A stretch of 35,637 bases of DNA, taken from positions 1-35,637 of the IMG/VR virus record IMGVR_UViG_3300044729_003563. One strand, written 5' to 3'. Source of the DNA: a virus. The first letter of the stretch is position 1. Each line of letters starts with the position of its first letter. The notes beneath the pieces were generated by a model that saw only the letters and a list, made by a program, of their open reading frames with translations, did no database searches and was not told the origin of the DNA. Of the stretch, positions 1-35,637 are shown in pieces. A program made the position numbers and the translations under genes.

Positions 1-362
1 TCGTGGGCGAAGTGGCGAGCACCCTTGCCGTCGGGGTCGTCGTCGCAGGTGAAGGTCGTCCCGCAGGATTGCCAGGCCCAGGGCTTGTGGTGCTCGGTGA
101 ACCCGCCAAGAGCGCGTGCAAGGGTGTGTGCGCCTGGCTCAGCGATCCACACGTCGTAGGTGGGGCCGGGTTCGGGCTCGATCTCATGGGCGGGGACGAA
201 GACTTCGGCCTGGACCCAGTAGCCATTCCGCTCGGTGTCGTGGGTGTAGTGGCCGGCGCTTTCGCGGCCGATGATGCGGATCTCGGGGGAGTCGCCGAAT
301 TGGCCTACCTCGTGATAGGCGATGGCGGCCTGAGCGAGGCGACGAGGAAACGAGTTGGTCAT
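1..362 (-). CDS. Hypothetical protein, partial at left edge (small-protein paralogue family A)
   Basis: The gene runs off the left edge: 120 codons are visible and no stop. The start is ATG at 362 (MTNSFPRRLAQ), whose ATGA overlaps the stop of the upstream 41-aa gene. Residues about 47-57 (GYWVQAEVFVP) followed by an acidic-proline stretch (EIEPEPGP) resemble the strand-rich segment of the products of 684..1013 (AWVRAWVWVDDPDPEPGP) and 3944..4132 (AYVTVQVWVDRGD), so the three look like diverged paralogues. I do not recognise a function. There is no signal peptide or membrane segment. It is the last visible member of the leftward operon headed by the motif at 5.66 kb. Confidence 0.8.
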   Translation of the reverse strand, partial: MTNSFPRRLAQAAIAYHEVGQFGDSPEIRIIGRESAGHYTHDTERNGYWVQAEVFVPAHEIEPEPGPTYDVWIAEPGAHTLARALGGFTEHHKPWAWQSCGTTFTCDDDPDGKGARHFAH

Positions 363-484
363 TTGTCATCTATGCGATAGAAATAAGCCCAGCACTTGCC
401 GCGTTGTACGCGGACGCAGCGGGAGTTTGAGAATCCACCACGGCGGTAGAAGTCGGCTTTTGATATTTGTTCGTAGCCAATCAT
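359..484 (-). CDS. Very small conserved-type phage protein, 41 aa
   Basis: A 41-codon ORF starts MIGYEQISKADFYRRGGF and ends RIDDK. Its start overlaps the stop of the upstream gene and its stop overlaps the start of the downstream gene, both as ATGA, which is strong support despite the short length. The arrangement EQISKADFYxxGGFSNxR...GKCWxYFxR resembles a small protein found in many tailed phages, as far as I recall; its function is unknown. It is basic and aromatic-rich with two cysteines (C23, C31) that are not in a zinc-finger spacing. Product naming is an inference; the coding call is firm because of the overlaps. Confidence 0.75.
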   Translation of the reverse strand: MIGYEQISKADFYRRGGFSNSRCVRVQRGKCWAYFYRIDDK

Positions 485-684
485 TGTTTGAAAGTGTCAG
501 AGTGAATAATGCTTTGAACGATGGCATCAGTGGTGTCACCGTCGCCGCTAGACGTGAGAAACTTTCGGAGGGAAGCTTTGTCAGGGAACGACTTAATGAA
601 AGCTTGTAGTGCTTCATCGAAGTCCTCAATATCGGAATCGAACTGATTGGATAAGCGAGCGTCAAAGTAGTGGGTGTACGGCAT
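481..684 (-). CDS. Hypothetical acidic protein, 67 aa
   Basis: MPYTHYFDARLSNQF at the start, then a helical acidic segment (DSDIEDFDEALQAFIKSF) and a C-terminus HSDTFKQ. The start ATG forms TGATG with the stop of the upstream gene and lies exactly 6 nt after the GGTGA of a CCGGC/GCCGG hairpin (691..711), so its translation is probably coupled to the upstream gene. The stop overlaps the next start (ATGA). No function is recognised. Another minus-strand frame over the same bases (to 665) lacks these junctions and was discarded. Confidence 0.75.
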   Translation of the reverse strand: MPYTHYFDARLSNQFDSDIEDFDEALQAFIKSFPDKASLRKFLTSSGDGDTTDAIVQSIIHSDTFKQ

Positions 685-1013
685 CAGTCATCACCGGCAG
701 CAGCCGGGGCGAAAAAGCTGTCAACTTTGGTGGGGCCGGGCTCGGGGTCAGGGTCGTCCACCCACACCCAGGCCCGAACCCAAGCACCGCCAGCTTCAGG
801 CACGCGGGAGATCTCGGCAAAAACCTCGATACTTATGTGAGGGCCGGCATACTTGCGTTGAGCAAGGTTGACGTAGGGGTTGATGTTGCTCATTGAGATG
901 GTGTGCGGAACGTAGGTGAGCCGAGAAAGGATGCCGGCAACGGCTAGCTGGTGTAGCTGTTGGCGCGTGGATGGGTCTTGCAGGAAGGCTTTGATGTCGA
1001 GGCGCTTGATCAT
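684..1013 (-). CDS. Hypothetical protein, paralogue family A, with repeat-encoded C-terminal tail
   Basis: The product is 109 aa. The C-terminal half carries AWVRAWVWVDDPDPEPGP (residues 77-94), which matches the strand plus acidic-proline segment of the genes at 1..362 and 3944..4132. The last residues, APAAAGDD, are encoded by the hairpin repeat that covers the gene junction, so the tail is probably a by-product of the RNA element rather than part of the fold. The start overlaps the stop of the upstream gene (ATGA), and the stop forms TGATG with the next gene. Function unknown; no signal peptide. Confidence 0.8.
   Translation of the reverse strand: MIKRLDIKAFLQDPSTRQQLHQLAVAGILSRLTYVPHTISMSNINPYVNLAQRKYAGPHISIEVFAEISRVPEAGGAWVRAWVWVDDPDPEPGPTKVDSFFAPAAAGDD
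691..711 (-). repeat. Junction hairpin repeat, copy H1
   Basis: On the minus strand: CGCCCCGGC-TGCT-GCCGGTGA, a 5-bp CCGGC/GCCGG stem with a 4-nt loop. GGTGA, a word complementary to the UCACC of the 16S rRNA 3' end, lies 6 nt before the ATG at 684. The repeat is translated as APAAAGDD at the end of the upstream gene. Confidence 0.85.
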
Positions 1014-1219
1014 TCAGCTAGCTTGTCTGCAATGGACAGGCAACGCGGGCAACACTTGTTGGCAGGGCTGTGCCGGTGTTCGGCGGAGACCCATACTTCA
1101 GGATCTTTGACACCGCACAGTGTGAGACCCGTTTGGATGAAGTCATTGCGCAGGATGTGCGCAGGCGTATTGCGCAACTCATAAGCACGCCGCGCGGCTT
1201 TTTGTTGATGCCAGTTCAT
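1010..1219 (-). CDS. Hypothetical Cys-containing small protein, 69 aa
   Basis: MNWHQQKAARRAYELRN starts a basic helical N-terminus. The C-terminal part has a C35 and a CCPRC motif (residues 57-61), with His residues between (AEHRHS), so a small metal-binding fold is possible but not proven. The start ATG overlaps the stop of the upstream 55-aa gene as ATGA and has a good Shine-Dalgarno-like GGAGGAG just upstream. The stop overlaps the next start (ATGA). It belongs to the leftward operon of small genes. Function unknown. Confidence 0.75.
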   Translation of the reverse strand: MNWHQQKAARRAYELRNTPAHILRNDFIQTGLTLCGVKDPEVWVSAEHRHSPANKCCPRCLSIADKLAE

Positions 1220-1383
1220 GTCTCCTCCGCGTCACAGATGCGGGCATCGACCCACTCCCAGTAGCCCAGGCGGGTGGAGTCTTCAACGACCTCGGCCTGC
1301 CATTCGGAGAGGCCGTACTCGGGGTGCTCGCCCCAGTGGCCGCCATTGGCAGCTTTGAGGGAGGCAATGTCGGGGTCAGTCAT
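1216..1383 (-). CDS. Hypothetical protein, 55 aa
   Basis: MTDPDIASLKAANGGHWGEH opens a 55-aa acidic, Trp-rich protein containing LGYWEWVDARICD near its C-terminus. Its ATG lies 6 nt after the GGTGA of hairpin H2 and close behind the stop of the upstream gene (GACTGATGACTGAC). The stop overlaps the next start (ATGA). The GYWEWV segment recalls the GYWVQAEV segment of family A, so a distant relationship is possible. Function unknown. The coding call rests on the precise overlaps at both ends and on codon use. Confidence 0.75.
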   Translation of the reverse strand: MTDPDIASLKAANGGHWGEHPEYGLSEWQAEVVEDSTRLGYWEWVDARICDAEET

Positions 1384-1670
1384 CAGTCATCACCGGCAGT
1401 AGCCGGGGCGATAGTGTCGCAGTAGCGAGGTAAGACATTGCAGTAATCTTCGGTCCAGACTTGAATTGCATCACTGCTCCATCCGTGCGGTAGTTGCACG
1501 GAGTACATGCCGATCTCATGTGAAAAGAGATTGCCGTTGTTGCGATGATCGTTAAATTGCTTTAAGCATTCCTGGTAGTCGTAGTACCAGTCATAGCCTC
1601 CAACGCCGTGCGGAGGGATTGGCTGGAACTCGCATACCCAGATAGTCTGCATAGTCATGGAACGGTTCAT
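1383..1670 (-). CDS. Hypothetical protein, 95 aa, with repeat-encoded tail
   Basis: MNRSMTMQTIWVCEFQPIPP opens a Tyr/Trp-rich protein (GGYDWYYDYQECLKQF near the middle, VQLPHGWSSDAIQVW after it). The product ends APATAGDD, translated from hairpin copy H2. The start overlaps the stop of the upstream gene (CGATGAAC). Two later in-frame ATG codons (M5, M7) are possible alternative starts, but the first is the one 6 nt after the GGTGA word. No recognised function, signal peptide or membrane segment. Confidence 0.75.
   Translation of the reverse strand: MNRSMTMQTIWVCEFQPIPPHGVGGYDWYYDYQECLKQFNDHRNNGNLFSHEIGMYSVQLPHGWSSDAIQVWTEDYCNVLPRYCDTIAPATAGDD
1390..1410 (-). repeat. Junction hairpin repeat, copy H2
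   Basis: CCGGC-TACT-GCCGG stem-loop on the minus strand, with GGTGA exactly 6 nt before the ATG at 1383. It is translated as the C-terminal APATAGDD of the upstream gene. The loop differs from H1 while the stem is unchanged. Confidence 0.85.
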
Positions 1671-1906
1671 CGGTTATCACCGGCAGCAGCCGGGGCGAAA
1701 GTGCGGACCTTGATTGAGTCCCATTCCAGGGCTGCGCGATCAATCAGCTCGTAGACTTCGGACGGGTCAAGGTCCATGGAGAGCGCTACTACGTCAATAA
1801 CACGTTGACGGTCGGGAAGCAGAAGTTCTAGCGCACCCGACCCTTCGATTTCAGCGATTAGACGAGGGAACTGAATAGCATTATTCGCCCAGTTGTCTTG
1901 AGTCAT
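1667..1906 (-). CDS. Small acidic phage protein, 79 aa, with repeat-encoded tail
   Basis: MTQDNWANNAIQFPRLIAEI begins the protein. The layout FPRLIAEI...L..SMDLDPSEVYELIDRAALEWDSIK resembles a small hypothetical protein found in many phages, where it is usually about 60-75 aa and has no assigned role (recollection, not a search). The last residues, FAPAAAGDNR, come from hairpin copy H3. The start lies 6 nt after the GGTGA of copy H4, and the stop overlaps the next start (ATGA). It is mostly helical and acidic, probably a cytoplasmic soluble protein. Confidence 0.8.
   Translation of the reverse strand: MTQDNWANNAIQFPRLIAEIEGSGALELLLPDRQRVIDVVALSMDLDPSEVYELIDRAALEWDSIKVRTFAPAAAGDNR
1677..1697 (-). 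repeat. Junction hairpin repeat, copy H3
   Basis: CCGGC-TGCT-GCCGG stem-loop on the minus strand, with GGTGA 6 nt before the ATG at 1670. It is translated as APAAAGDNR at the end of the gene 1667..1906. Confidence 0.85.
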
Positions 1907-1912
1907 TGGTTG

Positions 1913-1933
1913 TCACCGGCAGCAGCCGGGGCG
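1913..1933 (-). repeat. Junction hairpin repeat, copy H4 (not reached by upstream translation)
   Basis: Same CCGGC-TGCT-GCCGG stem-loop with GGTGA 6 nt before the ATG at 1906. Unlike the other copies, the upstream gene stops at an in-frame TGA (1957..1959) before the repeat. Past that TGA the frame would continue through the repeat as APAAAGDNQ and stop at 1903. Confidence 0.85.
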
Positions 1934-1956
1934 AAGGGGTAGAGGGCGAGACGTGT

Positions 1957-2136
1957 TCAGAACGATGAAGTGATCCTGACCACGGGTTCCATGTGCGCAC
2001 CGGGGCTGGCCGAACAGTTCACCGTGAAGGCGAGCGAGGGGTACTTGTGCCTGAATGCAAGGAAGATCTTGGTCATTGCATTTTCCGCGTCGATGCGATC
2101 ATGGATCAGCTCGGATAGCTTGGGGTCAAGGTTCAT
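1957..2136 (-). CDS. Hypothetical protein, 59 aa, interrupted by in-frame TGA before its repeat-encoded tail
   Basis: MNLDPKLSELIHDRIDAENA starts the protein and VVRITSSF ends it. The start overlaps the stop of the upstream gene (ATGA) and lies 6 nt after the GGTGA of hairpin H5. After the TGA at 1957..1959 the same frame stays open for 17 more codons (TRLALYPFAPAAAGDNQ) to a second TGA at 1903..1905 that overlaps the next ATG, exactly as in its neighbours. The ancestral gene was therefore probably 1903..2136 (77 sense or recoded codons). The TGA could be a nonsense mutation, a sequencing error or a readthrough site. Function unknown. Confidence 0.75.
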   Translation of the reverse strand: MNLDPKLSELIHDRIDAENAMTKIFLAFRHKYPSLAFTVNCSASPGAHMEPVVRITSSF

Positions 2137-2591
2137 TGGTTGTCACCGGCAGCAGTCGGGGCGAGGTCGGGACGAATGGAGCGCAAGCGTTCCCAGTGTT
2201 CTGGCTTGAACCAGTTGGTTTCACCGCTTGTCGCCTTTTCGATCAGGCGCTGATCGAGGAGGTGCTGACGAACTTGATGAAGTTGCTTCAGAGCCTTGGC
2301 GGGTTGAGTGGTGCCCGCAAGGGAGAAGCCTGGGCGCCTTGCAGTGCGAACATCGGTTTCCAATACGGAGAGAAGCAGCAGGGCTTCTTCGCAGGCGTTC
2401 AAGGCACTGGCAACTCCCACCGATGGATAGCTGGATTTGTTGGCCTCGAGGAGGAGTGTCCCGTAGGCTTGCAAGAGCTTCTCTTCCACGGCCACCAACG
2501 AGGACTGTCGATATGAAGAGCGAACGTAAGACTCCCGGATTGAGGGAATAGCGTACTTCCGAAAGGCTTCTGAGCCGACATAGATTTTCAT
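2133..2591 (-). CDS. Hypothetical mostly helical protein, 152 aa, with repeat-encoded tail
   Basis: MKIYVGSEAFRKYAIPSIRE opens the protein. The middle is helical and Leu-rich (SALNACEEALLLLSVLET, KALKQLHQVRQHLLDQRL). It ends RPDLAPTAAGDNQ, where the last residues come from hairpin H5. The start forms TGATG with the upstream gene and lies 6 nt after the GGTGA of H6. The stop overlaps the next start (ATGA). No recognised domain, signal peptide or membrane span. The helices suggest a soluble oligomeric or adaptor-type protein, but this is only an inference. Confidence 0.8.
   Translation of the reverse strand: MKIYVGSEAFRKYAIPSIRESYVRSSYRQSSLVAVEEKLLQAYGTLLLEANKSSYPSVGVASALNACEEALLLLSVLETDVRTARRPGFSLAGTTQPAKALKQLHQVRQHLLDQRLIEKATSGETNWFKPEHWERLRSIRPDLAPTAAGDNQ
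2143..2163 (-). repeat. Junction hairpin repeat, copy H5
   Basis: CCGAC-TGCT-GCCGG on the minus strand. This is the only copy with a changed stem base (an A facing C), so its stem is weaker. GGTGA lies 6 nt before the ATG at 2136. It is translated as APTAAGDNQ at the end of the upstream gene. Confidence 0.8.
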
Positions 2592-3178
2592 CAGGATTCA
2601 CCGGCTTTCGCCGGGGCGAGGGGGAGCGTGGTGATTTGCGTGAAGCGCAGCTTCTTCGGCGGCACGATCACCGTGGGCTCGATCGTGGTTCTGGGGGTCC
2701 AGAACTCGTCGAAGGCGCGGGCCATGGCGGCGCGGTCCTGGGCGCCCCAGCCCGAGCGTCCTCCTTCGTGCCGGGGGTGCGCTCGCCAGCTGGGGGCGAT
2801 GATGCTGGCTATCGCGTAGAAAAAATCAGGCGCGGACCACCAGAGCTCAGTGAGGTTGCATGTCATCAGCTCGCCGACGTAGCGGGTCATGGGCTGAAGC
2901 TCCGAGAGGCTGTAGACCTTGGTTGGCCTATCGGGATCCGTAGAGAACTCAACCAGGCCGTGAGGCTTCTCGCGCCTGTCCACGACCGCCAGGTGCATGT
3001 CAAAGTCGCGGCAGTCCTTGCGGGTGGTCTTAGCCAGAGGGACGTAGGCCGTGGAGAGGCCGGCCTCGTGGATGATGCGGGTGGCGACGATCTCCGGGGT
3101 GATGGAGTGGAAGTCGCTCAGCTCATGGTGCTCGAGCAGGGCGTCCTTGAGCTTGGTGGCGATGGTGTAGTCGATCAT
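2591..3178 (-). CDS. Hypothetical protein, 195 aa, with repeat-encoded tail
   Basis: MIDYTIATKLKDALLEHHEL opens the protein. The start ATG at 3178 overlaps the upstream stop (ATGA) and follows a CU-rich leader (CGTCCTCTC). An upstream in-frame start at 3217 would add 13 residues inside the preceding gene and is less likely. The middle has LVEFSTDPDRPTKVYSLSEL and two Trp-rich stretches (LTELWWSAPDFFYAIASI). The tail APAKAGES is encoded by hairpin H6. No family is recognised with confidence; it looks like a soluble cytoplasmic protein. It forms TGATG with the next gene. Confidence 0.8.
   Translation of the reverse strand: MIDYTIATKLKDALLEHHELSDFHSITPEIVATRIIHEAGLSTAYVPLAKTTRKDCRDFDMHLAVVDRREKPHGLVEFSTDPDRPTKVYSLSELQPMTRYVGELMTCNLTELWWSAPDFFYAIASIIAPSWRAHPRHEGGRSGWGAQDRAAMARAFDEFWTPRTTIEPTVIVPPKKLRFTQITTLPLAPAKAGES
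2598..2618 (-). repeat. Junction hairpin repeat, copy H6
   Basis: CCGGC-GAAA-GCCGG on the minus strand, a stem closed by a GNRA-type loop. GGTGA lies 6 nt before the ATG at 2591. It is translated as APAKAGES. Confidence 0.85.
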
Positions 3179-3741
3179 GAGGATTGAGAGAGGACGGGGT
3201 TGACAATGTCGACCCACTTGATCTGGTGAGCCTTGAGGCGGATGTAGCTGTTGAGCATCAGTCCTTTGCGGCCGAGGTCCTGGGTGACCTCGTACTGCCG
3301 GCCGACGTGGGACGCCTCGAAGTGATCGCCCAGGCGGATGGTGCTGCCGACCGCCGGGCGGACGCGTTTGCGGCTGACTGCCTGCTGCGCGTGGTGGTCA
3401 CGCACGAAGTCCCGCCAGGTGCGCCGGCTGCCGCGATGGCCATCGACGGGGCACGATGGCGGCTCAGGAGCCCGGTCAAGCCAGCGCAGTGGGCAGTCGT
3501 AGTGGAAGGGGCCCATGGATTCGTCCATGTCCTTGTAGCCCCAGCAGCCGTTGTCGCGCTGCAGCAGGAATAGACCGATGAGGGGGTCCTGGTTCTTGGG
3601 CTTGATCAGGACCCAGAGCCTGTTGCCACGGACGGCGTGACCCATCAGGGCGAGGGTGCCGCCAGCAAAGAAGTTCCGGGTGAGGATTTCCTTGACGAAG
3701 GAGTCCTTGGATTGAGGGTGAGTGTTGTAGAGCCAGCCCAT
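3175..3741 (-). CDS. MGWLY-type hypothetical protein, 188 aa
   Basis: MGWLYNTHPQSKDSFVKEIL begins the protein. Around residue 85 it has the string WGYKDMDESMGPFHYDCPL, which I recognise as the conserved core of a hypothetical-protein family (MGWLF/MGWLY proteins) common on phages and plasmids; I believe it is catalogued as DUF6927 but could not check. Function unknown. The C-terminal third (VGSTIRLGDHF..., LGRKGLMLNSYIRLKAHQI) looks like a small beta-barrel. The start lies 6 nt after the GGTGA of H7, and the stop overlaps the next ATG. Its last codons contain the CGTCCTCTC leader of the next gene. Confidence 0.8.
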   Translation of the reverse strand: MGWLYNTHPQSKDSFVKEILTRNFFAGGTLALMGHAVRGNRLWVLIKPKNQDPLIGLFLLQRDNGCWGYKDMDESMGPFHYDCPLRWLDRAPEPPSCPVDGHRGSRRTWRDFVRDHHAQQAVSRKRVRPAVGSTIRLGDHFEASHVGRQYEVTQDLGRKGLMLNSYIRLKAHQIKWVDIVNPVLSQSS

Positions 3742-3944
3742 CAGGATTCACCGGCTGCCGCCGGGGCGAGGGTCAATGCGCTGGAGCCCTCAGGGCTGAG
3801 GATCACCGATGAGAAGGCCTTGCCCCCTTGGGACCAGAGAGTGACCTTGTAGCCGTCACCAAGCGGGGTGATGCTCAGGTCGCACTCGTGCTCAGAGGTG
3901 ATCCATGTTTCGTAGCCCCGGGGCAGGAGCTTGGGAATGCTCAT
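3741..3944 (-). CDS. Small beta-rich hypothetical protein, 67 aa, with repeat-encoded tail
   Basis: MSIPKLLPRGYETWITSEHE starts a short protein with alternating strands (CDLSITPLGDGYKVTLWSQG, AFSSVILSPEG). The tail LAPAAAGES is encoded by hairpin H7. The start lies 6 nt after the GGTGA of H8, and the stop forms TGATG with the next gene. Function unknown. The strand pattern and size suggest a single small beta-sheet domain. Confidence 0.75.
   Translation of the reverse strand: MSIPKLLPRGYETWITSEHECDLSITPLGDGYKVTLWSQGGKAFSSVILSPEGSSALTLAPAAAGES
3748..3768 (-). repeat. Junction hairpin repeat, copy H7
   Basis: CCGGC-GGCA-GCCGG stem-loop on the minus strand, with GGTGA 6 nt before the ATG at 3741. 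Translated as APAAAGES. Confidence 0.85.
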
Positions 3945-4132
3945 CAGGATTCACCGGCTGTTGCCGGGGAGGAAGGAAACTTTTGCGCATCGCCGCGGTC
4001 AACCCACACCTGCACTGTCACGTAGGCGCCGTCTTCGGCGCGCTCGACGGGCGCTTCGTCGACGATGCGTGTATAAAAGCCCCCGTGAAATTCGCGGGCG
4101 GCATCGATGTACTGCTGGTTCGATGGTTCCAT
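3944..4132 (-). CDS. Hypothetical protein, paralogue family A, 62 aa, with repeat-encoded tail
   Basis: MEPSNQQYIDAAREFHGGFY opens the protein, followed by TRIVDEAPVERAEDGAYVTV and QVWVDRGDAQKF. The GAYVTVQVWVD segment corresponds to GAWVRAWVWVD of the gene at 684..1013 and to GYWVQAEVFV at 1..362, so this is a short family member. The tail SPATAGES comes from hairpin H8. The start lies 6 nt after the GGTGA of H9 (TAATG junction). Function unknown. Confidence 0.75.
   Translation of the reverse strand: MEPSNQQYIDAAREFHGGFYTRIVDEAPVERAEDGAYVTVQVWVDRGDAQKFPSSPATAGES
3951..3970 (-). repeat. Junction hairpin repeat, copy H8
   Basis: CCGGC-AACA-GCCGG on the minus strand; the outer GCG flank of the other copies is missing. 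GGTGA lies 6 nt before the ATG at 3944. Translated as SPATAGES. Confidence 0.8.
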
Positions 4133-4467
4133 TAGCTATCACCGGCTCCCGCCGGGGTACAAAGGGATCGGGTCTTCAGCCCGGTGTGCCGCTCAAAGGC
4201 GGCCAGCGCTTCCGGGGAGTTGCCGCCGATGTGCCAGGCGTAGTCCTCTGTTGGCGTGACGCACTGCTTCCAGTCGTACACCTCGAAGACCGTGCCGTTG
4301 TGGCAGCGGAAGCACCATTCAGCCGTGGTCTTGTCGCCCATGAGGACATGCGGTATGGCAAGCAGGGCGACCAAGACGGTGTAGTTCGTAGTGCAGTAGC
4401 CCTGCAGGCCGGTGCCGCCCGGATTGCCGCGGCCGAGCACGGCCAGCGGATGGAGGTTGGAGCTCAT
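4132..4467 (-). CDS. Conserved-type phage protein, 111 aa, with repeat-encoded tail
   Basis: MSSNLHPLAVLGRGNPGGTG is followed by LQGYCTTNYTVLVALLAIPH, then a D-K-T-x-A-E-W segment, GTVFEVYDWKQC and AWHIGG near residue 78. This order (QGY...; D.KT..EW; G.VFEVYDWK; WHIGG) resembles a hypothetical protein of many siphoviruses that I have seen without an assigned function. The tail TPAGAGDS is encoded by hairpin H9. The start overlaps the upstream stop (ATGA), and the stop joins the next gene as TAATG. The hydrophobic stretch near residues 31-41 is too short to be a confident membrane span. Confidence 0.8.
   Translation of the reverse strand: MSSNLHPLAVLGRGNPGGTGLQGYCTTNYTVLVALLAIPHVLMGDKTTAEWCFRCHNGTVFEVYDWKQCVTPTEDYAWHIGGNSPEALAAFERHTGLKTRSLCTPAGAGDS
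4139..4158 (-). repeat. Junction hairpin repeat, copy H9
   Basis: CCGGC-GGGA-GCCGG on the minus strand (GNRA-type loop), with GGTGA 6 nt before the ATG at 4132. Translated as TPAGAGDS; the upstream stop is TAA rather than TGA. Confidence 0.85.
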
Positions 4468-4733
4468 GGCCGGCGCAGGTAGACGGGACAGAGCTGTGAG
4501 ACGCTGTCGACGAACTCAGCGGTATCGACAGTGGTGGTCGTGCCGCTGTAGTTGATCATTGGCGAGTTGCGATGCGGGGCCGCGTTCTCGGTGAGGGCCA
4601 TCCGCAGAGCAGTGTCGAAGTCGAGCCCAAGCGAGCGGAGCCGGCAGTAGCGAGAAGCCGCGAGGTTGGGGTAGAACTGCGCCATGGCTGGCGGTGCCGC
4701 CAGTAGCGCAAGCACGAGGAGGAGCGGTTTCAC
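4464..4733 (-). CDS. Exported hypothetical protein with signal peptide, 89 aa
   Basis: GTG start (overlapping the upstream stop as GTGA), then a classic short signal peptide: KP, the hydrophobic run LLLVLALLAAPPA and a likely cleavage after AMA (about residue 18), leaving QFYPNLAASRYCRLRS as the mature N-terminus. The mature protein is about 70 aa with two cysteines (C30, C82) that could form a disulphide in the periplasm. It is the one clear secreted product in this operon. Similar small exported phage proteins can alter the host envelope or block superinfection, but nothing here shows a specific role. The stop overlaps the next start (ATGA). Confidence 0.8.
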   Translation of the reverse strand: MKPLLLVLALLAAPPAMAQFYPNLAASRYCRLRSLGLDFDTALRMALTENAAPHRNSPMINYSGTTTTVDTAEFVDSVSQLCPVYLRRP

Positions 4734-4996
4734 GTAGCAGAAGAGAGCGGAGTGGAGGCGTAGCGAATGGCGGAGCGGAGCTTGGCGAGGCAGTGATCCC
4801 TGCTGCCCCGGGCCCAGAGCTCGTCAGCTGGGACGTAGGGACTGATGTCGGCGAGGATCCGATGAATGAAGTAGGTGCGCGGATGTGAAGCCTTGGCGCG
4901 CACCGTGAAGGAGTAGCGGGGAGCCTTCTCACCCCAGCGCTTGAAGGACAGCTGGTTGAGTTGCTCCACCGCTTGGGGAATCGTGAGCTGGGTCAT
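4730..4996 (-). CDS. Hypothetical protein, 88 aa
   Basis: The chosen start is ATG at 4996 (MTQLTIPQAVEQLNQLSF), 4 nt after the stop of the upstream 56-aa gene. The frame is open further upstream, but that stretch belongs to another gene in a different frame. The protein is basic, with RYSFTVRAKASHPRTYFIHR and a C-terminal half of helices (ADELWARGSRDHCLAKLRSA). Function unknown. The stop overlaps the GTG of the exported-protein gene. Confidence 0.75.
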   Translation of the reverse strand: MTQLTIPQAVEQLNQLSFKRWGEKAPRYSFTVRAKASHPRTYFIHRILADISPYVPADELWARGSRDHCLAKLRSAIRYASTPLSSAT

Positions 4997-5000
4997 GGCG

Positions 5001-5171
5001 TCAATCCGGGAGTGTTCCCTGTTCGAGGTCATCAATGCAGCGGCCGGTGGCCCGCACTGCGTTAGCGACGTGATCGAGGGTGTCGGAGTTCCACTCCTTG
5101 CCGTCGAGCAGGCTCTGGATGAGATCCATGGCGCGCTCGTCGCTGATGTAGCTGTAAGTGGACTTGGGCAT
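5001..5171 (-). CDS. Hypothetical acidic protein, 56 aa
   Basis: MPKSTYSYISDERAMDLIQS begins and DDLEQGTLPD ends this 56-aa protein. It is helical and acidic, with no cysteine pair or membrane span. It starts 9 nt after the stop of the 147-aa gene upstream and ends 4 nt before the next ATG, with CTTTTCCCC as leader. The gene fills an otherwise empty gap and its codon third positions are mostly G/C. Function unknown. Confidence 0.7.
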   Translation of the reverse strand: MPKSTYSYISDERAMDLIQSLLDGKEWNSDTLDHVANAVRATGRCIDDLEQGTLPD

Positions 5172-5180
5172 GGGGAAAAG

Positions 5181-5624
5181 TCAGGAGAACTCACCAACGA
5201 TGTAGTCGTAGGTGCCAGGGCCGTGGCCGATGCAGTGCCGTCCATCGACCTTGTGGCGCAAGAGGAAGTTAGGGCCGCGTTCGCTGTTGTTATGAAAATG
5301 AAAATGCTCTTCGTTCACATAGCGGCTAAAGGGGGATCCACTGCCAAATCTGTCCCAGGAAGCGTCTGGTCCTGAGCGGCCCCGCTTAGTGATACTGGAC
5401 TCCATCTTCTCAATGGGGACGGTGTCGCCGTACTCGTCGCGGATGACAGCACCGGGCTGGTTCCAGTGCTTGCGCCAGTCGTCGAGGCTGTTGATCCCTT
5501 CCTCGGGGACGACATGAAGTGAGAAACACCAGCCTCTGCTGGACTTGCCGATATGCAGCGGCTCGAAGGGCCGCCCGCAGCATTCGCAGTCGGCTCGTGG
5601 ATGCAAGTAGTAGTTGGTTCCCAT
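5181..5624 (-). CDS. MGTNYYL-type phage protein with zinc-ribbon-like Cys cluster, 147 aa
   Basis: MGTNYYLHPRADCECCGRPF opens the protein; the C-x-C-C-G-R cluster at residues 13-18 with HIGKSSRGWCF next to it is the hallmark of a small family seen in many phages and plasmids, with no assigned role (recollected, not searched). The C-terminal half has NEEHFHFHNN and a closing IGHGPGTYDYIVGEFS. The Cys/His residues could bind a metal ion. It is the first gene of the leftward operon: the 22-bp motif lies 30 nt upstream and no promoter-like repeat is seen further downstream, so the genes from here to the left edge may be one transcript. Confidence 0.85.
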   Translation of the reverse strand: MGTNYYLHPRADCECCGRPFEPLHIGKSSRGWCFSLHVVPEEGINSLDDWRKHWNQPGAVIRDEYGDTVPIEKMESSITKRGRSGPDASWDRFGSGSPFSRYVNEEHFHFHNNSERGPNFLLRHKVDGRHCIGHGPGTYDYIVGEFS

Positions 5625-5654
5625 GGGCGGTCAAGAAGGAAACGAAGGCAGATG

Positions 5655-5680
5655 TGTGCACTGCTGAGTGGGCACACTCA
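5655..5680 (-). promoter_or_regulatory. Leftward operon motif E1
   Basis: Minus strand CTCAGCAGTGCACA preceded by TGAG; here the spacer is 8 nt instead of 4. It lies 30 nt upstream of the ATG at 5624. One of seven copies, all in the same orientation and all at the head of a leftward gene group. Confidence 0.75.
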
Positions 5681-6064
5681 AAGCGCATAGATCAACTGGT
5701 CGTCGCCCAGGTACAGCTCGATCTCGCCCTGCTTGTGGCAGAGCTCGGTGAGCTTCTGGCCGAACTCCTTGTCCCAGTCGCCGTCCCAGAACCCGGCGCC
5801 GCAGCGGTTGCGGGTGAGGATCCAGTCGTGGGCCATGTAGGCCCGCTCGTCCCCCTGGGTGGGGTCGATCATGGTGAGGCGGTGCTCAACCGGATCGAAG
5901 CCGAGCTCAGAAGCCTGGATCCCGAAGGCGGCCCATTCAGCCCAGAGCTTGGCGCGCAGCTCCGGGCTGAGCTTGGCGTCGCCTTCGTTGGAGTAGAAGA
6001 TGTCGTCAGGGGCAATCGAGACGAGAGCCGCAAGGGCGTGTTGGAAGGGGTCGTTGAGAGACAT
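5678..6064 (-). CDS. Conserved-type phage protein with TRNRCGAGFWDGDWD motif, 128 aa
   Basis: Start chosen at 6064 (MSLNDPFQHALAALVSIAPD). The C-terminal half has MAHDWILTRNRCGAGFWDGD followed by WDKEFGQKLTEL and ELYLGDDQLIYAL. This H-D-(F/W)-x-x-T-R-N-x-x-G-x-G-F-W-D-G-D ... LYxGDDxxIY order is a widely distributed phage hypothetical protein; its role is unknown. An upstream extension to 6211 would run antisense through a plausible plus-strand gene and is rejected. It is the last gene of the operon headed at 11.35 kb. Confidence 0.85.
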   Translation of the reverse strand: MSLNDPFQHALAALVSIAPDDIFYSNEGDAKLSPELRAKLWAEWAAFGIQASELGFDPVEHRLTMIDPTQGDERAYMAHDWILTRNRCGAGFWDGDWDKEFGQKLTELCHKQGEIELYLGDDQLIYAL

Positions 6065-6096
6065 GGCGATGATGGTGTGAGACGCAGCACGCGAGC

Positions 6097-6294
6097 ATGA
6101 GCAAGCCGAAGATCCTGAGCCGGCATGAGCTGGATGACGACCGCTGCATTGAGCAGCTGGAGGACGAGCGAGGCCGGACCTACTACCGGGCGTGCACGGA
6201 TGGCGGCGCAATCTGCAGGTCTTGCGAGGACCTGTGGATGGCGCAGATGTACGCCGATCAGATGTGCCTCAAGCGGCAGCTGAAGCCGGAGTGA
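6097..6294 (+). CDS. Small Cys-containing protein on the opposite strand, 65 aa
   Basis: MSKPKILSRHELDDDRCIEQ starts the protein; it ends MCLKRQLKPE. Codons are strongly G/C at third positions, it has C-R-S-C (about residues 41-44) plus two more cysteines, and it looks protein-like throughout. It is one of only three plus-strand genes in the left half. Its last 26 nt overlap, tail to tail, the end of the GHKL/metallopeptidase gene. No plus-strand -10-like box or clear Shine-Dalgarno is seen, so how it is expressed is unclear. Function unknown. Confidence 0.6.
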   Translation: MSKPKILSRHELDDDRCIEQLEDERGRTYYRACTDGGAICRSCEDLWMAQMYADQMCLKRQLKPE

Positions 6295-7642
6295 GCTGCG
6301 GCAGCAGGGCCTGCTCGGTGATGATGCGGGAGAAGATCTTGGCCTCGGCGTGCTCGTGCTGGGCGCTGCCGTCATCGCCGTAGTCGTGGGCCACCTCGTG
6401 GACGATGACGCGGATAGTGGCCTCGAGGCTGTCGAGGTTCTTGCGGGCGATGTTGATGCGGAAGGTCTCGGACTTCTGATCGAAGGAGTGGGTGCCGAGG
6501 ATGTTGTCGTCGCGGAAGTCGACGACCCGCAGGCGCTGGGCAATGGGGGCGAGGCCCAGGGCTGCGGCCGAGGGCTCGATCAGGGAGAGTGCCAACTGCA
6601 GGTTGTGGAGCTCAAGCGGGTTGAGCTCGAGGCTGGTGTAGGTCTCAACCACGTCGCCGCGGCGCTCAGCGCGCAGCCTCTCCAGCGAGAGCTCAGAGTG
6701 CTCCCGGAAGAAGTTGCACACCTCGGGTGTGGTGATCAGGCCGATCTTGCCGAGATGACCGGCGTCGTTAACACCGGCGTGGTCTTTGACCGGGATGGTG
6801 TTGGAGCCATAGGCGTCACGCCAGGCCTGGGCGACGCGTTCCAGGTGCTGCTCTGGGCAGTGGCAAGTGCCGACGCCTTTGGCGTCTTCGCAGCCGGACT
6901 GCAGGTGAACCAGGAGCCGGGCCGGAGAGATACCATCTCGGCAGAGGGCGCTGATCCAGGCGTGGCCGATGTGGTAGTCGAAGTCGAAGGAGTTGACCAT
7001 CCGCCGGTCGCGGTCGGTGCGGACGCCGCCGGTCAGGTTGTAGCCGGCGGCCAGGTTGTCTCGGGTCTCGACATGGATGCCTTTGACGTAGATGCGGCCG
7101 CACTGCTGCTCATCGGTGAGGATCAAGCCCTCCGAGGTGTCGATGGCCGCCAGCCCCTGTTGCAGGTCAATGAAGCGGAGCTGGAAGTCGGCCCACTCCT
7201 CGGGTGTGATCTCGATGCGGACCGAGAAGCATTGGTGCGTGCTAGGCGTGGAGCGCCGGCGGGTGCTGACGGTGAGGACTGGCTGCCCAGGGAATGCCTT
7301 GGACTCGGCCAGGGTGCAGTCCCAGTTCTCGTCGTGGTTGACGATCTGAAGCTTGCGGCCGGCGCGAACCAGGGCCAGGGCGCCCAGTTTCAGACCTTCT
7401 CCGAAGTGGCCGCGGGCGTCTGAGTCGTCAGCCTTGGAGGTGACGCCCATCAGCCAGACGGAGCGGTCGAGCTTGACGCCGAAGTTGGCGACGATGAGCA
7501 TGCCGTCCGTCTGGTTGTAGTTGATGTGCATGGGGTGGCCTTTGTCGCGGGCATCCAGGGCGTTCTGGATGGCCTCGCGAACGCCCTCCCAGACGCCCCA
7601 GTCGGAGACGTACTGGTCGGAGATGGTGAGCTGGAATTTCAT
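6269..7642 (-). CDS. GHKL (Hsp90/histidine kinase-like) ATPase with C-terminal HExxH metallopeptidase-like motif, 457 aa
   Basis: Start chosen at ATG 7642 (MKFQLTISDQYVSDWG), behind a CU-rich leader (CGTCCTCTC); an upstream start at 7726 would overlap the preceding gene. Residues 22-31 (REAIQNALDA) match the N-box of the GHKL ATP-binding fold, and residues 78-85 (GHFGEGLK) match the glycine-rich lid. Residues 415-419 (HEVAH) followed by DYGDDGSAQHEHAE match a zinc-metallopeptidase active site with possible third ligands. ATP-driven remodelling coupled to a protease or a structural zinc site is plausible; the substrate is unknown. Similar ATPase genes occur in other large phages. The 3' end overlaps a plus-strand gene. 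Confidence 0.8.
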   Translation of the reverse strand: MKFQLTISDQYVSDWGVWEGVREAIQNALDARDKGHPMHINYNQTDGMLIVANFGVKLDRSVWLMGVTSKADDSDARGHFGEGLKLGALALVRAGRKLQIVNHDENWDCTLAESKAFPGQPVLTVSTRRRSTPSTHQCFSVRIEITPEEWADFQLRFIDLQQGLAAIDTSEGLILTDEQQCGRIYVKGIHVETRDNLAAGYNLTGGVRTDRDRRMVNSFDFDYHIGHAWISALCRDGISPARLLVHLQSGCEDAKGVGTCHCPEQHLERVAQAWRDAYGSNTIPVKDHAGVNDAGHLGKIGLITTPEVCNFFREHSELSLERLRAERRGDVVETYTSLELNPLELHNLQLALSLIEPSAAALGLAPIAQRLRVVDFRDDNILGTHSFDQKSETFRINIARKNLDSLEATIRVIVHEVAHDYGDDGSAQHEHAEAKIFSRIITEQALLPQLTPASAAA

Positions 7643-7676
7643 GGGGCGAGAGATGAGAGGACGAAGACGGAAAAGA

Positions 7677-8378
7677 TCAGGCGGCGACGCGGTAGTTGCG
7701 TTCCTGCCTGCGGCGGAGGTAGTCATTGATTCGCAGGGCCCTGGCGGCCTTTCGCTGCGACTCGGCGTCTCCGGTCGTGGCCCCGTCGAGCCACTCCTGG
7801 ATGGTCTCCATGGAGATCGATTCTTCGGCGATGCCGCGTTCGTCTTTGATTTGCCGGCAGGCGAAGAGGTGGTCGACGTAGCAGGCCAGGACGCAGCCGA
7901 CCTGGTTGTGATCCCAGTCAGAGACGCGGGGCCAGGAGCAGAGGCTGTTTGGGTAGTGACTGATGAAGCCGCTGCGGCTGGTGAACCATTCGTTGATTTT
8001 GTCGTCGAGTCGCTTGCCGCGTACGACGCGAAGCATTGCCGTCAGGGACGAGCGATCGAGCTTGGCGAACAGTCTGTCGGTGGTGAAGTTGTATTCGCGA
8101 GGGGATTGCATTTCCTCGAAGTCGAGGGGGATGCCGATCACCTGAGCGAGAGCGTCGACATAGGCCTTGGCGTATTTGTTACGGACGTAGCCAAAGTTGA
8201 CGTTCGAGTAGAACATCTCATAGAGATTTTCATTGAGGATTTCACCAGAGTCGTCGATGAACATTTGCTCTTCGGCAAAGTCGATGGCTTGGTCGTGAGA
8301 AGACTCGTAAAAGCCGGCGAATGGCACCAAGGCTGAGAAGCTGGTGCGCTTGCATTCACCGGCGCATGGGTCATTCAT
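7677..8378 (-). CDS. Conserved-type phage protein, 233 aa
   Basis: Start chosen at ATG 8378 (MNDPCAGECKRTSFSALVPF), behind a CU-rich leader; the frame is open to 8681, but that part belongs to the HNH gene in another frame. The layout FAGFYESSHDQAIDFAEEQM, NVNFGYVRNKYAKAYVDALA, PREYNFTTDRLF and SRSGFISHYPNSL resembles a phage protein family I have seen with conserved FYxSxHDxxID..A..Q and PxxYNFxTDRxF motifs and no known function. It is soluble and acidic in its first half; the C-terminus is basic (RRRQERNYRVAA). It lies 34 nt upstream of the GHKL gene. Confidence 0.8.
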   Translation of the reverse strand: MNDPCAGECKRTSFSALVPFAGFYESSHDQAIDFAEEQMFIDDSGEILNENLYEMFYSNVNFGYVRNKYAKAYVDALAQVIGIPLDFEEMQSPREYNFTTDRLFAKLDRSSLTAMLRVVRGKRLDDKINEWFTSRSGFISHYPNSLCSWPRVSDWDHNQVGCVLACYVDHLFACRQIKDERGIAEESISMETIQEWLDGATTGDAESQRKAARALRINDYLRRRQERNYRVAA

Positions 8379-8403
8379 GGGGTGAGAGAGGAGAGGATGA
8401 AGG

Positions 8404-9090
8404 TCAGGAGGATTTGCTGCAAGCCTTATGGACGGAACCGATAGACACCTTGAAGGCGGCCGAAATTCGCCTGTAGGTTTCACCGGCTGCGCGCATGGCT
8501 CGCATCTGCTCGCGCATTTCTTCGGTGACCCGGAAGTGTGGGTGGCTGGAGCTACGGCGTGCGCCCTTGAGCAGCTTCTCTGGCTCCATTCCGGCGCGGT
8601 CGATATGGCGCCATGAGCGATTGGCGCAGATGTCGAATGCGCAGGTAATGGTGACGCCGAAGCGTCGGCCGATTTCTGCATAGGTCAACCCTTGTAGCCT
8701 GAGGCCAAGGATTTGAATGATTGCGTCATCGGACAAGACGGAATTGCCGTGTTCTTGCCCTTTGGGAGCAATGCTTCTTCCTGCCTTGATGCGGTCGTCG
8801 GTGTTCTCCTGGCAGGTGCCCAGGTAGAGGTGGCCCGGGTTGACGCACGAAGTGTTGTGGCACTTGTGTAGTACATGCAGGGATGTGTCGCTGATGGGCC
8901 CATTGCTGAGCTCCCAGCTGACGCGATGGGCTCTGGCCGGCCTGGACGCTCGGACTCCGATCGACCCATAGCCGCGGCGGTCCTTGCTGGCTGTCCAGAT
9001 CCAGCAGGGAGTGTCGACGTACGGCCCGACGGGGCCGCACTTGTCGACTTTCTCCCAGAACCGCTCCTCGAGAGGTCGCTTTGCTGGCAT
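8404..9090 (-). CDS. HNH homing-type endonuclease, free-standing, 228 aa
   Basis: The N-terminal half has the HNH_3 arrangement: CWIWTASKDRRGYGSIGV, then ARAHRVSWELSNGPI, HVLHKCHNTSCVNPGHLYLG (residues about 73-92) and ENTDDRIKAG. The C-terminal half has two helix-turn-helix-like segments (LTYAEIGRRFGVTITCAFDI and ETYRRISAAFKVSIGSVHKA), which probably give DNA-binding specificity. It would nick or cut DNA and spread by homing. It starts 3 nt after the DUF932 gene and probably inserted here as a mobile gene. All expected metal and catalytic residues of the HNH core appear present. Confidence 0.92.
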   Translation of the reverse strand: MPAKRPLEERFWEKVDKCGPVGPYVDTPCWIWTASKDRRGYGSIGVRASRPARAHRVSWELSNGPISDTSLHVLHKCHNTSCVNPGHLYLGTCQENTDDRIKAGRSIAPKGQEHGNSVLSDDAIIQILGLRLQGLTYAEIGRRFGVTITCAFDICANRSWRHIDRAGMEPEKLLKGARRSSSHPHFRVTEEMREQMRAMRAAGETYRRISAAFKVSIGSVHKACSKSS

Positions 9091-9093
9091 GGG

Positions 9094-10167
9094 TCAGAGA
9101 GCTATGGCCAGCTCGCGGGCGCGCTGGATAACGCTTTTGCCGGTACCGAAGAGGGCCGAGTGAGTACGGCGTAGGCCGGCACCGGCTGTCTTGGTGGAAG
9201 ACTCCACCTGGGTGACAGCGTTGAACGCAGCCCAGGCGGTATTGGCGACACCGGGAATGTCGTGGCCAAGGCCGTAGTTCCAGGCTTCCTTGAGTTGAGC
9301 CCAGCGGCGTGGCATGTCCTCCACCGACGCTGGACGGGTGTCACCGTCGGGGAGTTGAACCGGGGGCAGGGAGTAGACGCGCTCGAGGTAATGGCGGAAG
9401 CCGTCGTAAGTGACGGCCTTGGATTGCAGCATCTGCATCTCAGTGATGACAGTTGGCAGCTGCTGACGGCCCAGGTCGATCTGCCCGATGAGTGAGTCGA
9501 TCTGGCCGATCTCGAAGGTGTTGTGACGGATCCGCATGTGCTTGTTGTTGCGGTCGGCGTCCGTCATGGCGAAGCCGAGTGTGTTCGCGCAGACAACTCT
9601 GACCGGGGTCAGCATGGCGCCGAGGGCGGTCTTGCCGTCGTGGCCGAGATAGCCAACGAAGTTGAGGTTGACGGTGTCGCCAGGCAGGACGTCTTTGGTG
9701 GCGCCGCGGATCTTGGCAGTGAAGGCCACCTTGGCGCCGCCGCGCAGGACGACGACGGTGTCCATGTCGACCTCCTCGCGCAGGGCAGAGGCGAAGTCGA
9801 GCAGGCGCTGGTTGGGGATGACCTGGTAGCCAGGGCTGGCGGTGCCGAGGATCTTGCGCTCATCGGGCCGCCAGATGGCAACGCGGTTCTCGCGCATGGA
9901 GATCAGCCGTTCCTCGAGGGCCTCCTGGATATGAGCGGTGCGCTCTTCAGGGGAGGAGAACTCGCGGTCGGCTGCCTGGGCGACAGCATCGAGCAGGTCC
10001 TGGGACTTGATGTCGCCGGCCCAGAGCTGCAGTTGGTCGACCGGGAAGAGGGCGCCGGCGCGGCGGAAGGCTTCCTCCGCGGGGAGCGTGCCTTCAAGGA
10101 CGGTGCCGAGACCGTGCCAGGCGCGTTCGCCGTTGAGCATGACGCCGGAGGTGAATTCGTGAGCCAT
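9094..10167 (-). CDS. DUF932 / TIGR03299-type phage-plasmid protein, 357 aa
   Basis: MAHEFTSGVMLNGERAWHGL is the typical opening of this family. Further marks are WRPDERKILGTASPGYQVIP (residues about 99-118), VLRGGAKVAFTAKIRGATKD, VRVVCANTLGFAM and MRIRHNTF. The family is about 320-400 aa and is widespread on phages and plasmids; its biochemical role is not established. The length and motif order are normal here. The start lies behind a CGTCCTCTC leader and 45 nt after the next upstream gene. Confidence 0.93.
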   Translation of the reverse strand: MAHEFTSGVMLNGERAWHGLGTVLEGTLPAEEAFRRAGALFPVDQLQLWAGDIKSQDLLDAVAQAADREFSSPEERTAHIQEALEERLISMRENRVAIWRPDERKILGTASPGYQVIPNQRLLDFASALREEVDMDTVVVLRGGAKVAFTAKIRGATKDVLPGDTVNLNFVGYLGHDGKTALGAMLTPVRVVCANTLGFAMTDADRNNKHMRIRHNTFEIGQIDSLIGQIDLGRQQLPTVITEMQMLQSKAVTYDGFRHYLERVYSLPPVQLPDGDTRPASVEDMPRRWAQLKEAWNYGLGHDIPGVANTAWAAFNAVTQVESSTKTAGAGLRRTHSALFGTGKSVIQRARELAIAL

Positions 10168-10211
10168 GGAGAAAAAGGGGTTGAGAGGACGGGGTTGGAA
10201 GGTGTTAAAGG

Positions 10212-10757
10212 TCAGCCGAGTTCGTCGCTGAAGCGCGCATAGAAGTGCTTCTCGAACTCGGCTTCTGAGATGCCGAGGGCGCCGAGCATGGCGTCGCTGA
10301 CCAGCAAGCGGCGCAGGGCCTGCTTGCCGTCGTGACCCAGGTCTTTGATGGACTGGAGCCGTTCGCCGGTGAACGATGCCGTCATCGGCTTGAGCACGGT
10401 GTAGACCAGTTCCTGGCTGGCCAACAGCATGCGGATGTCGGCGTCGGCGCGGGTGGCGATTGCCAGGTCGAGCGGGTTGTTGATCTTGGCGTGCGGCTCG
10501 ACTGTGGTCTTGATTCCGTGGACCACGGCATCAAGCAGGAAGCTGACCAGGTGGAGCAGCTGCGGCATGATCACGCCGCCGCCATCGAGCACGATCTGCT
10601 CGATGACGACGGTCAGATCCAGGAGGCCGCAGCTGGGATCGGAGACCGGCAGGGTGGGCAGGGTCGTGCTGCGCGGCGGCAGCCCGCCCTCCTTGCGGAG
10701 GTTGCGGATGCGCTCGAGCAGCTGGGACGGAGAGACGCTGTCGGGGATGTCACTCAT
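10212..10757 (-). CDS. Hypothetical helical protein, 181 aa
   Basis: Start chosen at ATG 10757 (MSDIPDSVSPSQLLERIRNL), which overlaps the stop of the upstream gene by 8 nt (ATGAGTGA). The open frame continues to 10958, but that part lies within the upstream gene. The middle is hydrophobic and helical (IMPQLLHLVSFLLDAVVHGI), possibly membrane-associated but interrupted by charged residues. The C-terminus is acidic (EAEFEKHFYARFSDELG). No family is recognised. It lies between the DUF932 gene and the 189-aa gene, in the operon headed at 11.35 kb. Confidence 0.75.
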   Translation of the reverse strand: MSDIPDSVSPSQLLERIRNLRKEGGLPPRSTTLPTLPVSDPSCGLLDLTVVIEQIVLDGGGVIMPQLLHLVSFLLDAVVHGIKTTVEPHAKINNPLDLAIATRADADIRMLLASQELVYTVLKPMTASFTGERLQSIKDLGHDGKQALRRLLVSDAMLGALGISEAEFEKHFYARFSDELG

Positions 10758-11319
10758 GAGGTTCTGGAAGAGGCGGTTGCCCGAAGGCTCGCCGGAGGTG
10801 GTTGACGGCGATCTCCAGGTCGTCGATCGAGGGGCCGATAGCCGTGGCTCGCACCTCCGGCTGCTCGATCCCGTCGGAGTCGAGGGGTATAACCCGGAAG
10901 AACGTAGCCGAATGTCCGACTTTCGTCTGCAGCTTGACAGCCGTGTCTGGCATGTCAAGCGCGGCGAGGGCGCCGAGCAGGGAGCGGACAGACCAGGGGG
11001 TCTGCTGCTCCTGGGTGAACGGGTCGGTAGAGCCCCGGCAGGGCAGGCGCAGGACGACCGTGCTGTTGATCGGGGTCAGCAGCACCAGGTCGAGGTACGG
11101 TCGGGAGCCGTACTTAGATCCTTCGCCGTGGAAGGTGATGTCGGCGCCGACCGGGGCGCCGATGATGGCGGGACATTCGGGCCCGGGCTTGTCGGCGGTC
11201 TCGCCGTAGATGTAGAGGGTGCCGCTGGCGGAGATGCCGACGGTGGTGACGTCGGGCTCAGGTGTGGCGGGAACGACCCAGGCGGGGAGAGCCGGGTCGA
11301 GGGTTGCGAGATTGCTCAT
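10750..11319 (-). CDS. Hypothetical beta-rich protein, 189 aa
   Basis: Start chosen at 11319 (MSNLATLDPALPAWVVPATP), 24 nt after the operon motif. A beta-rich core follows (VGISASGTLYIYGETADK, GADITFHGEGSKYGSRPYLD, LVLLTPINSTVVLRLPCRGS), then QTPWSVRSLLGALAALD and VGHSATFFRVIPLDSD. The C-terminus is proline-rich (FGQPPLPEPHE). It has the look of a nucleic-acid or ligand-binding beta-barrel, but I cannot name a family. It is the first gene of the operon that also holds the DUF932, HNH and GHKL genes. Confidence 0.8.
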   Translation of the reverse strand: MSNLATLDPALPAWVVPATPEPDVTTVGISASGTLYIYGETADKPGPECPAIIGAPVGADITFHGEGSKYGSRPYLDLVLLTPINSTVVLRLPCRGSTDPFTQEQQTPWSVRSLLGALAALDMPDTAVKLQTKVGHSATFFRVIPLDSDGIEQPEVRATAIGPSIDDLEIAVNHLRRAFGQPPLPEPHE

Positions 11320-11343
11320 CGGAGACTGAAAGGAACGCAAGTG

Positions 11344-11365
11344 TGTGCACTGCTGAGAGTGCTCA
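11344..11365 (-). promoter_or_regulatory. Leftward operon motif E2
   Basis: Minus strand TTGAG-CACT-CTCAGCAGTGCACA, 24 nt upstream of the ATG at 11319. The left part of the dyad overlaps the stop codon of the upstream 64-aa gene. Confidence 0.8.
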
Positions 11366-11557
11366 ACTCAGAGGCATGCCCTCTTCTCGCATCTGCCGAA
11401 CCAGCCGGGTGACCAGGGCAGCGGCAAACGCGATGTCCGGCCGGATGCCATCGCCATCACCGGCTGCTATGAGCAGCAGATCGATGAGCTTGTGCACCTC
11501 GGCCGGGGCGAGAGAGAAGTGGAGGTTGGACTTGGTCGGAAAGGTGAAAGTGTCCAC
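11363..11557 (-). CDS. Hypothetical protein, 64 aa
   Basis: GTG start (MDTFTFPTKSNLHFSLAPAE), then HKLIDLLLIAAGDGDG and a helical C-terminus (FAAALVTRLVRQMREEGM). The codons for LAPA and AAGD are the two arms of the junction hairpin repeat (CGCCCCGGC and GCAGCCGGTGATG) separated by about 28 nt, so the repeat may have been split or absorbed into the gene. It lies directly before motif E2 and is the last gene of the operon headed at 13.77 kb. Function unknown. Confidence 0.65.
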   Translation of the reverse strand: MDTFTFPTKSNLHFSLAPAEVHKLIDLLLIAAGDGDGIRPDIAFAAALVTRLVRQMREEGMPLS

Positions 11558-11580
11558 GTAGAAAGGAGGGGAGACTATAC

Positions 11581-12204
11581 TCAGTAGGCAGTCATGCCCT
11601 TGACGTCGTCTTCGCTCAGCTCAATTCCGACCTGGCGGAAGTACGGAATTGAAGCAATCGCGCAGAGTTTTTGAGCAACATCAGCGCGTCTTGCTTCGCC
11701 AACAGATGATGAAATCAGGGCGTATTGCAGCAGGAAGCTGCGGCTTACCTCAAGGTTGATCTTGAGGAAGGCAGCTGGGAGCTGAGCTCCCCTAATGGCC
11801 TGCTCCTGGGCTTGGCGCCGGCGGACCGCCGAGGGACGGACGCCGCCAGAGGCGACAAGCTCGCCCTGCTGCTCGGGGCCGATGCTGGGCGGGGAGGCAG
11901 GGAGACGATCAGGGTCTCCCCACCCGGACTCAGGATCAAGAGGGAGCGAAGGCTCAGGTAGCTCCTGAGGCTCAGGCTCGTCCACGCCGAAGTCCAGAGT
12001 GAGGACAGAGGCCTTGAGGACTTCGTCGTAGATGACGCAGCTGTCGTCAAAGGCGAATCCTTTCTTGACGATGTCGCTGATGCTGGGCGGGAAGATGACG
12101 GTGCACTCGCCACCAGCTGCTGTCTGCTTGCTGTAGTAGGCGTAGTGCCAGCCCCCGTGGCGGAGGCTGGGCTTGGGGTCAGAGGTGATGTGGCGGACTG
12201 CCAT
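11581..12204 (-). CDS. Hypothetical protein, 207 aa
   Basis: Start chosen at ATG 12204 (MAVRHITSDPKPSLRHGGWH), behind a long CU-rich leader (TCTCCTCTCTGTCTCTCC). The first part is beta-like (YAYYSKQTAAGGECTVIFPP), followed by a proline- and glutamate-rich linker (EPEPQELPEPSLPLDPESGW) and a helical C-terminal part (QALPAAFLKINLE-type segment, YALISSSVGEARRADVAQKL). No family recognised. The linker suggests two domains. It ends 23 nt before the 64-aa gene. Confidence 0.75.
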   Translation of the reverse strand: MAVRHITSDPKPSLRHGGWHYAYYSKQTAAGGECTVIFPPSISDIVKKGFAFDDSCVIYDEVLKASVLTLDFGVDEPEPQELPEPSLPLDPESGWGDPDRLPASPPSIGPEQQGELVASGGVRPSAVRRRQAQEQAIRGAQLPAAFLKINLEVSRSFLLQYALISSSVGEARRADVAQKLCAIASIPYFRQVGIELSEDDVKGMTAY

Positions 12205-12422
12205 GTTGAGATGGAGAGACAGAGAGGAGACGACTGGAGCCAGCCCCGCACCTGCTGCCCCTGGTCGCCAGGGAGGAGCAGCGCGTCGCTGATGCGGGGC
12301 ATGGAGGGATCGCACAACTGGTTGAGTGCGAGGCGGCCGCGGCCGGACAGGGGCGACAGGAGGGCCTGCCCGGCCGGCGTTGTGACGTGAAGGAGGTCAG
12401 GCCGCGGGGCCTGGCCGCTCAC
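11745..12422 (-). CDS. Possible small gene between Gp157 and the 207-aa gene; 3' end unresolved
   Basis: A GTG at 12422 overlaps the stop of the Gp157-like gene as GTGA and opens a frame (SGQAPRPDLLHVTTPAGQAL, then ISDALLLPGDQGQQVRGWLQ) with G/C-rich third positions over about 73 codons to 12205. No stop occurs there, and the frame continues in antiphase through the next gene to 11745, where it reads as low-complexity Ser/Thr/Arg. Only the first 73 codons look real. Either the gene ends by a frameshift near 12205, or an indel is present, or it is not a gene. Otherwise this 214-nt stretch has no assignment. Confidence 0.3.
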   Translation of the reverse strand: MSGQAPRPDLLHVTTPAGQALLSPLSGRGRLALNQLCDPSMPRISDALLLPGDQGQQVRGWLQSSPLCLSISTWQSATSPLTPSPASATGAGTTPTTASRQQLVASAPSSSRPASATSSRKDSPLTTAASSTTKSSRPLSSLWTSAWTSLSLRSYLSLRSLLILSPGGETLIVSLPPRPASAPSSRASLSPLAASVPRRSAGAKPRSRPLGELSSQLPSSRSTLR

Positions 12423-13093
12423 TTGATGGACCAGTTGGTGCGCTTGTCGAGGCGGGCGCCGGCGACGGGGTCACCGGCTTTGAGCTGGGCCTTGATGGCG
12501 GCCTTGTCGGGCACGCCGCTGCAGGCCAGCTCGTACTCGGAGGGGGCGATCTCATAGAGGTCGCGCAGGGTTTCGGTGATCACGGCGGTGATCTGGTCAG
12601 CGGCCTCGGCGTGGCCGGGCTGCAGCTTGAGCTTCACCTCGAAGCGCTTGAGGGAGTCGGGCACCAGCTCGGGGTCGACCTCGACGGCCTCGCTGGGGCG
12701 GGAGGCGACGGTGAACTCGGGCAGAGGAAAATTCTTCTGCCCGGGGTTGAGGGCGGTGAGGCAGCGGGTGAGGTAGTCGAGCAGGCGCTCGGCGGCGCGC
12801 TCTTCAGCGGCGGCCTTCTCGATGCGGTCGGCTGCCACCTGGCGGAGGTGGGCCGCCTTGGCGAGCAGGGACTCGTGCACATGGCAGATGGCGTTCGCCT
12901 TGCGGTGCAAGACCGCCTGGTTGTCGGCGGCCTTCTCGAGGAGCTCAGTGATCAGGGCCTGGGCCTGCTCCTGCTGCTCGGGGTCATCGGAGTTGGCGAG
13001 GTCCAGGGCTAGGGCCAGCTGTCCGTCGACTTCCTGGACCTCGAGGGTGAGTTCGTACAAGGAGGTCTTGGGCTTGGAGGGGGTCAGGGTCAT
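12419..13093 (-). CDS. Siphovirus Gp157-like protein, 224 aa
   Basis: The start MTLTPSKPKTSLYELTLEVQ and the long helical middle (AKAAHLRQVAADRIEKAAAE, ERAAERLLDYLTRCLTALNP) are typical of the Gp157 family. So is the end: GVPDKAAIKAQLKAGDPVAG then ARLDKRTNWSIK. Family members are 150-230 aa, occur next to SSB and recombination genes in siphoviruses, and have been linked to phage resistance in Streptococcus; their mechanism is not settled. The ATG overlaps one possible upstream stop (ATGA). An SSB-like gene lies 3 kb upstream in the neighbouring operon. Confidence 0.88.
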   Translation of the reverse strand: MTLTPSKPKTSLYELTLEVQEVDGQLALALDLANSDDPEQQEQAQALITELLEKAADNQAVLHRKANAICHVHESLLAKAAHLRQVAADRIEKAAAEERAAERLLDYLTRCLTALNPGQKNFPLPEFTVASRPSEAVEVDPELVPDSLKRFEVKLKLQPGHAEAADQITAVITETLRDLYEIAPSEYELACSGVPDKAAIKAQLKAGDPVAGARLDKRTNWSIK

Positions 13094-13286
13094 GGAGGGA
13101 GCGATGGATTTGCTGGATGTAGGAATCGGCCAGGTCCACCAAGGCCTCGATCCGGGCCAAGGCGTCGTGCTCGTAGAGCGGTGAACTTGGACGGATGTCG
13201 GCCCGCGCCCGCTTGGCTGCCTGGTGGGCAGCGTTGCGCAGGCGGTAAAGCGGGCCGGCCGGGGCGGACCTGGAGATGCTTGGCAT
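12984..13286 (-). CDS. Hypothetical helical protein overlapping the Gp157 start, about 100 aa
   Basis: MPSISRSAPAGPLYRLRNAA opens a frame with very G/C-rich third positions and a helical sequence (HQAAKRARADIRPSSPLYEH, ALARIEALVDLADSYIQQIH). No stop occurs until 12984, 110 nt inside the Gp157-like gene, where the sequence becomes Pro/Arg-rich and unconvincing. A second frame (GTG at 13334, from the upstream stop) ends exactly at the Gp157 ATG but has poor codon use. The real product is probably the first about 65 codons of this frame, with the true end uncertain (frameshift, indel or genuine overlap). Function unknown. Confidence 0.5.
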   Translation of the reverse strand: MPSISRSAPAGPLYRLRNAAHQAAKRARADIRPSSPLYEHDALARIEALVDLADSYIQQIHRSLHDPDPLQAQDLLVRTHPRGPGSRRTAGPSPGPRQLR

Positions 13287-13331
13287 GGGAGTGGAGCCCC
13301 GGCACGTAGATGCGTGCCAGGGCAACCAGTA

Positions 13332-13718
13332 TCACGCAGCCACGGGCTCCGGCTTGGCGCCGTTGCTGCTGACCACGGGAATCGCAGCGGCAGCCTTGGC
13401 TGCCTTGGCGGCCTCCCGCAGGGCCTGCTTGCGCAGGTGGGCGGCGTAGATGGACTCGGCGGAGAGGCTGTGCACCTCGCCGTCGACGCCGGCGAAGGTC
13501 TTGCCGTGGAAGATCTCGCCGCCGGGGGCGATGTACTGGTCGGTGGGGTCCTCCTCGCCGAGGATCTCGAGCAGGTGCTCGGATTTGAAGCTGGTCCGCA
13601 GCGTGGTTTCCCGCTGGGCCTGGCCGGCCTTGCGGGCGGTGATCAGGCCAACCTCGAAGGTGGACCAGTTCTGACCGGAGAAGAAGCGGAGCTCGAGGGG
13701 ACCGAGTGAGAGTTGCAT
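13332..13718 (-). CDS. Hypothetical protein, 128 aa
   Basis: Start chosen at 13718 (MQLSLGPLELRFFSGQNWST), behind a CU-rich leader (CCCTCTCTGTCTCC). The first half looks beta-rich (STFEVGLITARKAGQAQRET), then comes an acidic turn (EHLLEILGEEDPTDQYIAPG) and an Ala/Lys-rich helical C-terminus (LREAAKAAKAAAAIPVV). No family recognised. It is the first gene of the operon headed by E3 and lies back to back with a rightward virion-like gene. Confidence 0.75.
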   Translation of the reverse strand: MQLSLGPLELRFFSGQNWSTFEVGLITARKAGQAQRETTLRTSFKSEHLLEILGEEDPTDQYIAPGGEIFHGKTFAGVDGEVHSLSAESIYAAHLRKQALREAAKAAKAAAAIPVVSSNGAKPEPVAA

Positions 13719-13764
13719 GAGAGTGGAGACAGAGAGGGTGAACAGTGGGCCTCTCAACAGGCGA

Positions 13765-13786
13765 TGTGCACTGCTGAGAGGCCTCA
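13765..13786 (-). promoter_or_regulatory. Leftward operon motif E3
   Basis: Minus strand TTGAG-GCCT-CTCAGCAGTGCACA, 46 nt upstream of the ATG at 13718. It shares a 108-nt divergent intergenic region with the rightward -10-like box at 13798. Confidence 0.8.
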
Positions 13787-13797
13787 ATCAACAGACC

Positions 13798-13803
13798 TAG
13801 AAT
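13798..13803 (+). promoter_or_regulatory. Rightward -10-like box P1 (TAGAAT)
   Basis: CCTAGAATCCAG, 23 nt before the ATG at 13827. It is the same box, followed by the same CCAG, as in front of the virion-type gene at 26468. No TTGACA-like -35 is seen. Confidence 0.6.
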
Positions 13804-13826
13804 CCAGAAATCGAGACAGGGCAACC

Positions 13827-14327
13827 ATGCTGCGGCAGTTCCGGGACAACTTCATGAGCGCGGCACGGGGCGGCGAGCAGTGGGTGGCTGCGGAAGCCGC
13901 CAAGCGAGCGGCCGCGGACAAGGCTGCTGGCATGGCAGCCAGCCAGGAGTACATGATGAGCAGGCCGGCCGAGACGGTGGCCGGACGAGTTGCCAGCCAG
14001 TTCGGCAAAGGCGAGAAGTGGCGGGATCAGATGGTGAGGAACCTGAGCGATCCGGGCAGAAGGTCCAGGATTGCGGCTGCTCTTGCCCCGCAGCTCAATC
14101 GGGGGCCCTTCCAGTTGACGAAACGCGGGTTTGGGGAGGCCATGAACCAGGGGATCGCCGAGAACAAGTACATCCGCCGGGGGCTGCTGCCGACCGCGAT
14201 TGGCGGTGGCGGCCTGATGGCCGGCGCTGCTGTGACGACTGGCGCTCAGAACCTGATGGCTCTGATGCAGTACATGCAGGCCGGCGATCAGCAGCAGGAG
14301 CGGGTGGAACAGAGCCCGCTGGCCTGA
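13827..14327 (+). CDS. Virion/ejection-type hypothetical protein with C-terminal membrane segment, 166 aa
   Basis: Start ATG 13827 (MLRQFRDNFMSAARGGEQWV) sits 23 nt behind a CCTAGAAT box; an earlier in-frame start at 13713 would lie upstream of this box. The N-terminal half is an Ala-rich amphipathic helix (AAEAAKRAAADKAAGMAA). Residues about 126-147 (GLLPTAIGGGGLMAGAAVTT) form a glycine-rich hydrophobic segment, followed by a Gln/Met-rich tail (LMALMQYMQAGDQQQERVEQ). This is the same style as the rightward proteins at 23-27 kb, so it is probably a late structural or ejection protein separated from the main late block. Function inferred only. Confidence 0.75.
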   Translation: MLRQFRDNFMSAARGGEQWVAAEAAKRAAADKAAGMAASQEYMMSRPAETVAGRVASQFGKGEKWRDQMVRNLSDPGRRSRIAAALAPQLNRGPFQLTKRGFGEAMNQGIAENKYIRRGLLPTAIGGGGLMAGAAVTTGAQNLMALMQYMQAGDQQQERVEQSPLA

Positions 14328-14331
14328 GCGG

Positions 14332-14562
14332 ATGGATAGCCGCTTCGCGGGCGATGAGGTGTCCCTGGGCCTCCTGATGGAGGAGGAGCTGATTCGTGCT
14401 GCGCAGTTGGAGATGATCGCGCTGTTCACGCTCCAGCAGGAGCAGGAGCGGATGCGCGAGATCATGCGTCTGCGCAGCGACAAGCTGACAGGGACGTCGG
14501 CTGCGGGGTTAATGCGTGGGGCGTGGGTGAGTGGGGCAGAGGGAGTGGAGGGCTATGCCTAA
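14332..14562 (+). CDS. Small hypothetical protein, 76 aa, second gene of the rightward pair
   Basis: MDSRFAGDEVSLGLLMEEEL starts 4 nt after the preceding stop. A helical, Met/Gln/Glu-rich middle follows (AQLEMIALFTLQQEQERMRE); the last 20 residues ([17 protein letters not shown]) are G-rich and less convincing. The RFAGD near the N-terminus recalls MAIRFAGDS (22711) and MIRFAG (22966) in the late block. The stop overlaps the stop of the leftward gene 14559..14825 by 4 nt (tail to tail). Probably late and co-transcribed with the preceding gene. Confidence 0.65.
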   Translation: MDSRFAGDEVSLGLLMEEELIRAAQLEMIALFTLQQEQERMREIMRLRSDKLTGTSAAGLMRGAWVSGAEGVEGYA

Positions 14563-14825
14563 AAGGCGTCATAGGCGGAGGGGATTGGGTTGTCGCAGTG
14601 AGAGCACCGCAGGGTGGCGTCCTCCCAGTTGATGGTGGCTGCCACCACGCACCAGCCGTCGGTGCCGGTGGTGGTGGCAATGAGCTTGCGTTCGCTCTTG
14701 CAGCAGTCGCTGCAGAGCGGCTGGCCGTCGTTGGTGATGGCGTACCTGGGATAGAGCCCAGGGAAGCTGATCGGCTCGCGGACCAGGGAGTCCGCCAGCC
14801 GGAGGGAGCGGGATTGAGTGGTCAT
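14559..14825 (-). CDS. Zinc-ribbon-type small protein, 88 aa
   Basis: Start chosen at ATG 14825 ([20 protein letters not shown]), which overlaps the stop of the pentapeptide gene (ATGA); the frame is open further upstream, but that part lies in the pentapeptide gene. Residues about 44-48 hold LCSDCC and the C-terminus holds [12 protein letters not shown], two Cys pairs that could bind zinc. [18 protein letters not shown]...[12 protein letters not shown] is a layout I recall from phage and plasmid hypothetical proteins without a known role. It is the last gene of the operon headed at 16.8 kb. Confidence 0.8.
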
Positions 14826-15373
14826 ACCTCTTGCTGGGCGATGGATGCCAGCCAGGGGATGACGTCGAGCTTGCTGTCGTAGAAGTGGTTTGCGGCCTCC
14901 GTGCCGAGAAGCAGGAGCCCGGCGAGGTGGGAACCATGCAGCTTCTCGAGGATCTCGCCTACAGGTCCCGCCTGTTGGATCGCCCATCCTGCGAGGCAGT
15001 GGGTGGTTCCGCATTTGCTGTGCCAGTTGGTCATGTCCAGGTGGTCAGGCTGATCCAGGACCTGCTGGGCGACTGCCTTGAGTCGCTCCTGTGAGTCGGA
15101 GGCGATAGGCAGTCCTACGGCGCCGTTCAGGTAGGCGTCGCGCAGGTCGGCGCCGCGCAGGTTGGCGCCGCGCAGGTTGGCGCCGCGCAGGTAGGCGCCG
15201 CGCAGGTTGGCGCCGCTCAGGTTGGCGTCGCTCAGGTCGGCGCCGTTCAGGTAGGCGTCGCGCAGGTCGGCGCCGCGCAGGTTGGCGCCGCGCAGGTTGG
15301 CGCGCTTGCCGTCGGGATGGTTCCTCAGCCAGAGGGCGTGAAGGCGCAGGGTTTCAGGAAGATCGACTGGCAT
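14822..15373 (-). CDS. Pentapeptide-repeat protein with CLAGWAI C-terminal domain, 183 aa
   Basis: Start chosen at ATG 15373 ([20 protein letters not shown]). From about residue 24, thirteen consecutive A(N/D/Y)L-type pentapeptides ([34 protein letters not shown] and so on) should form a right-handed quadrilateral beta-helix of about three turns. The C-terminal domain has [20 protein letters not shown] and [20 protein letters not shown], a layout that often follows pentapeptide repeats in phage and cyanobacterial proteins. Function is unknown; some family members mimic DNA and bind gyrase, but nothing here shows that. The coding DNA contains an exact 66-bp duplication. Confidence 0.92.
15118..15303. 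repeat. Tandem pentapeptide-coding repeats with an exact 66-bp direct repeat
   Basis: The 15-bp units encoding the pentapeptides span this region. The segment 15118..15183 recurs without a mismatch at 15238..15303, an offset of 120 bp (eight pentapeptides). Identity at synonymous sites points to a recent duplication or gene conversion. Confidence 0.9.
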
Positions 15374-15396
15374 GACAAGAGGGGTGGGTGGGGTGG

Positions 15397-15624
15397 TCAG
15401 AGGGCACCGGCCTCCAGGGCAGCGAGCAGCTCGCGCTCCTGGTCGTCGGCGATCGCCGTCAGGACGGCGACCTGTGATGGGGTGAGGTCTCGCTCCCGGG
15501 TGGTGACGAAGGTCGTACCCGGGAACAGGGGGCGCAGCTGCTGCACCAGGCGCTCCACCTGGCGGGCGGAGGCCCGGACGCAGATGCCCGGGTCTGCCGG
15601 AGATTGGTAGATGTCGAGGAACAT
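15397..15624 (-). CDS. Hypothetical protein, 75 aa
   Basis: Start chosen at ATG 15624 ([20 protein letters not shown]), which forms TGATG with the upstream stop and lies behind a CGTCCTCTC leader word. A helical protein ([20 protein letters not shown], then [20 protein letters not shown]) with a fairly acidic end. The arrangement strand-helix-strand-helix is suggestive of a small alpha/beta domain. Function unknown. The gene ends 23 nt before the pentapeptide gene. Confidence 0.75.
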
Positions 15625-15941
15625 CAGGAGTGAGCGAGAGGACGGTTGGCGGCCATCTCGAGGAGGACGGCCTTGGGGAGATTGCGGCGGGTGCCGACGA
15701 TCTCCTGGAGCTGCCGACGCGTGAGCGCCGAAAGGTCTTCCGCGGAGACGGAGAGTTCGCCTGCTGTGGCAGGCGGGGGGAGAGGTGGACCAGCCGCCGG
15801 CGTGAGCAGCCGGGGCTGGGGAGTGGTCTTGGGAGCGAGGATGAGTTCCCTGGCGATGAAGATCGCCACGGGGGTGAGCCTGCGGGCGACAGCCAGGGTG
15901 ACGGCTGCTGCCCACAGGCAGGCTGTGACAAGGAGGCGCAT
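15624..15941 (-). CDS. Membrane-anchored protein with C-terminal HeH/SAP-like motif, 105 aa
   Basis: Start chosen at ATG 15941 ([20 protein letters not shown]), giving an N-terminal hydrophobic segment at residues 3-19, possibly with a second weak one at [16 protein letters not shown] proline-rich linker follows ([12 protein letters not shown]). The C-terminus [20 protein letters not shown] and [11 protein letters not shown] has the L-T-x-x-x-L-x-x-I...K-x-x-L-L-E-M pattern of the HeH/LEM/SAP helical motif often seen in phage proteins. A membrane-bound DNA- or RNA-contacting protein is possible. The start forms TGATG with the upstream gene. Confidence 0.7.
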
Positions 15942-16117
15942 CAGCGTCGGCAGGGGGGACGGAGGACGGACCAGGCAGCGCACTGGGGCACCGGATTGCC
16001 GGATGCCCTGGCTGCCAGGTCCTTGATGTCGTTGCCGGTAGCCGGGACAAGGAAGCCGGCGGCAACGAGGATCACCAGCAGCTGGGCTGTGGTGATGGTG
16101 CGTTGGATGGTTTGCAT
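15941..16117 (-). CDS. Small membrane or exported protein, 58 aa
   Basis: Start chosen at ATG 16117 (MQTIQRTITTAQLLVILVAA), directly behind TTCCTCTC; an ATG at 16132 would add MGLPL and lies inside the terminator-like hairpin. Residues about 12-25 (QLLVILVAAGFLVPATG) form one hydrophobic segment, which could be a signal peptide (cleavage near PATG-N) or an anchor. The rest (NDIKDLAARASGNPVPQCAA, then VLRPPCRR) is short with two cysteines. Function unknown. It precedes another membrane-segment gene by TGATG, so the pair may act together at the envelope. Confidence 0.65.
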   Translation of the reverse strand: MQTIQRTITTAQLLVILVAAGFLVPATGNDIKDLAARASGNPVPQCAAWSVLRPPCRR

Positions 16118-16125
16118 GAGAGGAA

Positions 16126-16147
16126 GCCCCACCCGGGCGGGCGGGGC
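16126..16147 (-). terminator. Terminator-like hairpin inside the E4 operon (T4)
   Basis: Minus strand GCCCCGCCCG/CCCGGGTGGGGC followed by TTCCTC. The stem is strong but the T run is poor. It lies between the SSB-like gene and the 58-aa gene, so it may attenuate rather than end transcription. Confidence 0.45.
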
Positions 16148-16176
16148 AGAGAGGACGGACGGAGATGGAGCGCGAC

Positions 16177-16743
16177 TCAGAAGGGCACTTCTTCGTCAGT
16201 GGGCTCGCCGTAGCCGGCGGCAACCGGGGCGCTTGCCGCAGCTTGCACCGGCTGGGCCGGGGCGTCAAGCCGCGGCAGGGGCTCGAAGGTGCTGAGCACC
16301 CACTCGGAGCGGCGCTCGTTGCTGCCGGGTTTGGGAGCGATCGGGCGCTCGTAGGCGCCGATACGGGCCAGGCGCACGTCGCTGCCGCTGTCGTAGTGGT
16401 CACGCACGCGCTCGGCGAGTTCGCCGATCACGGTGAACCACTTGCGGGCGCCGTAGACGCGCTGGCCGGTCTTGCGGTCCAGGGAGCTGTACTGGGTGGC
16501 GAGGTTCATGATAAGCGTCTCGCCGTCGCGGCTCCAGCGCATGGTCTCGTTCTCGAACGAGGGGCAGTCGCGCTGGATCCAGACGACTTGCTCGAGCTGG
16601 TCGCGCCGCTGGGGTTCCTGGGCCTCGGTGGCCTGGGCTTCGAGCTGCTGCTCCAGGTCGTTGTTGCGACCCTGGGCGACAGCCAGGGCTGCCTGCAGCT
16701 CGGCGACGCGGGCTTCCAGCTGGGGCTTGGTGATGGTGGGCAT
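16177..16743 (-). CDS. Single-stranded DNA-binding protein-like, 188 aa
   Basis: Start chosen at ATG 16743 (MPTITKPQLEARVAELQAAL), directly behind GGTCCTCTCA. Residues about 6-50 form a coiled coil. The middle matches an OB-fold SSB: METMRW-like strand, then GETLIMNLATQYSSLDRKTG, KWFTVIGELAERVRDHYDSG and SDVRLARIGAYER. A proline/alanine linker follows, and the last residues TDEEVPF match the acidic tip (DDDIPF-type) that SSBs use to recruit partner proteins. It would coat single-stranded DNA in phage replication. The N-terminal coiled coil is unusual for SSB. The linker codons (APVAAGYG) resemble the junction repeat. It is the first gene of the E4 operon. Confidence 0.8.
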   Translation of the reverse strand: MPTITKPQLEARVAELQAALAVAQGRNNDLEQQLEAQATEAQEPQRRDQLEQVVWIQRDCPSFENETMRWSRDGETLIMNLATQYSSLDRKTGQRVYGARKWFTVIGELAERVRDHYDSGSDVRLARIGAYERPIAPKPGSNERRSEWVLSTFEPLPRLDAPAQPVQAAASAPVAAGYGEPTDEEVPF

Positions 16744-16800
16744 TGAGAGGACCCGGTGGTGTTCCGGGGTGAGAAGGACGTTGAGCCGCACAACAGGGCG

Positions 16801-16822
16801 TGTGCACTGCTGAGCGAGCTCA
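16801..16822 (-). promoter_or_regulatory. Leftward operon motif E4
   Basis: Minus strand TGAG-CTCG-CTCAGCAGTGCACA, 57 nt upstream of the SSB-like start and just downstream of terminator T1. Confidence 0.8.
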
Positions 16823-16830
16823 CGAAGAAA

Positions 16831-16860
16831 AGCCCCACCCCAGGGATCCGGGGCGGGGCT
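16831..16860 (-). terminator. Rho-independent terminator T1
   Basis: Minus strand stem AGCCCCGCCCC...GGGGTGGGGCT with a GGATCC-containing centre, followed by TTTCTTC. It ends the single-gene unit 16884..17162 and lies 8 nt before motif E4. Its sequence is nearly identical to T2. Confidence 0.85.
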
Positions 16861-16868
16861 AGAGGTGG

Positions 16869-16886
16869 GTGCCAGATGTGGTACTA
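16869..16886 (-). repeat. 3'-end hairpin repeat, copy B1
   Basis: Minus strand TAGTACCACATCTGGCAC: the TAG is the stop codon of 16884..17162, followed by a GTACCA/TGGCAC stem (one G-U-like mismatch) with loop CATC. Terminator T1 follows directly. Confidence 0.75.
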
Positions 16887-17162
16887 GGCCGCGATGGCCT
16901 CCAGCTGACGCCGGAGATCGCGGATGAGGGGCCGGTTGGCGCCAATGATGGCGGTGGCCTGGCTGAGGCAGGCCTGGTCGACCGGGCTGATGCCGCGGCC
17001 GTCCTGGAGGTGCTCCAGGGCCTCGAGGACCCCGGAGCGAACGAGCTCCAGGGAGTAGTTGATCTGGCCGCTGAGAACACGGCCGTCTGAGGCGGTGCGC
17101 ACGTTGGCGCGGGCCAGCAGGCGGAGCTGCTGGGACATGTCGTAGATGGCAGTTTCGCTCAT
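16884..17162 (-). CDS. Hypothetical helical protein, 92 aa
   Basis: Start chosen at ATG 17162 (MSETAIYDMSQQLRLLARAN). It is a fully helical protein (QINYSLELVRSGVLEALEHL, LSQATAIIGANRPLIRDLRR) ending LEAIAA and a TAG that forms the first bases of hairpin B1. It stands alone between motif E5 and terminator T1, so it is a single-gene transcription unit. The leader carries a GGGCGC/GCGCCC stem and the CGTCCTCTC word. No domain is recognised; the size and helices would fit a small DNA-binding or adaptor protein, but there is no helix-turn-helix signature. Confidence 0.8.
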   Translation of the reverse strand: MSETAIYDMSQQLRLLARANVRTASDGRVLSGQINYSLELVRSGVLEALEHLQDGRGISPVDQACLSQATAIIGANRPLIRDLRRQLEAIAA

Positions 17163-17215
17163 CGGAGACAGGGGCGCTGAGCGCCCGGTGAGAGGACGGA
17201 GCCGTAGGCAGGTGC

Positions 17216-17237
17216 TGTGCACTGCTGAGATGGCTCA
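17216..17237 (-). promoter_or_regulatory. Leftward operon motif E5
   Basis: Minus strand TGAG-CCAT-CTCAGCAGTGCACA, 53 nt upstream of the ATG at 17162 and just downstream of terminator T2. Confidence 0.8.
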
Positions 17238-17245
17238 CTGAAAAA

Positions 17246-17273
17246 GCCCCACCCCAGGGATCCGGGGCGGGGC
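17246..17273 (-). terminator. Rho-independent terminator T2
   Basis: Minus strand GCCCCGCCCC-GGATCC-type centre-GGGGTGGGGC followed by TTTTTC. It ends the operon headed by E6 and is nearly identical to T1. Confidence 0.88.
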
Positions 17274-17282
17274 GGGAAGGGG

Positions 17283-17300
17283 GTGCCAGATGTGGCACTA
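17283..17300 (-). repeat. 3'-end hairpin repeat, copy B2
   Basis: Minus strand TAG-TGCCACATCTGGCAC; the TAG is the stop of 17298..17513. A perfect 6-bp GTGCCA/TGGCAC stem with loop CATC follows. Terminator T2 follows after 9 nt. Confidence 0.8.
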
Positions 17301-17513
17301 ATTGAGTGAGCGGATCAGGTGAAAGCGCGGTCGCCTCAGGCAGAGCCGAAAGCCGTCGCTGAGGTCAAGGCCGCAGCCACCCTCTCGCCAGGCGAGGTGT
17401 CGAGAGGGATCGTGAATCAGGCCGTAGAGGCCAATGAGTTCAAAGGACGAGCAGCACGAGTTGACCCACCAGAAGGGGCCAATGCGGCCACAAGTGGAAT
17501 CAATGTTGATCAT
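17298..17513 (-). CDS. Hypothetical protein, 71 aa
   Basis: MINIDSTCGRIGPFWWVNSC begins the protein, and it ends PRFHLIRSLN with a TAG fused to hairpin B2. Five cysteines and several tryptophans make it hydrophobic; no clear membrane span or zinc motif. The leader has CTCCTGATCTTCCCTC. Its codon use is less G/C-biased than that of its neighbours. It is the last gene of the E6 operon. The coding call rests on the stop being built into the B repeat, as in the neighbouring genes. Function unknown. Confidence 0.6.
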   Translation of the reverse strand: MINIDSTCGRIGPFWWVNSCCSSFELIGLYGLIHDPSRHLAWREGGCGLDLSDGFRLCLRRPRFHLIRSLN

Positions 17514-17542
17514 GAGGGAAGATCAGGAGACTGGATAAAGGG

Positions 17543-17560
17543 GTGCCAGATGTGGCACTA
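17543..17560 (-). repeat. 3'-end hairpin repeat, copy B3
   Basis: Minus strand TAG-TGCCACATCTGGCAC with the TAG as stop of 17558..17752. No terminator follows; the next gene starts 29 nt downstream of the repeat, so here the hairpin is intercistronic. Confidence 0.8.
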
Positions 17561-17752
17561 GCCGTAGCGGGGATCGTCGATCGATCCGTGGCAGACGGGG
17601 CAGTCGGTCACGGGAATGAACCGGCCGTTGGCGTAGGTGGTCTTGCCAGGGATGACACTGCCGTCCCTGTCGTAGCAGGAGTCGATGGTCGGGAAGTTGA
17701 GCTTCTCCGCATCGAACACGGTACCGCAGTGGTCGCAGGAGATCAGGTGCAT
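17558..17752 (-). CDS. Zinc-ribbon-type small protein, 64 aa
   Basis: Start chosen at ATG 17752 (MHLISCDHCGTVFDAEKLNF), which overlaps the stop of the upstream gene by 10 nt; the longer frame to 17836 lies in the upstream gene. C-D-H-C near the N-terminus (residues 6-9) and C-P-V-C near the C-terminus (about 54-57) form a two-knuckle zinc ribbon with TYANGRFIPVTDCPVCHGSI between. Such small ribbons are common in phages and usually bind zinc for structure or nucleic-acid contact. It ends DDPRYG-TAG in hairpin B3. Confidence 0.8.
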   Translation of the reverse strand: MHLISCDHCGTVFDAEKLNFPTIDSCYDRDGSVIPGKTTYANGRFIPVTDCPVCHGSIDDPRYG

Positions 17753-18003
17753 GGCGGGATGGAAAGTGGTGCTTCGTGGAGCTCGTAGAAAGGATCGTCG
17801 GCGCTGATGGAGAGGATCAGGCGGCCGAGATACCAATAGGTTGCGAGACTGTCGACGAATTCTTGACGACGGGCCTGGAGCTTGAACTCGGCCAGCGTGA
17901 GACCCCCTGCTGCTGCAGGGAAGTCACGCTCGAAGAACTCGAGGGCGTCGGGTGCGCAGTCGTCTTGACTGAGAAGTAGTTGAGAGCCGAGGGGGATGGG
18001 CAT
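17743..18003 (-). CDS. Hypothetical protein, 86 aa
   Basis: MPIPLGSQLLLSQDDCAPDA opens the protein; ALEFFERDFPAAAGGLTLAE and QARRQEFVDSLATYWYLGRL follow. It is mostly helical with an aromatic cluster near residues 56-60. The sequence ends HEAPLSIPPCT. It overlaps the next gene by 10 nt and follows the 48-aa gene after 8 nt. Function unknown. Confidence 0.7.
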   Translation of the reverse strand: MPIPLGSQLLLSQDDCAPDALEFFERDFPAAAGGLTLAEFKLQARRQEFVDSLATYWYLGRLILSISADDPFYELHEAPLSIPPCT

Positions 18004-18011
18004 GGCGCTGA

Positions 18012-18158
18012 TTAGCAGGGGATTGCGGACTCGAGCCGCTCATTGATCTGGCGGTCGAGGTCCAGCGCGAGGGCTTGTGCCTCCTCGTGGGCCTGGCGAT
18101 CGCCGGCCTCGAGGTTGGCATGGGCGAGCCGGCGGGCAAGGGCCAGCTCGGAGAACAT
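18012..18158 (-). CDS. Small helical protein, 48 aa
   Basis: MFSELALARRLAHANLEAGD starts a single long amphipathic helix (RQAHEEAQALALDLDRQINE) ending RLESAIPC-TAA. Third codon positions are strongly G/C. The gene lies between the structured leader 18181..18237 and the 86-aa gene. A small oligomerising or regulatory peptide is possible; function unknown. The frame is open further upstream, but that DNA holds repeat elements and another gene. Confidence 0.6.
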   Translation of the reverse strand: MFSELALARRLAHANLEAGDRQAHEEAQALALDLDRQINERLESAIPC

Positions 18159-18180
18159 GGTGTGGAGATCCACGGGACAA

Positions 18181-18200
18181 GAGCCCGGCTGCCGCCGGGG
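18181..18200 (-). repeat. Junction-type hairpin in a leader, copy H11
   Basis: Minus strand CCCCGGC-GGCA-GCCGGGCTC: the CCGGC/GCCGG stem of the junction repeat, here untranslated in a leader. It lacks the GGTGA word and is followed by TCTTG, so it may act as an attenuator or processing site instead. Confidence 0.6.
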
Positions 18201-18219
18201 AGAGAGGACGGGGAAGGGG

Positions 18220-18237
18220 GTGCCAGATGTGGCACTA
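18220..18237 (-). repeat. 3'-end hairpin repeat, copy B4
   Basis: Minus strand TAG-TGCCACATCTGGCAC, 4 nt after the TGA stop of 18242..18388. Here the TAG is not in frame with the upstream gene, so the whole element, including TAG, is conserved apart from coding. Confidence 0.75.
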
Positions 18238-18241
18238 GTGC

Positions 18242-18388
18242 TCACCGGTGGATGAGCGGGTAGAGGGGGTCGAAGAACAGACCCCAGTCGCCGTGGGCCA
18301 TGCCCAGGCGGATGGTGAAGCCGAGCAGGCAGCAGCCCGCCAGGTAGACGGCGGGGCGGCGCTCGGCGAAGGAGACGATGCTGCGCAT
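18242..18388 (-). CDS. Small membrane protein, 48 aa
   Basis: Start chosen at ATG 18388 (MRSIVSFAERRPAVYLAGCC), giving a hydrophobic stretch AVYLAGCCLLGFTIRLGMAH that could span the membrane once, with a Trp/Phe-rich end (WGLFFDPLYPLIHR). The longer frame to 18466 contains the promoter motif and hairpin H12 and is rejected. It is the first gene of the E6 operon. Tiny phage membrane proteins often act on the host envelope; no specific role can be shown here. Confidence 0.65.
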   Translation of the reverse strand: MRSIVSFAERRPAVYLAGCCLLGFTIRLGMAHGDWGLFFDPLYPLIHR

Positions 18389-18393
18389 CGGAG

Positions 18394-18412
18394 TAGCCCG
18401 GCTGCCGCCGGG
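18394..18412 (-). repeat. Junction-type hairpin in a leader, copy H12
   Basis: Minus strand CGCCCCGGC-GGCA-GCCGGGCT, untranslated, between motif E6 and the ATG at 18388. The 5' arm with its CGCCC flank is identical to the junction copies; the 3' side has GGGCT instead of GGTGA. Confidence 0.65.
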
Positions 18413-18443
18413 GCGAAGGGTCGTGTGAGCCGGAGTCAGGTGC

Positions 18444-18465
18444 TGTGCACTGCTGAGGAGGCTCA
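18444..18465 (-). promoter_or_regulatory. Leftward operon motif E6
   Basis: Minus strand TGAG-CCTC-CTCAGCAGTGCACA, 55 nt upstream of the ATG at 18388 and just downstream of terminator T3. Confidence 0.8.
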
Positions 18466-18473
18466 CGAGAAGA

Positions 18474-18500
18474 GCCCCGCACGGATCGCTCCGGCGGGGC
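18474..18500 (-). terminator. Rho-independent terminator T3
   Basis: Minus strand GCCCCGC...GCGGGGC stem (centre CGGAGCGATCCGT, which itself pairs CGGA/TCCG) followed by TCTTCTC. It ends the single-gene unit 18514..18879. Confidence 0.8.
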
Positions 18501-18513
18501 GTGAAGAGAGAGG

Positions 18514-18879
18514 TCAGATCTTGGTGACGGTTCCGTTGGAGAACCGGTATCGGGTCATCTCGGCGTTGCGGGCATAGCCGCGCGCTTCGAACTCGTGCCC
18601 GTCAGTCATGACGAGTTGGACAGATGCGGCAGTGCCGCGCCGGTTGACCTGAATCTCTTCCCTGGCGGGAGGGAATCCAGGTAGCCGGCGGTAATGGGTG
18701 CGATGGGGTTGGCCGGTGCCGCACTTGCCGACGGCGGAGCCCACCTTGAAGACAAGGCGGTTGCCGATGAGGTAGCAGATCTCACCGGCGACGCGGACTT
18801 CCTGCGCACCGGCAGGGATGCTGATAGCGGGCACCCCCGAGACCTGGAAGGTGCGGGGAGTGGAGATTGTGATAGCCAT
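18514..18879 (-). CDS. Hypothetical beta-rich protein, 121 aa
   Basis: Start chosen at ATG 18879 (MAITISTPRTFQVSGVPAIS), 17 nt after motif E7; the earlier ATG at 18918 lies within the motif. Strands dominate (EVRVAGEICYLIGNRLVFKV, GTAASVQLVMTDGHEFEARG, EMTRYRFSNGTVTKI). A basic middle (QPHRTHYRRLPGF) separates two beta segments. It is the first gene left of the switch region and a single-gene unit between E7 and T3, a position typical for an early regulator, but no DNA-binding motif is visible. Function unknown. Confidence 0.8.
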   Translation of the reverse strand: MAITISTPRTFQVSGVPAISIPAGAQEVRVAGEICYLIGNRLVFKVGSAVGKCGTGQPHRTHYRRLPGFPPAREEIQVNRRGTAASVQLVMTDGHEFEARGYARNAEMTRYRFSNGTVTKI

Positions 18880-18896
18880 GAATCGAAGCAGCGCGC

Positions 18897-18917
18897 GTGC
18901 ACTGCTGAGGAGGTTCA
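18897..18917 (-). promoter_or_regulatory. Leftward operon motif E7
   Basis: Minus strand TGAA-CCTC-CTCAGCAGTGCAC, 17 nt upstream of the ATG at 18879. It is the rightmost copy and the only one with TGAA instead of TGAG. Confidence 0.75.
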
Positions 18918-19254
18918 TACGTGGATGATGTACTGTGGATTGATCTCAATCGCAAGCGATAGCGAGTGATCAAACCGCACGCCCCCGCTGACGCGAACGC
19001 GAGGAGTGTAGGGCGTTATGCGTCGCGTGGATATGAGGCGTGATGCTATTGATGTTAGGGGTGAGAGCGGTTGCGGCGCAGGGGTTGTGGCTTGTGTGCG
19101 CGTATGCTGCGCGTGAGGGTAGGGTATAAGGAACTAGGGGAAAGATAGGGGTTGTAGCGCGGGATTATATCGCGATGAATAGGGGCGCGTGTCGCGGATC
19201 ATCGCGAACAATCGCGTGGTGTTGAGGAGTGAGTGCGCTTGAGCGGCGGCCGCG

Positions 19255-19270
19255 GCCGATGATCATCGGC
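19255..19270. repeat. Perfect 16-bp palindrome
   Basis: GCCGATGATCATCGGC reads the same on both strands. It sits in the switch region next to a GCGGCCGC word and is a good candidate binding site for a dimeric protein. Confidence 0.85.
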
Positions 19271-19648
19271 TGTTGAGCAGCTGCTGCTGCAGCGTCGCTG
19301 ATGTTGCGCGCGTGATTACACTCGCTGCGCTCGTGATTACGCGCGCTGCGCGTGTCGCTGCTGCTGCTTCTGCTCGCGTGTTAAACAATCGTCGCTGAAG
19401 ATTGCTGCTGCTCTCGCTTGCTGCTATCGCATCTCGCGCTCGCTTCGCTCTTACATCGCGGCGCATCCCCTTCAGTCTCCAATTCTTTTTTTGTTTGCCC
19501 GCCTTCCAAGCGCGTAGGGGGTATTTGACGACTGCCGCGCGCCGCAAAAAATTTTGCCGGTTGTATAGGGGCTGTTTGCTTCGGATCTTTGATTCATGGG
19601 GCGAAAGCGCCCATCCGCGTGCATGAAAGCCCTGGAAATCGGCGCCGA

Positions 19649-19654
19649 TAGACT
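19649..19654 (+). promoter_or_regulatory. Rightward -10-like box P9 (TAGACT)
   Basis: TAGACT, 43 nt before the ATG at 19698. It has the same sequence as the box before 24821 but a longer distance to the start, so support is weaker. Confidence 0.35.
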
Positions 19655-19697
19655 GATCTGACAGCAAAACCAGCGCGGGTTCGGCCTCGCCACGCAA

Positions 19698-22673
19698 ATG
19701 TTCGAGCAAATTGGCGGCATGAGGCCCTGGCCGGCGGCGCAATCGCGGCGCAACATGCGCGGGCCGCGGCCAATGGGCCCGGCTGGGCTCGGGATGCCCC
19801 AGGAAAACGGCCCAACGCTGCTGTTTCCGCGGCGGCCAGAACCTGCGGCAGTGGCGGATCCCTTCGGATTGAGGGTCATGACCGGCCCGGCGTACGGCGA
19901 GGCCCCGTACGGAGTGCGGCCGCGGGACGGTTACACCTTCGAGCTCGCCGGAACCGTTGACGATGGGCGGCTGCGGACCATTCCGGTCGCGCCAGATGGC
20001 GCCTACAGCACCAATTACGCCCTGGTCGCGCCCACCGGCCCGCGTTCGGCGGCCTTTTCGCCCTCTGTGTCGGTCGAGGACACGGGCAGGGTGCGGGATG
20101 ACACGGCAAGACAGCTCGCGCTGCCCGGTTTTAACCTCCCGGTCGAGGATTCAGTGACCGGCTGGGGGCAGCGGCCCCCTGGATCGGGCGATCGGCGGCC
20201 CCAGAGGCCCTCGAACGCCTCGAAAAGCCAGTCCCTGCCCAACCTGATCGCAGGATTGACCGACGAAATCGAAATCTCGCCGGCTGAGGGCTACGGCGGG
20301 AACGTCCGCTACACCCTGACGCGCGATGACCTCCTGCGCGGGGCATCAACACCGGAGGAGGTAGAGCAGCGGCTGCGTGTGTGGAGTGGATTTGCCAGGG
20401 CAAACCCCGGCAATCGCGTGCCGCGCAGCATCGAACAGGCAGAAGCTCCTCGCCAGCCAGGTGTGCTGAACCGGCAGACCGGTCTACCGGACGATCGTCC
20501 CGTCTACCTGCGCGGCGGCTCCCTGGCCGACCAGATCGAAGCCGGTGTCCTGAATACCGACAGGGGCGGAACCCGCTCGATCGATGCCTCCGGCGAGCGA
20601 ACCCTGCAGAAAGGGTCCGCCGAGCTGTACCCCTCCGGTACGGTTCCCGTCGTCATGGCGGGCCCCGGCGGCCGCCTCTCGGTCCAGGAGTTCGATCCCA
20701 CGCGCCTGGTGGAAACCTGGGATGTGGACCCCGACAACACCGCTGCGTTCCTGCGCACCAAGGACGCCAATGTCGGTGACGTCGTTCAACGGGTTCTCCA
20801 GGAGGCTCAGACCCCGGTTGTGCGTGGAAGCGAGCTCCTTCGCCGCGGATTCACGCCGCTTGAGCAGCCCGATGGCACCCTGGTTGGCAACCTGAGCGAC
20901 GGCACCCCGGTCTACGCCCCCGTCGACCGTGAGACGGGTAGTCCCATCACCGGCGCCAGCGGCGAGCAGCTGTTCCGCCTGGGCTCGCCGACGAGTCGCA
21001 ACGCCGACGACATCCGCGCCGGCGTGGCACCTGTGATTGGCGGGAGCTTCCAGATGGTGCCGGACACAGGCACTTCAGTTGGCGCCGGCGGCCTTGAGGC
21101 GGGGCTGCGGCGTGGCTTCACGTTCTCCCCAGGTCGCGCCGAGGGCGGCGATCTGCCGCTGTTCAACATCACCACCCCGGAACAGGCCAAGGCCTACGTG
21201 CGGTCGATCGTCAGCCAGTCCGGTGATCACCCCCTGGTGACCAGTCTCTACGCGATGGACTCGACCGGGCGCCCCGTGCAGCTCCTGCAGCCCGCAATCG
21301 GCGCCGACGGGCTGGCCACGGGGCACTTCAACCCAGTGCGCAGCCAGTGGATCGGCCCGGCAGCCTTGATGCCCGGTGACTCTGAAGCCGCAATCGCCGC
21401 TCGCAAGGGCGCCGAGAAGTGGGGTGCTCGGCCGGCGCAGTACGGCGGTGGTGGACTGAGCCGGGAAGACGTCTCCCTGGTTGGCCTGGCTTCAAACCTG
21501 CAGAAGGGCGCCTTCATGCAAGAGCCAGCAACGGTCGGGAATCCACTGGCGCGCATGATCGCCTCCGGGCAGCTCCCCGTGGAAACCCTTGAGGACCCAC
21601 GCCTGGCGTCGCTGTTCGCTCCCGGCAGTCAGGCCAGGATTCGACTCAACCAGGACGTGATTGCCGCCGGCGGAAGCGCGCCATTCACCGACGGACTGAT
21701 GCCTGTCGTGGTAGGGCAGACCTCTCCTGGAGTGAGCCCATTCCAGGCGTTCACGGCCACCCCGCTGCCGCCCCGGGAGACCGCGCCCGTCCAGCGAGAG
21801 CTGGCCATCCCGACCCCAGGCGGCTCCACGCTTCAGCGTGCGATGGCGCAGTCCCTGTTTGGACCGCCCAGTGAAGCCCGGAGCCAGTCATCGGGGCGTC
21901 GGGCCCCACTGCCGGTCGCCTCTGAGCCTGCGCCTCAGCCGGCGCCCGGGGAATACGTGGTCGACGCTGACGGACAGATGCGCATGACCACTGGCCCGCT
22001 ACCCGATCGCTTCAGCCCGGACCCGGCCGATGCGGTCGCGGCGTACATGGCGGGCCAGGCGAGAGAGCAATGGCCGAGCGGCGTCCGCTGGACACAGGCG
22101 CGACCGCTGGAGGGAACCTGGAATGAAGGGCAGCCGTTCCCCGTGTTCCGTGGCGGAAACTCCGCACGGGGAAGAGCGGCGGCGTCTCAGCAGAACGAGT
22201 ACATCCAGCCCGGGCTGCTGCCCCGCATCGGGGAATACGTGCGTCGATCCCTGGCGGACGTCAAGCTTCCGGTCGGGCGCGCTGCGGGTCCATACGCCAG
22301 GGCCCCTTACTACGGCGTCGACCTGGATCCCTATCAGCAGGCGGCCACCGCTCGCGGCGCTGCGCGCGGCTTTGACTACGGGGCCATGGCTGCGGCCCTG
22401 GGTGATGGCACCTCTCGCGCCGTTGCGCCGGTTCGTCGCACGGAGCCTTGGCGTCCCGATCCAACCGCCCCCGGCAGTCAGCAGCTGGTGCGTCGCATGG
22501 GCGACGTCATGACTGGCGCTCCGGTTGTGCCAGATGCGAATGTCGGCAGCCCTGAGCACGAGCGCGCGATGCGTCAGCTGGCGATGCGATTGCGCAATCG
22601 GGCACAGAGCCAGACCCTGGGCCCCGTTGACTGGAGGGCCGAGCTGTCTTCACCTGTGCAAGGGCTTCTTTGA
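19698..22673 (+). CDS. Large proline/glycine-rich virion-type protein, 991 aa
   Basis: MFEQIGGMRPWPAAQSRRNM opens the longest gene of the window. Proline, glycine and arginine are abundant; many short strand-turn segments (GTLVGNLSDGTPVYAPVDRE, GGSLADQIEAGVLNTDRGGT) alternate with linkers. No enzymatic motif, transmembrane span or coiled coil is seen. A Tyr/Arg-rich region lies near residues 850-890 (RAAGPYARAPYYGVDLDPYQ). As the first gene of the late block, before small membrane-type proteins, it is probably a structural or ejected internal protein. Start is the first ATG of the frame; no strong Shine-Dalgarno. Function is inferred from position only. Confidence 0.8.
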   Translation: MFEQIGGMRPWPAAQSRRNMRGPRPMGPAGLGMPQENGPTLLFPRRPEPAAVADPFGLRVMTGPAYGEAPYGVRPRDGYTFELAGTVDDGRLRTIPVAPDGAYSTNYALVAPTGPRSAAFSPSVSVEDTGRVRDDTARQLALPGFNLPVEDSVTGWGQRPPGSGDRRPQRPSNASKSQSLPNLIAGLTDEIEISPAEGYGGNVRYTLTRDDLLRGASTPEEVEQRLRVWSGFARANPGNRVPRSIEQAEAPRQPGVLNRQTGLPDDRPVYLRGGSLADQIEAGVLNTDRGGTRSIDASGERTLQKGSAELYPSGTVPVVMAGPGGRLSVQEFDPTRLVETWDVDPDNTAAFLRTKDANVGDVVQRVLQEAQTPVVRGSELLRRGFTPLEQPDGTLVGNLSDGTPVYAPVDRETGSPITGASGEQLFRLGSPTSRNADDIRAGVAPVIGGSFQMVPDTGTSVGAGGLEAGLRRGFTFSPGRAEGGDLPLFNITTPEQAKAYVRSIVSQSGDHPLVTSLYAMDSTGRPVQLLQPAIGADGLATGHFNPVRSQWIGPAALMPGDSEAAIAARKGAEKWGARPAQYGGGGLSREDVSLVGLASNLQKGAFMQEPATVGNPLARMIASGQLPVETLEDPRLASLFAPGSQARIRLNQDVIAAGGSAPFTDGLMPVVVGQTSPGVSPFQAFTATPLPPRETAPVQRELAIPTPGGSTLQRAMAQSLFGPPSEARSQSSGRRAPLPVASEPAPQPAPGEYVVDADGQMRMTTGPLPDRFSPDPADAVAAYMAGQAREQWPSGVRWTQARPLEGTWNEGQPFPVFRGGNSARGRAAASQQNEYIQPGLLPRIGEYVRRSLADVKLPVGRAAGPYARAPYYGVDLDPYQQAATARGAARGFDYGAMAAALGDGTSRAVAPVRRTEPWRPDPTAPGSQQLVRRMGDVMTGAPVVPDANVGSPEHERAMRQLAMRLRNRAQSQTLGPVDWRAELSSPVQGLL

Positions 22674-22680
22674 GCGCCCC

Positions 22681-22686
22681 TAGGAT
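22681..22686 (+). promoter_or_regulatory. Rightward -10-like box P2 (TAGGAT)
   Basis: CCCTAGGATAG, 24 nt before the TTG start at 22711 and 7 nt after the stop of the 991-aa gene. Confidence 0.6.
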
Positions 22687-22710
22687 AGATCTCAGCGCCT
22701 GAGGGGTTCG

Positions 22711-22962
22711 TTGGCTATTCGATTCGCCGGTGACAGCTTGAGAGCGGCGCTGAATGCGGGCGAGCAGCAGCGCGAAAAGATGAGCGACACGGGCCCGACC
22801 CTGACCGCAGAAGGTGTTGCCAATCGCGGTGCCGCCAAGGCGTTTGATCAAACCGGCGCCAATATGGGTGGTTTTGCTCAAGACGCCAACGACCCAGCTG
22901 CTCGCAAATACTTCGAGCAGTTTGCTAACGGCTTGATGAACTTCAATACGAGCTTCGGCTGA
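22711..22962 (+). CDS. Small virion-type protein, 83 aa
   Basis: TTG start at 22711 (MAIRFAGDSLRAALNAGEQQ) with a GAGGGG ribosome site 4 nt upstream and a TAGGAT box 24 nt upstream. The protein is polar and helical (REKMSDTGPTLTAEGVANRG), ending FANGLMNFNTSFG. The N-terminal IRFAG word is shared with the next gene. It is probably a minor virion protein because of its place in the late block. No homologous domain recognised. Confidence 0.7.
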   Translation: MAIRFAGDSLRAALNAGEQQREKMSDTGPTLTAEGVANRGAAKAFDQTGANMGGFAQDANDPAARKYFEQFANGLMNFNTSFG

Positions 22963-22965
22963 CCA

Positions 22966-23511
22966 ATGATCCGTTTCGCTGGCCTCGCACTCAAGCCCCT
23001 GCTGGCCAAGGCGGCCCGCGTGGCCCTGCCGCAGACCGGCCGTGGCTGGGCGATGGACGTCGTGCCGAACACGTTCTTCGCGGGGTTGTCGGCACTCTCG
23101 CTGCCAGAGGGGACTGACGCGGGGACCCGGGCCGGCGCGTTCGCAGAAGACATGGCAACTAGCCTGCCGCTCTCCTGGATGGGCCGAGCCGGCGGCTACG
23201 GCATGGCGCGTGGCATCGGCAGGATGCGCAACCGTCCTCTGTCGCAGGACAGCCTGGACATGGTCCAGGGCCTGTCTGGCGCGGGCCTTGAGACGGTCGC
23301 CTGGGGCAGCGGCCTGGTGCCGCGGCCGTTCGCTCAGGGCGCCTGGGATCGCTACAACGAGCAGATGCAGCTGGAGCAGATGCAGTATCAGGCCATGCGT
23401 GATCGGGAGATCCGCGACCAGACCCTGCAGGAGCTCGGCGGCGCCGGCATGCTGATCGCTCCCTTCCAGCAGCAGCTGGCTGGCTCAGGCCTGTTTGGGG
23501 GCTACGGCTGA
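22966..23511 (+). CDS. Virion/ejection-type protein, 181 aa
   Basis: MIRFAGLALKPLLAKAARVA opens 3 nt after the previous stop. The protein has hydrophobic helices (NTFFAGLSALSLPEG, GAGMLIAPFQQQLAGSG) and a Gln/Met-rich helix (YNEQMQLEQMQYQAMRDREI). This mix of amphipathic and weakly hydrophobic helices is typical of internal virion proteins that enter membranes during DNA ejection; that role is an inference. The stop shares one base with the next start (TGATG). Confidence 0.75.
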   Translation: MIRFAGLALKPLLAKAARVALPQTGRGWAMDVVPNTFFAGLSALSLPEGTDAGTRAGAFAEDMATSLPLSWMGRAGGYGMARGIGRMRNRPLSQDSLDMVQGLSGAGLETVAWGSGLVPRPFAQGAWDRYNEQMQLEQMQYQAMRDREIRDQTLQELGGAGMLIAPFQQQLAGSGLFGGYG

Positions 23512-24788
23512 TGGCCCTCCCCCGGACCGGCCTGGGCCTGAGGGACATCTTCACGCGGTCCTACATGGCGGACCCCGATTGGAGGTCCACCGGCAAGACT
23601 TCCACGCCGGCCGGTTGGCTGTTCCGCAGCTCGCCGATCATCAATGCTGTCTCTCAGGTCGCCCCTCGATGGATGGGCGGCCTGGGCGGTAAGCGGATGA
23701 GCGATTTCGATCTCGCCAGGCAGCAGGACCCGAAGCTCCGGCAGAGCACCCTGAGGGTCGGGGACTATCCCGAGCTCGATGGCGTGCAGGGGCTGCGCAG
23801 CGGAACCCTGCCCGACCTGACCAGACGAGGCGCGCAGTTCGCGGGCGCCGCCGCCAAGGACCTGACGACCCAGGGATTGCAGAACATCTGGTGGTTCCTG
23901 AACGCCTATGAAGCGGCCTCGATGATGGCCGGACGTCAGGGCTACCACGGGGCACTGGGTTCCCGCCTGCTGCCGTGGGAGAAAGAGATCACCGGTGGAC
24001 CCAAGGGTGCGCCCTTCTCGAGGTCTGCATTGCGCTTCGCGTCGGTGTTCCCCTTGGCCGTCGGAGCGGGCGTGGCCACCGGGACGCTCATCCGGCAGCC
24101 TGGGTACGAGGCCGTGCTGCCATCCAGTGAGGATCGACGGGAGACCGAGAATCCGCTCTCCGAGACCGTCATGCGCGCCGTGGGCCGCTCGGGCAAGCTG
24201 CTGCCCTACGACGAATTCGTCAAAGAGAGGCCGGATGTCTCCAGGGGGGACTACGAGGCGTACAAGGCCTTCCTGTTCGGCGACAAGTCACTGATCAAGG
24301 CGACTGCCGACGGGATCCACGGGCCGGAGATCAACTTCGTCGGTAAGTCCGTCCCGCTGCTGACTGGCGTTCTCCCGGTCCTGGGCGGGATCGCCGCCGG
24401 CAGAGCGGGCCTGCGCTTTGCCGGAAAGAGGCTCGCCGCGGCCCCGGGAGGGAATCGCTTCGGGCAACTCACGGCTCTGGAGAAGAGGGTTAGGCAGCTG
24501 GACGCGGACCTGACCGTCGCGAAGCAGGGCTACGGCAAGCGCACGGTCGCAGAGGTTGAGAGAGACAGGGCCGAGGCGGTCGGGCAGCACGCCGCGAAGC
24601 TCAATGAAGTCGAGGGTGCCCTCCTGACTGGCGCCCTGGCCGGCTCGGCGTCCGGCCTGACCGTGACCGCGGCCGCGGCCAACCTGCTGGAGCAGATGCG
24701 CCGGGCTGCAGCTGCAGAGGAGTCCAGGCGCAAGGCCGCCGAGGGTCAGCTGGCGGCTGTAGAGACACAGCAAGCGCTGCCGATCTAG
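23511..24788 (+). CDS. Membrane-active virion-type protein, 425 aa
   Basis: MALPRTGLGLRDIFTRSYMA starts in a TGATG overlap. Three hydrophobic glycine-rich segments are visible: FASVFPLAVGAGVATGTLI (about residues 179-197), VPLLTGVLPVLGGIAAGRAG (about 280-300) and LLTGALAGSASGLTVTAAAA (about 374-393). Between the last two lies a coiled coil (LTALEKRVRQLDADLTVAKQ), and the end is charged helical (EQMRRAAAAEESRRKAAEGQ). This resembles an ejection protein that inserts in the host membrane. Its stop codon TAG is the first half of a -10-like box for the next gene. Confidence 0.75.
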   Translation: MALPRTGLGLRDIFTRSYMADPDWRSTGKTSTPAGWLFRSSPIINAVSQVAPRWMGGLGGKRMSDFDLARQQDPKLRQSTLRVGDYPELDGVQGLRSGTLPDLTRRGAQFAGAAAKDLTTQGLQNIWWFLNAYEAASMMAGRQGYHGALGSRLLPWEKEITGGPKGAPFSRSALRFASVFPLAVGAGVATGTLIRQPGYEAVLPSSEDRRETENPLSETVMRAVGRSGKLLPYDEFVKERPDVSRGDYEAYKAFLFGDKSLIKATADGIHGPEINFVGKSVPLLTGVLPVLGGIAAGRAGLRFAGKRLAAAPGGNRFGQLTALEKRVRQLDADLTVAKQGYGKRTVAEVERDRAEAVGQHAAKLNEVEGALLTGALAGSASGLTVTAAAANLLEQMRRAAAAEESRRKAAEGQLAAVETQQALPI

Positions 24789-24791
24789 ACT
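24786..24791 (+). promoter_or_regulatory. Rightward -10-like box P3 (TAGACT), overlapping a stop codon
   Basis: ATCTAGACTCG: the TAG is the stop codon of the 425-aa gene. The GTG start at 24821 follows 29 nt later. Confidence 0.5.
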
Positions 24792-24820
24792 CGAGCGCAT
24801 CGACCTGCTCCAAGGGTTTC

Positions 24821-25267
24821 GTGTACGGCGACAGTGAGGACTTTCGCGATCCCCTGGGGTCTGCCGGCGCGCCCGCCATGGCGAGGTCGTCTCGGTTCAC
24901 CGATCTCTACAGGCGCCAGCAAGAGACACAGCTGGGCTTGATCTCCGAGATCGGCAAGCAGAAGGCGAACGCGGCCGGAGCTGCCTACACCGGCGAGGCC
25001 CCTGCCGCGAGCCGCGAAGACCCGCTGCGGCAGAGCCTGCTGCAGGGCGTGGGCGCTCTGGCGAGGACAGGCGCCGCCGGCCTGGTCGGGGGTCTCTTCA
25101 ATCGCGGATCCAGTTCGATCTCTCCATTGAGGCCTGGGATGACGACAGATGACGCCATCTTGCGGGCTCAGTCGGCCGGGGTTCTCGGCAGCCTCGGAGT
25201 GGGTGCAACATCCGATGACGCCATCCTGGCCGGGCAGGCCGCCGGGGTCTTCGGGCCTTACCGCTGA
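24821..25267 (+). CDS. Virion-type protein with DDAIL repeats, 148 aa
   Basis: GTG start (MYGDSEDFRDPLGSAGAPAM) with AAGGG upstream. Helical middle (RFTDLYRRQQETQLGLISEI), then a glycine-rich segment (GVGALARTGAAGLVGGLFNR). The C-terminus has a duplicated unit: TTDDAILRAQSAGVLG and TSDDAILAGQAAGVFG, about 23 residues apart. No known domain. It is probably a minor virion component on grounds of context. Confidence 0.7.
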   Translation: MYGDSEDFRDPLGSAGAPAMARSSRFTDLYRRQQETQLGLISEIGKQKANAAGAAYTGEAPAASREDPLRQSLLQGVGALARTGAAGLVGGLFNRGSSSISPLRPGMTTDDAILRAQSAGVLGSLGVGATSDDAILAGQAAGVFGPYR

Positions 25268-25294
25268 ATCACCACCGACGATGCCAGGAGAGCC

Positions 25295-25603
25295 ATGGCC
25301 CTAGATCCATTCGCCAGCCGGAACAGTGATCTGTACGCAAGGAGTCTGTTCAGTGACCGGACTCAGGAGCAGTCTGACCAGGTGGGGCAGATGGCGCGAG
25401 AGGCGGTCGCGAATCAGGGGTACGTGATGACCAGGCAGGAGCAAGCGGCCGCGAGGGCCCGCCTGGCCAGGGCGGGCGGGGCTGCTGCCGGGGGATCGAG
25501 CTTTGGCATGGATCTCCTCAAAACCGGCGCAGGCGCCGCGGTCGGCGCAGGTGTTAGCGCGGCGGCCACGGCCGCCTTCCCCGCGATAGCCGCAGCCATA
25601 TGA
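25295..25603 (+). CDS. Virion-type protein with C-terminal hydrophobic segment, 102 aa
   Basis: MALDPFASRNSDLYARSLFS follows an AGGAG ribosome site. A polar helical part (QGYVMTRQEQAAARARLARA) precedes a glycine/alanine hydrophobic C-terminus (TGAGAAVGAGVSAAATAAFP), which could insert in a membrane. The stop overlaps the start of the PP-loop gene (ATGA), linking the two genes in translation. Confidence 0.7.
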   Translation: MALDPFASRNSDLYARSLFSDRTQEQSDQVGQMAREAVANQGYVMTRQEQAAARARLARAGGAAAGGSSFGMDLLKTGAGAAVGAGVSAAATAAFPAIAAAI

Positions 25604-26442
25604 GCCTGGATCGCCTGGACGTCTTGGTGCTCTCAGCGCGCCGACTGATCGCGCGTGCTCGCGCCTGCTGCCCCTCGGGAGTGGTCTTTTGGTCTGGCGG
25701 CAAGGACTCGATGGTCCTGCTGCACCTGCTGCGAAGCGAAGGCCTTGATCTCCCGGTTGCCTTCTTCCGGGAGCCATGGCAGCCCCGGAAATACGCCTTC
25801 CATGATCAGCTGATCCGGGACTGGAATCTGCATGTTCTCTCCTGGCATCCCAGTGATGTCGCCTTTCAGCAGACCGGAGACGAGATCGAGCTGCAGAACA
25901 TCTACGCAATCGACACGTTCACGATCACCTGCCCGACTGGCATCGTCCTGCCGGAGGACGACCTGCCCTGGGCGTGCGCCATTGAGATGGCGCGCCGGCC
26001 GACGCAGGTGAGATTGGAGCTTCGCGGTCCCGTTCAATCGGCCTGGATCGGCCACAAGAGCTGCGACACCGACGCCGTACTCGGAGGAGAGGCCGGCAGC
26101 CGGATTGGCGTGAAGCAGGGGGAGAACGGAACCACGGTGTTCTTCCCGCTCAAGGACTGGACCCACGAGGACGTCTGGGAGTACATCGAGCGCTTCGAGG
26201 TTCCCTACGACAAAGCCCGCTATGAAAAGGTTGACGGCACCTGGCGAGAGCGTCCCGATCGGCGGCATAACGCGGACTACGTGCATGCGTGCACGGCTTG
26301 CGTTGACTCACGGCCCGACGCTCCGAGATTCGTGCACTGTCCCCTGTACGGAGTCACGACTGAGAACTGCTCGGGCGCCCTCCCCTGGACTGAGCCGCGC
26401 AAGCTCAGCTACATGGAAGGTGCAGCAATCGAACCCTCCTAG
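25600..26442 (+). CDS. PAPS reductase / PP-loop family protein, 280 aa
   Basis: Residues 31-37 (WSGGKDS) are the PP-loop that binds the adenylyl phosphate in PAPS reductases, ATP sulfurylase small subunits and DndC-type enzymes. Further family marks are AFFREPW (about 54-60), AWIGHKSCDTDAVLGG and FPLKDWTHEDVWEYIERFEV. The C-terminus has a Cys cluster (HACTACVDSR, HCPLYG, ENCSG) that could bind an Fe-S cluster or zinc. Such genes occur in other tailed phages; the substrate is unknown. It lies among virion-type genes rather than metabolic ones, overlapping its upstream neighbour. No DndB/D/E or cysteine desulfurase is seen, so a full phosphorothioation system is not supported. Confidence 0.85.
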   Translation: MSLDRLDVLVLSARRLIARARACCPSGVVFWSGGKDSMVLLHLLRSEGLDLPVAFFREPWQPRKYAFHDQLIRDWNLHVLSWHPSDVAFQQTGDEIELQNIYAIDTFTITCPTGIVLPEDDLPWACAIEMARRPTQVRLELRGPVQSAWIGHKSCDTDAVLGGEAGSRIGVKQGENGTTVFFPLKDWTHEDVWEYIERFEVPYDKARYEKVDGTWRERPDRRHNADYVHACTACVDSRPDAPRFVHCPLYGVTTENCSGALPWTEPRKLSYMEGAAIEPS

Positions 26443-26445
26443 AAT
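26440..26445 (+). promoter_or_regulatory. Rightward -10-like box P4 (TAGAAT), overlapping a stop codon
   Basis: TCCTAGAATCCAG: the TAG is the stop codon of the PP-loop gene. The ATG at 26468 follows after 22 nt. The 12 bases match P1 almost exactly. Confidence 0.6.
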
Positions 26446-26467
26446 CCAGTGATCACAGGCGAGCGTC

Positions 26468-27145
26468 ATGGTTGCCCCAAGTCGGTTCCGGTACAACCGT
26501 GGCGTCACGTCCACCCCGGGCGCTCTGCAGACTGCTGCTGGCCCCGGCTTCCGTGATCGCATGACTGCCATGGCCGGCAACCCGGGCCTGCGTGCCCTGG
26601 GGATCACCCTGGCGGGCCTGCCGATCGCATTCGGCGCGGTAGACCAGTTGGGCCGCGAAGCCGATAACGGAGCCGGCAACCTGGCCGGAGGTGTCGGCAG
26701 CGTCGTCGGCGGCATCGGCGGAGGCCTTGGCGGCGCCTTGATCGGCGGCAAGATCGGTGGCCCGATTGGCGCCTTGGCCGGTGGCGCGCTTGGGTCCTGG
26801 GCTGGCGGCGAACTGCTTGGCGGCGCGGCCCGCGGCGTGACCAATGCCGTCACCGGGATCATGGATGACCCACTGGCCAAGGAGATCAAGGCCGCCGAGC
26901 GCATGGCGCGCTCGCAGATCGCCATGCAGAACGAAGCGGTCCTGTCTGGCCTGCCTGCCATGCGCGCCCTGGCTGCCCAGCAGGCGGCGGCTGAGACCGA
27001 GCGGGCTCAGCTGGCCTCCCGGATGTACGGCCAGCAGCTGTACCAGGAGGCCATGCTGGGGCCTTCCAGAGTGCCGGCCGGCGCCTACTTTGATCCCAGT
27101 CAGGGCAACGCACTTGCTGCCATTGCGTCGGGGGCCTTCGTCTGA
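26468..27145 (+). CDS. Glycine-zipper membrane-active virion-type protein, 225 aa
   Basis: MVAPSRFRYNRGVTSTPGAL opens the protein. Residues about 72-120 are a long glycine zipper (LAGGVGSVVGGIGGGLGGAL, IGGKIGGPIGALAGGALGSW, AGGELLGG) with Gly every third or fourth residue, a pattern that packs helices in membranes and occurs in phage ejection and pore-forming proteins. The C-terminal half is an Ala/Gln-rich helix (AAQQAAAETERAQLASRMYG). It probably forms part of a DNA-ejection conduit, inferred from sequence type and place. The stop forms TGATG with the next gene. Confidence 0.8.
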   Translation: MVAPSRFRYNRGVTSTPGALQTAAGPGFRDRMTAMAGNPGLRALGITLAGLPIAFGAVDQLGREADNGAGNLAGGVGSVVGGIGGGLGGALIGGKIGGPIGALAGGALGSWAGGELLGGAARGVTNAVTGIMDDPLAKEIKAAERMARSQIAMQNEAVLSGLPAMRALAAQQAAAETERAQLASRMYGQQLYQEAMLGPSRVPAGAYFDPSQGNALAAIASGAFV

Positions 27146-27606
27146 TGGCGTTCGGCAACGCCATGGTCGTCCCGGGCAGCTCCTTTGCGGACCTGATGGC
27201 CCGCGCGCCGGTGTTCAACAAGACGCCCTTCATGGAGGTGGTCGGCGGCAACGCGGGGCTGACTGCCGGTCTTGTGAACCAGACGCTCAACGCCAAGGCC
27301 AGTCTCGAGGGCGCTCGCATCGAGGCTGACACCCTCAAGGACATTGAGAAGCTCCGCCGCCCAACGGTCGGCGATCGCCTGCGGGCTGTACTGCCCGGAC
27401 TGATGCAGGGCCTTCAAAACTCGAACCCGAGGCGGAGGGCTGGCGAATCCCTGGGCTTCAACCTCTCGGAAGCCATGGTTTCACCCGCGGAAGTACTTAC
27501 CAGCATCGGCCAGATCCAGGATCAGTTGAACGGTATCAGGGCCGGCCAGGCGCCATGGTTCGCAGGCAGCCAGGCTGGCGCTCGGGCGCTCATGGGCAAA
27601 AGCTGA
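27145..27606 (+). CDS. Virion-type hypothetical protein, 153 aa
   Basis: MAFGNAMVVPGSSFADLMAR starts in a TGATG overlap with the glycine-zipper gene, suggesting coupled synthesis. A helical middle (LVNQTLNAKASLEGARIEAD) precedes a basic stretch (DRLRAVLPGLMQGLQNSNPR) and an acidic-polar end. No domain recognised. It is followed by an inverted repeat that surrounds the next -10-like box. Confidence 0.7.
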   Translation: MAFGNAMVVPGSSFADLMARAPVFNKTPFMEVVGGNAGLTAGLVNQTLNAKASLEGARIEADTLKDIEKLRRPTVGDRLRAVLPGLMQGLQNSNPRRRAGESLGFNLSEAMVSPAEVLTSIGQIQDQLNGIRAGQAPWFAGSQAGARALMGKS

Positions 27607-27610
27607 GTGC

Positions 27611-27649
27611 CACGTCTTTCGGCTGCTCCTAGGATGGGCAAAAGACGTG
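27611..27649 (+). promoter_or_regulatory. Rightward -10-like box P5 (TAGGAT) within an inverted repeat
   Basis: TAGGAT lies at 27630..27635, 24 nt before the ATG at 27660. It sits in the loop of a perfect 9-bp inverted repeat (CACGTCTTT at 27611..27619, AAAGACGTG at 27641..27649). The repeat could be an operator or the end of the upstream transcript. Confidence 0.55.
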
Positions 27650-27659
27650 TCGCACAGCC

Positions 27660-28328
27660 ATGGCCTTCCTGGGGGCGCTGGAAAGGGGGTATCGAGCCTG
27701 GAGCAACCTGCAGGCCATTCCTGAGCAGCAGCGCACTGAGCGCCAGTTGGCACTGGCGCAGAGGCTTGGCCAACTCGGCCGGGACATCGAGCGTGAAACC
27801 GCTGACGCCGCTGACCAGCGCACTCGAAGTCAGGCCCTGTTGACCGAGCAGCTGGCCCCCCGGGTCGCAGCCCGGGAGGAGGCCGCCAAGGGCAACGAGG
27901 CCCAGCGCGCAAGCGACGCCTACAGAAACACCGTCGACGGCACGATCGCGGTCACTCGTGCGACTGGTGATGTCCGTGGCGGCCTCATGGACAGGCAGAC
28001 CGACGGCAACATCAGGACCATCGGCGCCGAGTATGACGGCAGGGCCAACTTGGCGGAGGTTATTGGCGGTGTCAACCTGAAGACGCTGGATTCTCAGCAG
28101 CGTGCAGCGCTGGGCGCCTTGGATCGGGTGCAGAACCAGGAGCAGCTCATAACCGGCATGTTTCTTGGTAACCAACCACTGGTTCCCGAGGTGCTGAAAC
28201 ATATCACTGACAGCGAAAACCGGGCGTACGCACACTCGGAGAAAATGAGTAAACCGACCGCCCATGACTGGCTCGCGGGCGTAATCGTGCCGACCTCGCT
28301 GGCGTTTGCTAGCGCGCTTGCAAAGTAA
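27660..28328 (+). CDS. Coiled-coil virion-type protein, 222 aa
   Basis: MAFLGALERGYRAWSNLQAI is followed by a long charged coiled coil (residues about 20-90: EQQRTERQLALAQRLGQLGR and RETADAADQRTRSQALLTEQ). A beta-like middle (DGTIAVTRATGDVRGGLMDR) and a C-terminal weakly hydrophobic end (WLAGVIVPTSLAFASALAK) complete it. Coiled-coil plus hydrophobic tail suggests an extended virion or ejection protein. It lies 3 nt before the next gene. Confidence 0.75.
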   Translation: MAFLGALERGYRAWSNLQAIPEQQRTERQLALAQRLGQLGRDIERETADAADQRTRSQALLTEQLAPRVAAREEAAKGNEAQRASDAYRNTVDGTIAVTRATGDVRGGLMDRQTDGNIRTIGAEYDGRANLAEVIGGVNLKTLDSQQRAALGALDRVQNQEQLITGMFLGNQPLVPEVLKHITDSENRAYAHSEKMSKPTAHDWLAGVIVPTSLAFASALAK

Positions 28329-28331
28329 GCC

Positions 28332-28994
28332 ATGGATCCCCAGACCCTCGCCGCCGTCCGCGACTGGACCGAAAAGAACAAGGGCAACGAAGCCGTCGCC
28401 GGCGCCGCCAATGACCTCTTCTACAACTCGCTGAGCGCGCGGCTGCAGACCGATTCGGATGCCAGCTACGCCAAGACGATGATGCCTCTCTCGCTGGAAT
28501 ACCAGCGGGGGTCACAGAACATCGCCACCGAGGCGGACACCCGGCGGATCGCCGCAGAGGGCAGTGTCCTGCGGGACCTGACTGAGCAGCAGGGGCGGAT
28601 CCAGAAGGATGTGGCCAACATCAATTCGGGGGATGTCCGCTACATCTCCGACCGGCGACTGGACGAGACCCGTTACTCGTCGGACTCCAGCGTCAAGTCC
28701 ACCCAGATCGGAGCTGACGCCACCAGGGACGTCGCCAAGACCAACCTGGCAGGCACTCGCTACAGCGCGGACGCGGGCGTCAAGTCCACGCAGATCAGCT
28801 CGGACGCACAGGTGCGCTCCACCCAGATTGGCGCTGATGCCCAGCGCTATGGGTACGACAGCGAGGAACGGCAGCGCAGGATCGAGGGCGAGGAGAGCCG
28901 CAAGACCTTGACCCAGGGCACCGATGAGACCCTGCGGCTACGGGCTGACGCTCGCGGCCAGATCGCCTCCAGTGGCAAGAGGTTCTTTGGCTGA
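28332..28994 (+). CDS. Virion-type protein with 11-residue (hendecad) repeats, 220 aa
   Basis: MDPQTLAAVRDWTEKNKGNE starts the protein. From about residue 104 there is a run of 11-residue units: RYISDRRLDET, RYSSDSSVKST, QIGADATRDVA, then a 7-residue insert, RYSADAGVKST, QISSDAQVRST and QIGADAQRYGY. This period is characteristic of right-handed coiled coils and of phage fibre or internal structural proteins. The end is charged (EERQRRIEGEESRKTL). The stop lies inside the next gene's start region (8-nt overlap). Confidence 0.75.
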   Translation: MDPQTLAAVRDWTEKNKGNEAVAGAANDLFYNSLSARLQTDSDASYAKTMMPLSLEYQRGSQNIATEADTRRIAAEGSVLRDLTEQQGRIQKDVANINSGDVRYISDRRLDETRYSSDSSVKSTQIGADATRDVAKTNLAGTRYSADAGVKSTQISSDAQVRSTQIGADAQRYGYDSEERQRRIEGEESRKTLTQGTDETLRLRADARGQIASSGKRFFG

Positions 28995-29493
28995 CGACTT
29001 TCCCGGGGTGTCGGGGTTCCTCTCGGCCCTGGACCACGGCCAGCGGGAGCGCTTTCTGCTGGCCTGTGAGGCGCGTGAATCGCCGCTACAGGTGTGGCTG
29101 TACGCCTGCGCGATGGGCTACGAGTCGGACTTCACTGAACTGGAGTCCTGGCTGCAGAAGCGCTACCCGCAGCTGAATCGCCGCCGCATGCTCGAGGCGG
29201 AGGCCGTGCGCCTGGAGGCCGACATCGCCGCGTTGCGCGCTGATGCCGGAACCGAGGCGGCCAGGCCTTCTGACACGGCCCGCAATGTTGCCACTCTCAC
29301 CAAGGAGTTGCGCGGACACCTCGCGGAGATCGAGCGCATGAGCAAAGGCCTCGATCGCCGCGGCCTGATCCTTTCGGGCGCCGACAAGATGCTGCGTGTT
29401 CTGCAGGACATGTTCTCCGAGGACGAAGACATGCAGGCGGCCCTGGGGCAGGGCTTTGAGGTGCTCTGGACTCAACTGAACGAAGAACGCTGA
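28987..29493 (+). CDS. Probable terminase small subunit, 168 aa
   Basis: TTG start chosen at 28987 (MADDFPGVSGFLSALDHGQR), with AAGAGG upstream; an upstream in-frame start at 28924 lies within the preceding gene. The N-terminal part (LLACEARESPLQVWLYACAM and ESDFTELESWLQKRYPQLNR) resembles a helix-turn-helix, followed by a long coiled coil (LEADIAALRADAGTEAARPS, LTKELRGHLAEIERMSKGLD) and an acidic end. HTH plus coiled coil directly before the large subunit is the usual TerS plan. The role would be to recognise the packaging site. Identification rests on position and architecture, not on a clear motif. Confidence 0.5.
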   Translation: MADDFPGVSGFLSALDHGQRERFLLACEARESPLQVWLYACAMGYESDFTELESWLQKRYPQLNRRRMLEAEAVRLEADIAALRADAGTEAARPSDTARNVATLTKELRGHLAEIERMSKGLDRRGLILSGADKMLRVLQDMFSEDEDMQAALGQGFEVLWTQLNEER

Positions 29494-29514
29494 ACAATCG
29501 CGAGGTATATCGCT

Positions 29515-29520
29515 TAGATT
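29515..29520 (+). promoter_or_regulatory. Rightward -10-like box P6 (TAGATT), leaderless position
   Basis: CTTAGATTGCG, with only 7 nt between the box and the ATG at 29528. If used as a -10 element, transcription would start at or beside the start codon of the terminase gene. Confidence 0.5.
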
Positions 29521-29527
29521 GCGTCTT

Positions 29528-32143
29528 ATGGCTGACGCAGCGATTACCAGGGCACACAAGCAGGCCGCGCGCCTGGCCGCCAAGCGTGTCCCCCGGCGCT
29601 CCTCTGCTGATGCCACCCCCAGCGAACACGTCCGCAAAGCGCGCGAGAACTTCAGCTACTTCTGCACGGCGATGGGCAAGCCGCCGGTCGCGCACATGCA
29701 GGAGTGGCACCGGCAGCTGATCACCGGCGACAGCAACGACCACCTGATGGATGTGTCGGGCCCTAACACCTGCCTGCTGTCCCCGCGGGGGCCCCTCGAT
29801 CTGGCGACACCGGTGCTGACACCGACCGGCTGGCGCCCGTTGCGCAGCATCGAACCCGGCGACGAGGTCTACGCCTCCAGCGGCCGCGTGACCGTGGTCG
29901 AGGAGGTCCTGGATTACGGCACGGCCCCCTGCTGGGAGGTGTCGTTCAGTGACGGCACCTCGATGGTCTGCGACGACAGCCATCGTTTCGAGGTGCGCAA
30001 GGCGGCCGGCGGCCCGTGGCAGGAGTGCACCCTGGAGATGCTGCGCACGGGCGCCCTGCTGCGCCAAGGTGCCGCCCCCAGCGATGGCACTCCCTGGCTG
30101 ACCCGCTGGGGCCTGCCGCGCTGGGCGGTGCCGATCACCTCGCCGGTGGCCCTGCCCGAGGCCCCGCTGGTGCTGGATCCGTACCTGATGGGCGTCCTGT
30201 TGGCGCGCGGCGGCCTTTCTGGCGCGGCGGTGCGCTTCACTAGTGGGGACGACGACCTGGTAGCCCGGGTGGCCGGCGCCCTGCCCCGCGGCTGCCAGCT
30301 GGGCCGGATCAGCGCCAAGACCATCTGCTGGTCGATCAGCGGCATCCCGGTTCACCTGCAGGACAAGCGCACCAAGCGAGCCCCGCGCAACCCGATCCTG
30401 CCGCTGCTGGAGATCTTCGGGTTGTGGGGCTGCCGCGTGCCGGATCGGCCGATGCCGGCGGTGTTCCTGCGAGGTTCGATCTTGCAGCGGCTGGCCCTGC
30501 TGCAGGGGATGCTGGACGCGGCCGGCAGCAGCCGCCCGGGCGGGGTGATCTCCCTGCCGCAGCGCTCAGAGGCGGTCGCCAATGGCCTGGCGGAACTGGT
30601 GCGTTCCCTGGGTGGGTTGGCCCAGGTCAAACCGATCCGCCGCCCGAGCGGCGGCGATGGCTTCATGGTCGAGGTCCTGCTGCCGCCCGAGCTGGAGCCG
30701 TTCCACTCAGGCGCCAAGACCGCGCTGTACCACAAGCACTGCGAAAACCGCCGCCGGCCACTGCGCCGCACGATCACCGGCATCCGCCCGGCGGGTGAAC
30801 GGGAGATCGGCTGCATCACGGTCGAGAGCCCCCTGCAGAACTTCCTGATTCGGGACTACGTGGTCTCCTGCAACTCGGCCAAGAGCACCGTGATCGGGCT
30901 GCTCTGCTCGTGGCTGATCGGCCGGCACACCCTGGCCAAGCAGCTGCTGCGCATCCTCTACGTGTCGTTCAACATCGACGTGGCGCGCGGCAAGAGCCTG
31001 GCGATCAAGAACACGATCCAGTCGGGCGAGTACCAGGAGATCTTCCCCTGCGTGCGGCTCAGCAAAACCCGCACCGCCGATGAGCTCTGGTCGATCGACT
31101 TCGATTTCGCCGGCATCGATGTGCGCGGTGAGGACGCCTTCACGCTGGCCTGCGCCGGCCTGCAGGGCACGATCACCTCCAAGCGCTCGAGCCTGGTGAT
31201 CCTGGATGACTTGATCAAATCCAAGAAGTCGATCAGCAACCCGGAGGTGCGCCGGGAGATGGAGGGCAACTGGAACAGCGTGATCGTGCCGACGATGTTC
31301 CAGGGCGCCCGGGCGATCGCCCTGGGGACCCGTTTCCACTTCGATGACATGTTCGCCACGACGTTCGTCGAGAAGAACGGCTGGCATGTGATGACCCAGG
31401 CGGCGCTGGACTTTGATGACGACGGCACACCGCGCTCCTACTGGGAGGGGATGTGGAGCGCGCGCTACCTGCTGGAGCTGCAGCGCAAGGACCCGATCGC
31501 GTTCGCCTACCAGTACCTCAACAAGGCGCTGCGCTCCACCGAGCTGGGCATGGCGCCGGACCTGTTTGTCAAGGGGGTGGTGCCGGACGTCTTCGATGAG
31601 ATCGGCGTCGGGATCGACTTCTCCTCAGGCCTGCGGGAGCGCAGCGACTACACGGTGTTCATGCTGGGCGGCCGCGTGGACGACAAGGCCTACGTGATCG
31701 ACATGCGCCGGATTCGCAGCATGGGCAACATCGAGAAGATCGAGGCCCTCTGCGACATGCTGCACGAGTGGAACCTGGTCACCAAGGACGAGGCCGGCCG
31801 CTACCTGTCGACCTTCTCCGAGGTGGCGATCTGGCCGGAGTCGGTCGGCTACCAGAAGTCGTTCGAGGGGGACTTCAAGCGGGTGGCCTACCAGGAATGG
31901 GGGCTGACCAACCTGCGCGTGCAGCCGGTGACCGGGGTGCGCGGCGACAAGCTGGCCCGCTTCCGCGGCGTGATGGGCCTGTTCCAGACCCACCGGGTGA
32001 TCTTCAACAAGTACCGGGACTTCCAGGTGGTCTTCGATGAGGTGGTCAACATGGGGCACTCGTCCCATGACGACTGCGCTGACGCCCTGCAGATCCTGCT
32101 GGACCGGCTGTTCCGCCGCGGCAACATCGAGGTGGAGTATTGA
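29528..32143 (+). CDS. Terminase large subunit with intein in the Walker A loop (871-aa precursor, about 510-aa product)
   Basis: ATG start 29528 (MADAAITRAHKQAARLAAKR). Residues 85-88 (SPRG) plus SAKST after the intein rebuild the Walker A loop PRG-SAKST of phage terminase ATPases. Residues 557-561 (VILDD) are Walker B. The nuclease part has GIDFSSG (D697) with DYTVF nearby and a final HDDCADAL. Mature TerL (residues 1-88 joined to 450-871) would cut and package DNA through the portal. The ATPase cannot work until the 361-aa intein is spliced out, so splicing could time packaging. It lies between probable TerS and portal, the standard order. The -10-like box TAGATT ends 7 nt before the ATG. 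Confidence 0.95.
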   Translation: MADAAITRAHKQAARLAAKRVPRRSSADATPSEHVRKARENFSYFCTAMGKPPVAHMQEWHRQLITGDSNDHLMDVSGPNTCLLSPRGPLDLATPVLTPTGWRPLRSIEPGDEVYASSGRVTVVEEVLDYGTAPCWEVSFSDGTSMVCDDSHRFEVRKAAGGPWQECTLEMLRTGALLRQGAAPSDGTPWLTRWGLPRWAVPITSPVALPEAPLVLDPYLMGVLLARGGLSGAAVRFTSGDDDLVARVAGALPRGCQLGRISAKTICWSISGIPVHLQDKRTKRAPRNPILPLLEIFGLWGCRVPDRPMPAVFLRGSILQRLALLQGMLDAAGSSRPGGVISLPQRSEAVANGLAELVRSLGGLAQVKPIRRPSGGDGFMVEVLLPPELEPFHSGAKTALYHKHCENRRRPLRRTITGIRPAGEREIGCITVESPLQNFLIRDYVVSCNSAKSTVIGLLCSWLIGRHTLAKQLLRILYVSFNIDVARGKSLAIKNTIQSGEYQEIFPCVRLSKTRTADELWSIDFDFAGIDVRGEDAFTLACAGLQGTITSKRSSLVILDDLIKSKKSISNPEVRREMEGNWNSVIVPTMFQGARAIALGTRFHFDDMFATTFVEKNGWHVMTQAALDFDDDGTPRSYWEGMWSARYLLELQRKDPIAFAYQYLNKALRSTELGMAPDLFVKGVVPDVFDEIGVGIDFSSGLRERSDYTVFMLGGRVDDKAYVIDMRRIRSMGNIEKIEALCDMLHEWNLVTKDEAGRYLSTFSEVAIWPESVGYQKSFEGDFKRVAYQEWGLTNLRVQPVTGVRGDKLARFRGVMGLFQTHRVIFNKYRDFQVVFDEVVNMGHSSHDDCADALQILLDRLFRRGNIEVEY
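29792..30874 (+). other. Intein within TerL, 361 aa, Pro-first, degenerate LAGLIDADG domain
   Basis: Starts at residue 89 with P-L-D-L-A-T-P-V-L-T-P-T-G-W and GDEV (block A), continues with SFSDGTSMVCDDSHRFEV (block B) and ends with GCITVESPLQNFLIRDYVVS-C-N before Ser (blocks F and G). The first residue is Pro instead of Cys or Ser, and the block F Cys (GCITV) is the type of nucleophile used by class 3 inteins. The block B Trp and block G Thr of that class are replaced by Phe (HRF) and Ser (SCN), and the penultimate His by Cys. The LAGLIDADG helices are YLMGVLLARGG and LALLQGMLDAAGSS; both lack the usual catalytic acidic residue, so homing is probably dead. Confidence 0.88.
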
Positions 32144-32178
32144 GCTCTCGCCCTGTGAGCCGCAGCAAGCGCTTTGCC

Positions 32179-32184
32179 TAGGAT
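32179..32184 (+). promoter_or_regulatory. Rightward -10-like box P7 (TAGGAT), leaderless position
   Basis: GCCTAGGATGACC, with 6 nt between the box and the portal ATG at 32191. No Shine-Dalgarno is present, in line with a leaderless message. Confidence 0.55.
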
Positions 32185-32190
32185 GACCCC

Positions 32191-34371
32191 ATGAGCCAGC
32201 CGACCCAGGACCGCTTCCGCCGGATCATCGAGGCGGCCCGCAACCGCGAGGGTGCCGCCGGCGTGGACACGATGATCGTGTCGGGCCACCTGGCCCAGAT
32301 GCGGCTGTTCATGATGCGGCAGGGGATCGAGTTCCTGCCGCGCCAGGACACCTACGGGTTCCGCAAGGCGTTCCTGGCCAAGGTCGTCGAGGAGAACGAA
32401 ATCGATGCGCGCCTGGAGGGCGTGGTCGACGACTTCATCTCCGAGGGCAAGGGCCTGTGGTTCTTCCGGCCGGTGCGCGACAGCTACCGGATCATGTGGT
32501 TCAGCAAGGAGAACTACAGGGTCTACTACGACTCCCTGCAGGAGATCGAGGAAGTCGACCTGATCTACTCCTTCAAGGTGCGCCAGGGGCTGGGCGCGAT
32601 CGCCGTGCAGGCGCCCGGCGGCTCGACCACCAAGTACGTGCGCCTGCAGGTCAAGCGCGACGAAATCATTGAGACGATCAGCGAGGAGAAGCCGTCATTC
32701 GACACGCCGCTGATGTCGGTGATCGCTACCAACAAGCGCACGGTGCGCAACAGCCTGGGCTTCGTGCCGGCGGTCGAGGCGTTCAACATGATGCGCTCCA
32801 CCGGGATGGATGCGACCGGCGACTTCGACAGCTTCGCCGAGCACATCCTGGTGCATGACGCCCTGGTGCGGAACATCCGGGAAAACATCCGCTTCTACGG
32901 CAACCCCACCCTGGTCTCCAGTCGGCCGCGCCACGACCTGGTGGAGGCCGCTGATGGCGGCATGCCCCGGCGGCCGACGATCAGCAGCCAGGCGGGCTTC
33001 TCCGCCGAGGGACGCCCGAGCACGCGCCACGACCTGACCGGTGCGCCGGCGGTGGGCGGAATGCGCGTGCCGCGGCTGATCACCAACATCGAGCCGACCG
33101 ATCGGGTCAGCTACATCACCCCGAACGCGGTCAGCGGCGACCAGAACCTCTACGCCCGCCAGTACCGCGAGGAGATCCGCAACGCCCTGGGCGGCGTGGA
33201 CGAGCTGGGCATCTCCTCGGGGGCGACGGCCTACGAGATCAAAAGCCTGTTCGGGCGGGCGGCCACCACGGCGCTGCGCAAGTGCCGCGGGCTGCTCACC
33301 TACGGGCTGTGCAAGCTGCTGGCCCTGATGATCTTCCACGAGGAGCGCATCTTCCGGGAGAGCTTCTCAGCAGCGATCGGGCTGCAGCCGCCGGATGCGC
33401 CGATCCGCGAGCAGATCGGCGACGACGAGGCCTATGCCAAGGCCCTGGAGAAGCACGAGCAGGAGTACGCGGCCTACAAGCAGGAGCTGGAAGAACGCAT
33501 CGAGGAGGCGATCGAGGAGCGCGAATTTCCCGATGGCGTTGTCGGCTTGATTCCCGACGGTGACCGGCGGGTGGATTGGCGCTGGCGGGGGCCGGTGTTC
33601 GAGGAATCGACCGAGGACATCCTCAACCAGTCGATCGTCGTGCGCAACCTGCAGGAGCTGGGGGTCAATTCGATCGAGGCGCTCAAGCATCTCTTCCCGA
33701 ACAAAACCGACGAGGAGAGGAGCGCTATGCTCAATGGGTACCCGTTCAGGATGGCCCAGGCCACCCAACAGAGCATTTCCACATTCCTCTCGCTCATCAA
33801 CATGATGCGAGAGGTGCCCCACCCGCAAGCCCCGGATCTACCGCTGCTTGCGGATGCTCGCCTCGATCTGGTTCCGTTCTTGTATCGAGCCTTTGATTTC
33901 CTCAAGCGTGAGCTGACCTATGCAGGACAGTACGGTGATTCCACAGGCTCCCCCGAGCCAGCCGAGCTCAATCCCATCGAGCGCGCCCGCGCCAACCTCG
34001 GCCTCGATGTCGCCGCAGGTAGCGCAGCCGAGCCTGACTTCGTACCCGACACAGCCCAGTCAGGCGCCGGTGGCGGATCCGTGGCAGCAGGCGTACCGCA
34101 ACCTGACCGCCGGTTTGAGCGGGATGCCCGCCTCCCCGGCCCAGGCGCAACCCTGGCCAGCGACCCAGCAGGTCGAGGCCTACCAGGGGTTCTCCCCTTC
34201 CGCGGTGCCCAGCTACCCGCAGGCGCCCAGTCCGGTGATGCCGACCTGGCAGCCCCAAGCAATGCCGGCGTATTCGCCGACCTTGCCCAGCGCATGGCCC
34301 CAGAGCGCGCCCCTGGCCGCACCCGCCGTCGCACCTCTGGCCGCTCCGGCCGCCGCTCCAGCCGTCAGTGA
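32191..34371 (+). CDS. Portal protein, 726 aa including an overlapping C-terminal extension
   Basis: MSQPTQDRFRRIIEAARNRE opens the protein directly after TerL. The N-terminal part has YDSLQEIEEVDLIYSFKVRQ and EHILVHDALVRNIRENIRFY; SGDQNLYARQYREEIRNALG and ISSGATAYEIKSLFGRAATT (about residues 310-360) match the clip/stem area of portal proteins. An acidic coiled coil (EKHEQEYAAYKQELEERIEE) follows. Twelve copies would form the DNA channel. From about 33920 the frame overlaps the next gene for 452 nt and becomes Gly/Pro/Arg-rich, ending RRTSGRSGRRSSRQ; this tail may be overprinted or not under selection. The assignment is based on position and motif style. Confidence 0.82.
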   Translation: MSQPTQDRFRRIIEAARNREGAAGVDTMIVSGHLAQMRLFMMRQGIEFLPRQDTYGFRKAFLAKVVEENEIDARLEGVVDDFISEGKGLWFFRPVRDSYRIMWFSKENYRVYYDSLQEIEEVDLIYSFKVRQGLGAIAVQAPGGSTTKYVRLQVKRDEIIETISEEKPSFDTPLMSVIATNKRTVRNSLGFVPAVEAFNMMRSTGMDATGDFDSFAEHILVHDALVRNIRENIRFYGNPTLVSSRPRHDLVEAADGGMPRRPTISSQAGFSAEGRPSTRHDLTGAPAVGGMRVPRLITNIEPTDRVSYITPNAVSGDQNLYARQYREEIRNALGGVDELGISSGATAYEIKSLFGRAATTALRKCRGLLTYGLCKLLALMIFHEERIFRESFSAAIGLQPPDAPIREQIGDDEAYAKALEKHEQEYAAYKQELEERIEEAIEEREFPDGVVGLIPDGDRRVDWRWRGPVFEESTEDILNQSIVVRNLQELGVNSIEALKHLFPNKTDEERSAMLNGYPFRMAQATQQSISTFLSLINMMREVPHPQAPDLPLLADARLDLVPFLYRAFDFLKRELTYAGQYGDSTGSPEPAELNPIERARANLGLDVAAGSAAEPDFVPDTAQSGAGGGSVAAGVPQPDRRFERDARLPGPGATLASDPAGRGLPGVLPFRGAQLPAGAQSGDADLAAPSNAGVFADLAQRMAPERAPGRTRRRTSGRSGRRSSRQ

Positions 34372-34930
34372 TGGCTACCTCTCATCCCTGAGCGACGAGA
34401 GCCTCGAGGTGCTGAACCACTTCGGCACCGAGGCCCCGGCCCTGCTGAACCGCTACGCCTGCACGGTGGAAGACGCCCTGCTGCAGCAAGCCCAGCAGAG
34501 CACGGAAGCACTGCAGCAGCTGCAGCAACTGGGTCAGAACCTCCAGCAGATGGAGCTGGTGCTCAACGCCACCCTGGAGGACAACAAGGCCTACAACCTG
34601 CTGACCACCGAGCCTGAGCTGCTGGCCGACTACGTCAACGACTTCTTCGGGCCCGACGGCCCGGCACCGGTCGAGCTGCCGCAGGATCGCCTGGCTGCTG
34701 ATGTGGCCGCGGCGGGCTATGCCCCTGCCGCCCAGCCGCAGCCCCAGGTGTACCAGCGCCCCCAGATCGACATGCCCGCCCCTGGCGGCCAGGCCGGTGG
34801 TGCGGGCGACTTCTGGGCGACCTTCCAGGAGGTCTCCCGCAACCAGCCCGATCAGGCCTGGCGCCTGCTGGCCCAGGCTCCCGCTGACGCTCTGCGCTCG
34901 CGGGTGCTGATCTCTGACGCTCCGGCCTGA
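33920..34930 (+). CDS. Probable head scaffolding protein, 336 aa
   Basis: MQDSTVIPQAPPSQPSSIPS starts within the portal gene in another frame. The first 150 residues are a Pro/Gln/Ser/Ala-rich disordered region with very G/C-rich third positions. Then comes SDGYLSSLSDESLEVLNHFG and a long Gln-rich coiled coil (ALLQQAQQSTEALQQLQQLG, QNLQQMELVLNATLEDNKAY), an acidic segment (ELLADYVNDFFGPDGPAPVE) and a helical C-terminus (DFWATFQEVSRNQPDQAWRL). Acidic, Gln-rich and coiled-coil sequence after the portal is the usual scaffold plan; the major capsid gene may lie beyond the next genes. The true start could be a later ATG. Confidence 0.6.
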   Translation: MQDSTVIPQAPPSQPSSIPSSAPAPTSASMSPQVAQPSLTSYPTQPSQAPVADPWQQAYRNLTAGLSGMPASPAQAQPWPATQQVEAYQGFSPSAVPSYPQAPSPVMPTWQPQAMPAYSPTLPSAWPQSAPLAAPAVAPLAAPAAAPAVSDGYLSSLSDESLEVLNHFGTEAPALLNRYACTVEDALLQQAQQSTEALQQLQQLGQNLQQMELVLNATLEDNKAYNLLTTEPELLADYVNDFFGPDGPAPVELPQDRLAADVAAAGYAPAAQPQPQVYQRPQIDMPAPGGQAGGAGDFWATFQEVSRNQPDQAWRLLAQAPADALRSRVLISDAPA

Positions 34931-34947
34931 CAAGGAGGATCCTGGCG

Positions 34948-35316
34948 ATGATGTTGCCCAACCAGGCCGCGATGGCGACAACGCGCCAGGGTGGCTCCAT
35001 GTATCAGCAGGGGGTGGTTCTGCCGCAGCAGTCCACCTCCTTTGTGGCGGCCCAGGCGGTGCCGGCCATGGCCCAGGGCGTCAATGGCCTCCAGGACGCG
35101 GCCCGGCAGGCAATACAGGCCGGGCGCACGGAGCAGCACGCCATGGTTCAGGCGGCGCAGAACTTCGGGCCCGAGGTGCCGGAGCATGCGGCGCGCAACG
35201 CGCAGAAGATCGCTGCCAAGAAGCTGTCGCTGCTCTACAGGATGGGCCTGGGTGCAACCGGCGCGGTGGATTACTCCAAGATGACGGAGCTGGGCCAGCG
35301 GCTGTCTCAGGGGTGA
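34948..35316 (+). CDS. Virion-type hypothetical protein, 122 aa
   Basis: MMLPNQAAMATTRQGGSMYQ follows the clearest Shine-Dalgarno of the right half (AAGGAGGATC, 7 nt from the ATG). It is a helical Ala/Gln-rich protein (QAVPAMAQGVNGLQDAARQA, HAARNAQKIAAKKLSLLYRM) with a short glycine-rich C-terminus. No domain recognised. Position after the scaffold suggests a minor head protein. Confidence 0.75.
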   Translation: MMLPNQAAMATTRQGGSMYQQGVVLPQQSTSFVAAQAVPAMAQGVNGLQDAARQAIQAGRTEQHAMVQAAQNFGPEVPEHAARNAQKIAAKKLSLLYRMGLGATGAVDYSKMTELGQRLSQG

Positions 35317-35350
35317 GCGACTGATTGGCAACCGGCCCGCTTGCTGCAGC

Positions 35351-35356
35351 TAGCAT
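35351..35356 (+). promoter_or_regulatory. Rightward -10-like box P8 (TAGCAT)
   Basis: CAGCTAGCATGGCG, 22 nt before the ATG at 35379, the same spacing as P1 and P4. Confidence 0.5.
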
Positions 35357-35378
35357 GGCGTGAAATCTGCGCGCGATC

Positions 35379-35637
35379 ATGCGCCTCGCCGGCCAGCCGA
35401 AGATCTACGAAGCCCTGGCGGAGCACTTCATCAGTGATGACGTGCCGCCTCAGGCTGCGCAGCACCTGGCTGCTGAGGTTGTCGCCCATGGCGCCGATGC
35501 CGACACCAGCATCGACCAGTTCTTCCACTTCTACGAGCTGCTCAAAAGCAAGGGCTACTCAGAGGAGGCCGCCCAGCACCTGGCGGTCGAAATGATGGAG
35601 GGCCGGGAGCCTGAAAGCAAGGCCGGCATGCGCTTTG
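35379..35637 (+). CDS. Hypothetical protein with repeated QHLA helices, partial at right edge
   Basis: MRLAGQPKIYEALAEHFISD begins a protein cut by the window end after 86 codons. Two similar segments, PPQAAQHLAAEVVAHG and SEEAAQHLAVEMMEG, suggest repeated short helical hairpins. A different frame over the same DNA (from 35341) has poor codon use and was rejected. The TAGCAT box 22 nt upstream supports this start. The position suggests a head protein, possibly near the major capsid gene. Function unknown. Confidence 0.75.
   Translation, partial: MRLAGQPKIYEALAEHFISDDVPPQAAQHLAAEVVAHGADADTSIDQFFHFYELLKSKGYSEEAAQHLAVEMMEGREPESKAGMRF

What the first reader, a model, noticed from the sequence alone, without database searches (positions are those of the whole stretch)
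687..4160. Repeated stem-loop that fuses a C-terminal tag, a hidden Shine-Dalgarno and the next start codon
Seen: nine copies (691, 1390, 1677, 1913, 2143, 2598, 3748, 3951, 4139) of CCGGC-loop-GCCGG on the minus strand, all at gene junctions. The loop varies (TGCT, TACT, GAAA, GGCA, AACA, GGGA) while the stem is kept in eight of nine. In all nine, the 3' arm runs into GGTGA, which lies exactly 6 nt before the ATG of the next gene. In eight, the repeat is translated as P-A-x-A-G-(D/E)-x ending the upstream protein. Known: GGUGA pairs with the UCACC of the 16S rRNA 3' end, and stems covering a ribosome site can couple translation. Inference: this is a spreading coupling cassette in which the upstream ribosome must open the stem to expose the next start; the shared protein tail is a by-product. 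I know of no phage family described with this arrangement.
Basis: partly seen in the sequence, partly recalled or inferred. Interest (0 to 1): 0.88.

Follow-up and report, generated by a model that had tools for sequence, protein, structure and literature searches.

The report
Cyanophage gene-junction hairpin and cassette boundary
A short repeated sequence at the seams between small genes in viruses of cyanobacteria ends one gene, carries the ribosome signal for the next, and marks the points where whole genes have been swapped in and out between related viruses.

Summary
Nine minus-strand copies of (GCC)CCGGC-N4-GCCGGTGA-N6-ATG sit at gene junctions. The stem is intact in 8/9, GGTGA lies exactly 6 nt before ATG in 9/9, and the repeat is translated as a C-terminal tail in 8/9.

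The window is an S-EIV1-lineage cyanophage. I found 24 more copies in 12 other viral contigs, with at least three different packaging/head-gene sets, and no cyanobacterial hit in a scan of 84,980 species genomes. Codon wobble positions in the stem are fixed while the wobble in the loop is free, so the constraint lies in the nucleotides rather than the tail peptide. There is no covariation, and shuffles do not support unusual stability.

The decisive new result is recombination. Two contigs 95-98% alike (G055/G057) differ by one gene inserted exactly between two copies. G049/G050 show a second case, and G048 has a different gene joined at the same point.

Best explanation: a start/stop-fused ribosome-binding module that supports reinitiation and also serves as a homologous gene-cassette boundary. 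Strict opening of the stem by the upstream ribosome is plausible but untested, and two copies fit it poorly. It works like SAS repeats and T4 PeSL cassettes but is a member of neither.

The parts
685..710 (-). junction element: GCCCCGGC-TGCT-GCCGGTGA-N6; ATG at 684
1384..1409 (-). junction element, loop TACT; ATG at 1383
1671..1696 (-). junction element, loop TGCT; ATG at 1670
1907..1932 (-). junction element, loop TGCT; lies after the stop of the upstream gene, so the tail is not translated; ATG at 1906
2137..2162 (-). junction element with broken stem (CCGAC), loop TGCT; ATG at 2136
2592..2617 (-). junction element, loop GAAA; ATG at 2591
3742..3767 (-). junction element, loop GGCA; ATG at 3741
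3945..3970 (-). junction element, loop AACA (TCCCCGGC); ATG at 3944
4133..4158 (-). junction element, loop GGGA (ACCCCGGC); ATG at 4132
1667..1906 (-). 79-aa gene flanked on both sides by the element; its homologue is the cassette present in G057 and absent from G055
1957..2136 (-). 59-aa gene; homologue (66%) in L292 also starts after an element and ends at the same SSF*
2591..3178 (-). gene whose homologues in L060/L295 lack the tail and element, while the L135 homologue has a wobble-paired version
18389..18414 (-). related start-proximal hairpin in an operon leader (GCCCCGGC-GGCA-GCCGGGCT, no SD), ATG at 18388

Best explanation
The repeat is a compact gene-junction module of about 26-34 nt (pyrimidine tract, GC hairpin with a free 4-nt loop, embedded GGTGA Shine-Dalgarno, 6-nt spacer, stop and start codons overlapped). 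It gives each gene of a string of small unknown genes its ribosome-binding site by reinitiation from the gene before. Because every copy is nearly identical and in the same frame, homologous recombination between copies can insert, delete or swap the gene between two of them while leaving a correct gene end, ribosome site and start. Shown: sequence, geometry, nucleotide-level conservation, presence in several unrelated phage backgrounds, and gene gain/loss with crossover points inside the element. Inferred: that ribosomes reinitiate there, that the hairpin modulates this, and that homologous recombination rather than chance plus selection made the crossovers.
For: 33 copies in 13 contigs; SD-to-ATG spacing 6 in 27/33; stop/start overlap of 4 or 1 nt in 25/33. 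All nine window element starts carry GGTGA; of the other nearby starts I listed (two misplaced) only one has an SD-like word. Cyanobacteria use SD rarely for new starts but amply for reinitiation at overlapping genes (PMC6728339). Wobble positions of Pro and Ala in the stem are invariant in 33/33, while the loop Ala wobble is 14T/11A/4G/4C, although window codon usage is CCG 27% and GGT 15%. Stem positions changed in 5/330 cells against 18/198 for the other consensus positions, nominal p 7e-5. An any-codon search found only unrelated singletons. Recombination: G055 matches 100% left of G057 copy 1 and 100% right of G057 copy 2, with an extra gene in between in G057. G050's element matches 87% left of one G049 copy and 98% right of the next. 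G048/G049 and G048/G050 homology starts at or within 3 nt of the element's first base. Homologues gain and lose the element.
Against: No covariation in the stem and unremarkable folding z-scores. Two copies have the upstream stop before the hairpin. Breakpoints at gene junctions are also expected from random recombination followed by selection, and the G055/G057 pair has other breakpoints without the element. All functional steps are untested. Contigs are metagenomic assemblies, and near-identical repeats can in principle mislead assemblers.
Confidence: 0.6

Rival explanations
1. Strict translational-coupling switch: the stem hides the SD, the upstream ribosome must melt it, and the stem is selected for that alone; gene swapping is incidental.
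For: SD partly in the stem, hairpin -8 to -9 kcal/mol alone, an alternative fold hides the whole SD, stop/start overlap; RNA-unfolding coupling is documented, e.g. phage f1 VII-IX (PMC12548453).
Against: No covariation; two copies lie beyond the upstream stop; SD lost while the stem is intact or nearly intact in G049, G050, G057 and G060 copies; similar hairpins without SD in leaders.
Confidence: 0.17
2. RNA-binding or processing site: the hairpin about 9 nt before the start is recognised by a phage or host RNA-binding protein or RNase, or protects mRNA, both in leaders and at junctions.
For: Leader hairpins with different stem sequences at similar distance from ATG in the window and G003; stem more conserved than the SD.
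Against: No Rfam match; no candidate binding protein identified; the leader set is small and stability is not above shuffles.
Confidence: 0.12
3. Selfish or transposed miniature repeat (REP/SDR-like) that happens to tolerate insertion at gene ends.
For: Homologous genes with and without the element, at different ends in different phages.
Against: Always the same orientation, frame and distance to ATG; no copies elsewhere in the window beyond leader hairpins; no copies in cyanobacterial genomes.
Confidence: 0.06
4. The C-terminal peptide PAxAG(D/E) is the selected feature, for example a sorting or stability tag.
For: In frame with the upstream gene in nearly all copies.
Against: Wobble positions fixed in the stem but free in the loop; tail untranslated in two copies; any-codon search finds no other tagged families.
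Confidence: 0.05

Closest known systems
Start-Associated Sequences (SAS/ESAS), Cluster K mycobacteriophages and Cluster EF Microbacterium phages (PMC3203893, PMC7302621)
   Same: Short, highly conserved repeats at the ribosome-binding position of a subset of small non-structural genes, containing an SD but conserved beyond it; function unknown.
   Different: Different sequence; SAS has no reported coding tail, fixed stop/start fusion or gene-exchange breakpoints, and its authors saw little support for mRNA hairpins in the ESAS repeats.
PeSL mobile regulatory cassettes of T4-like phages (Arbiol 2010; Comeau 2014; cited in PMC4503421)
   Same: Short stem-loop-bearing repeats between unknown genes that mediate modular gene shuffling.
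   Different: PeSLs are promoter plus terminator; this element has no promoter or terminator and acts, if at all, on translation.
Lambdoid boundary (linker) sequences at gene junctions
   Same: Homology at gene edges that allows exchange of single genes (from my own knowledge).
   Different: Each boundary sequence is specific to one junction; here one sequence serves many junctions and several phage groups.
Termination-reinitiation at overlapping genes, cyanobacteria (PMC6728339, PMC12548453)
   Same: ATGA/TGATG overlaps with SD; hairpins near the downstream start.
   Different: Not normally built from one dispersed repeat.
Integron gene cassettes
   Same: One gene plus one hairpin-forming site as an exchangeable unit.
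   Different: No integrase or attC core was searched for; homologous recombination is the simpler reading.

Membership tests
SAS (Cluster K) | 13-bp consensus GGGATAGGAGCCC | tested here: not met
   Consensus here is GCCCCGGC-N4-GCCGGTGA
SAS (Cluster K) | At the RBS position of a subset of non-structural genes | tested here: met
   Nine starts, fixed 6-nt spacing
T4 PeSL | Early promoter in the cassette | tested here: not met
   No sigma70-like site at 685-4158; phage-specific promoters not covered
T4 PeSL | Terminator-type stem-loop followed by T run | tested here: not met
   No terminator-like site at the elements
T4 PeSL | Gene gain/loss between copies | tested here: met
Termination-reinitiation coupling | Stop/start overlap with SD | tested here: met
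   25/33 overlaps; GGTGA in 9/9 window copies
Termination-reinitiation coupling | Downstream translation depends on upstream translation | not testable with these tools
   Needs reporters
REP/SDR/MITE-type mobile repeat | Transposition marks (target duplications, cognate transposase) | not tested
   Not examined
Known RNA family | Rfam match | tested here: not met

The most novel reading that the evidence does not exclude
A translation-level gene-cassette system: one in-frame stop/RBS/start hairpin repeat, shared across unrelated cyanophage lineages, acts as a common docking site so that single unknown genes circulate between phages and are expressed immediately on arrival.
Probability: 0.45. 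Interest if true: 0.8.

Novelty: new variant of a known kind. Interest (0 to 1): 0.62.

Why it matters
How phages swap single unknown genes without breaking expression is a standing question. Here a single repeat both carries the translation signals and marks the exact crossover points in two independent phage groups, which makes the 'gene-junction module' idea directly testable and gives a handle for finding exchangeable gene cassettes in uncultivated cyanophages.

Tried and rejected
Host-derived repeat: no cyanobacterial hit in the genome-contig scan. Protein tag conserved by codon-independent selection: the any-codon scan gave only unrelated singletons. Compensatory evidence for the stem: none, nor for the alternative fold. 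Unusual stability: not supported by shuffles. Intrinsic terminator: no T run. Known RNA: none. Isolate phages: BLAST with the 31-nt repeat gave only chance-level hits, and a 20-kb megablast gave none. A search with the SD relaxed found no further families with repeated copies. A relatives search with the 79-aa gene found only the G057 contig.

Full report
Identity of the window. The protein at 32191-34371 matches Synechococcus phage S-EIV1 at 43% over 96% and 45 viral contigs at 61-90%; the terminase and a virion protein match phrog_38 and phrog_20475. The window is therefore an S-EIV1-lineage cyanophage fragment. The repeats lie in its minus-strand region of small unknown genes.

Observation. 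All nine copies are as described. The unit is better written as pyrimidine tract-GCCCCGGC-N4-GCCGGTGA-N6-ATG. Eight stems are perfect; the copy at 2143-2162 has CCGAC. The tail is translated in eight; at 1913 the upstream gene ends at 1957-1959, before the repeat, and its homologue in L292 ends at the same residues.

Spread. Scans of IMG/VR found the same in-frame junction unit in other contigs, and a relaxed scan of those contigs brought the set to 33 copies in 13 contigs including the window (alignment). A further contig, G062, is nearly the same as G060. Backgrounds differ: G003, G059 and G061 are S-EIV1-like by tblastn; G001 and G055 carry phrog_247-type major head proteins, and G001 a phrog_2 terminase; G048 has a phrog_146 portal and G049 a phrog_2 terminase whose best matches are cyanophages; G056 and G060 carry a phrog_17 DNA polymerase. 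Contig G+C runs from 48 to 65%. Hosts of the non-EIV1 contigs are not established. The host-genome scan returned 42 single hits, none cyanobacterial.

Level of constraint. In the 33 copies the wobble bases of the stem codons (CCG, GCC) never vary, and GGT varies twice, while the wobble base of the loop Ala codon is spread over all four letters. Window usage of CCG is 27% and of GGT 15%. Most copies were found with patterns that fix the stem, so the fairest subset is the copies recovered only by the relaxed scan; they too keep both stem wobble bases. Stem positions are more conserved than the flanking consensus positions (5/330 against 18/198 changes, counted by hand from the table, nominal p 7e-5, copies not independent). 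There is no covariation. The junctions do not fold better than shuffled sequence except for one. Two folds of nearly equal energy exist, one covering only GG of the SD and one covering all of GGTGA; neither is favoured by pair counts.

Geometry. GGTGA to ATG is 6 nt in 27/33. Stop and start overlap by 4 nt in 14 and by 1 nt in 11. In the window's small-gene region the element supplies almost all SD-like words. This matches the published pattern in cyanobacteria: SD rarely used for new starts, amply for reinitiation at overlaps (PMC6728339). A review of coupling lists both an unfolding and a scanning model (PMC12548453).

Gain, loss and exchange. Homologues of window genes carry or lack the element independently of the gene: the gene at 481-684 has it at its 5' side in the window and at its 3' side in G003; the gene at 2591-3178 has the tail in the window and a wobble-paired version in G049 but not in G003 or G059. 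The strongest evidence is pairwise. G055 and G057 are 95-98% alike; G057 has an extra gene (88% protein identity to window 1667-1906) between two elements, where G055 has one element. G055 matches 100% over 60 nt left of the first G057 copy and 100% over 60 nt right of the second, and is unrelated on the other sides. In G049 an 83-aa reading frame lies between two elements; G050 has one element there that matches the left side of one G049 copy and the right side of the next (87% and 98%). In G048 a different gene, a homologue of the gene between the two elements of G001, is joined to the same downstream gene, and homology starts at or within 3 nt of the element's first base. Random recombination with selection could also leave breakpoints at gene junctions, and the same contig pairs have breakpoints elsewhere, so homologous crossover in the element is the best but not the only reading.

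Leader hairpins. In the window and G003, operon heads that follow a repeated CTCAGCAGTGCACA element can carry a GC hairpin about 8-11 nt before ATG, with various stem sequences and no SD. This suggests that a start-proximal hairpin has a role that does not need an upstream ribosome, and is a reason not to accept strict coupling as shown.

Comparison. It resembles SAS repeats (PMC3203893, PMC7302621), from which it differs in sequence, translated tail and stop/start fusion. It resembles T4 PeSLs (cited in PMC4503421) in shuffling, but has no promoter or terminator. I file it as a new variant of the known kind 'repeated regulatory junction sequence in phage genomes', not as a member of either family.

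Noticed in passing
window minus strand 18909, 18457, 17229, 16814, 13778, 11357, 5668; also L059, L060, L295, L296: Repeated 14-bp element CTCAGCAGTGCACA (0-1 mismatch) about 16-58 nt upstream of operon-head start codons in the window, G003 and G059; looks like a phage-specific promoter or leader element.
   Followed up: partly
window 16831-16860 and 17246-17273, minus strand: Two near-identical terminators (GCCCCGCCCCGGATCCCTGGGGTGGGGC + T run), each just upstream of a CTCAGCAGTGCACA copy and a leader hairpin: a terminator-promoter composite reminiscent of T4 PeSLs.
   Followed up: no
window 17150-18420 and L059 16753-18250: Start-proximal GC hairpins with differing stem sequences in leaders, 8-11 nt before ATG and without SD.
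   Followed up: partly
L293 12932-13190 (G057): The inserted cassette appears to be decaying: upstream SD is GGTTA and the gene has a stop before its tail.
   Followed up: no
A1 alignment, loop columns: Loops TGCT and AGCA make the whole 14-nt hairpin the reverse complement of each other; hairpin flipping or simply two Ala codons.
   Followed up: no
window 12419-13093: Protein matching Mu Gam-like end protection (phrog_253) and Siphovirus Gp157 (PF05565).
   Followed up: no
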